The notes beneath the pieces were generated by a model that made no database searches, was not told the origin of the DNA, and saw only the letters and a list, made by a program, of their open reading frames with translations. This document shows positions 1-64,000 of a stretch of DNA of 64,000 nucleotides, piece after piece. The position numbers and the translations under genes are program-made. This DNA is from Arthrobacter sp. MYb227 (GTDB lineage Bacteria; Actinomycetota; Actinomycetes; Actinomycetales; Micrococcaceae). The stretch covers positions 124,001 to 188,000 of the forward strand of contig NZ_PCPT01000006.1 in the NCBI RefSeq assembly GCF_002975435.1, in the 5' to 3' direction. Every line of letters begins with the position of its first letter. The stretch's first letter is position 1.

Positions 1-55
1 CTTCGCTACTTAAAGGTGGATTTGGGGCCAAATTCGGGTAAGTTGGGGATGTTGA

Positions 56-2332
<2,277 letters not shown>

Positions 2333-2346
2333 TTTCTGCCGTTCAC

Positions 2347-2393
2347 AACGGCGGGCCGTCTTCTCTCCTTTTGGGAAAAGGCGGCCCGCCGTT
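2347..2393 (+). terminator. Rho-independent terminator after icd
   Basis: AACGGCGGGCCG (2347-2358) pairs perfectly with CGGCCCGCCGTT (2382-2393), with a 23-base loop. A TTTGTATTT tail follows, 15 bases after the icd stop codon. Confidence 0.85.
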
Positions 2394-2448
2394 TGTATTT
2401 GTAGCTTCGTTACCCGAGGATCAACTTGTTTGACGGCATACTGTTCCC

Positions 2449-2979
2449 ATGACGCAAATACTCTGGATCAATGGCGCATTTGGCTCCGGTAAGACAACTA
2501 CCGCCCAAAAACTCTTGGAGCTACTGCCCGGTGCTCGTCTCTTTGATCCCGAGATAGTGGGATTCATGCTCCGTCACTACATCACCGAACCTATCAAGGA
2601 TTTTCAGGACTGGCCGGCATGGCGAGGATTGGTTCCGGAAGTCGCTGCACAGATGCTTCGGCACTATGGAGGAGTTCTGGTGGTGCCCATGACGATCCTG
2701 CGTGAGGACTACTTGACAGAGATTCTTGCCGGATTGACGCTGCAAGGCATCGAATACCAACATATTTTGCTCGATGTCTCCGAGGCGGAATTGATCCGTC
2801 GTATCGAGTCCGACACCGTTGAAACAGGTGCCCGACAATGGCGTCTTGAGCATGTTGAAACATATGTACAGAACCGTGAGTGGTTGCGCGCGAACTCCCA
2901 CGTGGTGGAAAGCCGCAGGCTTAATGCAGAACAGGTGGCCAGCGTGATCGCCGGCCACCTTGCAGCGCTCACATCGTAG
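2449..2979 (+). CDS. TmrB-like P-loop nucleotide-binding protein
   Basis: A 176-residue soluble protein with a Walker A loop (GAFGSGKTT, residues 10-18) close to the N terminus and the small kinase-like fold of the TmrB/AAA_33 group. Relatives include Bacillus TmrB (tunicamycin resistance) and many uncharacterised ATP-binding proteins of antibiotic-resistance type. The substrate cannot be read from the sequence. No Shine-Dalgarno sequence is visible. A TACTGT hexamer (2439-2444) lies four bases before the ATG, which suggests a leaderless mRNA, common in actinobacteria. The stop codon lies three bases from the end of convergent dgt. Fold confident, function not. Confidence 0.75.
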   Translation: MTQILWINGAFGSGKTTTAQKLLELLPGARLFDPEIVGFMLRHYITEPIKDFQDWPAWRGLVPEVAAQMLRHYGGVLVVPMTILREDYLTEILAGLTLQGIEYQHILLDVSEAELIRRIESDTVETGARQWRLEHVETYVQNREWLRANSHVVESRRLNAEQVASVIAGHLAALTS

Positions 2980-2982
2980 GGG

Positions 2983-4515
2983 CTAGAGCCCTCTGCCGCC
3001 TTCCCAGATGGCCTCGGAGGTGCCGGTGAGCAACGAGTTCACCGATACTGCTTGGGCATCGGTAAACGAGGCAATGTAATCGACAATGGCTCGGGCACGT
3101 CCCAAGCGTTGGATTTCTTGATGATCGATATTGCCAAGCACGCTCTTGTCCGTTGAATGTAGCTGGCTGTATTCCCCGGTGGCGGCCTCGACCGAATCCA
3201 GTAGCCTGCGTGGGGCACGGGCGGCATCATATTTATCATCGAGCCATGCGGCAAAGCCCTCGGCTAGTGAGCGCAGGATCCGGGTTTGTCCACGCTGGTA
3301 GAGGGCTAAATCCGAGCGGTCCAGCACAAAGCGGGAGTGAACAAACTTCAGCACGACCACGTCGTGCCAGGCGGCATCGCTGAGCCGGACGTGACCGCTG
3401 CGAATCGTGGGGTTTCGTTCAACGGTAATTGAAGCCTGCAGCCTATCGATCCAGCGCCTAGTGAACGCGGTGACGGCCCGATCCGCATCCAAGCCGCCGT
3501 CATAGGGCAGCGAGAGCAGCCCCTCGACAAGATCGTGTTGGATGCGTTGCACCGATTCACGAAAGGCCAACGCATTGGCTATCCATGGATCCTTGGCCAG
3601 CACACGGCGCCAGGCACGCTCAAGCCCGTGGCCCGGGCGGCGCGGATCAAGTTCGTGTTCCGAAAGTCTGGTCATTGAAGAACCTGCATTGAGCCAGGCG
3701 GTGAGTTCGGCGGACACCGTTGTATATTGCAGAACCCCGGCGCGGTAAAAATCATCGAGGTCGTGCACCGCGTAGGCAATGTCATCGGCAATATCCATGA
3801 CCGAGCATTCAAGGGTCTGCTGGTTAGCCGCAATATGAGGGAAAACCGAAAGTGCGTCACGCATCTCGGTGGCCTCAATGTCATAGGCCGAATACTTCAT
3901 GGCTCCACCGCCTACGCTTTCACCCACACCGCGCGGCAAAAGTTCCGGTGAAATCTCGGGGGAATTGCGCCATTGGTTCCGGGTCCACGGGTATTTCAAT
4001 ACCGCTGCCTTGACGGCGCGAGTCAGATTCAATCCACGTGCGCTGGCATCGCAGCTATCGAGCGCGGTGAGGATCCTGAAGGATTGGGCATTTCCTTCGA
4101 ACCCATCGGGGAGCCGTAGGACCTTGCGGGCCACGCGGTCCAGTTCTTGTTCGCCCAGGTGCCCAAAGGGCGGGTGGCCCAGGTCGTGGGCCGCGGCTGC
4201 GGCTTGGACCACCACCGGATCGCAACCACCGAGCTCGGTTACCAAATCTCGAGTTGCTTCATCGCAGGTGCGCAGCCCAATGGCGATAGAGCGTGCCACG
4301 GCCGAAACCTTCAGTGAGTGGGTCAGCCGGTTGTGCACCACGGTGCCTGCCCCTGCCTGCGGGATGACCTGGGTGACCGCCGAAAGTCTGGAAAAATAGG
4401 GGGAGAAGCGGATGCGTTCAATATCGACGCGGAAGTCGTCCTCGTCCGGACGCGGCGCTTCGGGGATCATGCGCTGCCGGCCGCCGGTTAGATGTGTCTG
4501 GTTCCTGTATTCCAT
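2983..4515 (-). CDS. dgt: Deoxyguanosinetriphosphate triphosphohydrolase-like protein
   Basis: HD-superfamily hydrolase that releases tripolyphosphate from dNTPs. Early in the protein are the family's NRLTHSLKVSAVARSI segment and the metal-binding HDLGHPPFGHLGE motif; another conserved stretch is MKYSAYDIEATEM. The frame stays open upstream to 4629, but the extra 38 residues have no family character. The ATG at 4515 (MEYRNQTHL) puts the conserved DDFRVDIERI segment about 25 residues in, as in homologues. Length from that start is 510 residues, typical for the long actinobacterial form. It is convergent with the TmrB-like gene and downstream of ilvD, separated from it by a terminator-like hairpin. 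Confidence 0.92.
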   Translation of the reverse strand: MEYRNQTHLTGGRQRMIPEAPRPDEDDFRVDIERIRFSPYFSRLSAVTQVIPQAGAGTVVHNRLTHSLKVSAVARSIAIGLRTCDEATRDLVTELGGCDPVVVQAAAAAHDLGHPPFGHLGEQELDRVARKVLRLPDGFEGNAQSFRILTALDSCDASARGLNLTRAVKAAVLKYPWTRNQWRNSPEISPELLPRGVGESVGGGAMKYSAYDIEATEMRDALSVFPHIAANQQTLECSVMDIADDIAYAVHDLDDFYRAGVLQYTTVSAELTAWLNAGSSMTRLSEHELDPRRPGHGLERAWRRVLAKDPWIANALAFRESVQRIQHDLVEGLLSLPYDGGLDADRAVTAFTRRWIDRLQASITVERNPTIRSGHVRLSDAAWHDVVVLKFVHSRFVLDRSDLALYQRGQTRILRSLAEGFAAWLDDKYDAARAPRRLLDSVEAATGEYSQLHSTDKSVLGNIDHQEIQRLGRARAIVDYIASFTDAQAVSVNSLLTGTSEAIWEGGRGL

Positions 4516-4613
4516 GATGCGCACCAGCCTAGTTTGTCTTGGCTCAACCGTGGTGGCGAACCACGGAATCATTGGCAAGAAACAGCAGTTCAAGGAGCTA
4601 GCTTGAATGCAAA

Positions 4614-4654
4614 TAGCTATGGCCGGCACCTATGCAAGGCACCGGCCACAGCTA
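4614..4654 (-). terminator. Terminator-like hairpin after ilvD
   Basis: TAGCTATGGCCGG (4614-4626) pairs with CCGGCCACAGCTA (4642-4654) apart from one mismatch. Read on the minus strand, the stem is followed by a short TTTG-containing tail. It lies 25 bases past the ilvD stop and before the dgt start. Confidence 0.6.
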
Positions 4655-4678
4655 GTGGGGGATGAGAGCTCTCTTTGC

Positions 4679-6559
4679 TTAGACGAGCGTCTTCACCGGG
4701 GTCGGCAACGGTACATTGATTTCCGGTACGTAACGCACCGCACCCTTATCCGCCGACAGTGCGAAGGCGGCGTAGGCACGCAGCGCGGGGGAAACCACGC
4801 GGTCGCGGTCACGTGGCTGGTAGCCGATGGTGGCTTCCAGGACCTCGCGGCGGCGATCCAATTCCGCGTCGCTGACCTCAAGGGTGATGGCGCGAGTCGG
4901 GATATCGATGGAGATCGTGTCGCCGTTCTCCACCAAGGCAATGGCGCCGCCTGCGGCAGCCTCGGGGGAGATGTGCCCGATCGAAAGACCGGAGGTGCCA
5001 CCGGAGAAGCGGCCATCGGTGATCAATGCACACTTGGCACCCAAGCCAAGTCCCTTGAGGAATGAGGTGGGGTAGAGCATTTCCTGCATGCCCGGACCGC
5101 CACGTGGGCCCTCATACCGGATGACAACTACATCGCCGGGAACGATTTCCTTGCTCAGGATTGCGGTGACTGCATCATCCTGGGATTCGAAGACCACTGC
5201 CGGACCGGAGAAGGTGAAGATCGACTCGTCTACACCGGCGGTCTTGACTACACAGCCATCCACTGAGATGTTACCGCGCAACACGGCCAGGCCGCCCTCA
5301 ACGGAGTGGGCATTTTCCATCGAGTGGATGCAGCCGTTCTTGGCATCCAGATCCAAGGTGTCCCAGCGTTCGGACTGGGAGAAGGCCTCGGCCGAACGCA
5401 CGCAGCCCGGGGCCGCGTGGAACAGCTCAACGGCGGTCTCGGTGGCCTTGCCTCCACGGATGTCCCAGTCATCAAGCCAGGAGCGCAGGTCGGTGCTGTG
5501 GATGGAGCGGACGTCGTGGCGCAGGCGCCCGCCGCGATCCAGCTCGCCCAAGATAGCGGGGATGCCACCGGCGCGGTGCACGTCCTCAACCAGATAGTCG
5601 CCGTTGGGAGCAACCTTGGTCAGGCAGGGGGTGCGGCGGGAGATCTCATCAATGTCATCGAGCGTGAAGTCCAGTTCCGCTTCCTGAGCGGTGGCCAGCA
5701 GGTGCAGGATGGTGTTTGAGGAACCGCCCATGGCAATGTCCATGGTCATGGCGTTCTCGAAGGCCGCCCGGTTGGCGATGGCGCGCGGCAGCACCGAGGC
5801 GTCGTCGTCGAAGTAGTAGGACTTGGTGATGTCCACGATCGCGCGTCCGGCATCCTCATAGAGGTCCTTGCGGGCAGTGTGGGTTGCCAGCGTGGTGCCG
5901 TTGCCCGGCAGCGAGAGGCCCAAGGCCTCGGTGAGGCAGTTCATCGAGTTGGCGGTAAACATGCCCGAGCATGAACCACAGGTGGGGCACGCTGCTTCTT
6001 CAACGCTCAGCAGGTCCTCATCGGTGACCGAGTCATTCACGGCATCGGCGATGGCGGAGATCAGGTTCAGTCGCTTGCGTACCGTTCCATCCACCAGCAC
6101 TGCGGTGCCACCCTCCATCGGTCCGCCGGAAACAAAGACGGTGGGGATGTTCAGGCGCATGGCTGCCATCATCATGCCCGGGGTGATCTTGTCACAGTTG
6201 GAGATGCAGATCAGTGCATCGGCGCAGTGGGCATTGACCATGTATTCGACCGAGTCGGCAATCAAATCGCGTGAAGGCAGCGAGTAGAGCATGCCGCTGT
6301 GTCCCATGGCGATTCCGTCATCGACGGCAATTGTATTGAATTCGCGCGGGATGCCGCCGGCTTCGATGATGGCATCTGAGACTATGCGGCCCACCGGCTG
6401 CAGGTGGGTGTGGCCGGGGACAAACTCGGTAAAGCTGTTCGCCACGGCGATGATTGGCTTTCCAAAGTCGGAGCCCTTGACTCCGGCGGCGCGAAGTAGG
6501 GCGCGGGCGCCGACCATATTGCGGCCGTGGGTGACTGTTCGTGAACGTAATTCAGGCAT
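4679..6559 (-). CDS. ilvD: Dihydroxy-acid dehydratase
   Basis: Iron-sulfur enzyme of valine, isoleucine and pantothenate synthesis that dehydrates 2,3-dihydroxy-acids to 2-keto acids. Diagnostic segments are [12 protein letters not shown] near the start, the cluster-ligand regions CDKITPG and [20 protein letters not shown], and [14 protein letters not shown] near the C terminus. A longer TTG start at 6571 is possible, but the ATG at 6559 ([14 protein letters not shown]) matches the family N terminus. Length from this start is 626 residues, normal for the family. It is divergent from the MmyB-type regulator with only 77 bases between the two starts, so the promoters must nearly overlap. Confidence 0.96.
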
Positions 6560-6636
6560 AGTCCAAGTCAATCAGCAGTTCCCAAAGATCGGAAGGCGGC
6601 GCTAATACTAGTAGTGGCAGTGATAGATTTAGAGTC

Positions 6637-7473
6637 ATGAGTGAAGCACGCAGAATGGAATTAGGGCAGTTTCTGCGGGATCGGCGCGTTAACCTGGTAC
6701 GCGCAGAATTAGGCCTTCCACCCATTGGCCGCAACCGCACCCTAGGCTTGCGTCGAGAAGAGATTGCCGCTTTCGCCGCGGTCAGCGTCACCTGGTACAC
6801 CTGGCTTGAACAGGGACGCGACATTAACGCCTCCCGTCAGGTCCTAGAATCCATTGCCCGAGTACTCACCCTGACTCATGCCGAAACCGCGTACCTGCTG
6901 GCCATGGGCGGTTATACGCCGACTCCGGCCACCGAGGTCACCAGCATTGAACAGGCACCCGATCACCTGCAACGATTGCTAGACACCCTTGACTTCCCGG
7001 CCTTTGCGGTGGCCCCGGACTGGGGGATTGCCGGGTGGAACCGTGCCTATGCCGGGCTCTACTCACGCATTGACTCGGTGGACCCGAGTGAGCGAAACCT
7101 GCTCTGGCTGATTTTCACCGATCCTCATCTGCGTCAGATGCTTCCGGACTGGGAAGAAACCTCACGGCACTTCGTGGCGGAATTCCGTGCCGAGGCAGGT
7201 GCCCGGCTCGGTTCCGCGGCGCACGCGGCACTGATCGGTCGGTTGAGTGAAGCCAGCGTGGAGTTTGCCAAACTCTGGGCGGACCGCGGAGTTGAGCGTT
7301 TTGCCTCTAGGCAGCGCATCTTCCTACACCCCGAGGCCGGGGAACTGATTTTTGAACAGCACCGCTTGGTGCCCTCTGATGCGCCGGAGCTGCACCTAGT
7401 GATGTATGCACCGGTGCCTGGAACTTCAACGAACGAAAAAATGCGCACACTCTTATCCGGTCCAACCTCCTAA
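6637..7473 (+). CDS. Helix-turn-helix regulator, MmyB-like
   Basis: A 278-residue DNA-binding protein. Residues ~1-75 form an XRE-type helix-turn-helix (LGQFLRDRR, then LRREEIAAFAAVSVTWYTWL, the signature of this class). Residues ~95-275 are the MmyB-like ligand-binding domain (PF17765 type) with WGIAGWNRAYAGLY and the late YAPVPGTS stretch. In this family the ligand is usually unknown; some members bind fatty acids. These regulators commonly control a divergent neighbour, here ilvD, but no palindromic operator is obvious in the 77-base gap, so that link is only positional. Confidence 0.85.
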   Translation: MSEARRMELGQFLRDRRVNLVRAELGLPPIGRNRTLGLRREEIAAFAAVSVTWYTWLEQGRDINASRQVLESIARVLTLTHAETAYLLAMGGYTPTPATEVTSIEQAPDHLQRLLDTLDFPAFAVAPDWGIAGWNRAYAGLYSRIDSVDPSERNLLWLIFTDPHLRQMLPDWEETSRHFVAEFRAEAGARLGSAAHAALIGRLSEASVEFAKLWADRGVERFASRQRIFLHPEAGELIFEQHRLVPSDAPELHLVMYAPVPGTSTNEKMRTLLSGPTS

Positions 7474-7714
7474 ACCGATCGGCACCCCGAGAAATTATCA
7501 ATGGTGCTGAAGAACTGCTGGTGCCGGAGTGCAACGTCACAAATGCTTCACGAGCGGTGCCCGACGTAACCAAAGATGCCAAATTCTCCAATAAACTCGC
7601 GGAATTTGGCGCACCTCATCACGTAATAATGTGACGCCGTCGGGCAGCGATCATGACGAATCCCTGTCACATGAAGTGTTTTTGCCTTTCGTGACGCACC
7701 TGCCGCCCTGCGCC

Positions 7715-7744
7715 TTGCAAGGTGCATCTGCCGGGAACAAGATA
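7715..7744 (+). promoter_or_regulatory. Probable promoter of the methionine block
   Basis: TTGCAA (7715-7720), an 18-base spacer and AAGATA (7739-7744) resemble a housekeeping sigma promoter. They place the transcript start about 7750, just upstream of the first riboswitch helix at 7755. Inferred from spacing and hexamers only. Confidence 0.5.
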
Positions 7745-7754
7745 GATACATCAA

Positions 7755-7871
7755 CCATCAAGAGCGGCTGAGAGATCTGGCTCGTTGACGCCGCAGCAAC
7801 CATTACCAAGAATGGATTCCTCCTTATGTGGGGCGTCTATTCGGTGAGGGTGCTAAGGCCAGAAGCGATGG
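7755..7871 (+). ncRNA. SAM riboswitch aptamer (S-box, SAM-I clan)
   Basis: P1 is CCATC (7755-7759) with GATGG (7867-7871). P2 is GCGGC (7764-7768) with GCCGC (7790-7794), preceded by the AAGAG kink-turn element. The conserved GCAACC follows P2. P3 is CCATT (7800-7804) with AATGG (7811-7815). The hallmark GGTGCTAA (7849-7856) precedes the closing strand of P1. The motif order and the downstream metF-metE genes fit the S-box class. SAM-IV, a related actinobacterial type with the same core, cannot be excluded by eye. It senses S-adenosylmethionine and should switch the block off when SAM is plentiful. Confidence 0.9.
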
Positions 7872-7897
7872 AGCACCTTTAGCATCCGCTCATCATC

Positions 7898-7936
7898 GCC
7901 GTAGAAAACCGTCACCGGTTTTTCGCGGCTTTATTT
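7898..7936 (+). terminator. Riboswitch-linked intrinsic terminator
   Basis: GCCG (7898-7901) plus AAAACCG (7905-7911) pair with CGGTTTT (7916-7922) plus CGGC (7926-7929) around a TCAC loop. TTTATTT follows at 7930-7936. The closing strand of aptamer P1 with its flank (GCGATG, 7865-7870) can instead pair with CATCGC (7894-7899), which overlaps the base of this stem. That alternative pairing is a plausible antiterminator. Confidence 0.65.
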
Positions 7937-7951
7937 GCGGACCCCCTGAAG

Positions 7952-7974
7952 TCTCCCTCGTATCGACGAGGAGA
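7952..7974 (+). promoter_or_regulatory. Hairpin sequestering the metF ribosome-binding site
   Basis: TCTCCCTCG (7952-7960) pairs with CGAGGAGA (7967-7974) with one bulged C and a six-base loop. The right arm is the Shine-Dalgarno sequence of metF, whose ATG is at 7980. Folding would block ribosome entry. Confidence 0.6.
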
Positions 7975-7979
7975 AACAC

Positions 7980-8906
7980 ATGAGTATTGCAGCGTCTGCG
8001 GCCCCGCCGTCACTGTCCTACGAGCTGTACCCACCGGTGAACCGAGCTGCTTCAGAAAGTATCTTCAAAAGCATCGAGGCACTGGAAAGTACCGACCCCG
8101 ACTACGTCTCGGTCACCTACTCGGGAACGCACACCCGTCGGCGTGCTTCCCTGGACTTGATCGAACACCTCATCCAGAACACCAGACTGCGGCCCCTAGC
8201 CCACCTCACCTGTGTGGGAGAGAGTAAGCAGTCACTGGAAAATCTGATTCGACACTTTATCTCGTTGGGAGTCCGTGGCGTATTAGCACTGCGCGGAGAC
8301 TTGCCAACGGATCCGGATGGATGGCGTGGCGAATTCCCTTTCGCCCGCTACCTGATTGAACTCATTCGTGAAGTTGAAACCGACCACTCGGCAGCCTTAG
8401 CAGGTGGACGGCTGGGGGTTGGCGTGGCTGCCTACCCTATCCAACATCCCGAATCACCATCGTTTGATCACGACGTTGAAGTCTTGCTGGGTAAGGAGCG
8501 CTCCGGCGCTAACTACGCAATCACCCAGGTGTACTTCCGTCCCGAGGAATACACGAACCTTGTCATCGCGGCACGGAAGGCGGGGGTGAGCATCCCGATC
8601 ATCCCGGGAGTTATTCCGCTGTCGAGCCCTAAACGATTCGACCGACTGGCTTCCATGGTCGGAGTAGCCCCGGACCCACTGCTAGCTCACGCATTGGAAA
8701 CTGCCTCATCGGATGCCGAACGCCACAAGATCGGTGTTAATGCGGCAGCGAACCTGGCCCAACGCGCCTTTGACGACGGCGCACCAGGAGTTCACCTTTA
8801 CACCTTCAATGACCACAGAGGCTCACTGGATGTCATTGAAAAGTTAGAACTTCCACGCACCAGAGCATTGGCTAACAACATGTGGGCCGAACGCGCAGCT
8901 GTCTAG
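7980..8906 (+). CDS. metF: Methylenetetrahydrofolate reductase
   Basis: FAD enzyme that reduces 5,10-methylene-THF to 5-methyl-THF, the methyl donor for MetE, encoded just downstream. The 308 residues cover the whole TIM-barrel family. It shows LSYELYPPVN near the start (family EffFPP region), HLTCVG, LALRGDLP (conserved folate-binding loop) and the ITQVYF and PIIPGVIPLSS segments. The ATG has GAGGAG five bases upstream, inside the sequestering hairpin. It is the first gene of the SAM-riboswitch block; metE starts 46 bases after its stop. Confidence 0.94.
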   Translation: MSIAASAAPPSLSYELYPPVNRAASESIFKSIEALESTDPDYVSVTYSGTHTRRRASLDLIEHLIQNTRLRPLAHLTCVGESKQSLENLIRHFISLGVRGVLALRGDLPTDPDGWRGEFPFARYLIELIREVETDHSAALAGGRLGVGVAAYPIQHPESPSFDHDVEVLLGKERSGANYAITQVYFRPEEYTNLVIAARKAGVSIPIIPGVIPLSSPKRFDRLASMVGVAPDPLLAHALETASSDAERHKIGVNAAANLAQRAFDDGAPGVHLYTFNDHRGSLDVIEKLELPRTRALANNMWAERAAV

Positions 8907-8952
8907 CCGCACACTTCATCACCACAAACTTTTACATTCAAGGAGAATCACC

Positions 8953-11310
8953 ATGTCGAAAGCAACATTCCCCGCAGTTTCCATCCTCGGCTACCCACGC
9001 ATCGGGCCAAACCGCGAACTGAAAAAAGCACTTGAATCGCACTGGGCGGGACGCAGCGAAGAACCAGCATTGCACGCCTCGGCTTTCGAACTACAGCAGG
9101 CGAACAACGCAAAGCTCACCGCCCTTGGCCTAAATGCCACAGACGCCTCACTGCCGGGCGACTTCGCCTACTATGACCAGGTCTTGGACGCTACAGTTGC
9201 ACTCTCTGCCCTACCAGCCCGATTCGCAGACCTGGCCGGCAAAAACGGTTCAATCAACACAGCAGCCTCCTTCATATTGGCTCGTGGCGATGAAAGCCGT
9301 GCCCCACTGGAAATGACCAAGTGGTTCGACACCAACTACCACTATCTGGTTCCTGAAATCGGCGAAACCACCCAGATCATCCCCAACGCAGGTAATTTGG
9401 TGGAATCCTTCAAGGCTCACCAAGCGGCCGGGAATATCATCCGCCCAACGCTCGTTGGCCCCCTCACCTACCTGCTGCTGGCCAAGGCAGAAGACGGAGC
9501 CGCGGAAGGCTTTGATCCACTGAGCCGGATCGATGAAGTTGTCGCAGCCTACGCAGCGATCCTTGCCGAACTCGGTGCCGCAGGAGCACCCTGGGTACAG
9601 ATTGATGAGCCGGCATTGGTCACGGACCGTGGCGCCGCACTTGCGGTACCCGGTGCACTTGTCGAGACCGTCTATACGACCCTTGCGGCTGCCACCGCAC
9701 GCCCGGCGCTCTTTGTCACCACGGGGTACGGAACCGCGGGCGATATCAACCGCCCGGGTGCCGCCCAAGGTATTTTGGCCCGCGCCGGAGCCGATGCGGT
9801 ACATGCCGATTTGATCCGCGGTCAGCATCCAAGTGCAGAATTCTTGGGCGATCTTGCCGGTTCCACATTGGTCGCAGGCATCGTTGACTCACGCAATATC
9901 TGGCGCAACGACCTTGCTGCTTCGCTGGGCGTCGTACAGCAATTGCGTATCGAAGTGCAGAACGCCGGTGGCGTACTTGCCGTGGGCACAGCCACCTCGC
10001 TGCAGCACGTTCCACACGATGTCGCCCTTGAAAAGAACCTGCCGGCTCACCTTCCTCAATGGCTGGCCTTCGCCAACCAAAAAGTCGTCGAGGTCATCAC
10101 CCTTGCCAAGGGCCTGGCCCGGGGCGAATCAGCGATTGCCGCAGAACTTGCGGCAGCGGAATCAGCAATCACCCACCGGGCCTCCTTTGCCGGCACCACG
10201 GTTCCTGCAGTTCGCCAACGCCTTGAGGCCCTGAATGATGCAGACTTTGCTCGCTCGGATTCGGTGATTCGTGACGAAGCACAGGATCTAGCACTGCATC
10301 TGCCACCGCTGCCAACGACCACCATTGGTTCCTTCCCGCAGACCTCCGAGGTCCGCACGGCACGTGCCGCACACCGCAACGGCAGCATCGACGATGCCGC
10401 CTACGAGGGCTTCCTCAAGGCAGAAATTGCCCGCGTTGTAGAACTTCAGGAGTCCCTGGGCCTCGATGTCTTGGTGCACGGTGAGGCCGAACGCAACGAC
10501 ATGGTGCAGTACTTTGCCGAGAACTTTGAGGGTTTCTCGGAAACCGAAAACGGTTGGGTCCAGTCCTACGGCTCGCGTGCCACTCGCCCCTCAATCCTCT
10601 GGGGTGATGTCTCCCGCCCGGTGGCCTTCACGGTTCCGTGGATTTCTTACGCAGCCTCGCTGACCAACAAGCCACTCAAGGGCATGCTGACCGGCCCGGT
10701 CACCATCCTGGCCTGGAGCTTCATCCGCGATGACCAGCCACTTTCGGTTTCCGCAAATCAGGTTGCACTAGCCCTGCGCGATGAAATCGATGACCTGCAA
10801 GATGCCGGCATTGGCATTATTCAGGTTGATGAGCCGGCCCTGCGCGAACTGCTTCCCCTACGCAAGGAAGACCAAGCCGCCTACCTGAAGTGGTCGGTTG
10901 ATTCCTTCCGCCTCTCCACCGCCGGTGCCAAGGATGCAACCCAGATCCACACCCACCTGTGCTATTCGGAATTTGGTGAAATCATCGACGCGATCGACGC
11001 ACTCGATGCGGATGTTACCTCGATCGAGGCTGCCCGCTCTCGCATGGAAGTCACCGCGGATCTGACCGAGTTCGGTTACTCACGCGGTATCGGTCCGGGC
11101 GTCTACGACATTCACTCGCCACGTATTCCCTCAACCGAGGAAGTCGCCGAGCTCATTGACATCGCTTTGGCTTCGTTGCCTGCCAAGCAGCTGTGGATCA
11201 ATCCAGACTGTGGTCTGAAGACTCGTGGCTACGCGGAGACTGAAGCTTCTTTGGCGAACGTGGTGCAGGCGGCAGTCAGCGCCCGCGCCACGTTGGGTGC
11301 AAGCGTCTAA
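8953..11310 (+). CDS. metE: Cobalamin-independent methionine synthase
   Basis: Transfers the methyl group of 5-methyltetrahydropteroyltri-L-glutamate to homocysteine. The 785 residues give both barrels: N-terminal GYPRIGPNRELKKALE and the C-terminal catalytic barrel beginning at TTTIGSFPQTSEVR. Zinc ligands are visible in HTHLCYSEFGEI and in WINPDCGLKTRGY, with VHGEAERNDMVQYF as the conserved substrate loop. AAGGAG lies 9 bases before the ATG. It follows metF and should share its riboswitch control. It needs no B12, unlike MetH. Confidence 0.97.
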   Translation: MSKATFPAVSILGYPRIGPNRELKKALESHWAGRSEEPALHASAFELQQANNAKLTALGLNATDASLPGDFAYYDQVLDATVALSALPARFADLAGKNGSINTAASFILARGDESRAPLEMTKWFDTNYHYLVPEIGETTQIIPNAGNLVESFKAHQAAGNIIRPTLVGPLTYLLLAKAEDGAAEGFDPLSRIDEVVAAYAAILAELGAAGAPWVQIDEPALVTDRGAALAVPGALVETVYTTLAAATARPALFVTTGYGTAGDINRPGAAQGILARAGADAVHADLIRGQHPSAEFLGDLAGSTLVAGIVDSRNIWRNDLAASLGVVQQLRIEVQNAGGVLAVGTATSLQHVPHDVALEKNLPAHLPQWLAFANQKVVEVITLAKGLARGESAIAAELAAAESAITHRASFAGTTVPAVRQRLEALNDADFARSDSVIRDEAQDLALHLPPLPTTTIGSFPQTSEVRTARAAHRNGSIDDAAYEGFLKAEIARVVELQESLGLDVLVHGEAERNDMVQYFAENFEGFSETENGWVQSYGSRATRPSILWGDVSRPVAFTVPWISYAASLTNKPLKGMLTGPVTILAWSFIRDDQPLSVSANQVALALRDEIDDLQDAGIGIIQVDEPALRELLPLRKEDQAAYLKWSVDSFRLSTAGAKDATQIHTHLCYSEFGEIIDAIDALDADVTSIEAARSRMEVTADLTEFGYSRGIGPGVYDIHSPRIPSTEEVAELIDIALASLPAKQLWINPDCGLKTRGYAETEASLANVVQAAVSARATLGASV

Positions 11311-11402
11311 ACGCGGCGCGACACTAGATTTTCACCTTCCGACCACTACCTCGAGTCCCAATCTTGGTCTTGGATCTGGATGTGAGAAATAGGGGGGGAT
11401 GA

Positions 11403-11438
11403 GTGCTCTGCTGTCACCCGCAAATGACACCAGAGCAC
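11403..11438 (+). promoter_or_regulatory. Long stem-loop between metE and metY
   Basis: GTGCTCTG (11403-11410) pairs with CAGAGCAC (11431-11438). After a 2x2 internal loop, GTCA (11413-11416) pairs with TGAC (11425-11428) around CCCGCAAA. No T run follows, so it is not a typical terminator. It could be a processing or attenuation element, or a protein operator, in the 180-base metE-metY gap. Confidence 0.5.
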
Positions 11439-11490
11439 CAATCCACACCCACCTTCCAAATTTTGAACAAGCCGTCCGAAAGGCACGATC

Positions 11491-12813
11491 ATGGACATCA
11501 ATACCCGGAACAACGCCACCACCGAAATTCATACTGGCTACAGCCCCACCGGTCCCCACCGTCCCATGACCGTGCCCATCTACAATTCGGCTGCCTTTGA
11601 ATTCCCAAACTACGCAACAGCAGCAGAACTCTTTGCGCTGAAGAAGCCCGGCTTCACCTACTCACGCACCGGCAACCCAACTGTTGCCGTATTGGAAGCA
11701 CGGGCCGCGGCACTCGAGGGCGGTGTGGGTGCCATCGCCACTGCAACGGGCCAGGCAGCAGTTGCCATCTCCCTGCTCGCCTTGTTGCAGGGGCCCAATC
11801 ACCTGGTTGCTTCAAACAAGCTCTACGGTGGCACCGTTGATCTGCTCACGGATACCTTTGCCGACTTCGGCATCACTGTCACCTTCGTAGACCCGGAAGA
11901 TCCGGCGCAGTGGGCAGCAGCGATCACTGAGAAGACTCGTGGCTTTCTGCTTGAATCCGTCTCCAACCCGCTGATTACCCTTGTAGATTTGCGAGCCATC
12001 ACCGATATTGCCCACGCATCTGGCATCCCGGTAGTAGTAGATAACACCTTGGCAACCCCTGCAGCCTACAAACCGATCGAATTTGGCGCAGATGTTGTTG
12101 TGCATTCGGCGACTAAGGCGCTGGCCGGACATGGATCGGTTCTTGGGGGACTGGTTATTGATGCTGGAACCTTTGATTTCTCGGATGCGGCACGTTGGCC
12201 ACAGATCGCCGCGGCGAAGGCCCGTTATTATGGAGATTCCTTGCTTGAACGCTATGGAGTTCAGGCCTACTTGATGCTTGCACGCTCCAAATTCCTCCAT
12301 GATCTGGGCCCGACTCTGGCTCCGGCCTCCGCGTCAGCGATTCTTACGGGTATTGAGACGCTCTCGCTGCGTGTGGCCAAGGCTCAAGAAAATATTCTTG
12401 CCGTAACCCAAGCTTTGGAAGTACACCCGGCCGTGGCCAAGGTTCATCATCCTTCGCTGCGGGATCATCAAGATTATGAGCTGGCGGAAAAGGATTTTCC
12501 TCGGGGAACGGGCTGTGTTTTCTCCTTTGATCTGCTGGACCCCACCGCGGTACCGGCAGTTGTTGATTCGCTCAAGCTTTTTGCTCTGGCAGCAAACATT
12601 GGGGACGCTCGCTCGCTGGTAGTTCATCCGGCGGCCATGACCCACTGTCGACTTAGCGATGACCAGTTGGCAGCTGCTGGAATCCGGCAGGGCACACTGC
12701 GTGTTTCGGTTGGCCTAGAAAATGCCGATGACCTGATCGCCGATCTTTACTCGGCACTCGAATCCCTGATTACGGTGCCAAATATTTCTCTCCATGAATC
12801 CGTTAGCGCCTAG
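11491..12813 (+). CDS. metY: O-acetylhomoserine sulfhydrylase (direct sulfhydrylation)
   Basis: PLP enzyme making homocysteine from O-acetylhomoserine and sulfide. The 440 residues belong to the Cys/Met-metabolism PLP family. Evidence includes YSRTGNPTVAVLEARAAALE, the Asp of VVVDNTLATP, the PLP lysine in VVHSATKALAGHGS, and the long central insertion (RYYGDSLLERYGVQAY region) that separates MetY from the shorter MetB. The GAAAGG before the ATG is a fair Shine-Dalgarno. Its end overlaps the longest possible frame of the next gene. Some family members also accept O-acetylserine, so exact specificity is inferred. Confidence 0.92.
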   Translation: MDINTRNNATTEIHTGYSPTGPHRPMTVPIYNSAAFEFPNYATAAELFALKKPGFTYSRTGNPTVAVLEARAAALEGGVGAIATATGQAAVAISLLALLQGPNHLVASNKLYGGTVDLLTDTFADFGITVTFVDPEDPAQWAAAITEKTRGFLLESVSNPLITLVDLRAITDIAHASGIPVVVDNTLATPAAYKPIEFGADVVVHSATKALAGHGSVLGGLVIDAGTFDFSDAARWPQIAAAKARYYGDSLLERYGVQAYLMLARSKFLHDLGPTLAPASASAILTGIETLSLRVAKAQENILAVTQALEVHPAVAKVHHPSLRDHQDYELAEKDFPRGTGCVFSFDLLDPTAVPAVVDSLKLFALAANIGDARSLVVHPAAMTHCRLSDDQLAAAGIRQGTLRVSVGLENADDLIADLYSALESLITVPNISLHESVSA

Positions 12814-12823
12814 AAGAAGAACG

Positions 12824-14053
12824 ATGATGAGCAAGCTACAGAACACTACCGAATCCTTGAACAGCCATTCATTCAACACCCTGGCCATCCATGCGGGACA
12901 AGCGCCCGACCCACTGACCGGTGCCGTCATTCCTCCGATTTATCAGACCAGCACCTTTGTTCAAGATGGCATCAATGTGCTGCGCAATGGACACGAGTAC
13001 TCACGTGGTTCGAATCCCACGCGTAATGGCTTTGAAACCCAACTCGCCACCCTGGAAGCAGGGCATGCAGGTTTTGCTTTTGCCTCGGGCATTGCCGCCG
13101 AGGATGCACTGCTGCGTGCGGTATTAGAACCGGGTGATCATATTGTGCTGGGTGCAGATGGGTATGGGGGAACTAATCGGCTGATCAACCGACTTCACGG
13201 TAAGTGGGGGATCACCAATACTCCGGTAGACATCACAGACCTTGGCGCTGTTGCCGCCGCGGTACAGCCAGGAAAGACAGCACTTTTGTGGGTGGAGACA
13301 CCGTCCAACCCGTTACTGGGCATCGCAGATCTTGCCGGGTGGGCCAAAATCGCCCAAGAGGCCGGGGCACTACTGGTAGTGGATAACACCTTTGCCACTC
13401 CGTTCCTGCAACGGCCCATCACCCTGGGCGCGGATGCCGTGGTGCATTCAACAACCAAATACATTGGTGGACACTCGGATGTTTTGGGAGGTGCCGTCAT
13501 TGTTGCCGACAAGATCTTCCGCGGTCAGTCATTGGCCGAAACGGTAGGATTCCAGCAATTTGCTGGCGGGGCCGTCGCCGGTCCACAAGACTGTTTCCTC
13601 GCCGCCCGAGGATTGAAAACACTGGGGTTGCGTATGGAAAGACACTGCTCAAATGCCGCAGTCATCGCTCAATGGTTGCAGCATCGTGACGAAGTTTCGG
13701 CAGTTCTCTACCCGGGGCTCGAATCGCATCCAGGACATGAACTGGCCAAGACGCAAGCGGATGGGTTTGGTGGCATCGTTTCGCTGCAATTTGCCGGTGG
13801 TGAGGCCGCGGCACGCGCCTTTGCCGAGAGCACCGAGCTCTTTGCCTTGTCAGTTTCCCTAGGCGGCGTGGAATCGCTGATCTGCTATTCCTCAGAGATG
13901 ACTCATGCCTCGGTTATCGGCACAAAGCTGGAAATTCCCAAGGATCTGGTGCGACTGAGCGTTGGTATTGAACAGGTTGAAGATCTTCTTGCCGATCTTG
14001 AGCTAGGACTTAGCGCGGCACGTAACGCATCGCTTGCGGAGGCATCCGTCTAA
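12824..14053 (+). CDS. metB: Cystathionine gamma-synthase / homoserine-ester sulfhydrylase
   Basis: Second PLP enzyme of the same fold. It joins an activated homoserine to cysteine (transsulfuration) or possibly to sulfide. Features are HAGQAPDPLTGAVIPPIY at the N terminus, YSRGSNPTRNGFETQLA, DNTFATPFLQRP, the lysine in VVHSTTKYIGGHSDVLGG and SLGGVESLICYSSEMTHA near the end. The frame opens at 12794 inside metY, but AGAAGAAGA precedes ATG 12824, which I prefer. CGS and O-succinylhomoserine sulfhydrylase are hard to separate by sequence. Having both metY and metB gives two routes to homocysteine. Confidence 0.85.
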   Translation: MMSKLQNTTESLNSHSFNTLAIHAGQAPDPLTGAVIPPIYQTSTFVQDGINVLRNGHEYSRGSNPTRNGFETQLATLEAGHAGFAFASGIAAEDALLRAVLEPGDHIVLGADGYGGTNRLINRLHGKWGITNTPVDITDLGAVAAAVQPGKTALLWVETPSNPLLGIADLAGWAKIAQEAGALLVVDNTFATPFLQRPITLGADAVVHSTTKYIGGHSDVLGGAVIVADKIFRGQSLAETVGFQQFAGGAVAGPQDCFLAARGLKTLGLRMERHCSNAAVIAQWLQHRDEVSAVLYPGLESHPGHELAKTQADGFGGIVSLQFAGGEAAARAFAESTELFALSVSLGGVESLICYSSEMTHASVIGTKLEIPKDLVRLSVGIEQVEDLLADLELGLSAARNASLAEASV

Positions 14054-14086
14054 AAGAATTCCCGGTCGTGTGCCGGGTACTAAATG

Positions 14087-14143
14087 TGCGTTGGCCGTGT
14101 AAGGGGAGTCTGAGGGGACTGCAACACGGCCAACGCATTTTTT
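14087..14143 (+). terminator. Terminator closing the methionine block
   Basis: TGCGTTGGCCGTGT (14087-14100) pairs perfectly with ACACGGCCAACGCA (14124-14137). The stem is followed by TTTTTT. It is among the strongest terminators in the window. Confidence 0.92.
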
Positions 14144-14208
14144 GTGGGTGGACATCAAGATTTCGTCACCGGGCAGCAAGGGAAGCGCAAACGTAGGAAG
14201 ATTGAGAC

Positions 14209-14535
14209 ATGGATTTTGAACTACTGATCATTACCGATTGCCCCAACAGTGCACCAGCTGCCGAACTCTTCACGAAAGTTATGGAAGCCGCGAATCTGAA
14301 TGCAACAGATCTAAAAATCCGCGAACTGAGATCCGAAACCGAAGCACAGGCCTTGGGGTTTCATGGATCGCCCACCTTTGCGGTAGCGGGTCAGGACCTT
14401 TTTGCATCGGCAGCGGAGCCCGCCCTGAGCTGTCGTGTCTATCCAACTCCCACTGGCCTGGCTGGACTGCCTGTCTTTGAGGAGTTATTGGAATCGGTCA
14501 ATAAAGCAATCGCCGAAAATGATCAAATCAACTAG
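14209..14535 (+). CDS. Small thioredoxin-fold protein
   Basis: A 108-residue cytoplasmic protein that reads like the thioredoxin-like proteins often labelled alkylmercury-lyase- or glutaredoxin-related. It starts with a beta strand (FELLIIT) leading into DCPNSAPA, where a thioredoxin would have CxxC; here only one Cys remains. Later it has GFHGSPTFAVAGQDLF (the cis-proline region) and CRVYPTPTGLAGLP. Loss of the second Cys suggests a monothiol or non-redox role. It may be co-expressed with the transporter gene that follows 128 bases later. Function unknown. Confidence 0.7.
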   Translation: MDFELLIITDCPNSAPAAELFTKVMEAANLNATDLKIRELRSETEAQALGFHGSPTFAVAGQDLFASAAEPALSCRVYPTPTGLAGLPVFEELLESVNKAIAENDQIN

Positions 14536-14681
14536 TTCTCGTTTTGATCAAAATGATCATGAAACGTGGCGCTAAGCGGTGATTTTTATACGTTCAATGG
14601 TTTGGAATGGCCGGTTTGGCGTAACATTTGGAGTATGGTCGATCATTTTGCAATGATCAATGCATGTCTTCCGATCAAAAT
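14516..14681. repeat. Cluster of GATCA/CAAAATG motifs around the transporter promoter
   Basis: Related copies lie at 14516-14529 (AAAATGATCAAATC), 14542-14553 (TTTTGATCAAAA, a perfect 12-base palindrome, running into TGATCA), 14641-14660 (GATCATTTTGCAATGATCAA) and 14673-14681 (GATCAAAAT). They flank the start of the BASS gene. The arrangement resembles an operator array, but no regulator is identified. Confidence 0.5.
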
Positions 14682-15671
14682 GTGCAACAAAAACCAGAAG
14701 TAGCGGGCGAAGAGCGTAGCGCCAAGATAGCGGTAACCCTTTTCCCGCTACTCGTATTGGCGGGCGGAGCCATTGCCCTGCTGACACCTGAATCGTTTTC
14801 AGGCTATTCCAAAGCCATTAACCCGCTACTGATGATCATTATGTTTGGCATGGGTCTAACCCTGACCCTGCCGGACTTCGCACTCGTGGTACGAAAGCCA
14901 CTTCCAGTACTTTTGGGAGTTGTGGCCCAATACCTGATCATGCCGTTATTGGGTCTCGGAATTTCATTACTTTTGCAATTACCCCCGGCACTGGCCGCTG
15001 GCGTTATTTTGGTCGGTTGCGCACCGGGTGGAACAGCATCAAACGTGGTGACCTACCTGGCTAAGGGCGATCTTGCGCTTTCGGTGACAATGACCTCGAT
15101 TTCTACGTTGCTGGCCCCTGTCTTCACACCATTGCTGACTCTTTGGCTTGCGGGCCAATATTTACCCGTTGATGCCGGTTCCATGGCTAAGACCATCGTG
15201 CAGATTGTGTTGATCCCCGTGGTGCTGGGACTGGTGCTGCGCGCGCTGCTGCCGGCTCTGGTGGACAAATTGCTTCCTGCCCTTCCCTGGGTTTCGGTCA
15301 TCGCGATCACCGGCGTGGTCGTCATCGTGGTGGCAGGTAGTGCCGCGGCCATCTTCAGCGCCGGTGCGCTGATCCTGCTGGCCGTCATCCTGCACAACGC
15401 GGGCGGCATCGCGCTGGGCTACGGAACGGCCAAACTGTTCAAACAGCCCATAGCCTCGCGCCGCACCATGGCCATCGAGGTCGGCATGCAGAACTCCGGG
15501 TTGGCCTCGGGTCTGGCCAAGCAGTACTTCACCCCGGAAGCCGCGCTACCTGGTGCGGTGTTCTCGGTCTGGCACAACCTATCCGGTGCGTTGATCGCCG
15601 CCTACTGGCGCCGTTCCAGCGCGAAGAACGCCGAGCGCGAAGCCCTCGAATCCGAGCTCGCTTCCAAGTAG
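14664..15671 (+). CDS. Bile acid:sodium symporter family (BASS) transporter
   Basis: Integral membrane protein of about 335 residues with nine or ten hydrophobic segments. It has the BASS signatures GMGLTLTLPDF, VGCAPGGTASNVVTYLAKGD and the late GMQNSGLASGLA. Bacterial members carry small organic anions with Na+, and the substrate is not evident here. The frame opens with TTG at 14628, but ATG 14664 (MSSDQNVQQ) fits the hydrophilic leader better. The promoter region contains several GATCA motifs. It is separated from the methionine genes by a strong terminator, so a methionine-related role is not implied. Confidence 0.88.
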   Translation: MSSDQNVQQKPEVAGEERSAKIAVTLFPLLVLAGGAIALLTPESFSGYSKAINPLLMIIMFGMGLTLTLPDFALVVRKPLPVLLGVVAQYLIMPLLGLGISLLLQLPPALAAGVILVGCAPGGTASNVVTYLAKGDLALSVTMTSISTLLAPVFTPLLTLWLAGQYLPVDAGSMAKTIVQIVLIPVVLGLVLRALLPALVDKLLPALPWVSVIAITGVVVIVVAGSAAAIFSAGALILLAVILHNAGGIALGYGTAKLFKQPIASRRTMAIEVGMQNSGLASGLAKQYFTPEAALPGAVFSVWHNLSGALIAAYWRRSSAKNAEREALESELASK

Positions 15672-15690
15672 TCAACCGTTGAATCCACAT

Positions 15691-15741
15691 GCCGAAGGTT
15701 TCCTCGTTGCCCACATAGTGGGCGACCGGGGAGCCTTCGGC
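15691..15741 (+). terminator. Hairpin after the BASS transporter
   Basis: GCCGAAGG (15691-15698) pairs with CCTTCGGC (15734-15741), and GCCCAC (15709-15714) with GTGGGC (15718-15723) inside. No clear T run on the plus strand, so termination is probable rather than certain. It could also serve the convergent minus-strand gene. Confidence 0.5.
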
Positions 15742-15771
15742 CGTTGTACAGGGTGGGTCCGAAAGGGCCAC

Positions 15772-16071
15772 CTACTCGATGCCGTCGTCCAAGGCTGTCG
15801 GTTTTAGTGGGTTACCTTTGTGATGGCTAGCGCGTGCGCGGCCGTATGGGCTGCGTGAATTCTGCTTCCACCACCATTGTTCGGTGTTAGTCACGATTCT
15901 TTGCAGTTGGCTATCATGCAACGGGGTGAACCCCGCGGTGAGAAGTTCTTGATAAATGTCATGTGCCGCACCGTGGGACAAGCTATTCCATTGTTGAGGG
16001 TTCCGGACCCCGTAACGGTGATCCTTGCACCACGCATTGAGCCTATGTAGCAATTCTGCACCCGTGTCCAT
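15772..16071 (-). CDS. Hypothetical protein, 99 residues
   Basis: Small basic soluble protein not recognised as any family. It is rich in Trp (including WWWKQ near residue 67), His and Arg, with no signal peptide or membrane segment. An AGGAG lies about 10 bases before the ATG at 16071, which supports translation. It is an orphan between the BASS transporter and another unknown gene on the same strand. It could be a horizontally acquired or decaying gene. Confidence 0.45.
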   Translation of the reverse strand: MDTGAELLHRLNAWCKDHRYGVRNPQQWNSLSHGAAHDIYQELLTAGFTPLHDSQLQRIVTNTEQWWWKQNSRSPYGRARASHHKGNPLKPTALDDGIE

Positions 16072-16454
16072 AATCGATGCTCCTGGTGGCCCTGATATTA
16101 AAGGTGGATTCTTCGTTCCGTTCTTCCTTGACTGGGTCCATGTTCACGTCATGGTGTTTCCCTCTGGTTGCTTGAGTCCCGTTATTATGAGCCTAATCCG
16201 CGTGGCATGCATGGACTGCACTACCGCGCACCTTTCTTGTTGAGACATCCTCAAACGAAATATTCGGATACGGCTCTAGGCAACACACACATATCTGCCA
16301 TGAGATATTGGGTGCGGTGGCTAGCTGCATGGTCCATGGCGAACGCAGTAGCGGTGAGGGTAAACCGGCACACGGTACCTGCAACGAGGTTCACACTTGT
16401 GATTGAAAGATGCCGGGGTTAAACGATTTTGCCGTATCGGATTACTGGGGTGGA
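16072..16454. other. Intergenic stretch without a recognisable gene
   Basis: 383 bases between two minus-strand hypotheticals. Short frames on both strands lack ribosome sites and protein character. I see no RNA gene, repeat or clear promoter. Confidence 0.4.
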
Positions 16455-17051
16455 TCAACCCTCGAACGGAGCCGGTAGCACGTCTCTGCTGGAATTAGTG
16501 GAGATGATTTCTAATCGTGGATCTTGATGCAAAGCCATGAAGAGTTCCGGTACGGCGGCAACTATCAGCGAATCCGGGTACAGGCCCGTGCCCCATGCGA
16601 AGGAACCGGATGGATCCTCAACAAATGCCGGAACCTGGTCCCGCACGCCATGGAAGATGATTTCCTCTAGGCCGATTTCCTCATGCAGGTACTCACGGCC
16701 GACAAAGAAACTTGTGCTGGCTTGATCGGTGAATGGTGGCGAGTAGCCGACCCAGCTTCGGGTATGTAAAAACGAATTGGTGCTCACCCACGACCCTAGA
16801 ATCTCACGCAACGCATTGGCGGTTTCCCTAGCGAGACGACCCAAGGGAGCCGCCGGTAGCACCGCGCCGGGATGCTCCGCGAGGTAACCACTGACAAGTT
16901 CGTTGCAGTCGGTAGAAGCAGTGAGCTCGAAACCCAAAGGCAATATTGACGACCAGCTCAGTGGAAGATCGGCGCTGTCTCGGGCGGGAAGGAAGAGACG
17001 CAGCATGCGCAGCGCATTAAATTCCTTGCCAATGTAGTTTCGGGCCAACAA
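16455..17051 (-). CDS. Hypothetical protein, 198 residues
   Basis: No family recognised. The frame starts with TTG at 17051, preceded by AAGGAAGAAG at good spacing. The protein looks globular and cytoplasmic (WGTGLYPDSLIVAAVPELF near the C terminus) without signal peptide, membrane segment or cofactor motif. Sequence composition looks protein-like throughout, so I regard it as real. It lies 104 bases downstream of the Gfo/Idh/MocA gene on the same strand but is not obviously part of its operon. Confidence 0.6.
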   Translation of the reverse strand: MLARNYIGKEFNALRMLRLFLPARDSADLPLSWSSILPLGFELTASTDCNELVSGYLAEHPGAVLPAAPLGRLARETANALREILGSWVSTNSFLHTRSWVGYSPPFTDQASTSFFVGREYLHEEIGLEEIIFHGVRDQVPAFVEDPSGSFAWGTGLYPDSLIVAAVPELFMALHQDPRLEIISTNSSRDVLPAPFEG

Positions 17052-17155
17052 TACTTCTTCCTTCCTCAGTGCAAGAGCAATGGGATGCAGCGGGGGGCCA
17101 TGCTGGGGTGCGGAATTTCTTCCGAATCACCGGCGCAGCCCCCCGCTGCTAGGAA

Positions 17156-18223
17156 CTACGAATTACTGGTTCGCGCCAAATCATTCGGGTATCGAATGCC
17201 CAGCTGGTGGCGAATGCCATCAAAGATAGCCATCGTATTGATCGAGTGTTCCCACGTCATGGTGGGAGACTCAGTAAGGCCTTCCTGGATGCAGCGGGTC
17301 GCTTCACGGAACTCATAGGTGTAGTTCTCGCCCACCGGTTCGAAGACCTCGGTCCGTGCAGGTCCATTAACCGGATGGATGAAGAGCTTGGTGGGGTTGT
17401 GTAGCGGGGCGTTGGTGCCCAGCCAACCAGCGGTGCAAGAAACCCGGGCTTCCCGTGTTGATGAACTGTTCAGCGAGACCATCAGCTGTGCATGACGTAC
17501 ACCGGAGTAACCCAAGGTGATGGCCGTCTGCAGATCCACACCATCTTCATTCAAGTCCGCACTAGCCTGGACCGAGGTCGGGAAACCCATGGTACCAATG
17601 GCCCAAGTCAACGGGTAGACGGCAAGGTCTAGCAGAGCGCCGCCTCCCGCAGTCGGGTCAAAGAGTCGCCATTGAGGATCGTACTGGGCTTTAAACCCAA
17701 GATCTGCCTGAACCCAAGAAGGCTCGCCCAATTCTCCAGACTCTAAAATTTCCATGGCCCTAGCAAACGCAGGGGTAAAGCGTGACCAAACAGCTTCCAT
17801 GAGGAATAGATCTTGCGCGGCTGCCTCGGCAACCAATGCACGAGCCTCTGCCGCGTTGATGGTCAACGACTTTTCGCAGACTACGTTCTTGCCAGACTTC
17901 AAAGCCGCCATGGCAATTTCAAAGTGTTGACCGTGCGGAGTAGCAATGTAGACGGCCTCAATTTCTGGTTCATCAAACATTGCCTGATACGACCCGTAAG
18001 CCCACTCAATATCGTGTTCGTCGGCAAATGCGCGTGCTCGTTCCTCGTTGCGTGAGGACACTGCAATCACGTTGGCATCTTCCAACGACTGCAGGTCAGC
18101 AATGACCTTTGAAACAATGCGCCCGGTCGAGACTACGCCCCAATTCAGCGAGCGGCCCGTGGCCTTGATCGGCGAGGGGGCGCTTGCGGCGGCGGCAGGT
18201 GGTGCCTGGATGTAACTAACCAT
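17156..18223 (-). CDS. Gfo/Idh/MocA family oxidoreductase
   Basis: NAD(P)-dependent dehydrogenase of 355 residues. The N-terminal Rossmann domain has LNWGVVSTGRIVSKVI (residues ~26-41) and the family's ATPHGQHFEIAMAALKSGKNVVCEKSLTIN segment, whose CEK lysine is catalytic in the family. The C-terminal domain carries the DLGFKAQ and GGGALLDLAVYPL strands. It most resembles the dihydrodiol dehydrogenase-like branch acting on sugars or cyclic polyols; the substrate is unknown. GGGAG lies about 12 bases before the ATG. It is transcribed after the gamma-carbonic anhydrase-like gene, 68 bases downstream. Confidence 0.88.
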   Translation of the reverse strand: MVSYIQAPPAAAASAPSPIKATGRSLNWGVVSTGRIVSKVIADLQSLEDANVIAVSSRNEERARAFADEHDIEWAYGSYQAMFDEPEIEAVYIATPHGQHFEIAMAALKSGKNVVCEKSLTINAAEARALVAEAAAQDLFLMEAVWSRFTPAFARAMEILESGELGEPSWVQADLGFKAQYDPQWRLFDPTAGGGALLDLAVYPLTWAIGTMGFPTSVQASADLNEDGVDLQTAITLGYSGVRHAQLMVSLNSSSTREARVSCTAGWLGTNAPLHNPTKLFIHPVNGPARTEVFEPVGENYTYEFREATRCIQEGLTESPTMTWEHSINTMAIFDGIRHQLGIRYPNDLARTSNS

Positions 18224-18291
18224 CGTTGGTGTGCTCCCTAATCAGTTGGGCTTGGTGGAATTACTTTGGTGGAACCTCTAGGGGCATGAGA

Positions 18292-18816
18292 CTACAGAGC
18301 TGCGTTGGCCTCACGGTGTTTTGCTGCAAGAACTAGGTAGTGGGCAGCATTTTCTTTCAGTGATTCGACCTCTTCATCGCTGAGCTCGCGGCGGACCTTG
18401 GCCGGGACACCGGCTACCAGCGAACGCGGGGGAACCTGGGTGCCTTCAAGGACCAAGGCGCCGGCGGCAACAAGGCAGTTATCGCCAATGACGGCACCGT
18501 TCATGATGGTGGCGCTCATGCCGATCAGGCAGTCATTGCCCACGGTTGCCCCGTGGACAACTGCCGAGTGGCCCACCGAGACGCGCTCGCCGATGCTGCA
18601 GGGGAAGCCGGTATCTGCGTGAAGTACAACATTGTCCTGCAGGTTGGTGCCCTCCTTGACAGTGATGGTGTCCGAGTCGCCGCGGGCCGAAACCCCATAG
18701 AAGGCACTGGAATTTGCCCCGAAGTGCACATCGCCGGAAAGCGTGGCGGTGGGTGCCAAGAACACGCTGGGATCAACGGAAGGAGTAATGGAGTCAATGG
18801 TAATGATGTGAGCCAT
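18292..18816 (-). CDS. Gamma-carbonic anhydrase-like hexapeptide-repeat protein
   Basis: A 174-residue left-handed beta-helix protein of the YrdA/PaaY/CaiE-like group. It shows AhexaPeptide rungs (GDVHFGANSSAFYGVSARGD, then NVVLHADTGF and VGHSAVVHGATVGNDCLIGM) followed by a C-terminal helix. The His residues of the VGHSAVVHG rungs correspond to zinc ligands of gamma carbonic anhydrases. True CO2 hydration is not guaranteed; many members are acyl-CoA-related or of unknown role. Start ATG at 18816 fits the family N terminus. Confidence 0.85.
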   Translation of the reverse strand: MAHIITIDSITPSVDPSVFLAPTATLSGDVHFGANSSAFYGVSARGDSDTITVKEGTNLQDNVVLHADTGFPCSIGERVSVGHSAVVHGATVGNDCLIGMSATIMNGAVIGDNCLVAAGALVLEGTQVPPRSLVAGVPAKVRRELSDEEVESLKENAAHYLVLAAKHREANAAL

Positions 18817-19040
18817 GGCACCAACTGTAGTCGTTGGTAGCTAAGAACACCGGTAGCAGGGGCTTCGCGGACAGCGAAGCCAAACATTGCCAGGTGGTTA
18901 GAGGGAGTGGCTCATGAGGTTCGGCGCCGGCGCAGGTAAGCCTTTCCAAGCTGGCGGAGAAACCCTAACCCGTCGAGTATGAGAGGTAGTCAGCAGGGGC
19001 TTTTGGGCATTTGCAGGAAATGTGGGGAGAAGTGAGCAGC

Positions 19041-20915
19041 ATGAAAACAAATTTGCTTAGACGATATCCGGTAGTTGTTGCAACGCTTGTGATCTTGCTA
19101 GGCACGTTACTGATGCTCCCTGCCGACCTGGGGGATCCGGCCCGGTGGATTGCAAGTATTTTTGCTTTGCTTGTTGCCGCCCAAGTGGGGTGGGGGATGC
19201 TCAAGGACATTCTCAAAGGTCACTGGGGAATCGATGTTCTTGCCTTCACCGCCATCCTCGCCACCGTATTTGTTGGTGAATGGATTGCTGCACTGATTAT
19301 CTGCCTGATGGTCTCCGGCGGTGGGGCCTTAGAAGATTATGCCCAGCAGCGGGCAACTCGTTCACTTTCCGAGCTCATGAACAGGGTTCCCACTCGAGCT
19401 CAAATCATTGATGCTCAGGGCAATATCAACGAGGTTGATCTTGCGGAGGTGGCCCGGGGTGACACAGTGATGGTGAAACCTGCCGAAATTCTTCCCGTCG
19501 ACGGTGTACTGCTGGATGCTGCGGCCGAGTTTGATGAGTCTTCACTGACCGGTGATTCTCTTCCGGTCCACAAACTGGCAGGTGAATCTTTGATGTCCGG
19601 TGCCGTGAATGGCAGCACTGCGGTGCGCATGCTGGCCACCGCCAATGCCGCTAATTCGCAGTACGCGCGCATTGTAGAACTAGTCAAAGAGGCCTCGGCG
19701 TCCCGAGCCCCGGTGGTCCGTCTTGCCGACCGCTTTGCTGTGCCTTTTACGTTGCTAGCCTATCTGATTGCTGGAGTTGCCTGGTGGTTCAGTGGGGACC
19801 CGGTGCGTTTTGCCGAGGTTCTAGTTGTTGCAACCCCGTGCCCATTATTGATCGCAGCCCCTGTCGCCTTCATGGGTGGCATGAGCCGCGCAGCGAAGAA
19901 CGGGGTGATCGTCAAGGACAGTGGCACCCTTGAGCGACTGGCTGCCGTGAAATCTGCGGCGTTTGATAAGACCGGAACGCTCACTCGTGGCACCCCGGTG
20001 CTGCGTTCCATCGAGTTGGCCAGTGGCTATACGGCTGACGAGCTATTGGCACTTGCTGCAGCCGCTGAGCAATACTCGACCCACGTTCTAGCTGCCTCGA
20101 TTGTTGCTCAGGCCAGGCAGCGCGGACTGCACATAGCGGCAGTTTCCGAAGCCAGCGAGGCCGCGGCCAATGGCGTGAGCGCAGTAGTGGAAGGCAAACG
20201 AGTGCTGGTGGGCAAACCTGCCTGGATTGATCCGCAGGTCCAAGGCTTGAGGCGCCATATTCCCGGGCCGGGGGAGTCCTCGGTGTATGTAGGGATTGAC
20301 GGTGTTTTTGCCGGGACCATTGTTCTAGCTGATGAGCTCCGTCCAGATGCTCATACGATGCTTGACCGGCTACGCGACTTGGGCGTGCAAGAAATGGTGA
20401 TGCTAACCGGTGAACAACAGGCCACCGCGGATCACATTGCCAAGGAACTTGGACTCGATACGGTGCATGCCGAATGTCTGCCCGAGGACAAGGTGAGGAG
20501 AGTCGGTGAACTTACACACCGTCCGGTGTTGATGGTTGGTGACGGGATCAACGATGCACCGGTGTTGGCAGCAGCAGAAATTGGTATTGCCATGGGCGCG
20601 CGCGGTTCAACTGCCGCCTCACAGAGCGCCGATGTAGTGATCATGACCGAACATATTTCACAGGTTGCCAACGCGGTACGGATAGGCCGCGATACAGTGC
20701 ACATTGCTTTGCAATCGATTTGGTTGGGAATTATTTTCTCCCTAGTCCTGATGCTGATCGCTGCAACAGGCGTATTACCAGCAATCTTTGGTGCCTTGAG
20801 CCAAGAAGTTGTTGACCTAGTGGCGATCCTCAGTGCACTGCGCGCACTGAAGGGGAGCGGTCCGCTTCCGAGTGCGAGGAAACCAGTGATGGCCGAATCC
20901 GTACAAGGGAACTAG
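19041..20915 (+). CDS. Heavy-metal translocating P1B-type ATPase
   Basis: Membrane pump of 624 residues from ATG 19041 (GGGGAGA upstream; the open frame begins at 19011). It has the actuator loop (SSLTGDSLPV), the transmembrane metal motif TPCPLL, the phosphorylation site DKTGTLTRG and the hinge VGDGINDAPVLAAAEIGIAMG. The usual N-terminal HMA metal-binding domain is absent, and the membrane motif is TPC rather than the CPC of Cu or Zn pumps. Metal specificity is therefore unclear; cobalt or other divalent ions are candidates. No metalloregulator gene is adjacent. Confidence 0.92.
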   Translation: MKTNLLRRYPVVVATLVILLGTLLMLPADLGDPARWIASIFALLVAAQVGWGMLKDILKGHWGIDVLAFTAILATVFVGEWIAALIICLMVSGGGALEDYAQQRATRSLSELMNRVPTRAQIIDAQGNINEVDLAEVARGDTVMVKPAEILPVDGVLLDAAAEFDESSLTGDSLPVHKLAGESLMSGAVNGSTAVRMLATANAANSQYARIVELVKEASASRAPVVRLADRFAVPFTLLAYLIAGVAWWFSGDPVRFAEVLVVATPCPLLIAAPVAFMGGMSRAAKNGVIVKDSGTLERLAAVKSAAFDKTGTLTRGTPVLRSIELASGYTADELLALAAAAEQYSTHVLAASIVAQARQRGLHIAAVSEASEAAANGVSAVVEGKRVLVGKPAWIDPQVQGLRRHIPGPGESSVYVGIDGVFAGTIVLADELRPDAHTMLDRLRDLGVQEMVMLTGEQQATADHIAKELGLDTVHAECLPEDKVRRVGELTHRPVLMVGDGINDAPVLAAAEIGIAMGARGSTAASQSADVVIMTEHISQVANAVRIGRDTVHIALQSIWLGIIFSLVLMLIAATGVLPAIFGALSQEVVDLVAILSALRALKGSGPLPSARKPVMAESVQGN

Positions 20916-20954
20916 CCGTGCGCGCTCGGCCGATCCTGCCGAGCACCCACGGCT
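20914..20954. terminator. Hairpin between convergent genes
   Basis: AGCCGTG (20914-20920) pairs with CACGGCT (20948-20954), and GCTCGG (20924-20929) with CCGAGC (20939-20944). It starts in the ATPase stop codon, between the ATPase and convergent purU. No T run, so its strength as a terminator is uncertain. Confidence 0.5.
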
Positions 20955-21047
20955 TCATCGCGAAGGTGTTCTTCTTGAGAGCCACTTGGGCTGTCATAGG
21001 CGGGTTCCCGGCCCGGAAACCGTCTCATGGATGTGGCGACGCTGTGC

Positions 21048-21950
21048 CTAGGAGAATACGACGGTACGGTGACCATCGAGCATGACGCGGCGCTCGGCAT
21101 GCCACTGCACCGCATGAGTCAGCGTGCGACCTTCAACGCTGCGGCCCATGGCAACAAATTGATTTGCAGTACGAGCATGATCAACGCGAATCACCTCTTG
21201 CTCAATAATGGGACCCTCGTCCAAATCGGCTGTGACATAGTGTGCCGTGGCACCAATCAGCTTCACACCACGGGCATGTGCCTGGTGGTAGGGCTTAGCC
21301 CCCTTGAAGGAAGGCAAGAACGAGTGATGGATATTGATCGCTTTGCCGTTGAGCGCTCGGCATAGATCATCGGAGAGAATCTGCATGTACCGAGCCAGTA
21401 CCACAAGGTCAATCTGGTGCTTAGCAACAAGTTCCAACAGTTGGGCCTCCGCGGCGGCCTTACCGGCAGCGGTGACCGGAATATGCACAAAATCAATGCC
21501 ATAGAAATCGGCCATGGGTTTCAGGTCCAGGTGGTTAGAAACGATCACCGGAACATCAATGGGCAAGGTTCCAGCACGCTGGGCAAAGAGTAAATCATTG
21601 AGCGCGTGACCTTCCTTAGAGCACATGATCAGCGTGCGCAACAATGTTCCCTCGGCGCTAATCGAAAGGTCCATCGAGAACGCGGCCTCAATAGGCTCCA
21701 GTGCATCACGCAAGAAAGCTAGGTCTTGGTCGGTTTCCACGGCAATGCGCATAAAGAAAGTATGAGTTTCGGGGCTCTCAAATTGCTGCGACTGGGTGAT
21801 ATTACAACCCGCCTGCAAGAGGGCACCGGAAACTGCATGAACGATTCCCGGACGATCGGGACAGGACAGGGACACAATGAATTCGTTGGTGCTCACTTGC
21901 ATGAGGTTACCCGTTGAACGTAAAGCTTTTCGAGCGTATGAAGCCGTCAT
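21048..21950 (-). CDS. purU: Formyltetrahydrofolate deformylase
   Basis: Hydrolyses 10-formyl-THF to formate and THF, balancing one-carbon pools and purine synthesis. An N-terminal ACT domain (FIVSLSCPDRPGIVHAVSGALL) is followed by a formyltransferase domain with NHLDLKPMADFYGIDF, the catalytic HHSFLPSFKGAKPYHQA, and ATAHYVTADLDEGPIIEQE. An ATG at 21902 (MQVSTNEF) is an alternative start; neither has a good ribosome site. It lies 24 bases downstream of the flavoprotein gene on the same strand and close to divergent glyA-folD, which makes its substrate pool. Confidence 0.93.
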   Translation of the reverse strand: MTASYARKALRSTGNLMQVSTNEFIVSLSCPDRPGIVHAVSGALLQAGCNITQSQQFESPETHTFFMRIAVETDQDLAFLRDALEPIEAAFSMDLSISAEGTLLRTLIMCSKEGHALNDLLFAQRAGTLPIDVPVIVSNHLDLKPMADFYGIDFVHIPVTAAGKAAAEAQLLELVAKHQIDLVVLARYMQILSDDLCRALNGKAINIHHSFLPSFKGAKPYHQAHARGVKLIGATAHYVTADLDEGPIIEQEVIRVDHARTANQFVAMGRSVEGRTLTHAVQWHAERRVMLDGHRTVVFS

Positions 21951-21974
21951 TGCGTCAAAAACTGGGCAATCTAG

Positions 21975-23069
21975 CTAGAAAGTGGGAAGCAGCACACGCA
22001 CATCAAGCAAAGCACTGGACCTCACTGCTGCCGCACGCCCGGCACGCGTTGCACCAATAGTGGAAGCCGAAGCCCCGTAACCCACCAAAAACAAACCCGG
22101 CACCCGCGCCACCGACACCGAATCGGTATCCATCAAGATCCCGCCGCCGGGTTCCCGCAGATTCAGTGACGCCAAATGATCCAACGAGGCCCTAAAACCC
22201 GTGGCCCACAACACCACATCAATTCTTTCACTGCTCCCATCCGCAAAACGCACAGAGCGCTCGCCGAAGCTGGCGATCTTTCCACGTGAAATCAAGACAC
22301 CGGATTCGATGCCCGCTGCATAGAAATCTGTCATGGGTAATCCGGTGACCGACACCACGCTGCGCGGTGGCAGTCCGGCATGAGTACGTTCATTGACCTC
22401 TGCCTCAATGCCAATGCCCCAAGACTTCTCGGTGGGTGCCGTGCGCCACTGAGGGGGACGCCGGGTCGACCAAAGGGTCTGGATACCGTGAGCTTCAAAT
22501 TGCAAGAGGAATTGAGCAGCGCTGGTTCCACCGCCCACCACGAGTACTCGCTTTCCGAGGAATTCATCGGGAGAGCGAAAATTGTGGGTATGTAGTTGAC
22601 GCCCAGTGAATTCGCGTTGGCCCCGATAGGACGGCCAATAGGGTTTATCCCAAGTTCCCGTGGCGTTGATGATGGTTTGGGCAGTGAGCTTCCTCCCATC
22701 CGCGGCTAGAATCGTGAATCCGGTTTCTAGGGAACCGTTCACTGCTTTGACCTTGAAGGGGCGGATCACTGGGAGTCTAAAGTGGGCTTCGTAGGCGCCG
22801 TAATAGCGGGCAACCACCGCTGATGCTGGCTCACTAGGATCTGGTTTTTGCAGGGCAAAACCGGGCAATGGATGAAGCCCGTGGGCTCTGTCAAAAGTCA
22901 ATGAATCCCAGCGGTGAAGCCATGCTCCACCCGGGCCATCATTGGCATCTAGGACCATAAAATCTTCGAAAGATTTGTGTCCCTTGCGCAGCAAGTGGTG
23001 GGCTGCCGAAAGGCCAGCCTGCCCTGCCCCAATGATCACGGTCTTCAAGTCCGGTCCAACGCCACTCAC
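21975..23069 (-). CDS. Flavin-containing monooxygenase-like oxidoreductase
   Basis: FAD/NAD(P)-binding protein of the YpaP/CzcO-like class. It has an FAD dinucleotide fold right at the N terminus (VIIGAGQAGLSAAHHLL), a second nucleotide-binding fold (VLVVGGGTSAAQFLLQ) in the middle, and the ATGF motif (VLWATGFRASLDHL) typical of FMO-like enzymes near the C terminus. Substrate unknown. The frame is open to 23207, but AGGGAG sits 10 bases before a GTG at 23069, which leaves a natural N terminus; ATG 23114 is an alternative. It is probably co-transcribed with purU. Confidence 0.82.
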   Translation of the reverse strand: MSGVGPDLKTVIIGAGQAGLSAAHHLLRKGHKSFEDFMVLDANDGPGGAWLHRWDSLTFDRAHGLHPLPGFALQKPDPSEPASAVVARYYGAYEAHFRLPVIRPFKVKAVNGSLETGFTILAADGRKLTAQTIINATGTWDKPYWPSYRGQREFTGRQLHTHNFRSPDEFLGKRVLVVGGGTSAAQFLLQFEAHGIQTLWSTRRPPQWRTAPTEKSWGIGIEAEVNERTHAGLPPRSVVSVTGLPMTDFYAAGIESGVLISRGKIASFGERSVRFADGSSERIDVVLWATGFRASLDHLASLNLREPGGGILMDTDSVSVARVPGLFLVGYGASASTIGATRAGRAAAVRSSALLDVRVLLPTF

Positions 23070-23160
23070 GTAACCCGCGCTCCCTACTAAAATGATTGAA
23101 ACTTCAACTGTCATGAGGTGTAACAGTCTGTGGTGACTGAGTATTCCGTCTAAGATTGAA

Positions 23161-23240
23161 GGTGTCGCAACTGGCGTTGGGTGGGGTGAACCACCGGGGA
23201 GCGACACAAGCAGTTAACCACGGACCGCGCGCCTGGGCCC
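23161..23240 (+). ncRNA. ZTP (pfl) riboswitch upstream of glyA
   Basis: P1 is GTGTCGC (23162-23168) with GCGACAC (23201-23207). Inside it are the conserved CAACTGGCG and CCACCGGGGAGCG blocks, and downstream the pfl hallmark CCGCGCGCCTGGGC (23225-23238). The order and motifs match the ZTP class, which senses the purine intermediates ZMP/ZTP that build up when 10-formyl-THF is short and then activates folate one-carbon genes. It lies 69 bases before the glyA ATG. A downstream GGGTTG/CAACCC pairing (23243-23248 with 23283-23288) may be part of the expression platform. Confidence 0.9.
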
Positions 23241-23308
23241 GGGGGTTGAAAGATTTCGTCAGTATGTTCCCTGCCCGAAGCACAACCCTCACCCCGATGG
23301 AGTTCAAC

Positions 23309-24589
23309 ATGAACAACAACACCGTGACCAACATGTCCCTGGCCGAGCTTGACCCGGAAATTGCCGAGGTCCTGAAACTTGAACTTGGCCGCCAGCGCGA
23401 CACCCTAGAAATGATCGCCTCGGAGAACTTCGCCCCGCGCGCAGTACTCGAAGCACAGGGATCGGTCCTGACCAACAAGTACGCCGAAGGCTACCCGGGC
23501 CGTCGCTACTATGGCGGCTGCGAACACGTAGATGTTGCAGAAAACCTAGCCATTGAACGCGTGAAGTCCCTCTTTGGTTCAAAGTTTGCAAACGTTCAGC
23601 CACACTCTGGCGCCAGCGCCAACGCCGCGGCACTCTCGGCAATGATCAAGCCCGGGGACAAGATCCTTGGTCTCTCCCTGGCACACGGTGGACACCTCAC
23701 TCACGGCATGAAGCTGAACTTCTCCGGCAAGCTCTACGAGGTTGCCGCCTATGAAGTTGAGCCAGATACCTTCCGCGTGGACATGGACAAGCTACGCGCT
23801 CAGACCATTGCCGAAAAGCCGCAGGTTATCATCGCCGGTTGGTCCGCTTACCCCCGGCAGCTGGACTTCGCGGCATTCCGTTCGATTGCCGACGAAGTTG
23901 GCGCGCTGCTCTGGGTTGATATGGCCCACTTCGCCGGACTCGTTGCCGCTGGTCTGCACCCAAACCCGGTTCCATACGCAGATATTGTCACCTCAACCGT
24001 GCACAAGACCCTCGCAGGTCCACGCTCGGGGCTGATCCTGACCAATGATGCCGAGCTGGCCAAGAAGATCAACTCAAATGTCTTCCCGGGTCACCAGGGC
24101 GGACCGCTCATGCATGCAATCGCCGGAAAGGCGGTTGCCTTCAAGATTGCTGCAGGCGAAGAGTTTGCCGACCGTCAGGTGCGCACCCTTGAAGGCGCCA
24201 AGCTTTTGGCCGAGCGTCTCACCGCAGCAGATGTCACCGAGGCAGGCGTCTCTGTGCTGACCGGCGGCACCGATGTGCACCTGGTGCTAGTTGACCTGCG
24301 CAACTCGGAGCTCGATGGCAAGCAAGCAGAAGATTTGCTGCATGAAATCGGCATCACCGTGAACCGCAACTCGGTACCGTTTGACCCGCGCCCGCCGATG
24401 ACCACCTCGGGCCTGCGCATCGGCACCCCGGCACTGGCAACTCGCGGCTTTGACGTTGCGGCCTTTACCGAGGTTGCCGACATTATTGGTATCGCGCTAC
24501 GCGACGGACAGAACGCAGACAAGGCGGCACTGAGTGCCCGCGTCGAGGCCTTGGCCGCAGCTTTCCCGTTGTACCCGGGCCTGGACTAA
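23309..24589 (+). CDS. glyA: Serine hydroxymethyltransferase
   Basis: PLP enzyme that converts serine plus THF to glycine plus 5,10-methylene-THF. It has [49 protein letters not shown] and the PLP lysine in [16 protein letters not shown]. The open frame begins at 23156, running through the riboswitch, so the long N terminus is not real. ATG 23309 ([11 protein letters not shown]) has GGAG at the right distance, and length from it is 426 residues, normal for the family. It should be switched on by the ZTP riboswitch. A terminator separates it from folD. Confidence 0.97.
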
Positions 24590-24660
24590 AAACCACAAAG
24601 CAACAAAACGGTTCTTGGTCTGCCAAGATCGGAACTAAGAACTTATCACTGCTCTCAGAG

Positions 24661-24710
24661 AGTGTGAGCGCGGGGAATGCACCCCCAGCGGGCCCGGCGC
24701 TCACACTTTT
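24661..24710 (+). terminator. Terminator between glyA and folD
   Basis: AGTGTGAGCGC (24661-24671) pairs with GCGCTCACACT (24697-24707), followed by TTT. If strong, folD would depend on read-through or its own promoter. Confidence 0.8.
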
Positions 24711-24748
24711 GATGACATGCAATATTTTTTGAAACGGAGCTTCATTAC

Positions 24749-25630
24749 ATGACCGCACAGATTCTAGATGGCAAGGCGACGGCCGCCGCCATTAAGGCCG
24801 AACTTACCGACCGCGTTGCTGTGTTGCGGAGCAAGGGTATTACCCCGGGCCTTGGCACCATCCTTGTTGGCTCCGACCCGGGCTCCACCTGGTACGTGGG
24901 TGGCAAACACAAGGATTGCGCAGAAGTTGGAATCAAGTCCATCCGTGTCGACCTTCCGGAAGAAACCAGCCAGGAAGATTTGCTGGCCAAGGTTCGCGAG
25001 CTCAATGAGAACCCGGAATGCACCGGCTATATCGTTCAGCTGCCACTTCCCAAGCACATCGACCAGGACGTCATCCTCGAGGCAATGGACCCGAACAAGG
25101 ACGCCGACGGACTACACCCAATGAACCTGGGCCGTCTGGTGGCCAACGTAAACCGTCCGATGGCCTCCCCGCTTCCTTGCACGCCTAAGGGCTGCGTGGA
25201 ATTAATGGAACGTCACGGCATTGACCTCAATGGCAAGCGCGTTCTAGTAGTTGGCCGCGGAGTGACAATTGGTCGCCCCATTGGTTTGCTGCTCACCCGC
25301 CGCGATATCAACGCAACGGTGATCCTAGCCCACACCGGCACCAAGGATTTAGCCGCCGAGCTGGCAACCGCCGATGTGGTCATCGCAGCTGCAGGTTCCC
25401 CGCACATGATCAAGGCCAAGGACCTGAAGCCAGGCGCCATCGTGCTTGACGTTGGTGTGTCGCGAGTCAATGACGAAAACGGCAAGGCAGTTGTCACGGG
25501 CGACGTTGAGCCCGCTGCCTACGAAGTTGCCTCGTGGATCTCCCCGAACCCCGGCGGTGTGGGCCCGATGACTCGTGCCATGCTGCTTGCCAACGTGGTT
25601 GAATCAGCCGAGCGCGCCGCGGGACTTTAG
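24749..25630 (+). CDS. folD: Methylenetetrahydrofolate dehydrogenase/cyclohydrolase
   Basis: Bifunctional enzyme that interconverts 5,10-methylene-, methenyl- and 10-formyl-THF with NADP+. Its 293 residues include the lysine-containing [15 protein letters not shown] (the family's catalytic YxxxK region), [12 protein letters not shown], the [10 protein letters not shown] segment and the Rossmann region [16 protein letters not shown]. It ends with [20 protein letters not shown] lies 11 bases before ATG 24749. Its partners are GlyA just upstream and PurU on the other strand. Confidence 0.96.
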
Positions 25631-25649
25631 TCCGGCAGCAGAAACGTAC

Positions 25650-25700
25650 AACGGCCGTCGTGCCGGATCCTGCCAAGGGGTTCGGCACGACGGCCGTTTT
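25650..25700 (+). terminator. Terminator after folD
   Basis: AACGGCCGTCGTGCCG (25650-25665) pairs perfectly with CGGCACGACGGCCGTT (25683-25698), followed by TTG. It starts 19 bases after the folD stop. Confidence 0.85.
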
Positions 25701-25831
25701 GCTTAGGTGTACGCCCCTTGGTCCCGGATCGGATGCCGCCTAGGGTGGGGGATGAAGCCCGGAACTCCCTTGCTGTAGAGGTGGTGCACCGGAGTTCCTG
25801 CCGGATACGGGCCACCATGAAAGGCTTTTCT

Positions 25832-26491
25832 ATGACACCCGCAATTCGTGCCCGGCGTTTCCACCTCCTCCCGGCCCTGACCATGGTGGGTGTGGCTGCA
25901 TTGGCACTTGCCGGTTGCAGCGGTCAGACCCCACCGCAGTCAACTGTGACGGTGACAGCCACGCCAAGCCAGTTACCAGTACCCGAAAGCCCTACAATAA
26001 GCACCCCCGCACCAAGCACGCCAACGGCAGGCTCATCCCAAGACACCGGAGCCACAGCTGCCAGTACTCGGTACGCAGCACTTGCCAAGGCCGCCCAAAG
26101 CGCCCAAAGCGCCATCGAGGGAACCGTGACATCCATTGAATCCAAGGATGCCGGAACCTGGGAAGTCTCGGTATTCACGAAGCAAGACACCGAACATGAG
26201 GTGCATATCTCGGCCGATGGGACAACAGTGCTATCCGGCCCGAGTGAACAGCGCCTAGGCTCCAACGTCCTGCAACGGTACAGGTCCTTGGTGGATTCGG
26301 CGAAGATAGACGTCATTGCCGCGGCGCAGATGGTGGAAAAGGAATCACCGCAGGGACTCATCGACGAACTTGACTTAGATTCCTGGCGTGGCACCACCAC
26401 CTGGGAGGCCGAGGTCAAGGAAGATTCCCAGACCCGAGAGATCTATCTTGACGCGATGACCGGCGCGGTATTGAAGAACGAGCTTGACTAG
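25832..26491 (+). CDS. PepSY-domain lipoprotein
   Basis: Exported lipoprotein of about 219 residues. A basic start (MTPAIRARRF) leads to a hydrophobic core and the lipobox LALAGC (cleavage before Cys near residue 28). A Ser/Thr/Pro-rich spacer follows, then two PepSY-like halves: AIEGTVTSIESKDAGTWEVSVFTKQD and the late TTWEAEVKEDSQTREIYLDAMTGAVL. AAAGG precedes ATG 25832; the open frame extends up to 25718 without support. Such proteins are often encoded near two-component systems, as here. Precise role unknown. Confidence 0.82.
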   Translation: MTPAIRARRFHLLPALTMVGVAALALAGCSGQTPPQSTVTVTATPSQLPVPESPTISTPAPSTPTAGSSQDTGATAASTRYAALAKAAQSAQSAIEGTVTSIESKDAGTWEVSVFTKQDTEHEVHISADGTTVLSGPSEQRLGSNVLQRYRSLVDSAKIDVIAAAQMVEKESPQGLIDELDLDSWRGTTTWEAEVKEDSQTREIYLDAMTGAVLKNELD

Positions 26492-26627
26492 CGACCCAGT
26501 AATCGGGAACAGCTCCGGTGTAGATAGGCCGAGCGGCACAGACGGAGCCAGATACTCCCGTTGGTGTACAGCACACTACGGCCGCAGGTGGACGACCGTG
26601 AGGCTCAGTAGGCAGTAGTCTCGACTC

Positions 26628-27755
26628 ATGACCAACCGACGCCGTCCGCCGCTGGGAATCTTGCCGGTGGTTCTGGCGGTTATTCAGATAGTTGGCACCC
26701 ACTTTGCGGCACACCGTGTGGGGCAAACGGTTTCTTTGCCCGCAGCTCTCTTGCTGCTCGCAGGGCCAGCATTGTTATTGCTGCGTCGGAAAGTTCCAGG
26801 ACCCATGGTGGCGGGCATTGCCGCGGTGACGGTGGGATACATGGCAGCGGGCTTCCCCTGGGGCCCGTTTCCCCTCTCCTTTGCCACAGGCCTTGTCCTG
26901 GCCGTGTTGGCCGGGGCCCGCTGGTGGGCATGGGGGAGTGCAGCGGCTGCAGGATTCGGGTTCCTGCTCACGGCCCTGCAACACGGACAAAGCACACGTG
27001 TCTTCTTTGTGCTGGTGTGGCTGATCGTGGTCCTGCTGGCCGGCGAGCTGGGGCGCAGCGCCAAGGCCCGGCGGGACGAATACCGCAAGGCGGCTACCGA
27101 GCGGGCCAGGCACCAACGCGACGAGGAGAGGCTGGTGTTGGCCCGAGATATCCATGACGTGGTGGCCCACTCGCTGTCCATGATCAATGTCCAAGCCTCG
27201 GTGGCCCTCCACCTGGCCAAGAACAACAAGGATCCGCACCTCATGTACGAGGCGTTGGAAAACATCAAGGCCGGGTCCAAGGAAGCGCTTGTGGAGGTCC
27301 GCGAGGTGCTCGCCGTCCTGCGCTAGGATGCGCCCCGAGTTCCCAGCCAGCGGCTGGAACAGCTCGGTGAACTTATCCAGCGGGTCCGCGGTGCCAATCT
27401 GTCGATCGCTTTCACCCCGCCGGTGCTGCCGCCCCCGGATTGGGTCGACGAGCGAGTGGAAAACATCCTCTACAGGGTCGTGCAGGAATCGCTGACCAAC
27501 GTGGTACGCCATGCTCATGCCAGGAACGTCATGGTGGCCGTGGAACTCGATGGCGAACACGCCTCCGTGGGCATCACGGATGACGGCGTTGGCATGGGAG
27601 CCGCCGCCGAGGGCAACGGAATCGGCGGCATGCGCGAACGTCTGGGTACCCACGGTGGAATGCTGGAGATCACCCCGGCCTGGGTACCGGGAAGTCCTAC
27701 ACTGGGCACCCGCATCGTGGCGTGGCTACCGGCGCCCGGAAGCCAGCATGTCTAG
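26628..27755 (+). pseudogene. NarL-type sensor histidine kinase interrupted by an in-frame TAG
   Basis: Residues 1-232 (26628-27326) contain four or five N-terminal membrane segments and the HisKA_3 phospho-acceptor helix DIHDVVAHSLSMINVQASVAL. A TAG at 27324-27326 stops the frame right after VREVLAVLR. The same frame continues at once with DAPRVPSQRLEQLGELIQ, then the ATPase domain with N box QESLTNVVRHA, DDGVGM and G box GNGIGGMRERLG, ending at 27755. No base is inserted or lost, so one substitution explains the break. Without read-through the kinase lacks its ATP-binding domain and should be dead. The response regulator downstream is intact. Confidence 0.85.
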
Positions 27756-27797
27756 GAACCACACCAAAAAATCAGCTGAGGAAACGCAGGTAAGTGC

Positions 27798-28499
27798 ATG
27801 ATCGGCATACTCATCGTCGATGACCAGTCATTGATCAGAGCAGGTTTCTCGGCCTTGCTGGGCGCGGAGGACGACATAGAGGTGCTTGGACAGGCCTCCA
27901 GCGGAGTGCAGGCGGTAGCCCAAGCCCGCGCACTGAAGCCGGACATCGTGCTCATGGACATCCGCATGCCGCAGGGGGACGGCATCACCGCTGCGGCAGC
28001 GATCAGCGCGGAGCCGGAACTGGAACACACCCGGGTCATCATGCTCACCACCTTCGAACTTGATGACTACATCCTGGACTCCATTCGTGCGGGGGCCTCC
28101 GGGTTCCTGGTCAAGGACACCGAACCGGAGGAGTTGATTGCCGCGGTGCGGATCGTGGCCGCGGGCGACTCGCTGCTCTCTCCCTCGGTGACCCGCAAAC
28201 TGCTGGCCCAGGTCGCGGCCAGCACGCCGGCGAAAACACCAACCGAACCCAGCGCACTCCAGATACTGACCGATCGTGAGCGCGAGGTCCTGCTGCTGAT
28301 CGGCACCGGGAAAAGCAACACCGAAATTGCCGAGCAGCTCTTCATCGCTCCGCTGACCGCCAAGACCCATGTCTCGCGCATCATCGGGAAGATGGGCGTG
28401 CGAGACCGGACTGGATTGGTGGTCATCGCCTACGAGAGCGGGTTGATCACCCCAGGTGCGTTGCCGAAGGTGCAGGCGCCTCGCCGGAACCCGAACTAA
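27798..28499 (+). CDS. NarL/FixJ-family response regulator
   Basis: A 233-residue cytoplasmic regulator. The receiver domain (residues 1-~120) has the DD pair (LIVDDQSLIRAG), the phosphorylated Asp in DIVLMDIRMP and the FLVKDTEPEEL lysine. The LuxR helix-turn-helix (residues ~155-215) reads LTDREREVLLLIGTGKSNTEIAEQ. It is the partner of the interrupted kinase directly upstream, 42 bases away. With that kinase broken, it may be phosphorylated by another kinase or by small phospho-donors, or be a relic not yet decayed. Confidence 0.92.
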   Translation: MIGILIVDDQSLIRAGFSALLGAEDDIEVLGQASSGVQAVAQARALKPDIVLMDIRMPQGDGITAAAAISAEPELEHTRVIMLTTFELDDYILDSIRAGASGFLVKDTEPEELIAAVRIVAAGDSLLSPSVTRKLLAQVAASTPAKTPTEPSALQILTDREREVLLLIGTGKSNTEIAEQLFIAPLTAKTHVSRIIGKMGVRDRTGLVVIAYESGLITPGALPKVQAPRRNPN

Positions 28500-28654
28500 T
28501 CCAGAAGCTCCTTATGACTGCACCGCAGGGAGTACATCCGGTGCCCCAAGGTGTCTCCCGAGGGCCGATGCGGCAACACTCGATGGGGAAGAAAATGGAT
28601 ACATGAGGCGAACCGCCTCGAATCCACCATCAATGCTTTGAGGAGCACCCCAAA

Positions 28655-28930
28655 ATGACAACCACGATTCTTCCGGCCCTGGCCGCAGCAATGCCCGCCC
28701 ACGGGTGGGGACCGGGTTACGGACCGGGCTGGTTCATCCTGATCCCGATCTTCTGGATCCTGCTGATTGGTTTCTTCATTTTCTTCAGCCGCCGGATGTT
28801 CTGGCGCCACCGGGTACAAGGTGACCCGCATACAGCAGAGGGAGTGCTACGTGAACGTTTTGCGCGCGGTGAAATAGACGAAACAGAGTACCTGCAACGG
28901 CTCGAGGTATTGAGGTTACACACTAAATAA
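28655..28930 (+). CDS. Small membrane protein with SHOCT domain
   Basis: A 91-residue protein with one transmembrane helix (GWFILIPIFWILLIGFFIFF, residues ~25-44), a Gly/Pro-rich N-terminal segment outside and a C-terminal SHOCT motif (LRERFARGEIDETEYLQRLEVL). SHOCT domains end many short bacterial membrane proteins and are thought to mediate oligomerisation. AGGAG lies 8 bases before the ATG. It is often found beside two-component systems, as here. Confidence 0.85.
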   Translation: MTTTILPALAAAMPAHGWGPGYGPGWFILIPIFWILLIGFFIFFSRRMFWRHRVQGDPHTAEGVLRERFARGEIDETEYLQRLEVLRLHTK

Positions 28931-29279
28931 TCGGCGATCCCTGCACGATAGGGTTGGCTGGATTGCGGGTGGATCGTGACACGGAGTTCAGTCAACTCGG
29001 CGAGTCAAAACTATCGTGTGACGCAAGCCATATATTCCAAATATCTTATGTGTCGGCATTATGGCAAGGTGAGAAAAATCCTTGAAATATAGGCATTTGC
29101 GGGAGATTGACCGATAGTATCGCAAAAGTTCATGCCGATTTCAGCATCAAAAATATGGTGTCATCACGCAACGATCAGGTGGTTCACATCGACTAGCCGT
29201 ATGCTCAATTACATAGGAACCGAGACTTTCAGTTCTTTCGACTGAATTTGTCGCCCAACTGGCTCCCCGGGAGTGACCC
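28931..29279. promoter_or_regulatory. AT-rich intergenic region upstream of the desaturase
   Basis: 349 bases with no gene. It is more AT-rich than its surroundings (28990-29180), with several TATANT-like hexamers, and presumably holds the desaturase promoter. No clear operator or RNA structure was recognised. Confidence 0.4.
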
Positions 29280-30392
29280 TTGAGCAGTTCGAGTTCCACC
29301 CTGACCCCCCCAGCTTCAGAAAAACGTGTTGCACGTGGAACTGCCGGGTCAAACAACTACCGCCACCTGAAAGTCCGAGTCCGCGACGCAGGCCTCCTGG
29401 GTCGACGCAAGGGCCACTACCTTGGTATGGGGATTGTCTTAGCAGTTCTCCTCGGCGGTGCCGTCACCGGATTCATCCTGTTAGGGGATAGCTGGTATCA
29501 ATTGCTCATTGCGGCAGCGGTAGGAATCCTTCTGACTCAGTTCGCCTTCCTTGCACATGAGGCGTCACACCGGCAGATCTTGACCTCGGGGCCGGCCAAC
29601 GACAAAATTGGTCGATTCTTGGCCAACTTCGTAGTTGGCATCAGCTATCAGTGGTGGATGAACAAGCACAATAAGCACCACGCCATGCCAAACACCGTTG
29701 GCAAGGACCCGGACATCGAATTCGATACGATTTCGTTCCAGACCGAGGATGCCAAGAAGGCAACGGGCCTGCTGAAATGGATCACGCAACGCCAGGGTTA
29801 CCTATTCTTCCCGTTGTTGACCCTTGAGGGGCTCAATCTTCACCGGCACTCAATTGTCTACTTGTTTACCGGTGAACGAGTCAAGGACCGTCGTCGCGAG
29901 ATAATTTCGATCTTCATTAGACTTTCTCTCTATGTGGCTGCCATCTACATCTTCCTACCCGTGGGCATCGCTTCGGCCTTCATCGGCGTGCAGCTAGCGG
30001 TATTTGGTGTTTACATGGGCGCCTCATTTGCGCCCAACCACAAGGGAATGCCAATGATCCCCAAGGAATCACGCATTGACTTCTTTTCACGTCAGGTGCT
30101 GACAAGCCGTAACGTTATGGCTCGCACAGCCTTTGGCAACAGAGTCCTGTCCCACGTTTTCGGCGGCTTGAACTACCAAGTTGAGCACCACCTCTTCCCC
30201 TCGATGCCACGTGCCAACCTGGCTCCGGTGGCAAAGATTGTGCGTGAATACTGCCACGAACTCAAGGTTCCCTACACGGTGGCCTCGGTGACCCAGTCCT
30301 ACGCTCAGGTCATTGTCTACCTGAACAAGGTGGGCCTTTCGGCGCGAGATCCATTTGACTGCCCGATGGTTGGCGAATTCCGCCCATACTAG
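29280..30392 (+). CDS. Fatty acid (acyl-lipid) desaturase
   Basis: Membrane di-iron enzyme of 370 residues that introduces a double bond into fatty acyl chains. All three histidine boxes are present: HEASH (~residue 97), HNKHH (~residue 134) and QVEHH (~residue 300, family Q/HxxHH), with hydrophobic pairs between them. The QVEHHLFP form places it with front-end or linoleoyl-type desaturases rather than DesA1-like enzymes. Start is TTG 29280 with GGGAG eight bases before it. Such genes help cold adaptation of membranes, which is inferred here. A strong hairpin follows the stop. Confidence 0.92.
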   Translation: MSSSSSTLTPPASEKRVARGTAGSNNYRHLKVRVRDAGLLGRRKGHYLGMGIVLAVLLGGAVTGFILLGDSWYQLLIAAAVGILLTQFAFLAHEASHRQILTSGPANDKIGRFLANFVVGISYQWWMNKHNKHHAMPNTVGKDPDIEFDTISFQTEDAKKATGLLKWITQRQGYLFFPLLTLEGLNLHRHSIVYLFTGERVKDRRREIISIFIRLSLYVAAIYIFLPVGIASAFIGVQLAVFGVYMGASFAPNHKGMPMIPKESRIDFFSRQVLTSRNVMARTAFGNRVLSHVFGGLNYQVEHHLFPSMPRANLAPVAKIVREYCHELKVPYTVASVTQSYAQVIVYLNKVGLSARDPFDCPMVGEFRPY

Positions 30393-30423
30393 GGTTGTGA
30401 ATAGCTTCCACACGTTTAACGAC

Positions 30424-30457
30424 GCCCATGATGCTCGCAGCAGCGAGCGTCATGGGC
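30424..30457 (+). terminator. Hairpin terminator after the desaturase
   Basis: GCCCATGATGCTCGC (30424-30438) pairs with GCGAGCGTCATGGGC (30443-30457) over 15 positions with one G-T and an AGCA loop. Tail is ATCGTTCGTT, only moderately T-rich. Confidence 0.75.
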
Positions 30458-30714
30458 ATCGTTCGTTAAGCGTTGCTGCAATGTTTTTGCCTTGTTCTCA
30501 AGCAGGCTAGCTCGGTGACTCATTTCACAATGAGTCCTTTTGTGCTCGAATGATAGGACTGCCGCACGATCTGCGGCAAACCCGAATACTTATCTCACTA
30601 GCGGAAACTTGACCTCTCGAGCGCGACCTAAAACCCGCACGATATCAGAGATGCGGCCTTGTGCGTGGCACTTTTTGCACATCATGCACCCGCCGGCAAA
30701 AATAGCGTCGCAGA

Positions 30715-30745
30715 TTGTTTGGCGAATTAGGTTAGCTATACCTAA
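30715..30745 (+). promoter_or_regulatory. Iron-responsive promoter with IdeR/DtxR box
   Basis: TTAGGTTAGCTATACCTAA (30727-30745) nearly matches the DtxR/IdeR consensus. It overlaps a promoter-like pair, TTGTTT (30715-30720) and TATACC (30737-30742) with a 16-base spacer. Iron-loaded regulator would block RNA polymerase, so the downstream iron ABC transporter should be induced by iron starvation. The rest of 30458-30833 holds no gene; a small GCCGCA/TGCGGC hairpin lies at 30561-30577. Confidence 0.85.
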
Positions 30746-30833
30746 GGTTGGACAAAGAGGTGCCGCTCACACCGAGCTGTACCTAAGAAACCTTCCCCTA
30801 TGAGAAAGTTTCGTCACATGACGATTCGAAAAA

Positions 30834-31847
30834 ATGTTGACAGGCCTAGCCATCATTGCCACGGCGACCCTTGGTCTTACCGCATGTTCAACCGGTGACA
30901 AGGCTCCCGCAGCATCGGACGCCGCAGGGATTACTGTCTACAACGCACAGCATGAAAGCCTGACCCAGGAGTGGGTAGATGCCTTCACCAAGGAAACCGG
31001 CATCAAGGTCACTGTGCGCAACGGATCGGACACAGAACTTTCGAACCAGATCATCCAGGAAGGTAAAGCCTCACCCGCAGATGTATTTTTGACCGAAAAC
31101 TCCCCAGCCATGGCGCAGGTTGAGAACGCGGGCCTATTCGCCGATATTGATGCAGCAACCATCGCGCAGGTTCCGACCGACTTCCGTCCATCCACCAATA
31201 AGTGGACAGGAATTGCAGCACGCTCCACCGTGCTGGTCTACGATGCCAAGAAGATCAGCGCAGACCAGTTGCCGAAGTCGATGCTGGATCTGGCAAAGCC
31301 AGAATGGAAGGGCAAATGGGCGGCCTCCCCAACCGGTGCTGACTTCCAGGCAATCGTTGCCGCTCTGCTTGAGCTCAAGGGTGAGGAAGTCACAATGCAG
31401 TGGCTCGCGGGAATGAAAGAAAACTTCATGGCTTACAAGGGCAACTCGACCGCCATGAAGGCCGTGAATGCCGGTGAAGTAGACGCCGCATTGATCTACC
31501 ACTACTACTATGGGGATCAAGCCAAGACCGGAGAGAACTCCAAAAACGTCACCCCGTACTACTTCAAGAACCAAGACCCTGGAGCATTCGTCTCGGTATC
31601 CGGTGGTGGAGTCCTCGAGTCATCAAAGCACTCGGCCGAAGCCCAGCAATTCCTGAAGTTTGTAACGGGCAAAAGCGGCCAAGAAGTCTTGAAGAGCGGG
31701 ACCTCATGCGAATACCCGGTAGGTTCCGATATTGCCGCCAATGAAAAACTTGTGCCACTGAAGGATTTGCAGGCCCCGAGCATTGACCCGGCCAAATTGA
31801 ACTCGGCCAAGATCGTTGAACTTATGACCAAGGCAGGACTGCTTTAG
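30834..31847 (+). CDS. Iron(III) ABC transporter substrate-binding lipoprotein
   Basis: Extracellular iron-binding component of an Fbp/Afu-type importer, periplasmic-binding-protein class 1 family. It has ITVYNAQHESLTQEWVDAFTKETG early, then TEHSP-like LTENSPAM, and the conserved DAALIYHYYY tyrosines that ligate iron. A lipobox GLTAC ends the signal peptide. From ATG 30834 the signal lacks any positive charge and has no ribosome site. An ATG at 30818 with GAGAAAG upstream reads MTIRK in another frame and would join this frame if the A run at 30829-30834 were one base shorter. Operon: binding protein, permease, ATPase. Confidence 0.88.
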   Translation: MLTGLAIIATATLGLTACSTGDKAPAASDAAGITVYNAQHESLTQEWVDAFTKETGIKVTVRNGSDTELSNQIIQEGKASPADVFLTENSPAMAQVENAGLFADIDAATIAQVPTDFRPSTNKWTGIAARSTVLVYDAKKISADQLPKSMLDLAKPEWKGKWAASPTGADFQAIVAALLELKGEEVTMQWLAGMKENFMAYKGNSTAMKAVNAGEVDAALIYHYYYGDQAKTGENSKNVTPYYFKNQDPGAFVSVSGGGVLESSKHSAEAQQFLKFVTGKSGQEVLKSGTSCEYPVGSDIAANEKLVPLKDLQAPSIDPAKLNSAKIVELMTKAGLL

Positions 31848-31904
31848 CACCGATGAGCAAGACTCAACCGACACCCACCAACATACGGGAGTCGAACATG
31901 GCGG

Positions 31905-33446
31905 GTGGGGGCACAAGCCCCCCGCCCGCCATGGGGCATTTCGAGCCTGGCCATTTTGGCGATCCTTATCGCCTCGTTTTCACTGATTCCACTTGCCTAT
32001 GTCATCTACATGACAGCCACCACCGGGTGGGAAACCGTCATTGAGCTAGTGATCCGACCACGCGTTGGCGAACTACTGCTGAACACCATCTTATTGGTGT
32101 TGCTGACCGTCCCATTGTGTCTGGTGCTTGGGGTTGGCGGAGCCTGGCTGGTTGAACGCACCACGCTGCGCGGCTACCGCTGGTGGGCCCTTGGACTTGC
32201 CGCCCCACTGGCGATTCATGGATTCGTTAACAGCTATGCCTGGGCCTCGGCGATTCCATCGTTGGCTGGGCTTAGCGCCGGAACATTGATAGCCACCCTT
32301 TCGTATTTTCCCCTGATCTACATTCCGGTGGCAGCAACCCTTGGCAGACTTGACCCAGCGATCGAACAATTGGCTGCTTCGCTAGGACTAGGGCCCTGGG
32401 CGGTATTTTTCCGCGTGGTGTTGCCACAATTACGGATTCCCATGGCCGGCGGAGCCTTGCTTGTCTCATTGCATCTGCTCTCCGAGTACGGAGCGTTTGC
32501 GATGATTAGGTTCGATACCTTCACCACCGCCATCATGGTGCAATTCCAATCCACCTTTAACGGCGCCGCCGGAAACATGCTTGCAAGTGTGTTGGTCTTC
32601 CTCTGTATGATCCTGCTTCTCGCCGAGGCCAAAGCCCGCGGAAATGCACGGTATGCCCGGGTGGGCTTTGGTGCCCAAGGATTGGCCACCCGACTACATC
32701 TGGGGCGCTATGAGATCCCTGCTCAATGCTCGCTCTTGGGCCTCACCCTAATGGCAGCCGGGGTGCCCATGTATTCGGTGACCCGTTGGCTGATTGCCGG
32801 GGGAATTGAGGTGTGGGAACCAGCAAAATTGATTCCTGCGCTGACACAAACCATGGGCTATGGCCTAGCCGGTGCGTCACTGACGTGTATCGTTGCCTTC
32901 CCCATGGCTTTTCTTGCGGTTCGTCACCCAAACTGGTTCAGTAAACTTCTTGAGCTTTCCAACTACATCACCAGCTCGCTACCCGGAATCGTGGTTGGCC
33001 TTGCCTTTGTCACGGTCAGCATTCGATTGGTGCCGGGAATCTATCAGAGCGCCTACGTGTTATTGGCCGCCTACATTTTATTGTTCTTGCCACGCGCCTT
33101 GGTGAATCTTCGTTCCGGGCTGGCCCAGGCACCTCGGGAACTTGAGGAAGCCGCAAGGTCACTTGGACGTTCGCCAACCATTGCTTTCGTCAAGGTAACT
33201 CTGCGACTGACCGCCCCGGCAGCCGCCGGTGGAGCAGCACTTGTCTTTTTAGCAATCGTCAACGAGCTAACCGCAACGCTCTTACTAGCACCAAATGGCA
33301 CCCGCACCCTGGCCACAGCGTTCTGGGCCAAGAGTAGTGAGATCGATTATGCGGGTGCTGCTCCCTACGCATTGCTGATGATCCTGATCGCGGCCCCCAT
33401 GACTTACCTGCTGTTCCAGCAATCAAAGAAAGCAGCCGGACAATGA
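31905..33446 (+). CDS. Iron(III) ABC transporter permease, fused two-domain type
   Basis: A 513-residue membrane protein with about twelve hydrophobic segments and two copies of the BPD_transp_1 permease domain (FbpB type). The EAA-like loops are near LEQLAASLGLGPWAVFFRVVLP-equivalent residues ~158-178 and in ELEEAARSLGRSPTIAFVKVTL. It works with the lipoprotein upstream and the ATPase downstream; the ATPase start overlaps its stop. The start is unclear: GTG 31905 has a distant GGGAG, while an ATG at 31853 in another frame encodes a plausible hydrophilic leader that runs into a G/C-run region at 31904-31930. Confidence 0.88.
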   Translation: MGAQAPRPPWGISSLAILAILIASFSLIPLAYVIYMTATTGWETVIELVIRPRVGELLLNTILLVLLTVPLCLVLGVGGAWLVERTTLRGYRWWALGLAAPLAIHGFVNSYAWASAIPSLAGLSAGTLIATLSYFPLIYIPVAATLGRLDPAIEQLAASLGLGPWAVFFRVVLPQLRIPMAGGALLVSLHLLSEYGAFAMIRFDTFTTAIMVQFQSTFNGAAGNMLASVLVFLCMILLLAEAKARGNARYARVGFGAQGLATRLHLGRYEIPAQCSLLGLTLMAAGVPMYSVTRWLIAGGIEVWEPAKLIPALTQTMGYGLAGASLTCIVAFPMAFLAVRHPNWFSKLLELSNYITSSLPGIVVGLAFVTVSIRLVPGIYQSAYVLLAAYILLFLPRALVNLRSGLAQAPRELEEAARSLGRSPTIAFVKVTLRLTAPAAAGGAALVFLAIVNELTATLLLAPNGTRTLATAFWAKSSEIDYAGAAPYALLMILIAAPMTYLLFQQSKKAAGQ

Positions 33447-34555
33447 CCGAAGCAGCACCCAGACCTCACAAAATAACCGGGTTGATGCCCACGGTGACTT
33501 TCTTGCGAACCACCGAATTAGTGAAGAGCTTTGGTGCCAAACAAGTGCTCAATGGCGTGAATCTTGCCATTGCCGAAGGAGGAACCACAGCAATCGTGGG
33601 TCCCTCGGGATCAGGAAAGACAACTCTGCTGCGTTTGATTGCGGGCTTTGAAAATCCCGATGGTGGAACTATCGAGCTCAATGGTTATAGCGTTGCCGGC
33701 AATGCATGGGTACCAGCGCACAAACGCGAGATTGGATATGTGGCCCAAGACGGAGCGCTGTTCCCGCACCTGAGTATCGCCCAGAATATTGCTTTTGGTC
33801 TTGAACGCCAGTGGGCAAGCGGTGGACGCACGGCACGAGCCAAGCGTGTTGCCGAATTACTGGATATGGTTTCGCTCGAATCCTCAATGGGCGCGCGTAA
33901 ACCACACGAAATTTCCGGAGGTCAACAACAACGGGTTGCCTTGGCCCGAGCCTTGGCACGTAAACCCAAACTTATGCTCCTTGATGAGCCCTTCTCAGCA
34001 TTGGATGCAGGACTTCGGGTCGCCACACGTAAGGCAGTTGCAGATGTGCTTCATAAGGCGGAAGTGACAACAATTCTTGTAACTCACGATCAGGGGGAAG
34101 CTCTATCGTTTGCCGATCAAGTGGCCGTCATGCGCGGTGGAACCTTGGCACAGACCGGTAGCCCATTCTCCGTCTATACGCGTCCCGCAGATCGAGATAC
34201 AGCCGAATTCCTAGGTGATGCGGTAATCCTCGACGCGATGCTGCAAGGCTCCCTGGCCGGCTGTTCACTTGGCTGGATCCCGGTACGCCACGCAACCATT
34301 CAAGGTCAGGTACGGCTAATGCTGCGCCCCGAACAGATTAGAATTACCGCAGATGGGCCCATCAAGGGAACCGTGGTGGATACCGTCTTTTTCGGTCCAG
34401 AGACAACTGTCCGCATTAAACTTTCCCCGGTTGAAGGTGTCATTGGAGGCGGAGAAATCATCACCATTAGACACTGGAACGCGGCAATGGCTAGACCCGG
34501 GATGAAATTAAACCTGCGGGTTATTGGTGAAGGCGTTGCCTTCCCTACCGAATAA
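33443..34555 (+). CDS. Iron(III) ABC transporter ATP-binding protein
   Basis: Cytoplasmic ATPase of 370 residues that drives the iron importer. Walker A is GPSGSGKTT, the Q loop VAQDGALFPHL, the signature ISGGQQQRVALARAL, Walker B LMLLDEPFSALD, and the switch His is in LVTHDQGEAL. A C-terminal TOBE-like domain follows (LMLRPEQIRI). The ATG overlaps the permease TGA in an ATGA junction, giving translational coupling. An internal ATG (MPTVTFLRT) would be a typical family start, so the first ~14 residues may be extra. Confidence 0.92.
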   Translation: MTEAAPRPHKITGLMPTVTFLRTTELVKSFGAKQVLNGVNLAIAEGGTTAIVGPSGSGKTTLLRLIAGFENPDGGTIELNGYSVAGNAWVPAHKREIGYVAQDGALFPHLSIAQNIAFGLERQWASGGRTARAKRVAELLDMVSLESSMGARKPHEISGGQQQRVALARALARKPKLMLLDEPFSALDAGLRVATRKAVADVLHKAEVTTILVTHDQGEALSFADQVAVMRGGTLAQTGSPFSVYTRPADRDTAEFLGDAVILDAMLQGSLAGCSLGWIPVRHATIQGQVRLMLRPEQIRITADGPIKGTVVDTVFFGPETTVRIKLSPVEGVIGGGEIITIRHWNAAMARPGMKLNLRVIGEGVAFPTE

Positions 34556-34596
34556 AGAAGACACTCTTGGCACTGGATTCAACCTCGCCCGTGAAG

Positions 34597-34812
34597 TCAT
34601 GATCTATGAGGGGTGTGCGGTTGGCGTCTTTTGCCGAAACCGAACGCGGTAAGAGTCAGGGCCGTGAGTAGGGCAGCACCAACGGCTGTCAGGGCAATGA
34701 CCCACCACTGATAGTCGAATGACCAGAACCACATCAATCCGCCACAAGCAACAAGCAGTACGAAGAAGACCACAAAGAAGATTGCCGAGAGCCACATCGT
34801 GTTCTTATTCAT
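34597..34812 (-). CDS. Small two-helix membrane protein, 71 residues
   Basis: Two hydrophobic helices (MWLSAIFFVVFFVLLVACGG and WWVIALTAVGAALLTALTL) and a basic C-terminal tail rich in Arg and His. The open frame continues to 34998, but ATG 34812 (MNKNTMWL) follows a GGAG and gives a normal membrane-protein start. It is convergent with the iron ATPase gene and divergent from the VOC gene. No family recognised. Confidence 0.6.
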   Translation of the reverse strand: MNKNTMWLSAIFFVVFFVLLVACGGLMWFWSFDYQWWVIALTAVGAALLTALTLTAFGFGKRRQPHTPHRS

Positions 34813-34976
34813 GACTCCATCGTTGCACGAACCGGCGGCACCCCTTAGCGAAATAAAACAACGATCCCGAGCGTTTTGATTTTGTACTAGAACTGCTTGA
34901 TCTAGCAAGTCATACTGGTGTGGTGATACACGGGGGTACACCCGATTCCCCGCGCCGAATAGCAAGGGGAACCACC

Positions 34977-35333
34977 ATGATTGGAACGTGGCAGGCACTG
35001 GTTATTGACTGCGAAAATCCCGATAAATTGGCTAGCTTCTATGAACAACTTTTGGGAATGGTTCGTGTTGAAAATGACGATGATTGGGTTGGCATAGGCG
35101 ATGCCCCCGACCGTCCAGCAATTGCTTTCCAACGTGTAGATCCATATATTGCTCCTGAATGGCCAGGACATGTTCATCCGCAGCAGGCTCACATCGACGT
35201 CAAGGTCAAGGATCTTGACTTGGCAGAAACTCAGGTTCTTGCCATGGGGGCAACCTCGATGGGGGCCGGGTCTAAGACCTTCCGGGTGTATCTAGACCCA
35301 CAGAGTCACCCATTTTGCCTAGTTAGCTGGTAA
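34977..35333 (+). CDS. VOC-family (glyoxalase-like) protein
   Basis: A 118-residue vicinal-oxygen-chelate fold: MIGTWQALVIDCENPDKLASFYEQLLG opens the first beta-alpha-beta-beta-beta module, and PQQAHIDVKVKDLDLAE opens the second, ending in DPQSHPFCLVSW. AGGGGA lies nine bases before ATG 34977. Members include glyoxalases, dioxygenases and resistance proteins; this short form usually has no assigned activity. Its last ten bases overlap the end of the convergent MFS pseudogene. Confidence 0.85.
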   Translation: MIGTWQALVIDCENPDKLASFYEQLLGMVRVENDDDWVGIGDAPDRPAIAFQRVDPYIAPEWPGHVHPQQAHIDVKVKDLDLAETQVLAMGATSMGAGSKTFRVYLDPQSHPFCLVSW

Positions 35334-36461
35334 CTTTACGAACTTTGCGGCCCTGCCATAACCAGTGCAGGGCCAGCAACGGAATCATTGCTGTACCCAA
35401 CCACATATAGGTGGCTCCGATGCCGTGCACTTGGGCCAAGATTCCCACGAGGAATGGGCCAAGGCCCATTCCTACATCGATACCCAGAAAAACGTTGGGG
35501 TTCCCACACCCCGCTTGCGCGAGGGTACCCGGGAGATGGCGGTTGTCTGGTCACCGGAGACCATATTTCCCCGCCTCAAACCGATTACTACTGTAGCGAG
35601 CCCTAAAATCATTCCCGAATAGCTCTGGCCCAGGCTTAATGAGCCCCATGGCGAAGAGTAAGAATCCCTGCACCAATCATAAGAGTGAATCCGCGTCGAT
35701 CCATGAGCGGACCGGTAAATGCTCGGGAGCGCAGAATTGTTGCCGCGTAAATCAGGAAGAGGATAGAGACTGCGGAACCCAAGCCTCGTTCGACACCCAG
35801 TGTGGAAACAAAGGCCACCACCGTGGAATGGCCAACCATGAACAAACCACCACGCAACGCCATCGGCAGCGCAGCCGGTTCAACAATGCGTAAAAGGAAA
35901 CCATGTGGTTCATTCGTGCCCGTCGACTTGGCTAGGGCCGGTGCTCGCGTGGTCAAAACCAGCAGGAATCCCACCGCCGAGGTAATGGTTCCCGTCCACA
36001 CCACTGCATCAGAATTCTCGGTGTTTAACTGTAACAATCCGGTGAACGGTCCAAATGCCGGGCCCGGAACCGTTGAAGATGCAAAGTATCCGGTGCCCTC
36101 GGCTAATCGATGTGCTGGGATGCCAGAGACGGCAAGCATTGCGAGCACCGAAGAGCCCAGCCCGCCTGCCAATCCATGTATGATCCGCAAGACCATTGTG
36201 AGTGCCAATGAATCCGTTGCCAGATAAAAGTGTGGACGGATGATGAACACCAAAGCAGGTCAGCAACACCAACCGCTGCATCAACGGTCCGGCTCCGAAA
36301 CGAGCAAAGATCGTACCAATGACAAAGATACTTGCGCTTGCTCCACCTCATGACGTCGCCAACGGCGCAGCGTGCTATCGCGTATAATGCAAAAGTTGAA
36401 AGAAACGGGTGGACGTTGACGAAGACAGCGATGTTTGCGGAGCAAGCCAAGCCGAAATCAT
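35323..36461 (-). pseudogene. MFS transporter pseudogene with multiple frameshifts
   Basis: Reading the minus strand and changing frame gives a continuous MFS protein. It runs ANIAVFVNVHPFLSTFALYA, then (new frame) GASASIFVIGTIFARFGAGP, then (new frame) LRIIHGLAGGLGSSVLAM through to AATILRSRAFTGPLMDRRGF, then SYSGMILGLATVVIG, then GIDVGMGLGPFLVGILAQ and WVGTAMIPLLALHWLWQG with a stop at 35323-35325. At least four frame changes are needed, the clearest near 36345, 36240, 35640 and 35490. The longest surviving piece is 35636-36253. The gene is therefore dead. Boundaries are approximate. Confidence 0.8.
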
Positions 36462-36535
36462 GGCTCTATTAGGCGTGCTGAGGCGGTTGAAGCTCAAGGC
36501 TGGTCACTTCGTAAGCCCACAGGTCGGTGCGTTGT

Positions 36536-37228
36536 TTAGCTTTCAATCTCACTGAATGTCCCTTGGGCAAGCAGCGCAGCTTGCAACCGTGAGTTGACCC
36601 CAAGTTTGCTTAGTACCCGTGAGACATGGGTCTTTACCGTCGTCTCACCGATTCCTAGGGTGCGGCCGATGCTGTAGTTACTGAGTCCGGCACCCAATTG
36701 GCGCAATACTTGTAGTTCGCGTTCGGTGAGTACCTCGCGTGGGTCGACCTGTGACTCCACTAACGGTTCGGGAATTTGGGATTCTAGCGCGGCAGAGACA
36801 AGTTTGCGAGTGACCTCTGGGGAAATTACTTGATCGCCGTTCACCACCGCGTGCATAGCATCAATGATGCTTTGTGGTGAAGCTGTTTTGAGTAAGAAGC
36901 CCTGTGCTCCGGCACGTAAGGCGCCAAAAAGATAGTCATCATGATCAAAAGTCGTTAGCACCAGAACCTTTGCCAGGCCCTGCCCGGTGATCTGTTCGGT
37001 AGCCGCAACACCGTCCATGACCGGCATCCGAAGATCCATTAAGACAATATCCGGGCGCAACGCGCGGGCCATTGAAATCGCTGAGGACCCGTTCTCCGCT
37101 TCGCCAACAACTACAAAATGTTCTGCAGACTCAACAACCATGCGCATGCCCACACGGATAGCAGCATGATCATCAACGAGTAGCACCGTGATAGCTGTGG
37201 CCGGTGGATCCTGAATGGTCTGCTGCAT
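36536..37228 (-). CDS. LuxR-family response regulator
   Basis: A 230-residue two-component regulator. The receiver has VLLVDDHAAIRVGM, the phosphorylated Asp in DIVLMDLRMPVMDG and the conserved Lys in FLLKTASPQ. The C-terminal LuxR helix-turn-helix has LTERELQVLRQLGAGLSNYS and TTVKTHVSRVLSKLGV. It is encoded 58 bases downstream of its kinase on the same strand. Target genes are not evident; the divergent GAP-family gene is one candidate by position. Confidence 0.92.
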   Translation of the reverse strand: MQQTIQDPPATAITVLLVDDHAAIRVGMRMVVESAEHFVVVGEAENGSSAISMARALRPDIVLMDLRMPVMDGVAATEQITGQGLAKVLVLTTFDHDDYLFGALRAGAQGFLLKTASPQSIIDAMHAVVNGDQVISPEVTRKLVSAALESQIPEPLVESQVDPREVLTERELQVLRQLGAGLSNYSIGRTLGIGETTVKTHVSRVLSKLGVNSRLQAALLAQGTFSEIES

Positions 37229-37286
37229 TGAAAATAATCCTTAGGTCAGGGGGTAGCGAGGTGGCTAATAATTGCGAGAGTGATGA

Positions 37287-38522
37287 CTAGTGCAGGAGTT
37301 CTTCTGCGGGAAGAAACATATTTAGGACGAATTGGTTTCCCGTGTTTGTTGCATGGAATCGTCCGCCAAGTTCGGTACTTCGGGCGTGCATGCTGCGCAA
37401 CCCGGTCCCCGTGCCGAGCACAGATGTCATCCTAGTTTTTCCGGGATCGAGATGGACCAGCGGGTTACTTGCAGTGAATTGCACTGAATCGTCAACAAGT
37501 TTTAGCTCCAGTTTGAGTTGGCTATTGGGGGCGTGCTTGGAAAAGTTGATAAGTGACTCATTCGCGGCGCGATAGAGTGCGGCCTGTATCGAGGCACCAA
37601 GTTTCTTTCCGTTTTGGGGTAAGTCATTGCTGTATTCCACCTGTTCCCCGGCAACCGTATAGGTCGAAACAAGAGCGGGAATATCGGCAAGTGTTCCAAC
37701 AGGTGTCAAGGGAGACCCCTGATGCAACATCCGAATCATTGAATTGAGTTCTTCGATCCCTTTAACGCTTTGGACACGAATCTCCTCCATGACTTTGGAA
37801 TTTAGTTCGGTGTTATTTGGTGAATTTAGCGCCGCGCCACTTTGTAAAGCGATTGCCGAGAGTCGTGCCGAGAGCACATCATGGACCTCCCGTGCCATGG
37901 AGGTGCGTTCCTCGGTCAGTAACATGTCATGTTCTCGCGCCTGGGCTTGGGCCTGAATGGTGGCCGCGTGGGCTGTAGCTTCAGCTGTTTGTCGTTCACT
38001 GACAGCCAGATCTCGTGCTTTGCGTACATTCCCTGCCCATTCGGCTGGCATCCATATAGTTGCGCCCGCCAGCAGGCCCGTCGTCACAGTTAATGCCACC
38101 GAACCGGTAACGAAGTACATAAGCACCACCAACAGACCGGTCAGCACCAGCGCACCATGCTCGGTAAAACGAGAAAGACGTGCACTGCCCAAGAGCACTA
38201 GGGTAAATACGGCCTCAAAAAGTAAGAAGAACCCTGCCGTATTTCCCAATAAAAACAGCCAAATGCCACAGAGCGCAATAATTGCTGCAAACACCGGAAC
38301 CTGAATTCGGCGCAGCAGGATTGCTACGCAACCAATGGCCAGTGGAAGCGGCCACCACCAAGAGAATTCTTCGAGCAACGAATGCGAATAATTGGAGAAT
38401 CCAGCGGAGAAAAAAATCCAAGTGAGGACCGCATAGAGCAATGCGGGGACCAGATCTTCCACGAAGATCTTCCCCAATCGGAATGCGGGGGCCGAACGCC
38501 CCACCGGGGTAAGTGCTGACAC
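37287..38522 (-). CDS. Sensor histidine kinase, HPK7/NarX-like
   Basis: A 411-residue membrane kinase. About five N-terminal hydrophobic segments (residues ~25-165) form an intramembrane sensor. A coiled linker (QAQAQAREHDML) precedes the HisKA_3 dimerisation helix with the phospho-His in REVHDVLSARLSAIALQ. The ATPase domain has N box YRAANESLINFSKHA and G box GTGTGLRSMHAR. Start is GTG 38522. Unlike the kinase at 26.6 kb it is complete. Its start is only ten bases from the beginning of the divergent frame that contains the GAP-family gene. Confidence 0.9.
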   Translation of the reverse strand: MSALTPVGRSAPAFRLGKIFVEDLVPALLYAVLTWIFFSAGFSNYSHSLLEEFSWWWPLPLAIGCVAILLRRIQVPVFAAIIALCGIWLFLLGNTAGFFLLFEAVFTLVLLGSARLSRFTEHGALVLTGLLVVLMYFVTGSVALTVTTGLLAGATIWMPAEWAGNVRKARDLAVSERQTAEATAHAATIQAQAQAREHDMLLTEERTSMAREVHDVLSARLSAIALQSGAALNSPNNTELNSKVMEEIRVQSVKGIEELNSMIRMLHQGSPLTPVGTLADIPALVSTYTVAGEQVEYSNDLPQNGKKLGASIQAALYRAANESLINFSKHAPNSQLKLELKLVDDSVQFTASNPLVHLDPGKTRMTSVLGTGTGLRSMHARSTELGGRFHATNTGNQFVLNMFLPAEELLH

Positions 38523-38648
38523 CCTTTCATCGTGCTGGTTTCCGGAGATAAAGCCAAGGGCGGCACACGCTTATCCTCCGAAAGTAGGACAGTATTGTGG
38601 GTCCTTTGCCTGACGCGGAAGTATTCGCCGAGCGATCACACTGGTTTC

Positions 38649-39458
38649 ATGACATTTGGCATCACATTAGGAACCACCGGATTATTACTGAGTTTGGGTA
38701 TATTGGCCCTGATTGATTCGACAAGCATCGGTACTTTGGTGATTCCGATATGGCTGGTGCTGCGTGCCCGCGATGGGGCAGCGCTTCGTTCGGCAGTGTT
38801 CTACCTGATGGTGCTTGCCGGCTTTTATCTGACTATAGGTCTGCTGATTCTCATGGGCGCCAGCTGGCTTGATGCATTTTTTACCGGCGAGATTCTTGAA
38901 ATACCAGCATTACGTTGGGCATTGCTTGTACTGGGGCTCTGTATGTTTATTGGATCTTTTGCCATGAACAGGAAACCCAAACAGGCTATTCAGCAAACGG
39001 TAACGGCAACAAGCCCGGCGGGTAGCGGAACAACTATCAACGTCCCATCGCCGACTCCTCCGGCCCAGGGACGCTGGGGTTCTAGGTTAGATAAAGCAAT
39101 GGGAACTAAGCGTGGAGTCGCGTTATTGGGCATTACCGCGGGTCTACTCGAACTACCAACAATGCTCCCGTATCTTGGTGCCATCGGATTGCTGGCCAGC
39201 AGTGGTAAACCGGTATCCATACAGGTGAGTTTGCTGGTGCTGTATGCGCTGGTCATGATTGTGCCAGCACTGGTGGTAATTGGGGCACGCGCCGTTGCTG
39301 GTCAACGGCTGAGCAAACTTTTCGACAAACTCTCGGATTGGTTAGCCAAGGCTTCGGGCGAAACTCTCGCATGGGTGGTTGGCATCATGGGTTTTCTGCT
39401 CTTGCGCTCTTCTTTGTCCTTCCTCTTTCCTTACGCCGCTTGGAATCCCTTCAAATAG
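38649..39458 (+). CDS. GAP-family membrane protein
   Basis: About 270 residues with six hydrophobic helices. It opens LGTTGLLLSLGILALIDSTSIGTLVIP, the start typical of the Sap/GAP family (sulfolipid-1-addressing or GPL-addressing proteins in mycobacteria, of LysE-like fold). The Ala/Thr/Pro-rich cytoplasmic loop near residues 110-145 is variable in the family. The open frame starts at 38532, but ATG 38649 (MTFGITLG) puts the first helix at the N terminus. Function outside mycobacteria is unknown; transport or export of lipids or small molecules is inferred. Confidence 0.75.
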   Translation: MTFGITLGTTGLLLSLGILALIDSTSIGTLVIPIWLVLRARDGAALRSAVFYLMVLAGFYLTIGLLILMGASWLDAFFTGEILEIPALRWALLVLGLCMFIGSFAMNRKPKQAIQQTVTATSPAGSGTTINVPSPTPPAQGRWGSRLDKAMGTKRGVALLGITAGLLELPTMLPYLGAIGLLASSGKPVSIQVSLLVLYALVMIVPALVVIGARAVAGQRLSKLFDKLSDWLAKASGETLAWVVGIMGFLLLRSSLSFLFPYAAWNPFK

Positions 39459-39655
39459 CTCATTGAGCTCATTTGCGGTTGGCGAGTGAGCACATGGTGC
39501 CTTGGCAACTCACCGGGGAACGGTGCGACGAAGAGGAAAAAGATGGAAACACCATGGTCTGTTGTCAACCTCGACCTGTAGGCTAAACCCAACGATCATA
39601 AGGGGGGGAAAGCTGCCGCTGTAAATCAGGCAGCCGATCAACATTTGGGGGAAAC

Positions 39656-40414
39656 GTGCAGCGCAAATTGTGGCTTTTAGTGGCCGCTGGACTTGTCGTG
39701 GTGCTGATGGCTGTGGCAGTGATTTTCAATCTTGCCTCGCGGGATCCTGCGTCTCGCTCAAATGCAATTTCTAGCCCGAACGCTGCGTCCAGCCCCAGTG
39801 TTACCCCAACAACTGTGTCTGAAACTCCGAAAAACTCAAACGAAAACTCTCCTGCGCCTTCGGGCTCAGCTGTGGTGTCGGAACCCATAGACCCAACCAC
39901 TGCCACGAAACAAACCGGTACCGAGGCCCCCCAATCCACATCGTCAGCATCGCCCCCTTCTGCCTCAGCCATTGAAAAACCTCGGCTTGAGGTTCCCTCG
40001 ACTCCGCAGCCGAGCGTGACAACGCTGCCGAAATCTGTTGAAAAAGCTCCCGCAATTTCCGGAAAAACGCCTCAAGAAGGAACTGCCTCGGGGAAGCTAA
40101 CGCAGGGATTTCCCGCCGAAGCCCTGCCAGTTCCGGAGGGTGCACATATTGTTGATTCTTCTGTCAGCACGCAGGGAAAAAATATCCAGGTAGCTGTAAA
40201 TTACAGGACGTCGAAGACCCCGGAACAGGTGTTGTCTTTTTATGAGCATGCGGCAACAAAGAAGGGCTGGCTGGCTACCCGAGGAACAGGGGCAGACGGG
40301 GCCAAGAATATTACTCTTGGCTATGGGAAAGATACGACTGTCGCAACGGTAAGAACTGCCGGAACTGGCGCTACGGTTGTCGCCGCCTTTGGTAGTTTTG
40401 TGGCAGGAAAGTAA
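39656..40414 (+). CDS. Exported protein with Ser/Thr/Pro-rich stalk, unknown function
   Basis: A 252-residue protein starting at GTG 39656 after GGGGGA. An N-terminal helix (LWLLVAAGLVVVLMAVAVIF) serves as signal anchor. Residues ~30-150 are a low-complexity Ser/Thr/Pro/Ala stalk. Residues ~155-250 form a small domain (GAHIVDSSVSTQGKNIQVAV, then TPEQVLSFYEHAATKKGW) resembling the fold that pairs a strand with a YxxxxxxxGW helix in many actinobacterial envelope proteins. It lies four bases upstream of the next exported-protein gene, so the two are co-transcribed. No family name assigned. Confidence 0.7.
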   Translation: MQRKLWLLVAAGLVVVLMAVAVIFNLASRDPASRSNAISSPNAASSPSVTPTTVSETPKNSNENSPAPSGSAVVSEPIDPTTATKQTGTEAPQSTSSASPPSASAIEKPRLEVPSTPQPSVTTLPKSVEKAPAISGKTPQEGTASGKLTQGFPAEALPVPEGAHIVDSSVSTQGKNIQVAVNYRTSKTPEQVLSFYEHAATKKGWLATRGTGADGAKNITLGYGKDTTVATVRTAGTGATVVAAFGSFVAGK

Positions 40415-40418
40415 GGCT

Positions 40419-41441
40419 ATGCAGCAGGCAAAACGTAAAACGTGGCCGGTAGCGATGATGGCTTCTATTGCGGTACTCGTTGCTGGCGGAATTGCTGCCG
40501 TGTCAATTACCGGATACATGCAACGTTCCGCCGCGCCAACTTCTACCATCCAGGAGAACCCATCAGGGCTGAAAGAGATTCCACTGTCGAATGCTGTGGT
40601 TTTCCGAGACACCCGCGATTTCCAAGATTATGGGAAAGTCGGTTGGGTGGAGTTGGCAGATCTGCCGGGTACCCGAACTATGACGTCTCTATCGTGTGAC
40701 AGGGTCTACCGCACCGGAGGCATGCTCTCTTGCCTCAGCGTCAACCGTGGCATGAACACCACCTACGATTCGCAGGTCTACAGTGTGGGTGGTCAATTGC
40801 TGGCTACCGGATCGCTACCGGGTGAACCTAGCCGTACCCGCGTCTCACCCACGGGCATGGTGGGGGTAACGTCCTTCATCACCGGTGAGTCTTATGAACA
40901 AGTGGGTTTCTCCACCAAGACAACGATCTCGGCCCCGGGCGGAAAAGACTATGGAAACTTACAGGATTTCACCCTATTGGTTGATGGAAAAACATTGACC
41001 GCTGAAGACCGTAATGTCTGGGGTGTCAGTTTTGCCAAGGACGCCAATACGTTTTATGCCACAGCGGCTTCCGGGAAACAGACCTGGTTGATGCGTGGCT
41101 CACTATCGGACCGAACTTTAACAGCGGTCAGTGAGAATGCGGAGTGTCCCTCCATTTCGCCTAATGGGAAGTTCATTGCGTATAAGAAAAAGCGTGCCGA
41201 TTCGGTACCTGTGCATTGGGATATTGCCGTTCAAGATCTTTCTCAAGGAACCGAGACGCTTTACCCATTGGAGACTAGCTTCGATGACCAACTTGAATGG
41301 CTTGACTCCGAAACCTTGCTCTTTGGACAGGCCCGGGCCGATAGCCCCGGAGATGCAGACATCTTTTCTTTGACACTACAAAATGACAGCAAACCACGGT
41401 TATTCCTTGAACATGCGTTCTCGCCTTCAATTCAGCGCTGA
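40419..41441 (+). CDS. Membrane-anchored TolB-like protein, unknown function
   Basis: A 340-residue protein from ATG 40419, with a basic start and one hydrophobic helix (VAMMASIAVLVAGGIAAVSI). The extracellular part looks like a beta-propeller. It has repeated short strands and a PD40/TolB-type blade, CPSISPNGKFIAYKKKR (~residue 250), followed by WDIAVQDLSQGTETLYPLE and LEWLDSETLLFG. No catalytic motif is seen. AGGAAAG lies before the start. It is coupled to the stalk protein upstream and convergent with the giant secreted protein; a joint envelope role is inferred. Confidence 0.68.
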   Translation: MQQAKRKTWPVAMMASIAVLVAGGIAAVSITGYMQRSAAPTSTIQENPSGLKEIPLSNAVVFRDTRDFQDYGKVGWVELADLPGTRTMTSLSCDRVYRTGGMLSCLSVNRGMNTTYDSQVYSVGGQLLATGSLPGEPSRTRVSPTGMVGVTSFITGESYEQVGFSTKTTISAPGGKDYGNLQDFTLLVDGKTLTAEDRNVWGVSFAKDANTFYATAASGKQTWLMRGSLSDRTLTAVSENAECPSISPNGKFIAYKKKRADSVPVHWDIAVQDLSQGTETLYPLETSFDDQLEWLDSETLLFGQARADSPGDADIFSLTLQNDSKPRLFLEHAFSPSIQR

Positions 41442-41492
41442 ATCTCTGCTGAATAGTAGACGAGAAGAAAGCAACTGGACTCCCACATTTAG

Positions 41493-44400
41493 CTACTTCG
41501 AATAAATGAGGTCGACGAAGTAGTTAGTGTTTCTGCTCGTTGATGTAGGCATCGTCCCGCCACTTCCGTACCGATAACGGCCGTTACTCGTGGAAGCGGT
41601 GATCACTCCGTCTGTAAAGGTCTTGGTGAAGAAGGAAACGGTGGTGGAAACGTGTCCGCGTGGGGCTAGGTAAGAAATCGTATAAGTTCCCGTAGCTAGA
41701 TTTATGGGAGTAGCAAAATTGGCGCTCTGCCATCCTTGAGCAGTCTCTCCGGTGAAAGTGACCTTGCCAAGTGACTGACCACTGGAATTCCAAAGAGTTC
41801 CGGTATGAGCTCCCGTATTGGCCAGAGACTTGTAGAATCTGATTCCCGTCGCCTTGATTTGAGTGTTGGTGCTGAATCTCAGTCCTACCTCGATAGACCG
41901 TGAGCTTGCCGAGTCAAGCAGCGATGGTTGCAGAGTCCCAAACAAGTTGGCAAGGGCTGGCAGAGTTGGAGTTGGAGTTGGCGTTGGTGTCGGTTCGCTA
42001 CTCGGGGACGGGGATTGGGTAGGTGCTGTTGGTTCCGACTGCCCGGTAGTTTCAACTACTTCGCGGTAGAGCAAATCTACGAAGTAGTTGGTCTGCCCCC
42101 AGGTCCCTGTTGGCATGGTGTTTCCGGAACCGTAAACAAATAGTCCGTTATCTCCTTCAGTAGTCAATGCACCTACCGTGACGGGTTGTGCAAAGGCATT
42201 TGCGGTGTAGGAATACCCTCCATTCGGAGCAAAGTAGGAAATGACGAAGACTTGGTTTGCTTGCAGACGGACGGGGGTACTGAGCTGTACAGTTTGCCAG
42301 CCAGAACTCGATTCGCCGGTGAATGTTGCGGTTGCAAGTTTTGTTCCCGATTGATTCCAGAGAGTTCCGGTATGGGTCCCGCTGCTGGTGGTCCCCTTGA
42401 AGAAACGCAGTGCCGTGACATCGATGTCTTTGGAGGTCTTAAGCTTCAAACCTAGTTCGACGGAATCAACGTCGTGTGGGTCTAGCTGGGCAGGTTGGGA
42501 AGATCCTAAGAATGAGGTCGGAGCACCGTTGGGATTAGCTGTATTAAAGTGCCATTCTTGGTCGGGCAATAATGCACCGGTCGCAGACTTTGCACTCTTC
42601 AACTGGATTGTTATCAATGCTCCGGTGTTCAATGATGCGGTGGGCGTGAAAGTAAGTGTCTTTCTATCGGCCGAGTTTGAAACTGTCCCGGCGATGCTCC
42701 CCGTCGAATCATGTGCTGTAAATGTGAAGCCTGGAATAATAGCCTGACTTAGTACCGCGCTGATCGAGCTATTTACCGGTACATCAAGTTCGCCATTAGC
42801 TGGAGTTTGCGAGACGAGCTTGATGGTTTGCGATGCATCGGGAGTGAAAGCAACATCGACGAGATAGTCCGAACTTGTCTGATTATTTGGGAAGCCTCCA
42901 GGATAGACGTACACCCCTGCATTAGCAGGACTCTTAAGCGGACCAAAGACTTTGGCAGCGCCCAAAGCATTAGCCGTGACCGAGTAGGTTCCTTCACTGG
43001 TATAGGCCACCGTGTATTCGGTGTCCGCGGTGATGGCTACGGGGTTTGAGAATTGAGCAGATTGCCAACCGGAGGATCCTTCATTAGAAAAAGCAACACT
43101 GGCTAGCAGAACACCGCTGGATGAAAAGAGTTGTCCGGTGTGTGCACCGGCGTTGCCCGGAGCTTTGTAGTATTTGACTCCGGTAATTTTTCCATCTTCG
43201 GTGGAGCTAAAGCGCATTCCTAGCGTTAGTGGTTCACGATCGTCGATCAGTTCGGTTCCGGGTAGAACTGAATCTTGGTATAGCCCGCAGGGGCAAGCTC
43301 CAGCGATGACATCGGGCTTCACGCTGGTGAAGGACCACTCGGAACCAGTAGTAAGGCTGATTCCTTGGGTATCTTGTGCCGAAATTTTGACTTGGTAGGT
43401 TTCTCCCTTGGCGAGAGTGGCAGCGGGAGTGAATGTTCCACGTCGAGTAGCCGCATCATACGCAGTGGTACCGGGAACTATTGTTCCTGAAGCAGTTTTT
43501 ACCTGAAAATTGACCGATGTAGGTTTCACGGCCCGAGACAGCGTGGCACTGATTGAGGTGCCTAGCGGAACACTCTTTGCGGTGTCCACCGGTGACTGGC
43601 CATAGGCACGCAAGGGTGAGTTGTCTTGTGAATCAAAAATCGCATCAACAAAGTAGTTGCCCTGCTCATAACTACTGGTGGGCATGTTTCCACCGGTGTC
43701 ATAGACGCCTGCCGGATTAGCTCCGAATCCTCCAGCTACCTGAAGGGGATCCGCCACGATTCCTGAATAGGCCCAGGCATAGTTTTCTGCCGAGTAATGA
43801 CCCTTCGACGTTGAATATGAGACCACGTATTCGGTTCCGGCGTGTACCTCTACCGGGGTGTCGAACTTAGCCTCTTGCCAGCCGCTAGCACTTTCACCAC
43901 TAAACGTGAGCGTTGAAAGTTTCTGGCCAGCCATCGACCACAACGTACCGGTGTGAGTTCCTGTATTGGCAGCTGATTTGTAGAACCGTACGCCGGTGAT
44001 GAATCCGTTGCTGGTTGGGGTGAAACGCAGCCCCAATTCAACGGCGGAACTATCTCCAGAGTCGGCGGTCTTTGGCGCTTTCTCGCCAAAGACGCTGTAT
44101 GGTCCGCCAACATTTAGCGGCAGCACCGTTGCCGTACTTGGGTAGTTTCCACTGTCATCGATACCTCGTACCAGCAGTGAAACATTGTCTTTACCAGATT
44201 GGACATAGCTAAAAGTCCAGTTGGAAGTGCCATTTGCTGGACGCCAATGAGCTCCGGCATCGGTTGAATATTCGACACCAGCAACAATTCCACCACCAGA
44301 ATCTAGCGCGGTTCCCGAAACGGTGTAGGTCTTACCGTTTTTAGGCGAGGCCGGGGGAGCCTCGGTGACATTGATGCTTGGAGCCGTGAGATCCGTTGAT

Positions 44401-46058
44401 TTGGTAGCCGGAACAAGTCCGCTCATCAGGGTTGAAGGCTGTGCGCCCATATCGGCAAACAGGTTTACCTGAGCCTGTTGCATGATTGGATCTGCCGCAG
44501 CACCATCGCCATCGTGCTCTTGGTCGAGCCCCCAGGTCCACTGGATGGAGCCGGCCGAGAATACTAGAGCTCCACTTGCTGCTTTGTACAGGCTGAGGTG
44601 ATGAGTCGTATTACCGGCTGCAACATTGTTTCCAAAGTCCTGTAAATACTCGGGTACCGCCCCGGTGGTAGTCGATAAGAAGATCTGCCCAGCCGGTCTG
44701 AACCCATTATCCGGCGATTCATCGGATTCGTAACCAATGGTGTGCGGCGCCAGGGCACGCTTTGTGCCCGTAGCTAGGGAAGCCAAAGAGGTGCCCCGCC
44801 ACAACCTACCTTTTCCTTCCTGAGCACTAACAGTCACCGGTAGATCACCGTTATTAACCATATAGAGGGTGCCGGTCAGCGAATTTTCTGGTGTGGCAGC
44901 GCCCGCGCTCGCCGGTGCATAGCGTGGGTCGCGGAAGGTTCCAGTCCATTCGCTACTGGGGTCAATCTTGGCGTAACTCCACGTTTCCTTGTAAGAAACC
45001 ATGGTCCGATAAGCCGTACCGTCGGTTGCAGAGGCCTCGTACCGAGTGCGCCAGTATGCTTCGTTTCCGGAGAGGAACTGAATATTGACTCCGGCATCAC
45101 GTGCCTTTTCGAAATTCTTCCATTGGTTGCCTGACCAGTACTCATCGTGGCCCACCGAAAGCGCGACCTTGTGGTTGGTCAGAAGATTCCCGCGTCGGTC
45201 GGTGTCGACCCCGCTGAAGTAGCTAACGTCGTAGCCGTTGCGCTCCATGAACCGAACCAATGGGTATTCATTCCCGAAGTAGAAGTCTCGGGCCTCGATT
45301 CCGCCACGGGTATTGAATGGTCGGTTGTAGCTAAGTTTGTAGGCTCGGCCGTTGGCTGCACCTTGGTAGAAATCTGAACCACCGTAGGTGTTATAGGCGT
45401 GCCACGTTGGATCGGAGGTCTGGAACAAGATATCGGAATGGCTTGAGTCATCACGGACTATGAAAGTAATATGGCTTGAGTCATCCTTGTCAGCTCGGTG
45501 TAGTTTTGCCACATAGACGCCGGAGACAGCGTCGGCAGGAACATTCCAGCTTGCCGAAATAGCCCAATTTCCGCAGTCTACTAATTCGGTTGCTACATCA
45601 TTACGACAGGCTGGCTGTATTTGGGGAAGTGTTGCGCTTGGGGATACGGAAGCTACCTTTCGAGCTCCAAGCCCTTGGTACCAGCCTGTGCGGTAGATAT
45701 CGATGGTGTAGGCACTAGCATTGGTATCGACCTTGAAATTGATCTTGGAACCAACGTTCACACTGATATCGGTGGAAAAACCTTGGATACTTGCGTCGCC
45801 GGCTCCTTGGATGTCCCATAGATTGGGATCGGTACCGGGTTTGGAATTCTCACACACGATTTTGTTGGCGCCAGGTGCGCACGGGTCTGCCGCTACGGAA
45901 CTGGGCGCAGTTAGCGTCACTGCAACCATTGCCAGAGAACAGGCCAAGGCCCACCAACTCCGTGATCGTCGGCTCCGCGATGAAGCTTTGTTCCCTCCGG
46001 AAGTTGCGCGCGTTGACGTGCGATGAGTAGAACTTGCCGGATCCGATACACGTTTCAT
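41493..46058 (-). CDS. Giant secreted mosaic protein: DMFase-like domain plus four DUF4082 repeats
   Basis: About 1,521 residues. The long basic leader (RSRRSRSWW) and hydrophobic stretch end near SSVAAD, a signal peptide with Tat-like arginines. Residues ~75-545 match the N,N-dimethylformamidase large-subunit-like domain (WYQGLGARKV, SVGHDEYWSG, SAGSIQWTWGLDQE). An Ig-like segment spans ~565-655. DUF4082-like modules lie at about 657-810, 930-1073, 1187-1332 and 1377-1521, each with TGVRFYK-, HTGTLW- and YFVD-type motifs. Big_5-like Ig modules lie at ~823-915 and ~1090-1180. A Pro/Thr/Ser linker (~1345-1370) precedes the last repeat. ATG 46058 has GGGGA six bases upstream. Likely binds or acts on an extracellular polymer; substrate unknown. 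Confidence 0.85.
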   Translation of the reverse strand: MKRVSDPASSTHRTSTRATSGGNKASSRSRRSRSWWALACSLAMVAVTLTAPSSVAADPCAPGANKIVCENSKPGTDPNLWDIQGAGDASIQGFSTDISVNVGSKINFKVDTNASAYTIDIYRTGWYQGLGARKVASVSPSATLPQIQPACRNDVATELVDCGNWAISASWNVPADAVSGVYVAKLHRADKDDSSHITFIVRDDSSHSDILFQTSDPTWHAYNTYGGSDFYQGAANGRAYKLSYNRPFNTRGGIEARDFYFGNEYPLVRFMERNGYDVSYFSGVDTDRRGNLLTNHKVALSVGHDEYWSGNQWKNFEKARDAGVNIQFLSGNEAYWRTRYEASATDGTAYRTMVSYKETWSYAKIDPSSEWTGTFRDPRYAPASAGAATPENSLTGTLYMVNNGDLPVTVSAQEGKGRLWRGTSLASLATGTKRALAPHTIGYESDESPDNGFRPAGQIFLSTTTGAVPEYLQDFGNNVAAGNTTHHLSLYKAASGALVFSAGSIQWTWGLDQEHDGDGAAADPIMQQAQVNLFADMGAQPSTLMSGLVPATKSTDLTAPSINVTEAPPASPKNGKTYTVSGTALDSGGGIVAGVEYSTDAGAHWRPANGTSNWTFSYVQSGKDNVSLLVRGIDDSGNYPSTATVLPLNVGGPYSVFGEKAPKTADSGDSSAVELGLRFTPTSNGFITGVRFYKSAANTGTHTGTLWSMAGQKLSTLTFSGESASGWQEAKFDTPVEVHAGTEYVVSYSTSKGHYSAENYAWAYSGIVADPLQVAGGFGANPAGVYDTGGNMPTSSYEQGNYFVDAIFDSQDNSPLRAYGQSPVDTAKSVPLGTSISATLSRAVKPTSVNFQVKTASGTIVPGTTAYDAATRRGTFTPAATLAKGETYQVKISAQDTQGISLTTGSEWSFTSVKPDVIAGACPCGLYQDSVLPGTELIDDREPLTLGMRFSSTEDGKITGVKYYKAPGNAGAHTGQLFSSSGVLLASVAFSNEGSSGWQSAQFSNPVAITADTEYTVAYTSEGTYSVTANALGAAKVFGPLKSPANAGVYVYPGGFPNNQTSSDYLVDVAFTPDASQTIKLVSQTPANGELDVPVNSSISAVLSQAIIPGFTFTAHDSTGSIAGTVSNSADRKTLTFTPTASLNTGALITIQLKSAKSATGALLPDQEWHFNTANPNGAPTSFLGSSQPAQLDPHDVDSVELGLKLKTSKDIDVTALRFFKGTTSSGTHTGTLWNQSGTKLATATFTGESSSGWQTVQLSTPVRLQANQVFVISYFAPNGGYSYTANAFAQPVTVGALTTEGDNGLFVYGSGNTMPTGTWGQTNYFVDLLYREVVETTGQSEPTAPTQSPSPSSEPTPTPTPTPTLPALANLFGTLQPSLLDSASSRSIEVGLRFSTNTQIKATGIRFYKSLANTGAHTGTLWNSSGQSLGKVTFTGETAQGWQSANFATPINLATGTYTISYLAPRGHVSTTVSFFTKTFTDGVITASTSNGRYRYGSGGTMPTSTSRNTNYFVDLIYSK

Positions 46059-46211
46059 CTGTTTCCCCAAGAAGATGATGGAGCTCTAGCCCGTTTTGGG
46101 TGCCCCAGCTATACGTAACTGCGTCGAGCATAGGGGGAGTCGGATTAAGCTAACAAGCGTAATTCATACTCGGATTGGAATGCGTGGCTACGGATTTGAG
46201 AGAATATAGCT

Positions 46212-46733
46212 ATGGAATCCCTTGGTAGTAACCCGGCCCCAGCTCAGGGCAAAAAAGTCACGATAAATGCTTCAACACTTTCACTGGCCGTCATGGTCAC
46301 CGTCTTCTTGGTGGCAGTTGTTTTTGCTGCAAATCAGAACACCGTTGTTGGCTGGTTGGTAGTGGTGATTTCCCTTGGTTGGCTGCTACTCTCGGCGTTC
46401 TTGGTCTTTGGGCTCAAGCGTGGCGCAGCCAAAATGACCGATCAGCTCAAGGCAGCAACAGCTGCAGCTGCATCGCGTGGACACGGCGGCGAGCCAGTAG
46501 CAGTGGTCGTTGATGAGGCTACACGCAACCGAGATATGAAACTTGATCACTCATTCAAGATCATCCAGGTGCAAGTTGGTGTGGTCAACGAGTACCGCGT
46601 GCAATCAGGCGAAGAAGCTCAAGGCATGGTCGACCGTGCCCTGGAGACCATCGAGATCACGGCATCCAATGCACGGGACATGATGAAGCCACAGGGACGT
46701 AATGAACCCATGACCGGTGAGGTTATCGACTAA
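46212..46733 (+). CDS. Membrane protein of unknown function
   Basis: A 173-residue protein with two hydrophobic helices (residues ~20-40 and ~46-68) and a cytoplasmic C-terminal half of about 105 residues without known motif (NRDMKLDHSFKIIQVQVGVV). No family recognised. It is divergent from the giant secreted protein (154 bases between starts) and upstream of xth, separated by a small hairpin. The reading frame and composition are good. Confidence 0.7.
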   Translation: MESLGSNPAPAQGKKVTINASTLSLAVMVTVFLVAVVFAANQNTVVGWLVVVISLGWLLLSAFLVFGLKRGAAKMTDQLKAATAAAASRGHGGEPVAVVVDEATRNRDMKLDHSFKIIQVQVGVVNEYRVQSGEEAQGMVDRALETIEITASNARDMMKPQGRNEPMTGEVID

Positions 46734-46742
46734 TACCTTTGA

Positions 46743-46759
46743 CGGAGGCGAAGCCTCCG
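46743..46759 (+). terminator. Small perfect hairpin before xth
   Basis: CGGAGGC (46743-46749), GAA loop, GCCTCCG (46753-46759). Weak T content follows (ATTTC), so it may attenuate rather than terminate. Confidence 0.4.
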
Positions 46760-46805
46760 GCATTTCCCCGAGAACCCAGCACTAATTATCTGTAAGGTGG
46801 ATGGC

Positions 46806-47645
46806 GTGATACCTACCGCAGAAGAGATCCTGACCAAGGCTGATGGCGCTTTGCGCGTCGCCTCGGTGAACGTCAATGGCATTCGCGCAGCATACAAGCG
46901 CAACATGGCCGACTGGATTGCAGCCCGTGACATTGATGTTCTTTGCCTCCAAGAGGTTCGTGCACCGGATAAGATCCTGCGCGAACTCATTGGCGATGGT
47001 TGGCACATTCTGCATGCCGAGGCCCAGGACAAGGGCCGTGCCGGCGTTGCAGTGCTATCCCGTGCCGAACCACTTGCTACGCGCGAGAATATTGGCGATG
47101 AATACTTCGCCACTACCGGACGTTGGGTTGAGGCAGACTTCAAGCTTGCCGACGGCAAGGTACTGACGGTCATCAGCGCCTATGTGCACTCCGGTGAGGT
47201 CGATACTCCCAAGCAAGTAGATAAGTTCCGTTTTCTGGACCGAATGATTGAGCATTTGCCGGCGCTCAAGGCCGAAAAGGATCACGTGCTGGTGGTTGGT
47301 GACCTGAACGTTGGCCACACCACGCTGGATATTAAGAACTGGAAGGGCAACGTGAAGCGTTCGGGCTTCCTGCCCGAGGAACGTGCCTACTTCGACCGTT
47401 TCTTTGGTGAAGAAATCGGTTACAAGGACGTTGCGCGCGAGCTTGCCGGTGAAGTTGATGGACCATTCACCTGGTGGTCGTGGCGGGGGCAGGCCTTCGT
47501 CAACGACACCGGATGGCGCATCGATTACCACATGGCCACCCCGGAACTTGCCGCCCTCGCGACCAAATCAGTCGTTGACCGTGCCTCGGACTACGAGTTG
47601 CGCTTCTCCGACCACGCACCGCTGGTCGTCGACTACCAGTTCTAA
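46806..47645 (+). CDS. xth: Exodeoxyribonuclease III (AP endonuclease)
   Basis: DNA-repair nuclease of the EEP fold that cleaves at abasic sites. It has VASVNVNGIRAA, the metal-binding Glu in DVLCLQEVRAPD, the DLN of VVGDLNVGHT, WWSWRGQAFVNDTGWRIDY and a terminal YELRFSDHAPLVVDY with the catalytic Asp-His. The frame opens at GTG 46797. GTG 46806 is preferred because AAGGTGG sits at the right distance before it. It is followed by trpS 15 bases later, the usual order in Micrococcaceae. Confidence 0.93.
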   Translation: MIPTAEEILTKADGALRVASVNVNGIRAAYKRNMADWIAARDIDVLCLQEVRAPDKILRELIGDGWHILHAEAQDKGRAGVAVLSRAEPLATRENIGDEYFATTGRWVEADFKLADGKVLTVISAYVHSGEVDTPKQVDKFRFLDRMIEHLPALKAEKDHVLVVGDLNVGHTTLDIKNWKGNVKRSGFLPEERAYFDRFFGEEIGYKDVARELAGEVDGPFTWWSWRGQAFVNDTGWRIDYHMATPELAALATKSVVDRASDYELRFSDHAPLVVDYQF

Positions 47646-48698
<1,053 letters not shown>

Positions 48699-48700
48699 CC

Positions 48701-49258
48701 ATGAGCATCGGAGTGGGGGAGAGTACCGCACCTAGCGACGTGGATACCACGCCGCTAGGCGTGGTTATTGAGATACCTTCCCCACTTCGTGAACGTCTCC
48801 GTGATTGGCGTCTGCGCTATGGTGGCGCTGATGCTTCGATCATTGACCCACACATCACTTTGGTATCCGGGTCTACCAGTGTGTGGGACCAAGCCGCGGC
48901 GCATGTGCGTAGGATAGCCCGCCGGTCCAAAGCCTTCACCATCCGTTTGCAAGGTACCGGGACCTTTCGACCGGTGACAGATGTTGTCTACCTCAACGTC
49001 ACCACGGGCGCCGACGCCTGCACAGAATTACATGATGCATTGCTCACCGGCCCATTGGGGCATGACCTTTCCTTCGGCTATCACCCACATCTAACCATTG
49101 CCCATGATGTTGCCGATTCCTTGCTTGATGCGGCCCAAAAAGATTTGTCCCATGAATCAATGGACTTTGACGTTACTTCAATAGGCCTCTTCGGAATTGA
49201 TGAGGCAGGTCGCTGGTCACTGCGCGAGGAGCTAGACCTTGGCCCAGAGCAAACCTAA
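48701..49258 (+). CDS. 2H phosphoesterase (2'-5' RNA ligase family)
   Basis: A 185-residue LigT-like protein with the two catalytic HxT/S-type motifs, HITLV (~residue 49) and HLTIA (~residue 130), one in each half of the duplicated fold. Family members cyclise or hydrolyse 2',3'-cyclic phosphates; the physiological substrate is unknown. It starts two bases after the trpS stop and overlaps the next gene by 20 bases, so it sits in an xth-trpS operon. Confidence 0.88.
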   Translation: MSIGVGESTAPSDVDTTPLGVVIEIPSPLRERLRDWRLRYGGADASIIDPHITLVSGSTSVWDQAAAHVRRIARRSKAFTIRLQGTGTFRPVTDVVYLNVTTGADACTELHDALLTGPLGHDLSFGYHPHLTIAHDVADSLLDAAQKDLSHESMDFDVTSIGLFGIDEAGRWSLREELDLGPEQT

Positions 49259-50402
49259 ACGCGAACGACTCCAAGAAATATTCATCAGCGCGGATGCCGA
49301 TGATCCGCGGATGCAGCATTCACCTGACCCATTTGATCTCGATCCGAGCATTCCTGAAATTGGTACGCGTGCCCCTGGAGTTGTCGCACGCAAATTTGTT
49401 GGGGCGCCGATTGAACCGCCTCCAAGCCCACTTGACCCGCGGGCATTAGCTGCATTTAAAAGGCTCAAGACTCAAGAGCTCTATGCCCAACGGGCACAAG
49501 GTACGATTTTCGCTCGCATCGGTGCCCTGTCTAGGTTGCTGGTGGCCTTTATCAATTCCCTGTACCCCGTGCGAATTTGGAACCTATATCTGCGCAGACG
49601 GGGACCCCTGCTCGCCGCAGGTAGCGCATACCGAATGTTCTTCTCCATTGCAGCAATGCTTGTTGCAGGTTTTTCAGTGCTGAGCATGGTTGCCAACGGT
49701 AACCCGGTTCTCCGCGACGGAATTATTGACATGGTTGCCGCGAGCACGCCGGGCCTTATAGACACCGGACATGGCGGATTAGCCAAGCCCGAACAGCTCC
49801 TGGGGCTCGGTGGATTTGGGCTTACGCTTGTCATCTCGCTCGGTGCGTTGGTTTTTACCTCTCTTGGCTGGTTGACCGGCTTACGTGAGGGCATCCGTAC
49901 AATTTTTGGGCTGGTCCGCGATAGATCCAATCCCGTTGTTTCAAAATTGCGTGATGCGATGTTGCTTGTGGTGCTCGCGATTGCCTTGGTGTCTTCGAGC
50001 GCCCTAGCGATCGCCAGTTCGTCGATGATCGATTCGCTGGCCGCCTGGTTGGGTTTTAGCGGTATGTGGACCAGTGCGTTGACTCGGGTGGGATTCGTTA
50101 TCGCGATGTTCATCCTGGACTGTGCAACCGCTTGGGTGTTGCTACGGGTTGCCTCACGTGCCGTCACCATCCGTGGGTCGCTATGGCCAGGAGTCATGCT
50201 GGCAGGTGCTGGTGCAACAACGCTACGTTTCTTCTCCGCGATGCTGCTTGCCTCGCTGACGAATAACGTATTGTTGGCGCCCTTTGCGGTAATCCTTGGG
50301 CTCTTTGTCTGGTTTAACCTGCTAAGCCAGCTGTACTTGGTCTCCGCGGCGGTGGTTGCGGTGCGCGCGGCCGACCTGCAAGGGGTCGTCCGGACCGCCT
50401 AG
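49239..50402 (+). CDS. YihY/BrkB-family membrane protein
   Basis: A 387-residue inner-membrane protein with a ~95-residue hydrophilic N terminus and about six helices from residue ~125. It includes GSAYRMFFSIAAMLVAGFSVLSM and the C-terminal FNLLSQLYLVSAAVVAVRAAD. These match the YihY (UPF0761) family, formerly called ribonuclease BN by mistake; the biological role is not known. Start is TTG 49239 inside the preceding gene with AGGAG upstream, giving coupled translation. Confidence 0.87.
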   Translation: MAQSKPKRERLQEIFISADADDPRMQHSPDPFDLDPSIPEIGTRAPGVVARKFVGAPIEPPPSPLDPRALAAFKRLKTQELYAQRAQGTIFARIGALSRLLVAFINSLYPVRIWNLYLRRRGPLLAAGSAYRMFFSIAAMLVAGFSVLSMVANGNPVLRDGIIDMVAASTPGLIDTGHGGLAKPEQLLGLGGFGLTLVISLGALVFTSLGWLTGLREGIRTIFGLVRDRSNPVVSKLRDAMLLVVLAIALVSSSALAIASSSMIDSLAAWLGFSGMWTSALTRVGFVIAMFILDCATAWVLLRVASRAVTIRGSLWPGVMLAGAGATTLRFFSAMLLASLTNNVLLAPFAVILGLFVWFNLLSQLYLVSAAVVAVRAADLQGVVRTA

Positions 50403-50999
50403 GCATGCGTCGGTGTACTCGGATGCCCAAAGCTGCTGAAGTACTGGTAATGCTGAGCTTCGCCGTAGCAGAGCTATCACGAGACCGATGAGCTGAACTA
50501 CGTAGGTGCCAGGACGATTGCAAGGTTGTGCTGCGGCCCCGAGCCGGGCCAACGGCCCTCGATGAATGCTACGGCCCGGTGTAATCCTTGAGGGCGAGCG
50601 TTCAAGCGAGCTACGTCGTCAAGAACATCTAATGCAACCCCAACGATGCTGAGCACGTGGGATCCATAGTTCAGCTAAACGGTTCATGCTCGAAAGTGAA
50701 CCCATAAAGTCCGGCTAACAAATGTGTGGGGTGAATTTTGTTGAGCAATTCTGGGTGCCATAGCCGACCGATCTACCTAGAGACAAGGGTCGATGAACGC
50801 CCGGTCTCCCACGAAGTTGCTACGCGCATGAATGCCGAGTAGATGATGGGTCTTCTCCTACGAGAAGAATCGTAACGCCAGCTCATCCACCACGATTACC
50901 TGTGGCTCGTGCAGGGTAAGACCATACGTAGCCAATTCTGTAACTACAATGCGCGGTAGCTGGAAATTTCATTTGGAGGGGGGACTAAGGCCTCTCGTC
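50403..50999 (-). pseudogene. Decayed region with possible transposase-helper remnant
   Basis: No intact gene lies between yihY and sdhB. Minus-strand fragments look protein-derived but are broken by stops. Around 50980-50860 a frame reads VIVVDELALRFFS followed by a stop, then HHLLGIHARSNFVGDRAFID. This weakly resembles the Walker B region of IS21-type IstB ATPases. Around 50640-50500 another reads LDVLDDVARLNARPQGLHRA and RWPGSGPQHNLAIVLAP. The IstB reading is a guess; no inverted repeats were found. Confidence 0.3.
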
Positions 51000-51006
51000 A
51001 AAAGGG

Positions 51007-51043
51007 CTGTGGCCGATTTCCCTTATCGGGAAACCGGCCACAG
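51007..51043 (-). terminator. Terminator of the sdhCDAB operon
   Basis: CTGTGGCCG (51007-51015) pairs with CGGCCACAG (51035-51043) and TTTCCC (51017-51022) with GGGAAA (51028-51033). On the minus strand CCCTTTT follows the stem, 21 bases after the sdhB stop. Confidence 0.85.
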
Positions 51044-51063
51044 TCATAGAAACTAGTTAGAAA

Positions 51064-51846
51064 CTAGATGGAGCGAGCCAAGATAGCCTGCTTGACCTCG
51101 GCAATAGCCTGGGTCACCTGGATGCCACGCGGGCATGCTTCGGTGCAGTTGAAGGTGGTGCGGCAACGCCACACGCCTTCCTTATCGTTGAGGATCTCCA
51201 AACGCATGTCCCCTGCATCATCGCGCGAGTCGAAGATGAAGCGGTGTGCGTTGACGATTGCTGCCGGGCCGAAGTACTGCCCATCGGTCCAGAACACCGG
51301 GCAGGAAGAGGTACACGCGGCGCACAGGATGCATTTGGTGGTGTCTTCGAACTTCGAGTGCTCTTCTGCTGACTGGTAGCGCTCGGTCGACGGCTCGTGG
51401 CCCTTGTTGATCAAGAACGGCATGATCTCGCGGTAGGACTGGAAGAATGGCTCCATGTCAACGATGAGGTCCTTTTCAAGGGGCAGACCCTTGATGGCTT
51501 CAACGGTGATCGGCTTGGAGTGATCCAAGTCCTTGAGCAGGGTCTTGCAGGCCAGGCGGTTGCGGCCGTTGATGCGCATGGCATCGGAGCCGCAAATGCC
51601 GTGGGCGCAGGAGCGACGGAACGAAAGCGATCCATCGATGTCCCACTTGACCTTGTGCAAGGCGTCCAGCACACGGTCGGTGCCGTACATGGTCAGCTCA
51701 AAGTCTTCCCAGTACGCGTCTGCTGTGGTCTCCGGCAGGTACCGGCGAACACGCAAGGTGATGTTGAACTGCGGAATTTCTCCGCCGCCGCCAACACCGG
51801 GCTTCAGCTCAATCTTCGATGCTGGTTCCGGAAGTTCCGTGCTCAT
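51064..51846 (-). CDS. sdhB: Succinate dehydrogenase iron-sulfur subunit
   Basis: Electron-transfer subunit of respiratory complex II at the inner face of the membrane. The [2Fe-2S] ligands are in SCAHGICGSDAMRINGRNRLAC; the [4Fe-4S] and [3Fe-4S] ligands are in CILCAACTSSCPVF and CRTTFNCTEACPRGI. At 260 residues it is normal for the family. The ATG overlaps the sdhA stop codon (TAATG), giving tight coupling. Last gene of sdhC-D-A-B, followed by a terminator. Confidence 0.97.
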   Translation of the reverse strand: MSTELPEPASKIELKPGVGGGGEIPQFNITLRVRRYLPETTADAYWEDFELTMYGTDRVLDALHKVKWDIDGSLSFRRSCAHGICGSDAMRINGRNRLACKTLLKDLDHSKPITVEAIKGLPLEKDLIVDMEPFFQSYREIMPFLINKGHEPSTERYQSAEEHSKFEDTTKCILCAACTSSCPVFWTDGQYFGPAAIVNAHRFIFDSRDDAGDMRLEILNDKEGVWRCRTTFNCTEACPRGIQVTQAIAEVKQAILARSI

Positions 51847-53633
51847 TAGTACTTACGCTCCATCGGCTGGTAACGGGTAAAGACAACGGGCTTGGTTTCC
51901 ATGCGGATGCCGGAAATGCCCTCGGTGGTTGCCGAATCGTCCTTGTAGGACATCGAGTGCTTCATGAAGTTCTCGTCGTCGCGATCCGGGTAGTCCTCGC
52001 GGTAGTGGCCACCGCGGGATTCCTTGCGGTGCATGGCAGCGGTGGTCATAACCTCTGCCATGTCCAGCAGGAAGCCAAGTTCAATGGCTTCGAGCAGATC
52101 AAGGTTGAAACGCTTGCCCTTATCCTGGACCGATACGTTCTTGTAACGGGTGCGCAGGTCTTCGATGACCTCGAGTGCCTCGTGGAGGGACTTCTCGGTA
52201 CGGAACACCTGAACGTTTGCATCCATGGTGTCCTGCAGTTCCTTGCGGATCGGCGCAACACGCTCGGTACCCGTGGAGTTGAGCATCGAATCGATCTGGC
52301 CGCGGGTGAACGCTTCCGGATCTTCTGGAAGTTCAACGAAGTCGGCGCCCAGTGCGTACTTGGCGGCGGAGATACCTGCACGCTTACCGAACACGTTGAT
52401 GTCCAGCAGCGAGTTGGTGCCCAAGCGGTTTGAACCGTGGACCGAAACACAGGCAACTTCACCGGCTGCGAACAGACCCGGGATGACTGTGTCGTTATCC
52501 TGCAGGACCTCGGTCTCGACGTTGGTCGGGATACCGCCCATGGCGTAGTGCGCGGTCGGGTAGACCGGCACCGGATCGGTGAACGGCTCGACACCCAAGT
52601 AGGTGCGGGCAAATTCGGTGATGTCCGGCAGCTTGGATTCGATGTGCTCCGGCTCCAAGTGGGTCAGGTCAAGGAGTACGTAATCCTTGTCCGGGCCACA
52701 ACCACGGCCTTCACGAACCTCATTTGCCATGGCACGAGCAACAATGTCACGCGGGGCGAGGTCCTTAATCGTCGGTGCGTAGCGCTCCATGAAGCGTTCG
52801 CCATCCGAGTTACGCAGGATCGCGCCTTCACCACGTGCACCCTCGGTGAGCAGGATGCCCAGACCGGCTAGGCCGGTCGGGTGGAACTGGAAGAACTCCA
52901 TGTCTTCCAGCGGGATACCGTTACGGAAGGCAATGCCCATGCCATCACCGGTGAGGGTGTGAGCGTTGGACGTGGTCTTGAAGACCTTGCCGGCGCCGCC
53001 GGATGCAAAGATGACGGACTTGGCCTGGAAAACGTGAAGTTCGCCGGTGGCTAGGTCGTAAGAAACAACGCCCGCTACGCGCTTCTGCTTGTAAGCGGTG
53101 CCATCTTCGCGGAAGGCATCCTCTTCAACCATCAGCAGATCCAGCACGTAGTACTCGTTGTAGAACTCAACGTTGTGCTTGACACAGTTTTGGTACAGGG
53201 TCTGCAAGATCATGTGACCGGTGCGGTCTGCTGCGTAGCAGGCACGGCGAACTGCTGCCTTGCCGTGGTCGCGGGTGTGACCACCAAAGCGACGCTGGTC
53301 AATCTTGCCTTCCGGGGTGCGGTTGAAGGGCAAGCCCATCTTTTCCAGATCCAGTACCGCGTCGATGGCTTCCTTCGCCATGATCTCGGCTGCATCCTGG
53401 TCAACCAGGTAGTCGCCACCCTTGATGGTGTCGAATGTGTGCCATTCCCAGTTATCTTCTTCAACGTTGGCCAGTGCTGCACACATGCCACCCTGCGCTG
53501 CACCTGTGTGCGAACGGGTTGGGTAAAGCTTGGTGAGAACGGCCGTACGTGCGCGCTGGCCGGATTCAATGGCCGCGCGCATGCCTGCGCCGCCTGCTCC
53601 GACGATCACGACGTCGTACTTATGTACCTGCAT
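51846..53633 (-). CDS. sdhA: Succinate dehydrogenase flavoprotein subunit
   Basis: Catalytic subunit that oxidises succinate to fumarate with covalent FAD. It has YDVVIVGAGGAGMRAAIE, the flavinylation region RSHTGAAQGGMCAAL (covalent His), FHPTGLAGLGILLTEGARGEG and SVHGSNRLGTNSLLD. Length 595 residues is typical for the actinobacterial enzyme. It lies 52 bases downstream of sdhD. Electrons pass to SdhB and then to quinone in SdhCD. Confidence 0.97.
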   Translation of the reverse strand: MQVHKYDVVIVGAGGAGMRAAIESGQRARTAVLTKLYPTRSHTGAAQGGMCAALANVEEDNWEWHTFDTIKGGDYLVDQDAAEIMAKEAIDAVLDLEKMGLPFNRTPEGKIDQRRFGGHTRDHGKAAVRRACYAADRTGHMILQTLYQNCVKHNVEFYNEYYVLDLLMVEEDAFREDGTAYKQKRVAGVVSYDLATGELHVFQAKSVIFASGGAGKVFKTTSNAHTLTGDGMGIAFRNGIPLEDMEFFQFHPTGLAGLGILLTEGARGEGAILRNSDGERFMERYAPTIKDLAPRDIVARAMANEVREGRGCGPDKDYVLLDLTHLEPEHIESKLPDITEFARTYLGVEPFTDPVPVYPTAHYAMGGIPTNVETEVLQDNDTVIPGLFAAGEVACVSVHGSNRLGTNSLLDINVFGKRAGISAAKYALGADFVELPEDPEAFTRGQIDSMLNSTGTERVAPIRKELQDTMDANVQVFRTEKSLHEALEVIEDLRTRYKNVSVQDKGKRFNLDLLEAIELGFLLDMAEVMTTAAMHRKESRGGHYREDYPDRDDENFMKHSMSYKDDSATTEGISGIRMETKPVVFTRYQPMERKY

Positions 53634-53685
53634 ACCTGATGCTCTCTTTTCTTGAATTCTTTACTTCAGCGAACGGTGCCGAAGG

Positions 53686-54132
53686 TTACTTGCAAACTAG
53701 AAGGTCGCTACCAGGGATGCACGGATCGAAGGTGAAGATCACCATGGTGCCAAGAATGACAATGGCAGCGGTTGCAACGTAGAGGATGCCCTTGAGCCAC
53801 TGACGAGTGGCAGGCTTCTCCGCGTAGTCATTGATGATGGTGCGAACACCGTTGGTGCCGTGCAACATGGCAAGCCACAACATTGCAAGATCCCAGAACA
53901 TCCATACCGGGTCTGCCCACTTGCCTGCAACGAAGCCGAAGTCGATGGCCTTGACGCCACCGCCGACCAGGAGGTTGGTGAAGAGGTGTCCGAAGATCAG
54001 AACTACCAGTACAACACCGGAGAGGCGCATGAAGAGCCATGCAATCATCTCGAAGCTACCGCGTGATTTGCGTGCGCGGGTGTACTTCGGATCTAGACGC
54101 TGGCTGCGTGGTGCAGCAATTTCTGCCGACAT
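53686..54132 (-). CDS. sdhD: Succinate dehydrogenase membrane anchor subunit
   Basis: A 148-residue anchor with three membrane helices: FMRLSGVVLVVLIFGHLFTN (with a candidate heme-ligand His), MFWDLAMLWLAMLHGTNGVR and the last near residues 118-140. It anchors SdhAB and binds quinone and heme b together with SdhC. The preceding sdhC ends three bases upstream. Assignment by order and topology as well as the GHLFTN and HGTNGVR stretches. Confidence 0.9.
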   Translation of the reverse strand: MSAEIAAPRSQRLDPKYTRARKSRGSFEMIAWLFMRLSGVVLVVLIFGHLFTNLLVGGGVKAIDFGFVAGKWADPVWMFWDLAMLWLAMLHGTNGVRTIINDYAEKPATRQWLKGILYVATAAIVILGTMVIFTFDPCIPGSDLLVCK

Positions 54133-54135
54133 GGC

Positions 54136-54516
54136 TTAGTTACCTCCAAAAGCAAGTGACAGGTGGCGGATGGAGAATGCCACCATGGTGATGACCCAGA
54201 GACCAATAACGCTCCAGAGCATCTGACGCTGGTACTTAGTACCCTGCTTCCAGAAGTCAACCAGGATCAGGCGCAAGCCGTTGAACGCGTGGAAGACAAT
54301 GGCGGCTACCAGAGCGGTTTCGCCCAGTGCCATCAGCGGGTTTTTGTACGTGGCCATAACGGCGTCGTAGGCACCCGGGGAAACCCGAACCAGCGACGTG
54401 TCTAGCACGTGTACCAACAGGAATAAGAAAATAACGACACCCGTTATACGATGCCCCACCCAAGACCACATGCCTTCGCGGCCGCGGTAGAGGGTGCCTG
54501 ACGAAGTCTTCGACAC
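54136..54516 (-). CDS. sdhC: Succinate dehydrogenase cytochrome b556 subunit
   Basis: First gene of the operon: a membrane anchor of about 126 residues with SWVGHRITGVVIFLFLLVHVLD (Arg/His region near quinone and heme), then ETALVAAIVFHAFNGLRLIL and a third helix. An ATG at 54531 is in frame, but its next bases, GGAGG, form an ideal Shine-Dalgarno eight bases before GTG 54516. The GTG, giving MSKTSSGTLYRG, is therefore the likely true start. The promoter must lie within 54532-54783, shared with divergent manC. Confidence 0.9.
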   Translation of the reverse strand: MSKTSSGTLYRGREGMWSWVGHRITGVVIFLFLLVHVLDTSLVRVSPGAYDAVMATYKNPLMALGETALVAAIVFHAFNGLRLILVDFWKQGTKYQRQMLWSVIGLWVITMVAFSIRHLSLAFGGN

Positions 54517-54783
54517 TGAATTAACCTCCATGACTCACAATGGCGCATGTGTATCTTCCACACAATAAATTGACGCCGGAGTGCGAGCGTTCCTTGCCCG
54601 ATCTTAGACCACCTGCGGCGTGCGTGCCCATTGTTTACGCGTGTTGTGTGATTAGGGTCACCGGAGTGTGTGGTTGATTTCAGGATTTCTTAGGGGTTAT
54701 AGCAAATACATTATGTTTTAATGACCTATTTCATACTCGCCTAAACAGGGTATTCCCAGCCTCTATCAACTACCGTTAGTCGA

Positions 54784-55896
54784 ATGAATGCTGAACTCTT
54801 GGCTCGATTCCATGGTGTGATCCCGGCAGGTGGAGTCGGAACACGTCTGTGGCCGCTCTCGCGCGCTGCGGCCCCAAAATTCCTACACGACCTCACCGGC
54901 TCCGGCTCAACCTTGATCCGTGCAACCTACGAACGTCTGATCCCGCTGGCCGGCGACAATATCACTGTTGTTACAGGTCAGGCCCACCGTGCTGCGGTTC
55001 TAGCGCAGCTTCCCGAGCTCACTGACATTGACCTAATCCTTGAGCCGAGCCCCAAGGATTCCGCGGCGGCAATTGGCCTAGCAGCGGCAATCCTGTACCG
55101 CCGGAACCCCGAAATTATTATGGGTTCTTTTGCTGCCGATCAGGTGATTCGCCCCGAGTCGGTATTCCAAGATGCGGTGCGTGAAGCTATCCATACTGCC
55201 GCCACCGGCAAGATTGTGACCATTGGCATACGACCAACCCTCCCGTCCACGGGGTTTGGCTATATCCGTGCCGGGGAACGCTTATCGGTCTCCGGGGCCC
55301 CCACGGCACGTGATGTCATCGAGTTTGTTGAGAAGCCTGATGAAGATACTGCACGCGGATACCTTGCGGACGGTGGCTATCTCTGGAATGCCGGAATGTT
55401 TGTCGCTCCGGTGTCGCTGATGCTTGAGCACCTGGAGCGTAGTGAGCCAGAACTGCACGCCGGTTTGATGGAAATTGCCGAAGCTTGGGAATCCGGCAAC
55501 GGTGAAGAGGCAATGGAGCGTATCTGGCCCACGCTGCCCAAGACGGCAATTGATTATGCCGTGGCGGAACCTGCGGCCGCTGCCGGAGATGTTGCAGTGA
55601 TCCCTGGTGTCTTTGATTGGGATGACGTTGGAGACTTCGCCGCCATTGGTCGGTTGAACCCGGCAAGCGAAGAAACCGGAGTGACGGTCATCGGAGATTC
55701 CAAGAGTGTTTACGCGGACCAAGCTAGCGGAGTTGTGGTGACCGACTCCAAGCGCGTGATTGCCTTGGTTGGTATCCATGATGTCGTCGTTGTTGACACG
55801 CCGGATGCACTGCTTGTTACCACCAAGGAGCACGCTCAGTCGGTCAAAAACACCGTGGAAAAGCTCAAGAGTGAAGGCATCATGGACGTCCTCTAA
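54784..55896 (+). CDS. manC: Mannose-1-phosphate guanylyltransferase
   Basis: Makes GDP-mannose from mannose-1-phosphate and GTP for cell-wall glycans, lipomannans and protein mannosylation. The nucleotidyl-transferase signature GVIPAGGVGTRLWPLSRAAAPKF is at residues ~11-33, followed by FAADQVI and EFVEKPD, with the left-handed helix region at the C terminus. Length 370 residues is the guanylyltransferase-only form, lacking a fused phosphomannose isomerase. No Shine-Dalgarno is apparent; a TACCGT hexamer lies about seven bases before the ATG, which suggests leaderless or near-leaderless expression. Confidence 0.92.
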   Translation: MNAELLARFHGVIPAGGVGTRLWPLSRAAAPKFLHDLTGSGSTLIRATYERLIPLAGDNITVVTGQAHRAAVLAQLPELTDIDLILEPSPKDSAAAIGLAAAILYRRNPEIIMGSFAADQVIRPESVFQDAVREAIHTAATGKIVTIGIRPTLPSTGFGYIRAGERLSVSGAPTARDVIEFVEKPDEDTARGYLADGGYLWNAGMFVAPVSLMLEHLERSEPELHAGLMEIAEAWESGNGEEAMERIWPTLPKTAIDYAVAEPAAAAGDVAVIPGVFDWDDVGDFAAIGRLNPASEETGVTVIGDSKSVYADQASGVVVTDSKRVIALVGIHDVVVVDTPDALLVTTKEHAQSVKNTVEKLKSEGIMDVL

Positions 55897-55932
55897 CCAA
55901 CAGCCCCCCCAGCAGCACACCGGGAGGGGGTC

Positions 55933-56020
55933 AAAAAGCCCCGTCGGGCGAGTGGGACACGCCACAAGACCTAACACAGTAAAGTGCTCGGTTTTGATCC
56001 ACTCACCACGGGGCTTTTTT
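55933..56020. terminator. Large bidirectional-type terminator after manC
   Basis: AAAAAGCCCCGT (55933-55944) pairs with ACGGGGCTTTTTT (56008-56020), with GAGTGG/CCACTC pairing inside. A runs on one side and T runs on the other let it work in both directions. The hairpin has a long loop. Confidence 0.8.
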
Positions 56021-56065
56021 GCACCCCAAAACCCGCGGAATCCTGCGGGCTAACAACAATTTTGG

Positions 56066-56082
56066 ACTAACGCAAAGTTAGT
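56066..56082. promoter_or_regulatory. Inverted repeat upstream of betT
   Basis: ACTAAC (56066-56071), GCAAA, GTTAGT (56077-56082): a perfect six-base inverted repeat 80 bases before the betT ATG. It could be an operator for a choline- or osmo-responsive regulator, but none is encoded nearby. Confidence 0.45.
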
Positions 56083-56161
56083 GATCAATTTCACTGATTT
56101 GTGTGTGATACGCGCGCCTGAGTCGCCAAGCTCACACAAGAAATTGCTAGGCTCTGAACTC

Positions 56162-58357
56162 ATGAGTGCCGTCAAATTTCCAGAAGATCCGGCAATACCC
56201 ATCGGCGATCCAGAAAGTTCAGTGCCTCCCGATGCTGGCCCCAACCGCATCAACAAGGTTGTTTTCTTCGGCTCCGCGGCGGCGATCCTAGCCTTTACGC
56301 TGTGGGCCATGCTCGATCAAAGCGGTGCAGACACCGTTATTAATGCTGTAGTTGGCTGGGTCGGCAAGACCTTTGGCTGGTGGTATTCACTGGTTGTCGT
56401 GGCCGTCCTGGCGTTTGTCATTGCAATAGCAATCTCCAAGGTCGGAAAAACCAGACTCGGCCCCGACCACTCGCGGCCGACCTTTAACCTCTTCACCTGG
56501 ACGGCAATGCTCTTTGCCGCAGGTATCGGCATTGACCTGATGTTTTTCTCGGTCTCCGAACCTGTAGCCCAATTCTTGGCTCCACCCACCGGGGAAGGCT
56601 CCAACGTTGAAGCCGCCCGGCAGGCGCTCACCTGGACGCTCTTTCACTATGGACTGCTCGGCTGGGGTCTGTACGCGCTGATCGGCCTAGCCCTTGGCTA
56701 CTTCGCCTACCGCCACAACCTACCGTTATCCATCCGCTCGGCGCTCTACCCGATTCTGGGCAAGCGAATCCACGGCCCGATTGGCCACGGTGTAGATATT
56801 GCCGCCGTTTTGGGTACCATCTTTGGCATCGCCACCTCCTTGGGTATCGGTGTAGCCCAGCTGAACTTCGGGTTGAACTTCATGTTCGGCATTGAAGAAA
56901 ACATCTCGGTACAAATCGCCTTGATCGTCATTGCCGTCATCATGGCCACCATCTCGGTGCTCACCGGAGTAGAAAAAGGCATCCGCCGGCTCTCCGAACT
57001 CAACGTGATCCTGTGCATTGTCTTAATGCTCTTTGTGCTTTTTGCCGGAAAAACTCGATTCCTCTTAGATGGAATCATCCTCAATGTTGGCGATATGCTC
57101 TCCCGCTTCCCCGGAATGGCTCTGGACACCATGGCCTACGACCGTCCCGATGATTGGCTCAACGGCTGGACGCTGTTTTTCTGGGCTTGGTGGATTGCCT
57201 GGGCACCATTCGTTGGGCTCTTCTTGGCACGAATCTCGCGTGGGCGCACCATCCGCCAATTCATCACCGGCGTATTGGTGGTTCCCTTCGCCTTCATCCT
57301 GCTGTGGATTTCAATCTTCGGTAACAGCGCACTAGAACTGGTCATGAACGGAAACGCCGCTTTTGGCGAGGTAGCGATGAACTACCCGGAACGTGCCTTC
57401 TACTCGCTGCTTGAGCAATATCCGGCCGTTCCGCTGGTCGCCGCCATCGCGACCTTTACCGGCCTGCTGTTCTATGTGACAAGTGCCGACTCCGGTGCCT
57501 TGGTCATGGCCAACTTCACCTCACACCTCAAGGACGCAGAATCGGATGGACCTAAATGGGTCCGCGTCTTCTGGGCTGTGGCCACGGGCCTGCTGACCTT
57601 GGCCATGCTGATGGTTGATGGGGTGCCAACATTACAAAGCGCCACGGTGATCATGGGGCTACCGTTCTCGGTGGTGCTGGTATTCATCATGTTGGGGCTC
57701 TACAAGGCATTGCGCGTTGAACGCGCACTGGCCGGCAGCTACAAGAACACCCTGCATTCGGTTTTGACCTCGCGATCCGGCCCCAGCGGAATTGAGCACC
57801 GTCGCGGCTGGCGCCAACGTTTGGCCCGCACCATGGCCTATCCGGGGCAACGCCACGCACAACGTTTTGTTGATGATGTAGTTGCCCCGGCCCTCGAAGA
57901 AGTCAACGCCGAGTTCGCCCGCTCCGGGGTCATTGGCGAGCTAGCTATTGAACCCGTAGGCAAACTTGGGGTTAGATCCGTTGACCTCGTGGTTCCGCAC
58001 GGTGAAGAACGTCCCTTCAAATACCAGGTGTACCCGATACAGCTCAAGGTGCCGTCGTATGCACGCGATTCCTCAACCGGAGAACAGTACTACCGCATGG
58101 AAGTCTTCTCCCAGGAAGGCTCCCACGGTTATGACCTGATGGGCTGCACCCGCGAACAGATCATCTCCGATGTGCTCGATCAATACGAGGTCCACATGTC
58201 GTTCCTGCGAGCGCAGGCAAACACCGACGGTCTGAGCCAGATCGCCGAAACCACGATTCCCAAGACCGATTGGGAATCAGACTTTGATACCGGGATGATT
58301 CCCACCATCAGCACCGAGTCCACAACGGACCGGGCCAAGGAAAAGGACAAGGCATGA
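56162..58357 (+). CDS. betT: BCCT-family choline/betaine transporter
   Basis: Membrane transporter that imports choline or glycine betaine with Na+ or H+. From ATG 56162 it has 731 residues: about twelve helices with the BCCT Trp-rich stretch LFFWAWWIAWAPFVGLFLARISRGRT (residues ~340-365), then a long cytoplasmic C-terminal domain of roughly 200 residues typical of osmotically regulated BetT. The open frame reaches back to GTG 56081. Followed at once by betB and betA, so choline uptake is the likely role. Confidence 0.93.
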   Translation: MSAVKFPEDPAIPIGDPESSVPPDAGPNRINKVVFFGSAAAILAFTLWAMLDQSGADTVINAVVGWVGKTFGWWYSLVVVAVLAFVIAIAISKVGKTRLGPDHSRPTFNLFTWTAMLFAAGIGIDLMFFSVSEPVAQFLAPPTGEGSNVEAARQALTWTLFHYGLLGWGLYALIGLALGYFAYRHNLPLSIRSALYPILGKRIHGPIGHGVDIAAVLGTIFGIATSLGIGVAQLNFGLNFMFGIEENISVQIALIVIAVIMATISVLTGVEKGIRRLSELNVILCIVLMLFVLFAGKTRFLLDGIILNVGDMLSRFPGMALDTMAYDRPDDWLNGWTLFFWAWWIAWAPFVGLFLARISRGRTIRQFITGVLVVPFAFILLWISIFGNSALELVMNGNAAFGEVAMNYPERAFYSLLEQYPAVPLVAAIATFTGLLFYVTSADSGALVMANFTSHLKDAESDGPKWVRVFWAVATGLLTLAMLMVDGVPTLQSATVIMGLPFSVVLVFIMLGLYKALRVERALAGSYKNTLHSVLTSRSGPSGIEHRRGWRQRLARTMAYPGQRHAQRFVDDVVAPALEEVNAEFARSGVIGELAIEPVGKLGVRSVDLVVPHGEERPFKYQVYPIQLKVPSYARDSSTGEQYYRMEVFSQEGSHGYDLMGCTREQIISDVLDQYEVHMSFLRAQANTDGLSQIAETTIPKTDWESDFDTGMIPTISTESTTDRAKEKDKA

Positions 58358-59856
58358 GCCAGCACACCATCTACATCAACGGGGCATGGGCTCCTGCCGC
58401 TCAAGGCGGCACTAGGGAGATTATTTGCCCGGGCACCGGTGAACTCGTCGCCACCATTTCCGAGGGCAGTGCCGAAGACTCCGAACGCGCCATTGCCGCG
58501 GCCCGTGCATCCTTTGACTCCGGTATCTGGTCATCGGTTTCGGCTTCCGATCGTGGTGACTTTTTGCTCAAGGTTGCCACCCGGCTGACCGAACGCAAGG
58601 AAGAGTTTGCGCGAGCTGAAGCCTTGGATACCGGTAAGCGCATGTACGAGGCGCGTGCCGATATTGATGCGATCGTTGACAGCTTCAATTACTTTGGCAA
58701 GCTCTCGGGGCAGAACGCCGGCCGTGTAGTTGATGCGGGGGATTCAAACGTTGTCTCCAACATCGTTTATGAACCCGTCGGTGTGGTCTCCATGATCACC
58801 CCGTGGAACTATCCGCTGCTCCAGGCTGCTTGGAAGATCGCTCCGGCTCTGGCCGCGGGTTGCTCATTTATTCTCAAGCCCGCGGAGCTGACCCCTTCCA
58901 CCTCGGTGCTGATGATGGATGTGCTCCAGGAGCTGGGGCTGCCGGCGGGTGTGGCCAACCTCGTCACCGGTGCCGGCGCCGCGGTAGGCACCCCACTTTC
59001 CACGCATCGCGATGTTGATATGGTTTCCTTCACCGGCGGGTTGGCCACTGGCAAGATCGTTGCAGCCTCCGCAGCGGGAACCGTGAAAAAGGTTGCGCTG
59101 GAACTCGGCGGCAAAAATCCCAACGTCATTTTCGCGGATGCCGATTTTGATGCGGCTGTAGACAACGCGCTCAACGCCGCCTTCATCCACTCCGGTCAGG
59201 TCTGCTCGGCCGGCGCTCGTCTGGTAGTCGAGGAGTCAATTGCCGAGGCCTTCGTCGATGAATTGGTTCGCCGAGCCAAGAACATTCGTTTGGGTGGGCC
59301 ATTTGATGAAAACGCCGAGACCGGCCCGCTGATCTCCGCCGATCACCTGGCCAAGGTCGATGCCTACGTGCAGCGCGGCATTGCCGAGGGAGCACGCCTA
59401 CGCACCGGTGGCAGGAAGGCAACCAACGCCGATGGACCCAACCTTGAGGCCGGGCACTTTTACCTGCCAACTATCTTGGACCAGGTCACCGGATCCATGT
59501 CGGTCGCCCAGGACGAGGCCTTTGGCCCGACGGTCACCGTGGAAACCTTCGTCACCGAAGATCAAGCAGTAGCGATTGGCAATGACACAGATTACGGGCT
59601 TGCCGGGGCGGTCTGGACCCAGGATGCAGGACGCGCCCAGCGCGTTGCCGCACGCCTGCGCCACGGAACCGTCTGGATCAATGACTTCCACCCCTACCTG
59701 CCGCAAGCAGAATGGGGAGGCTTTGGCCTCTCGGGTGTCGGCCGCGAGCTGGGCCCCACCGGCCTTGCCGAATACCAGGAAGCAAAACACATTTATCAAA
59801 ACCTTGACCCACAGGTCACCGGTTGGTTTGAAAACTCTGTACAGGATCAGGAGTAA
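58354..59856 (+). CDS. betB: Betaine aldehyde dehydrogenase
   Basis: NAD(P)-dependent enzyme that oxidises betaine aldehyde to glycine betaine. ALDH hallmarks are MITPWNYPLLQAAWKIAPALAAG, SFTGGLATGK, the catalytic Glu in LELGGKNPNV and the catalytic Cys in SGQVCSAGARL. At 500 residues it is full length. ATG 58354 overlaps the betT TGA (ATGA). The exact aldehyde is inferred from the neighbours betT and betA. Confidence 0.92.
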   Translation: MSQHTIYINGAWAPAAQGGTREIICPGTGELVATISEGSAEDSERAIAAARASFDSGIWSSVSASDRGDFLLKVATRLTERKEEFARAEALDTGKRMYEARADIDAIVDSFNYFGKLSGQNAGRVVDAGDSNVVSNIVYEPVGVVSMITPWNYPLLQAAWKIAPALAAGCSFILKPAELTPSTSVLMMDVLQELGLPAGVANLVTGAGAAVGTPLSTHRDVDMVSFTGGLATGKIVAASAAGTVKKVALELGGKNPNVIFADADFDAAVDNALNAAFIHSGQVCSAGARLVVEESIAEAFVDELVRRAKNIRLGGPFDENAETGPLISADHLAKVDAYVQRGIAEGARLRTGGRKATNADGPNLEAGHFYLPTILDQVTGSMSVAQDEAFGPTVTVETFVTEDQAVAIGNDTDYGLAGAVWTQDAGRAQRVAARLRHGTVWINDFHPYLPQAEWGGFGLSGVGRELGPTGLAEYQEAKHIYQNLDPQVTGWFENSVQDQE

Positions 59857-59876
59857 GAGCAATGGAGGAAACTCAC

Positions 59877-61463
59877 GTGGGAACCGAATCAAACTCAAGC
59901 CAGGAAACAGAATTTGATTACATCATCGTCGGTGGCGGTTCGGCGGGAGCCGCGGTTGCGGCACGCCTCTCCGAAGATCCGACGGTGAGTGTTGCACTCG
60001 TTGAAGGCGGCCCTGACGATCGCGGAATCCCGGAAGTCTTGCAGCTTGATCGCTGGATGGAACTTCTGGAATCCGGCTACGACTGGGATTACCCCATTGA
60101 AGAGCAGGAAAACGGCAACTCGTTCATGCGCCACTCGCGTGCCAAGGTCATGGGCGGATGCTCGAGCCACAACTCGTGTATTGCGTTCTGGGCTCCGGCC
60201 GAGGACCTTGACGCTTGGGAAACCGAACACGGCGCCACCGGCTGGAACGCCGAGATGGGCTTCCGGCTCTACAAGCAGCTTGAAACCAATGAGAATGCTG
60301 GCCCGGATGCCCCGCACCATGGCGACTCCGGCCCGGTGAAGCTAATGAACGTGCCTCCCGTGGACCCGTGTGGTGTTGCGGTCTTGGATGCCTGCGAGCA
60401 GGCAGGAATTCCGCGCGCTACGTTCAATAGCAACCAGACTGTGCTCAAGGGAGCCAGCTTCTTCCAGATCAACCGCCTGGAAGATGGCACCCGCTCATCG
60501 TCCTCGGTGTCCTACATTCACCCGATCTCACAGCGGAAAAACTTCACGCTGCTCACCGGGCTGCGCGCGCGAAAGCTTTCTTTCGACGAAGATAAGAAAT
60601 GTACCGGTGTGTTCGTTGTCGATGGTGGCTTTGGACGCACCAGCCACCTGGCTGCACGCCGCGAAGTCATCGTTTCAACCGGCGCCATCGATACGCCTAA
60701 GCTTTTGATGCTCTCGGGCATTGGCCCGGCTGCGCACCTGGCCGAGCACGGTATTGAACTTTTGGTTGATGCACCGGGTGTTGGCTCAAACCTGCAGGAT
60801 CATCCGGAGGGTGTGATCCAATGGGAAGCCAAAAAACCCATGGTCACCGAATCAACTCAGTGGTGGGAAATTGGCATCTTTGCCACTACCGTTGAGGGAC
60901 TTGATCGCCCGGATCTGATGATGCATTACGGTTCGGTGCCCTTCGATATGCACACGTTGCGTCAGGGCTACCCGACCTCGGATAACGCATTTTGCCTGAC
61001 CCCCAACGTCACGCGGGCTAAGTCCCGTGGCACGGTGCGTCTGCGTAGCCGGGATTTCCGCGATAAGCCGCGAGTTGACCCGCGTTACTTCACCGATGCC
61101 GAAGGTCATGACATGCGCGTCATGATCGCCGGTATCCGGCAGGCTCGTGAGATTGTTGCCCAACCTGCCATGGAGCAGTGGGCAGGGACAGAACTTTACC
61201 CGGGCGTTGAGGTGCAGTCTGATGAGCAGATCGCCGACTACATCACCCGCACCCATAACACCGTCTACCACCCGGCAGGGTCGGTTCGCATGGGCGCAGT
61301 TGACGATGCAATGTCCCCGCTTGACCCGGAACTACGGGTCAAGGGGGTTTCCGGGCTACGCGTTGCAGATGCCTCGGTGATGCCCGCCTTGGTCACCGTG
61401 AACCCAAACATCACTGTCATGATGATTGGTGAACGTTGCGCGGAATTAATCAAGAACGCTTAA
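59877..61463 (+). CDS. betA: Choline dehydrogenase (GMC oxidoreductase)
   Basis: FAD enzyme that oxidises choline to betaine aldehyde. The Rossmann motif FDYIIVGGGSAGAAVAARL is near the N terminus, followed by GMC signature 1 (MGGCSSHNSCIAFWAP) and STGAIDTPKLLMLSGIGP (signature 2). The C-terminal VTVNPNITVMMIGERCAELI includes the active-site His/Asn region. An ATG at 59862 is in frame, but the GGAGG right after it makes GTG 59877 the better start. It follows betB by about 20 bases. Specificity is from operon context; some GMC paralogues use other alcohols. Confidence 0.9.
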   Translation: MGTESNSSQETEFDYIIVGGGSAGAAVAARLSEDPTVSVALVEGGPDDRGIPEVLQLDRWMELLESGYDWDYPIEEQENGNSFMRHSRAKVMGGCSSHNSCIAFWAPAEDLDAWETEHGATGWNAEMGFRLYKQLETNENAGPDAPHHGDSGPVKLMNVPPVDPCGVAVLDACEQAGIPRATFNSNQTVLKGASFFQINRLEDGTRSSSSVSYIHPISQRKNFTLLTGLRARKLSFDEDKKCTGVFVVDGGFGRTSHLAARREVIVSTGAIDTPKLLMLSGIGPAAHLAEHGIELLVDAPGVGSNLQDHPEGVIQWEAKKPMVTESTQWWEIGIFATTVEGLDRPDLMMHYGSVPFDMHTLRQGYPTSDNAFCLTPNVTRAKSRGTVRLRSRDFRDKPRVDPRYFTDAEGHDMRVMIAGIRQAREIVAQPAMEQWAGTELYPGVEVQSDEQIADYITRTHNTVYHPAGSVRMGAVDDAMSPLDPELRVKGVSGLRVADASVMPALVTVNPNITVMMIGERCAELIKNA

Positions 61464-61488
61464 ACGCTCGTTGATCCGGCAAGACTAG

Positions 61489-61538
61489 TGACCGGCCCTC
61501 TGTGGGCACCTTTAGGGTGCTTTCACAAGGGTCGGTCA
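61489..61538 (+). terminator. Hairpin after the bet operon
   Basis: TGACCGGCCCT (61489-61499) pairs with AGGGTCGGTCA (61528-61538) except for one mismatch, and GGGCACC/GGGTGC pairs loosely inside. There is no T run, so termination is likely but not strong. Confidence 0.55.
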
Positions 61539-61635
61539 TAGTACTTTGAGCTGGCGGGAAAAAATTGCTCAAGGCAACAATTGGGCAAAAAGTCGGCTCT
61601 CCGTAGGGGAAAGAAGTATTGTCGATGCTGTGCGC

Positions 61636-62844
61636 ATGAGTAATGAAAAGAATCTGCAGATCCCATCGGTGCAGCCTTGGGTAGCCCCGCTGCTTGCCGA
61701 GCTCGTCGACTTTCGACGTGAGCTTCACGCGAATCCCGAGCTATCTTTTGTCGAGTATAAAACCACCGAGCGGATCCTCACTGCGCTTCGCGCGGTGGGC
61801 CTTGCCCCGGTTGCTCTCGAGGAAACCGGTGCCTACGTTGATATTGGTAGCGGTCCCATTGCCTTAGGGTTACGCGCCGATATTGATGCGCTACCCATCC
61901 TTGAAGAGACCGGACTTGACTACGCCTCGGTGGTTGATGGAGTTGCACACTCCTGTGGCCACGATATTCACACAACCGTCATGCTAGGCGTTGCCAAGGC
62001 CCTCAAGGCAATGGATGATGCAGGAGAACTCGGCGGACGTATCCGGGTGATCTTCCAGCCCGCCGAGGAAAAAATGCCAGGTGGCGCCCTAGCCGTCATT
62101 GCTGCTGGCGTGCTTGACGATGTTCCTCGTATTCTTGCCCTGCACTGCGAACCACGCATAGATGCGGGAAAGATCGGCACCCGTATTGGTGCCATTACCT
62201 CGGCCTCCGACACCATCAAGATTGAACTGATCGGCCGTGGCGGACACACTTCCCGCCCACACCTGACCGAAGACTTGGTCTTTGCGATGAGTCAGATTGC
62301 TATCAATGTTCCAGCAGTCCTGGGCCGTCGTATCGATGTGCGCTCGGCGGTCTCGGTGGTCTGGGGACAGATCCATGCCGGAAGCGCACCGAATGCGATT
62401 CCAGCAACCGGCTATTTGGCCGGCACCATGCGTTGCCTTGACGGTGAGGCCTGGGAAGGCGCGGGAGATCTGCTTGATGAGGTAGTTCGTCAGGTTGCTG
62501 CACCCTATGGCGTTGAAATTAAGCTCGAACACACCCGCGGTGTGCCGCCGGTGATCAACAACGAGGACGAAACCGACCTGATTGAAGACTCGGCACGAGC
62601 CGAGCTTGGGTCGCCGGCAATTGTCTTGACCCCGCAATCAATGGGTGGCGAAGATTTTGCTTGGATGACCAATAAAGTTCCTGGTTCCATGATGCGTTTG
62701 GGCACAAGGACCCCCGGAGGCGAGACCTACGACCTACACCGTGGTGATTATATTCCAGATGAATCCGCGATTGAGGTTGGCGTTACGGTGATGACGGCAG
62801 CGGCAGTTCGGGCAATTTTTCAGTCCCAGACAGAGGATAACTAA
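61636..62844 (+). CDS. M20-family amidohydrolase
   Basis: Metal-dependent amidohydrolase of about 400 residues in the N-acyl-amino-acid/hippurate/IAA-amino-acid hydrolase group. It has DFRRELHANPELSFVEYKT, the metal-binding CGHDIHTTVMLG, FQPAEEKMPGGALAVI, GRGGHTSRPHL of the lid domain, and SMGGEDFAWMTNKVPG at the C terminus. The frame opens at 61546; ATG 61636 (MSNEKN) fits the family, though no strong ribosome site precedes it. It does not belong to the bet operon; a hairpin lies between. Confidence 0.9.
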   Translation: MSNEKNLQIPSVQPWVAPLLAELVDFRRELHANPELSFVEYKTTERILTALRAVGLAPVALEETGAYVDIGSGPIALGLRADIDALPILEETGLDYASVVDGVAHSCGHDIHTTVMLGVAKALKAMDDAGELGGRIRVIFQPAEEKMPGGALAVIAAGVLDDVPRILALHCEPRIDAGKIGTRIGAITSASDTIKIELIGRGGHTSRPHLTEDLVFAMSQIAINVPAVLGRRIDVRSAVSVVWGQIHAGSAPNAIPATGYLAGTMRCLDGEAWEGAGDLLDEVVRQVAAPYGVEIKLEHTRGVPPVINNEDETDLIEDSARAELGSPAIVLTPQSMGGEDFAWMTNKVPGSMMRLGTRTPGGETYDLHRGDYIPDESAIEVGVTVMTAAAVRAIFQSQTEDN

Positions 62845-63100
62845 CGCACGTCAAGCGCTTAGAGTTATGCGCTTGTAACATTTTCTCCCTTGAGTTAAGC
62901 GTTTTGCGCGATAGGCTAGACCGACGTGAAACCGTTCTTTCTCGTCGCCCGATAGTTACTAAAGCGGGTGTCAGGAAAATCCGATGGATCGACCGGTGCC
63001 TAAAGGCAACGCGACATACTTGGTTCGATGTGGAACGCAAAAACCTTTTGCGCCCGCTGGATCGTGAAACGTAGCTCGTAACCCAATGGAGGGAACCCAC

Positions 63101-64000
63101 ATGCGCAACATCAAGCGCAAGACCGGAATGGCCGCGGCCATGCTCGGCATTTCAGCACTCGTTTTGACTGCCTGCGGCGCCGCGCCGGAAGCAACCCCGT
63201 CAGGCTCGGCCAGTGGCTCGGCTCCGGCCGGGGCATCCGACTTCACCGGATGTATCGTCTCTGATTCGGGCGGATTCGATGACCGCTCCTTCAACCAGTC
63301 CTCCTACGAGGGTCTGATGGCCGCCAAGAAGGATTTGGGCATCAACGTGAAGCAGGCAGAGTCCAAGGCTGCAACCGACTTTGCACCGAACCTGAATGCC
63401 ATGGTTAAGGGCGGCTGTAATCTCACGGTTACCGTTGGCTTCCTACTCTCGGATGACACCAAGAAGGCCGCCGCCGCTAACCCGGACAAGCACTTTGCGA
63501 TCGTTGACGATAATGCCATCGATGCCAAGAACGTCAAGCCGATCATCTATGACACGGCTCAGGCAGCTTTCCTCGCTGGTTACCTTGCAGCAGGCATGAC
63601 CGAGACCGGAAAGGTCGCCACCTACGGCGGCATGAACATCCCAACCGTTTCCATCTTCATGGATGGCTACGCAGATGGTGTTGCTTACTACAACGAGAAG
63701 AAGTCCAAGGACGTCAAGGTCCTAGGCTGGGACGTTGCCAAGCAGTCGGGCACCTTCACCGGTGACTTCGATAACCAGGGCAAGGGCAAGAACACCACCG
63801 TGACCTTCGCTAATGAAGGTGCCGACGTGATCATGCCGGTTGCTGGCCCGGTTGGCTTGGGCACCATGGATGCGGTCAAGGAACTGAACGCAAGTGGGAA
63901 GAACGTCAAGGTCATCTGGGTCGATGCAGATGGCTTCGAGTCCTTGGCTTCGGGCAACCAGTTTGTGCTCTCCTCCGTGGTTAAGGAGATGGGCCAGTCC
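63101..64000 (+). CDS. BMP-family ABC transporter lipoprotein (partial)
   Basis: First 300 codons; no stop before the window ends. The signal peptide has a basic start (MRNIKRKTG) and lipobox LTAC (Cys ~27). The mature part begins with a Ser/Ala/Gly-rich spacer and then FTGCIVSDSGGFDDRSFNQSSYEG, the opening of the BMP/PnrA-like family. Members bind nucleosides (or were called Med/TmpC) and feed an ABC importer, usually encoded next. GGAGGGA lies eight bases before the ATG. About 256 bases upstream (62845-63100) contain no gene and presumably its promoter. Confidence 0.92.
   Translation, partial: MRNIKRKTGMAAAMLGISALVLTACGAAPEATPSGSASGSAPAGASDFTGCIVSDSGGFDDRSFNQSSYEGLMAAKKDLGINVKQAESKAATDFAPNLNAMVKGGCNLTVTVGFLLSDDTKKAAAANPDKHFAIVDDNAIDAKNVKPIIYDTAQAAFLAGYLAAGMTETGKVATYGGMNIPTVSIFMDGYADGVAYYNEKKSKDVKVLGWDVAKQSGTFTGDFDNQGKGKNTTVTFANEGADVIMPVAGPVGLGTMDAVKELNASGKNVKVIWVDADGFESLASGNQFVLSSVVKEMGQS

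Follow-up and report, generated by a model that had tools for sequence, protein, structure and literature searches.

One of the systems nearest to the protein studied here is N,N-dimethylformamidase (DMFase), whose large subunit is DmfA2 (PDB 6LVB). The relevant report (PMC7686228) gives Y399, Y440 and E521 as the iron ligands, describes H519 as essential, places N547 in the active site and states that the large subunit is inactive by itself. DmfA1-DmfA2 appears in the literature as a cytosolic-type two-subunit enzyme. The closest solved sequence, and the best fold match, is N-acetyl-(R)-beta-phenylalanine acylase (PDB 8HUY, 8I59 and 8I5A), by its PDB title a hydrolase of an N-acetyl amide, which has a small amino-acid substrate and shows neither repeat modules nor an export signal in the alignment. 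Both of these solved relatives, found by sequence and by fold, are amidases and neither acts on sugars. Proteins of the type described below are named in the public record either 'N,N-dimethylformamidase beta subunit family' or 'DUF4082 domain-containing'. Literature searches returned a table entry only for DUF4082, nothing for PF13313 and nothing for dimethylformamidase together with exopolysaccharide. Within the literature covered, outside which subscription papers mostly lie so that this is no proof of absence, no function was found for exported DUF4082 forms, including under PF20254, DMFA2 and dimethylformamidase. An original prediction, made from the DNA letters, had called the activity and target undescribed, and this accords with that literature, in which we found no functional description.

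Here we analyse a gene of Arthrobacter sp. MYb227 that lies within a window of 64,000 nucleotides, the window being the whole stretch of DNA analysed. An uninterrupted open reading frame on the minus strand (41493..46070) encodes 1525 residues when read from a TTG at 46070. The ATG at 46058, which gives 1521 residues, has a GGGGA stretch directly upstream and is the likelier start; residue numbers below are nevertheless counted from the TTG (1525-residue frame). The features of the gene and its neighbours are as follows.

39656..40414, plus strand: membrane-anchored-looking protein rich in Ser and Pro
40419..41441, plus strand: convergent neighbour with a weak PD40 beta-propeller match
41493..46058, minus strand: entire coding region with the ATG at 46058 as start (1521 aa)
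45888..46058, minus strand: basic N-terminus and a segment like a signal peptide, whose end lies near ...APSSVA/ADPC (from sequence)
44514..45707, minus strand: catalytic domain, DMFA2_C (PF20254), at about residues 122-519, or 118-515 when counted from the ATG (Pfam)
45366..45395, minus strand: Tyr226 (45393-45395) and Tyr235 (45366-45368), predicted metal ligands equivalent to DMFase Y399 and Y440
45141..45149, minus strand: His308 and Glu310 (GHDE motif), equivalent to DMFase H519 and E521
45063..45065, minus strand: Asn336, equivalent to DMFase N547
44121..44393, minus strand: Ig domain similar to the one through which sulfite oxidases dimerise, residues 560-650 or so
43635..44105, minus strand: DUF4082 repeat 1 (Pfam)
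43326..43625, minus strand: Big_5 domain 1 (Pfam)
42849..43292, minus strand: DUF4082 repeat 2, with a CPC motif just upstream (residues 926-928) (Pfam)
42531..42848, minus strand: Big_5 domain 2, limits approximate since Pfam coordinates were given for the best stretch only (Pfam)
42066..42518, minus strand: DUF4082 repeat 3, the one that was modelled (Pfam)
41952..42065, minus strand: linker rich in Pro, Thr and Ser (from sequence)
41496..41951, minus strand: DUF4082 repeat 4, the C-terminal end of the protein (Pfam)

The single reading frame and its Pfam matches bear out the expectation of an exported giant protein that joins a DMFase-like domain to four DUF4082 repeats. The DMFA2_C match covers profile positions 1-372 of 374 (E 1.4e-100; 337.8 bits against a cut-off of 27), and DUF4082 (PF13313) is matched by four full-length stretches (E 4e-170; 559 bits against a cut-off of 28.4). 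Two or three Ig modules had also been predicted: Pfam confirms two, as Big_5 stretches (E 7e-22), while the further one comes from profile and fold searches that match the region to the Ig domain of sulfite oxidases, together with a weak Mo-co_dimer match at residues 574-609 (E 0.13). By genome-wide profile search DMFA2_C is single-copy in this 4.3-Mb genome; in the phylum, 52 of 296 genomes sampled contain it. The nearest loci belong to two Paeniglutamicibacter species and Arthrobacter sp. AQ5-05, with 73-74% identity in the best segment. The gene stands alone, flanked on both sides by genes on the opposite strand. Two other gene rows in the window may be recorded: at 30834-34555 genes for a solute-binding protein, a permease and an ABC ATPase (SBP_bac_6, BPD_transp_1, ABC_tran/TOBE_2), which we take to be of the kind seen in iron(III) uptake, and at 56081-61463 genes for a BCCT transporter, an aldehyde dehydrogenase and a GMC oxidoreductase, a row that presumably resembles choline-to-betaine operons.

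The catalytic domain was compared with its relatives in an alignment of 27 sequences, made up of the window protein, 22 of 28 homologous loci and four rows from plasmid records; the other six loci (L003, L004, L015, L019, L027 and L028) are absent from the catalytic-domain alignments A1 and A2. Searched against the PDB, the profile of these 27 sequences found the acylase (8i5a, E 6e-11) and DMFase (6lvb, E 5e-4). The original prediction had named the DMFase metal site as the feature to look for, and the 6lvb alignment places all of its ligands in the window protein: Y399, Y440, H519, E521 and N547 of DMFase correspond to Y226, Y235, H308, E310 and N336. Both proteins share the H-x-E spacing, and in both the Asn follows the Glu by 26 residues. 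By this alignment, the two tyrosines and one glutamate of a DMFase-type metal site are present together with the accompanying His and Asn. None of the five residues varies within the alignment of 27, and 35 of 36 additional reading frames, some of them from genomes of the first set, have the complete set; in the remaining one, L059, two of the positions hold Phe and Ser. The domain is the best conserved part of the protein, with 67-90% identity over it among actinobacterial relatives. The likeness of fold was seen through a model of moderate quality: an AlphaFold model built on a 23-row alignment reached a mean pLDDT of 62, too poor for pocket analysis, and a fold search with it ranked the acylase (E 2e-7) and DMFase (E 3e-5) so that the nine best PDB matches were all structures of these two, at TM scores of only 0.30-0.35. 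Absence of the metal ligands, named in the original prediction as a refutation, does not apply, as they are present by sequence; the likeness of fold is tentative.

Beyond the five shared active-site residues, the window protein resembles DmfA2 in having an Ig-like region ahead of the catalytic domain. It differs in being exported-type and in carrying an additional stretch of about 870 residues of Ig and DUF4082 repeats. The 264-residue pentraxin domain of DMFase cannot be accommodated, because only about 165 residues separate the signal from the first ligand, as against 398 in DMFase; the alignment gap at its place is about 40 residues, compared with about 290 in DMFase, and the first aligned stretch is weak. 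No small-subunit gene adjoins the window gene, both flanking genes lying on the opposite strand, which at this locus confirms what had been predicted and, with the missing room for a pentraxin domain, supports the view that a role in degrading dimethylformamide is unlikely.

We consider it hardly credible that the protein is a dimethylformamidase or a heavy-metal-resistance protein. The DMFase-type ligands would fit the former. As to the latter, copper- and cation-resistance genes (P-type ATPase, CDF, CopC, RND, ArsR/SmtB) surround the gene on four plasmids of Arthrobacter/Paenarthrobacter and Methylobacterium (L030, L031, L033 and L034), and genes for CobW-type (COG0523-like) GTPases lie directly downstream of it in three rhizobial plasmid records (L032:17398-18579; L065:15436-16650; L066:17669-18853). 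However, the DMFase large subunit is inactive alone according to PMC7686228 and no small-subunit gene is adjacent here, the window protein is exported-type, and no metal gene set occurs among the neighbourhood clusters identified at chromosomal actinobacterial loci. In two of the three rhizobial records the GTPase gene alternates with a second copy, and in two, type I secretion genes then follow; that the GTPases supply metal is a guess. On one of the metal-gene plasmids, a shortened copy with one DUF4082 (L034:9914-12487) ends beside an IS6100 transposase gene.

A signal-peptide-like segment is visible in the window protein, ending ...TLTAPSSVA/ADPC. Tat export, raised as a possibility in the original prediction, is not borne out as a conserved feature and we rejected it as such: a motif of the form RR-x-hydrophobic-hydrophobic was not found in the window protein and is absent from 16 of 23 relatives. 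The remaining seven have one, among them the two nearest relatives, L002 and L026, which carry it as SRRFLA and SRRYLA. The window protein is probably exported by Sec. Type I secretion genes adjoin the gene in two rhizobial records. Three cysteines of the domain (73, 155 and 166) are invariant in the 23 actinobacterial rows and would suit extracellular disulfides.

The DUF4082 modules were compared in an alignment (A3) that omits L005, L008, L012 and L013 and the plasmid loci L031-L033. Repeat 3, modelled with 84 other repeats as alignment, gave a beta-sandwich at a pLDDT of 98. Its best structural matches are PHR domains (3gbw, E 1e-4, and 3no8; TM 0.5-0.6), followed by phage capsid and fibre domains, whereas carbohydrate-binding modules of the CBM35/CBM6 type rank lower and match weakly (E 0.003 or worse, TM below 0.45). 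The suggestion that the repeats bind a polymer at the cell surface is consistent with this model, since PHR/CBM-like beta-sandwiches are modules of a kind that could bind, and the most likely role of DUF4082 is to recognise the polymer.

Across 33 loci (L002-L034), the neighbour cluster met most often is an epimerase/dehydratase (18 loci), followed by a DegT aminotransferase (16), a nucleotidyltransferase/hexapeptide group (12), a NeuD-type acetyltransferase, a flippase, a glycosyltransferase and the PD40 protein (11 each) and a Gfo/Idh dehydrogenase (8); clusters were formed at 28% identity, which can lump paralogues, and named by Pfam and NCBIfam. In Microbacteriaceae and in Rhizobium the gene and the sugar module are neighbours. 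Two copies of the gene in Rhizobium phaseoli have this set of sugar genes upstream, and between L009 and L032 identity is 65% for the epimerase, 48% for Gfo/Idh and 45% for the two aminotransferases. Polysaccharide genes are also found near the DUF4082 forms of two other rhizobia, a short form without DUF4082 (R. indicum), a gene on a Gloeothece plasmid and a short form on a Streptomyces plasmid. Homologues of the Ser/Pro-rich protein at 39656..40414, which itself matches no Pfam family above cut-off, lie near the gene in 18 of 54 neighbourhoods examined. With profiles from the first loci, polysaccharide genes were matched at 9 of 16 non-training Micrococcaceae loci (the other seven having no match) and in 2 of 20 stretches drawn from these genomes as controls, after four of the 20 test loci that repeat training loci had been set aside, one of these being without a match. 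The window's own locus has no exopolysaccharide genes nearby. Adjacency alone, at 9 of 16 against 2 of 20 and with none at the window locus, is insufficient as an argument; because the window gene lacks such neighbours, presence and absence were compared across whole genomes.

DMFA2_C is found in 30 of 149 Micrococcaceae genomes and DUF4082 in 27, all of them among the 30. A Gfo/Idh dehydrogenase of the UDP-amino-sugar type (E up to 1e-40) occurs in 31 of the 149, comprising all 27 DUF4082-positive genomes and 4 of the 122 negative ones (Fisher 9e-26), and its partner epimerase (E up to 1e-60) in 26, comprising 24 of 27 positive and 2 of 122 negative genomes (Fisher 3e-22); these p-values, like that for the phylum below, treat genomes as independent, which they are not, phylogeny being uncorrected. 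Three DUF4082-positive genomes have no epimerase. In the four DUF4082-negative genomes with Gfo/Idh (G082, G122, G133 and G148) this dehydrogenase matches at 58-62% identity in all but G122, and the three Micrococcaceae with DMFA2_C but without DUF4082 have neither Gfo/Idh nor epimerase. Homologues of the PD40 neighbour of the window gene occur in 23 of 27 positive and none of the 122 negative genomes, and in G135 the homologue lies far from the enzyme gene. Of eight genomes sampled in the window's genus, five possess all four of the enzyme, Gfo/Idh, the epimerase and the PD40 protein; the other three possess none of them. As a control for specificity, the generic WecG family of glycosyltransferases separates the two groups less well (26 of 27 against 25 of 122); restricted to reading frames of at least 850 aa, a length chosen after seeing the list, it occurs in 25 of 27 against 2 of 122.

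In the sample of 296 genomes from the phylum, Gfo/Idh at 60% identity or more is present in five, all with DUF4082 (p 3e-9, a value that rests on a 60% cut set after seeing the gap between 60% and 46% and that counts only 8 of 11 DUF4082 genomes, those over cut-off). In the other 51 of the 56 genomes that matched Gfo/Idh, identity did not exceed 46% and the matches were left out as different paralogues, and three of the eight genomes with DUF4082 over cut-off lack a close Gfo/Idh. In the window genome the sugar module lies on another contig (G000:C25:70952-73068) within an exopolysaccharide cluster that also encodes a Bac_transf initiating sugar transferase, two aminotransferases, a NeuD-type acetyltransferase, glycosyltransferases, a flippase, a Wzy_C protein and a WecG fusion. 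Just before this cluster lie genes for three consecutive large LuxR-type (GerE) regulators (L110:9091-16738). Against a link between the two, the epimerase is on 36 records of Sinorhizobium plasmids and the catalytic domain on 5, so that the sugar module can exist without the enzyme, at least in Sinorhizobium; likewise against it, plasmid records of Arthrobacter, Paenarthrobacter, Methylobacterium and Streptomyces that include the enzyme lack this epimerase.

The link of the enzyme to the exopolysaccharide system is strong, while the chemistry is something we infer. This tight co-occurrence with an amino-sugar exopolysaccharide module, evidence that lies outside the window, points to a probable substrate. 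It also bears on the idea that the protein is a secreted amidase for foreign or small-molecule amides, or for peptidoglycan, that is merely parked on the capsule. Both characterised relatives use small amides, as such an enzyme would, but the presence of the gene tracks one specific sugar module even when the two are unlinked in the genome, and we regard this idea as very improbable.

A second protein with DUF4082 follows the sugar module. In five DUF4082-positive Micrococcaceae genomes (G015, G096, G113, G128 and G143) and in G372, an exported-looking protein without DMFA2_C is encoded 12-14 kb from Gfo/Idh. Its 618-687 aa comprise a single DUF4082, a Pro/Thr linker and, at the C-terminus, a domain of some 370 residues. 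The six coding regions are these.

L131:17035-19098: second DUF4082 protein
L130:3294-5240: second DUF4082 protein
L132:4536-6506: second DUF4082 protein
L133:4103-5959: second DUF4082 protein
L134:4302-6314: second DUF4082 protein
L135:4770-6800: second DUF4082 protein

The C-terminal domain had no Pfam match in the four of six proteins scanned and no PDB match with a profile of all six; its conserved acidic residues look glycosidase-like. DMFA2_C has no match in G372, and therefore DUF4082 follows the sugar module even without the enzyme of the window. This would suit a matrix-binding or structural surface protein whose DMFase-like domain is no longer catalytic and in which the DUF4082 and Ig repeats, which fill most of the protein's length, do the work. 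We nonetheless hold that reading to be decidedly improbable, given that 27 of 27 and 35 of 36 sequences retain the whole set of five active-site residues and that the catalytic domain, at 67-90% identity among actinobacterial relatives, is the part best conserved.

We propose, giving the proposal an even chance of being correct, that the protein is an extracellular metallo-amidase, of the family that includes DMFase and the N-acyl-beta-phenylalanine acylase, that removes N-acyl groups from the cell's own amino-sugar exopolysaccharide. After export, probably by Sec, the DMFA2_C domain would bind a metal, which in DMFase is iron, by way of Tyr226, Tyr235 and Glu310. Water activated by this metal and His308 would hydrolyse N-acyl amides, acetyl or formyl, on the polymer's amino sugars, and the DUF4082 and Ig repeats would hold the enzyme on that polymer. 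The product would be a partly de-N-acylated polysaccharide, more cationic or otherwise matured. For the repeating unit of the polymer, the expectation is a 2,3- and/or 2,4-diacylamino sugar. The module's enzymes are a 3-dehydrogenase-like Gfo/Idh, DegT aminotransferases and a NeuD-type acetyltransferase, and N-acyl hydrolysis is the most economical reaction because their products would be amino sugars bearing N-acyl groups, and hence the amide bonds that an amidase needs, and because both characterised relatives are amidases. The same co-occurrence applies equally to another reaction in the same exopolysaccharide system, whether depolymerisation, transfer or hydrolysis of a non-sugar amide substituent (an amino-acid or peptide amide), and one of the solved relatives, going by its PDB title, has an N-acyl amino acid as the compound it cleaves. 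Such a reaction is unlikely, though an alternative of some weight: the most specific partner found is an N-acyl amino-sugar module, and nothing points to an amino-acid substituent.

With N-deacylation as the preferred reaction, a broader picture can be sketched, which we offer tentatively and judge rather more apt to be wrong than right. A DMFase fold placed outside the cell would be dedicated to the N-deacylation of a polysaccharide, so that a metallo-amidase scaffold would carry an activity like that of carbohydrate esterases. It would work within a conserved exopolysaccharide system that has DUF4082 as its own binding module and a beta-propeller protein as partner, joined in some genomes by a second DUF4082 enzyme whose further domain is possibly glycosidase-like. 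Root-nodule bacteria would share this system, with type I secretion genes beside the gene and not a Sec-type signal. The family name points to a solvent; the genomes point to an exopolysaccharide. If the proposal is true, it would provide a function for DUF4082 and for a branch of the widespread DMFA2_C family, and would define a new class of enzymes that tailor polysaccharides in bacteria of soil and root nodules.
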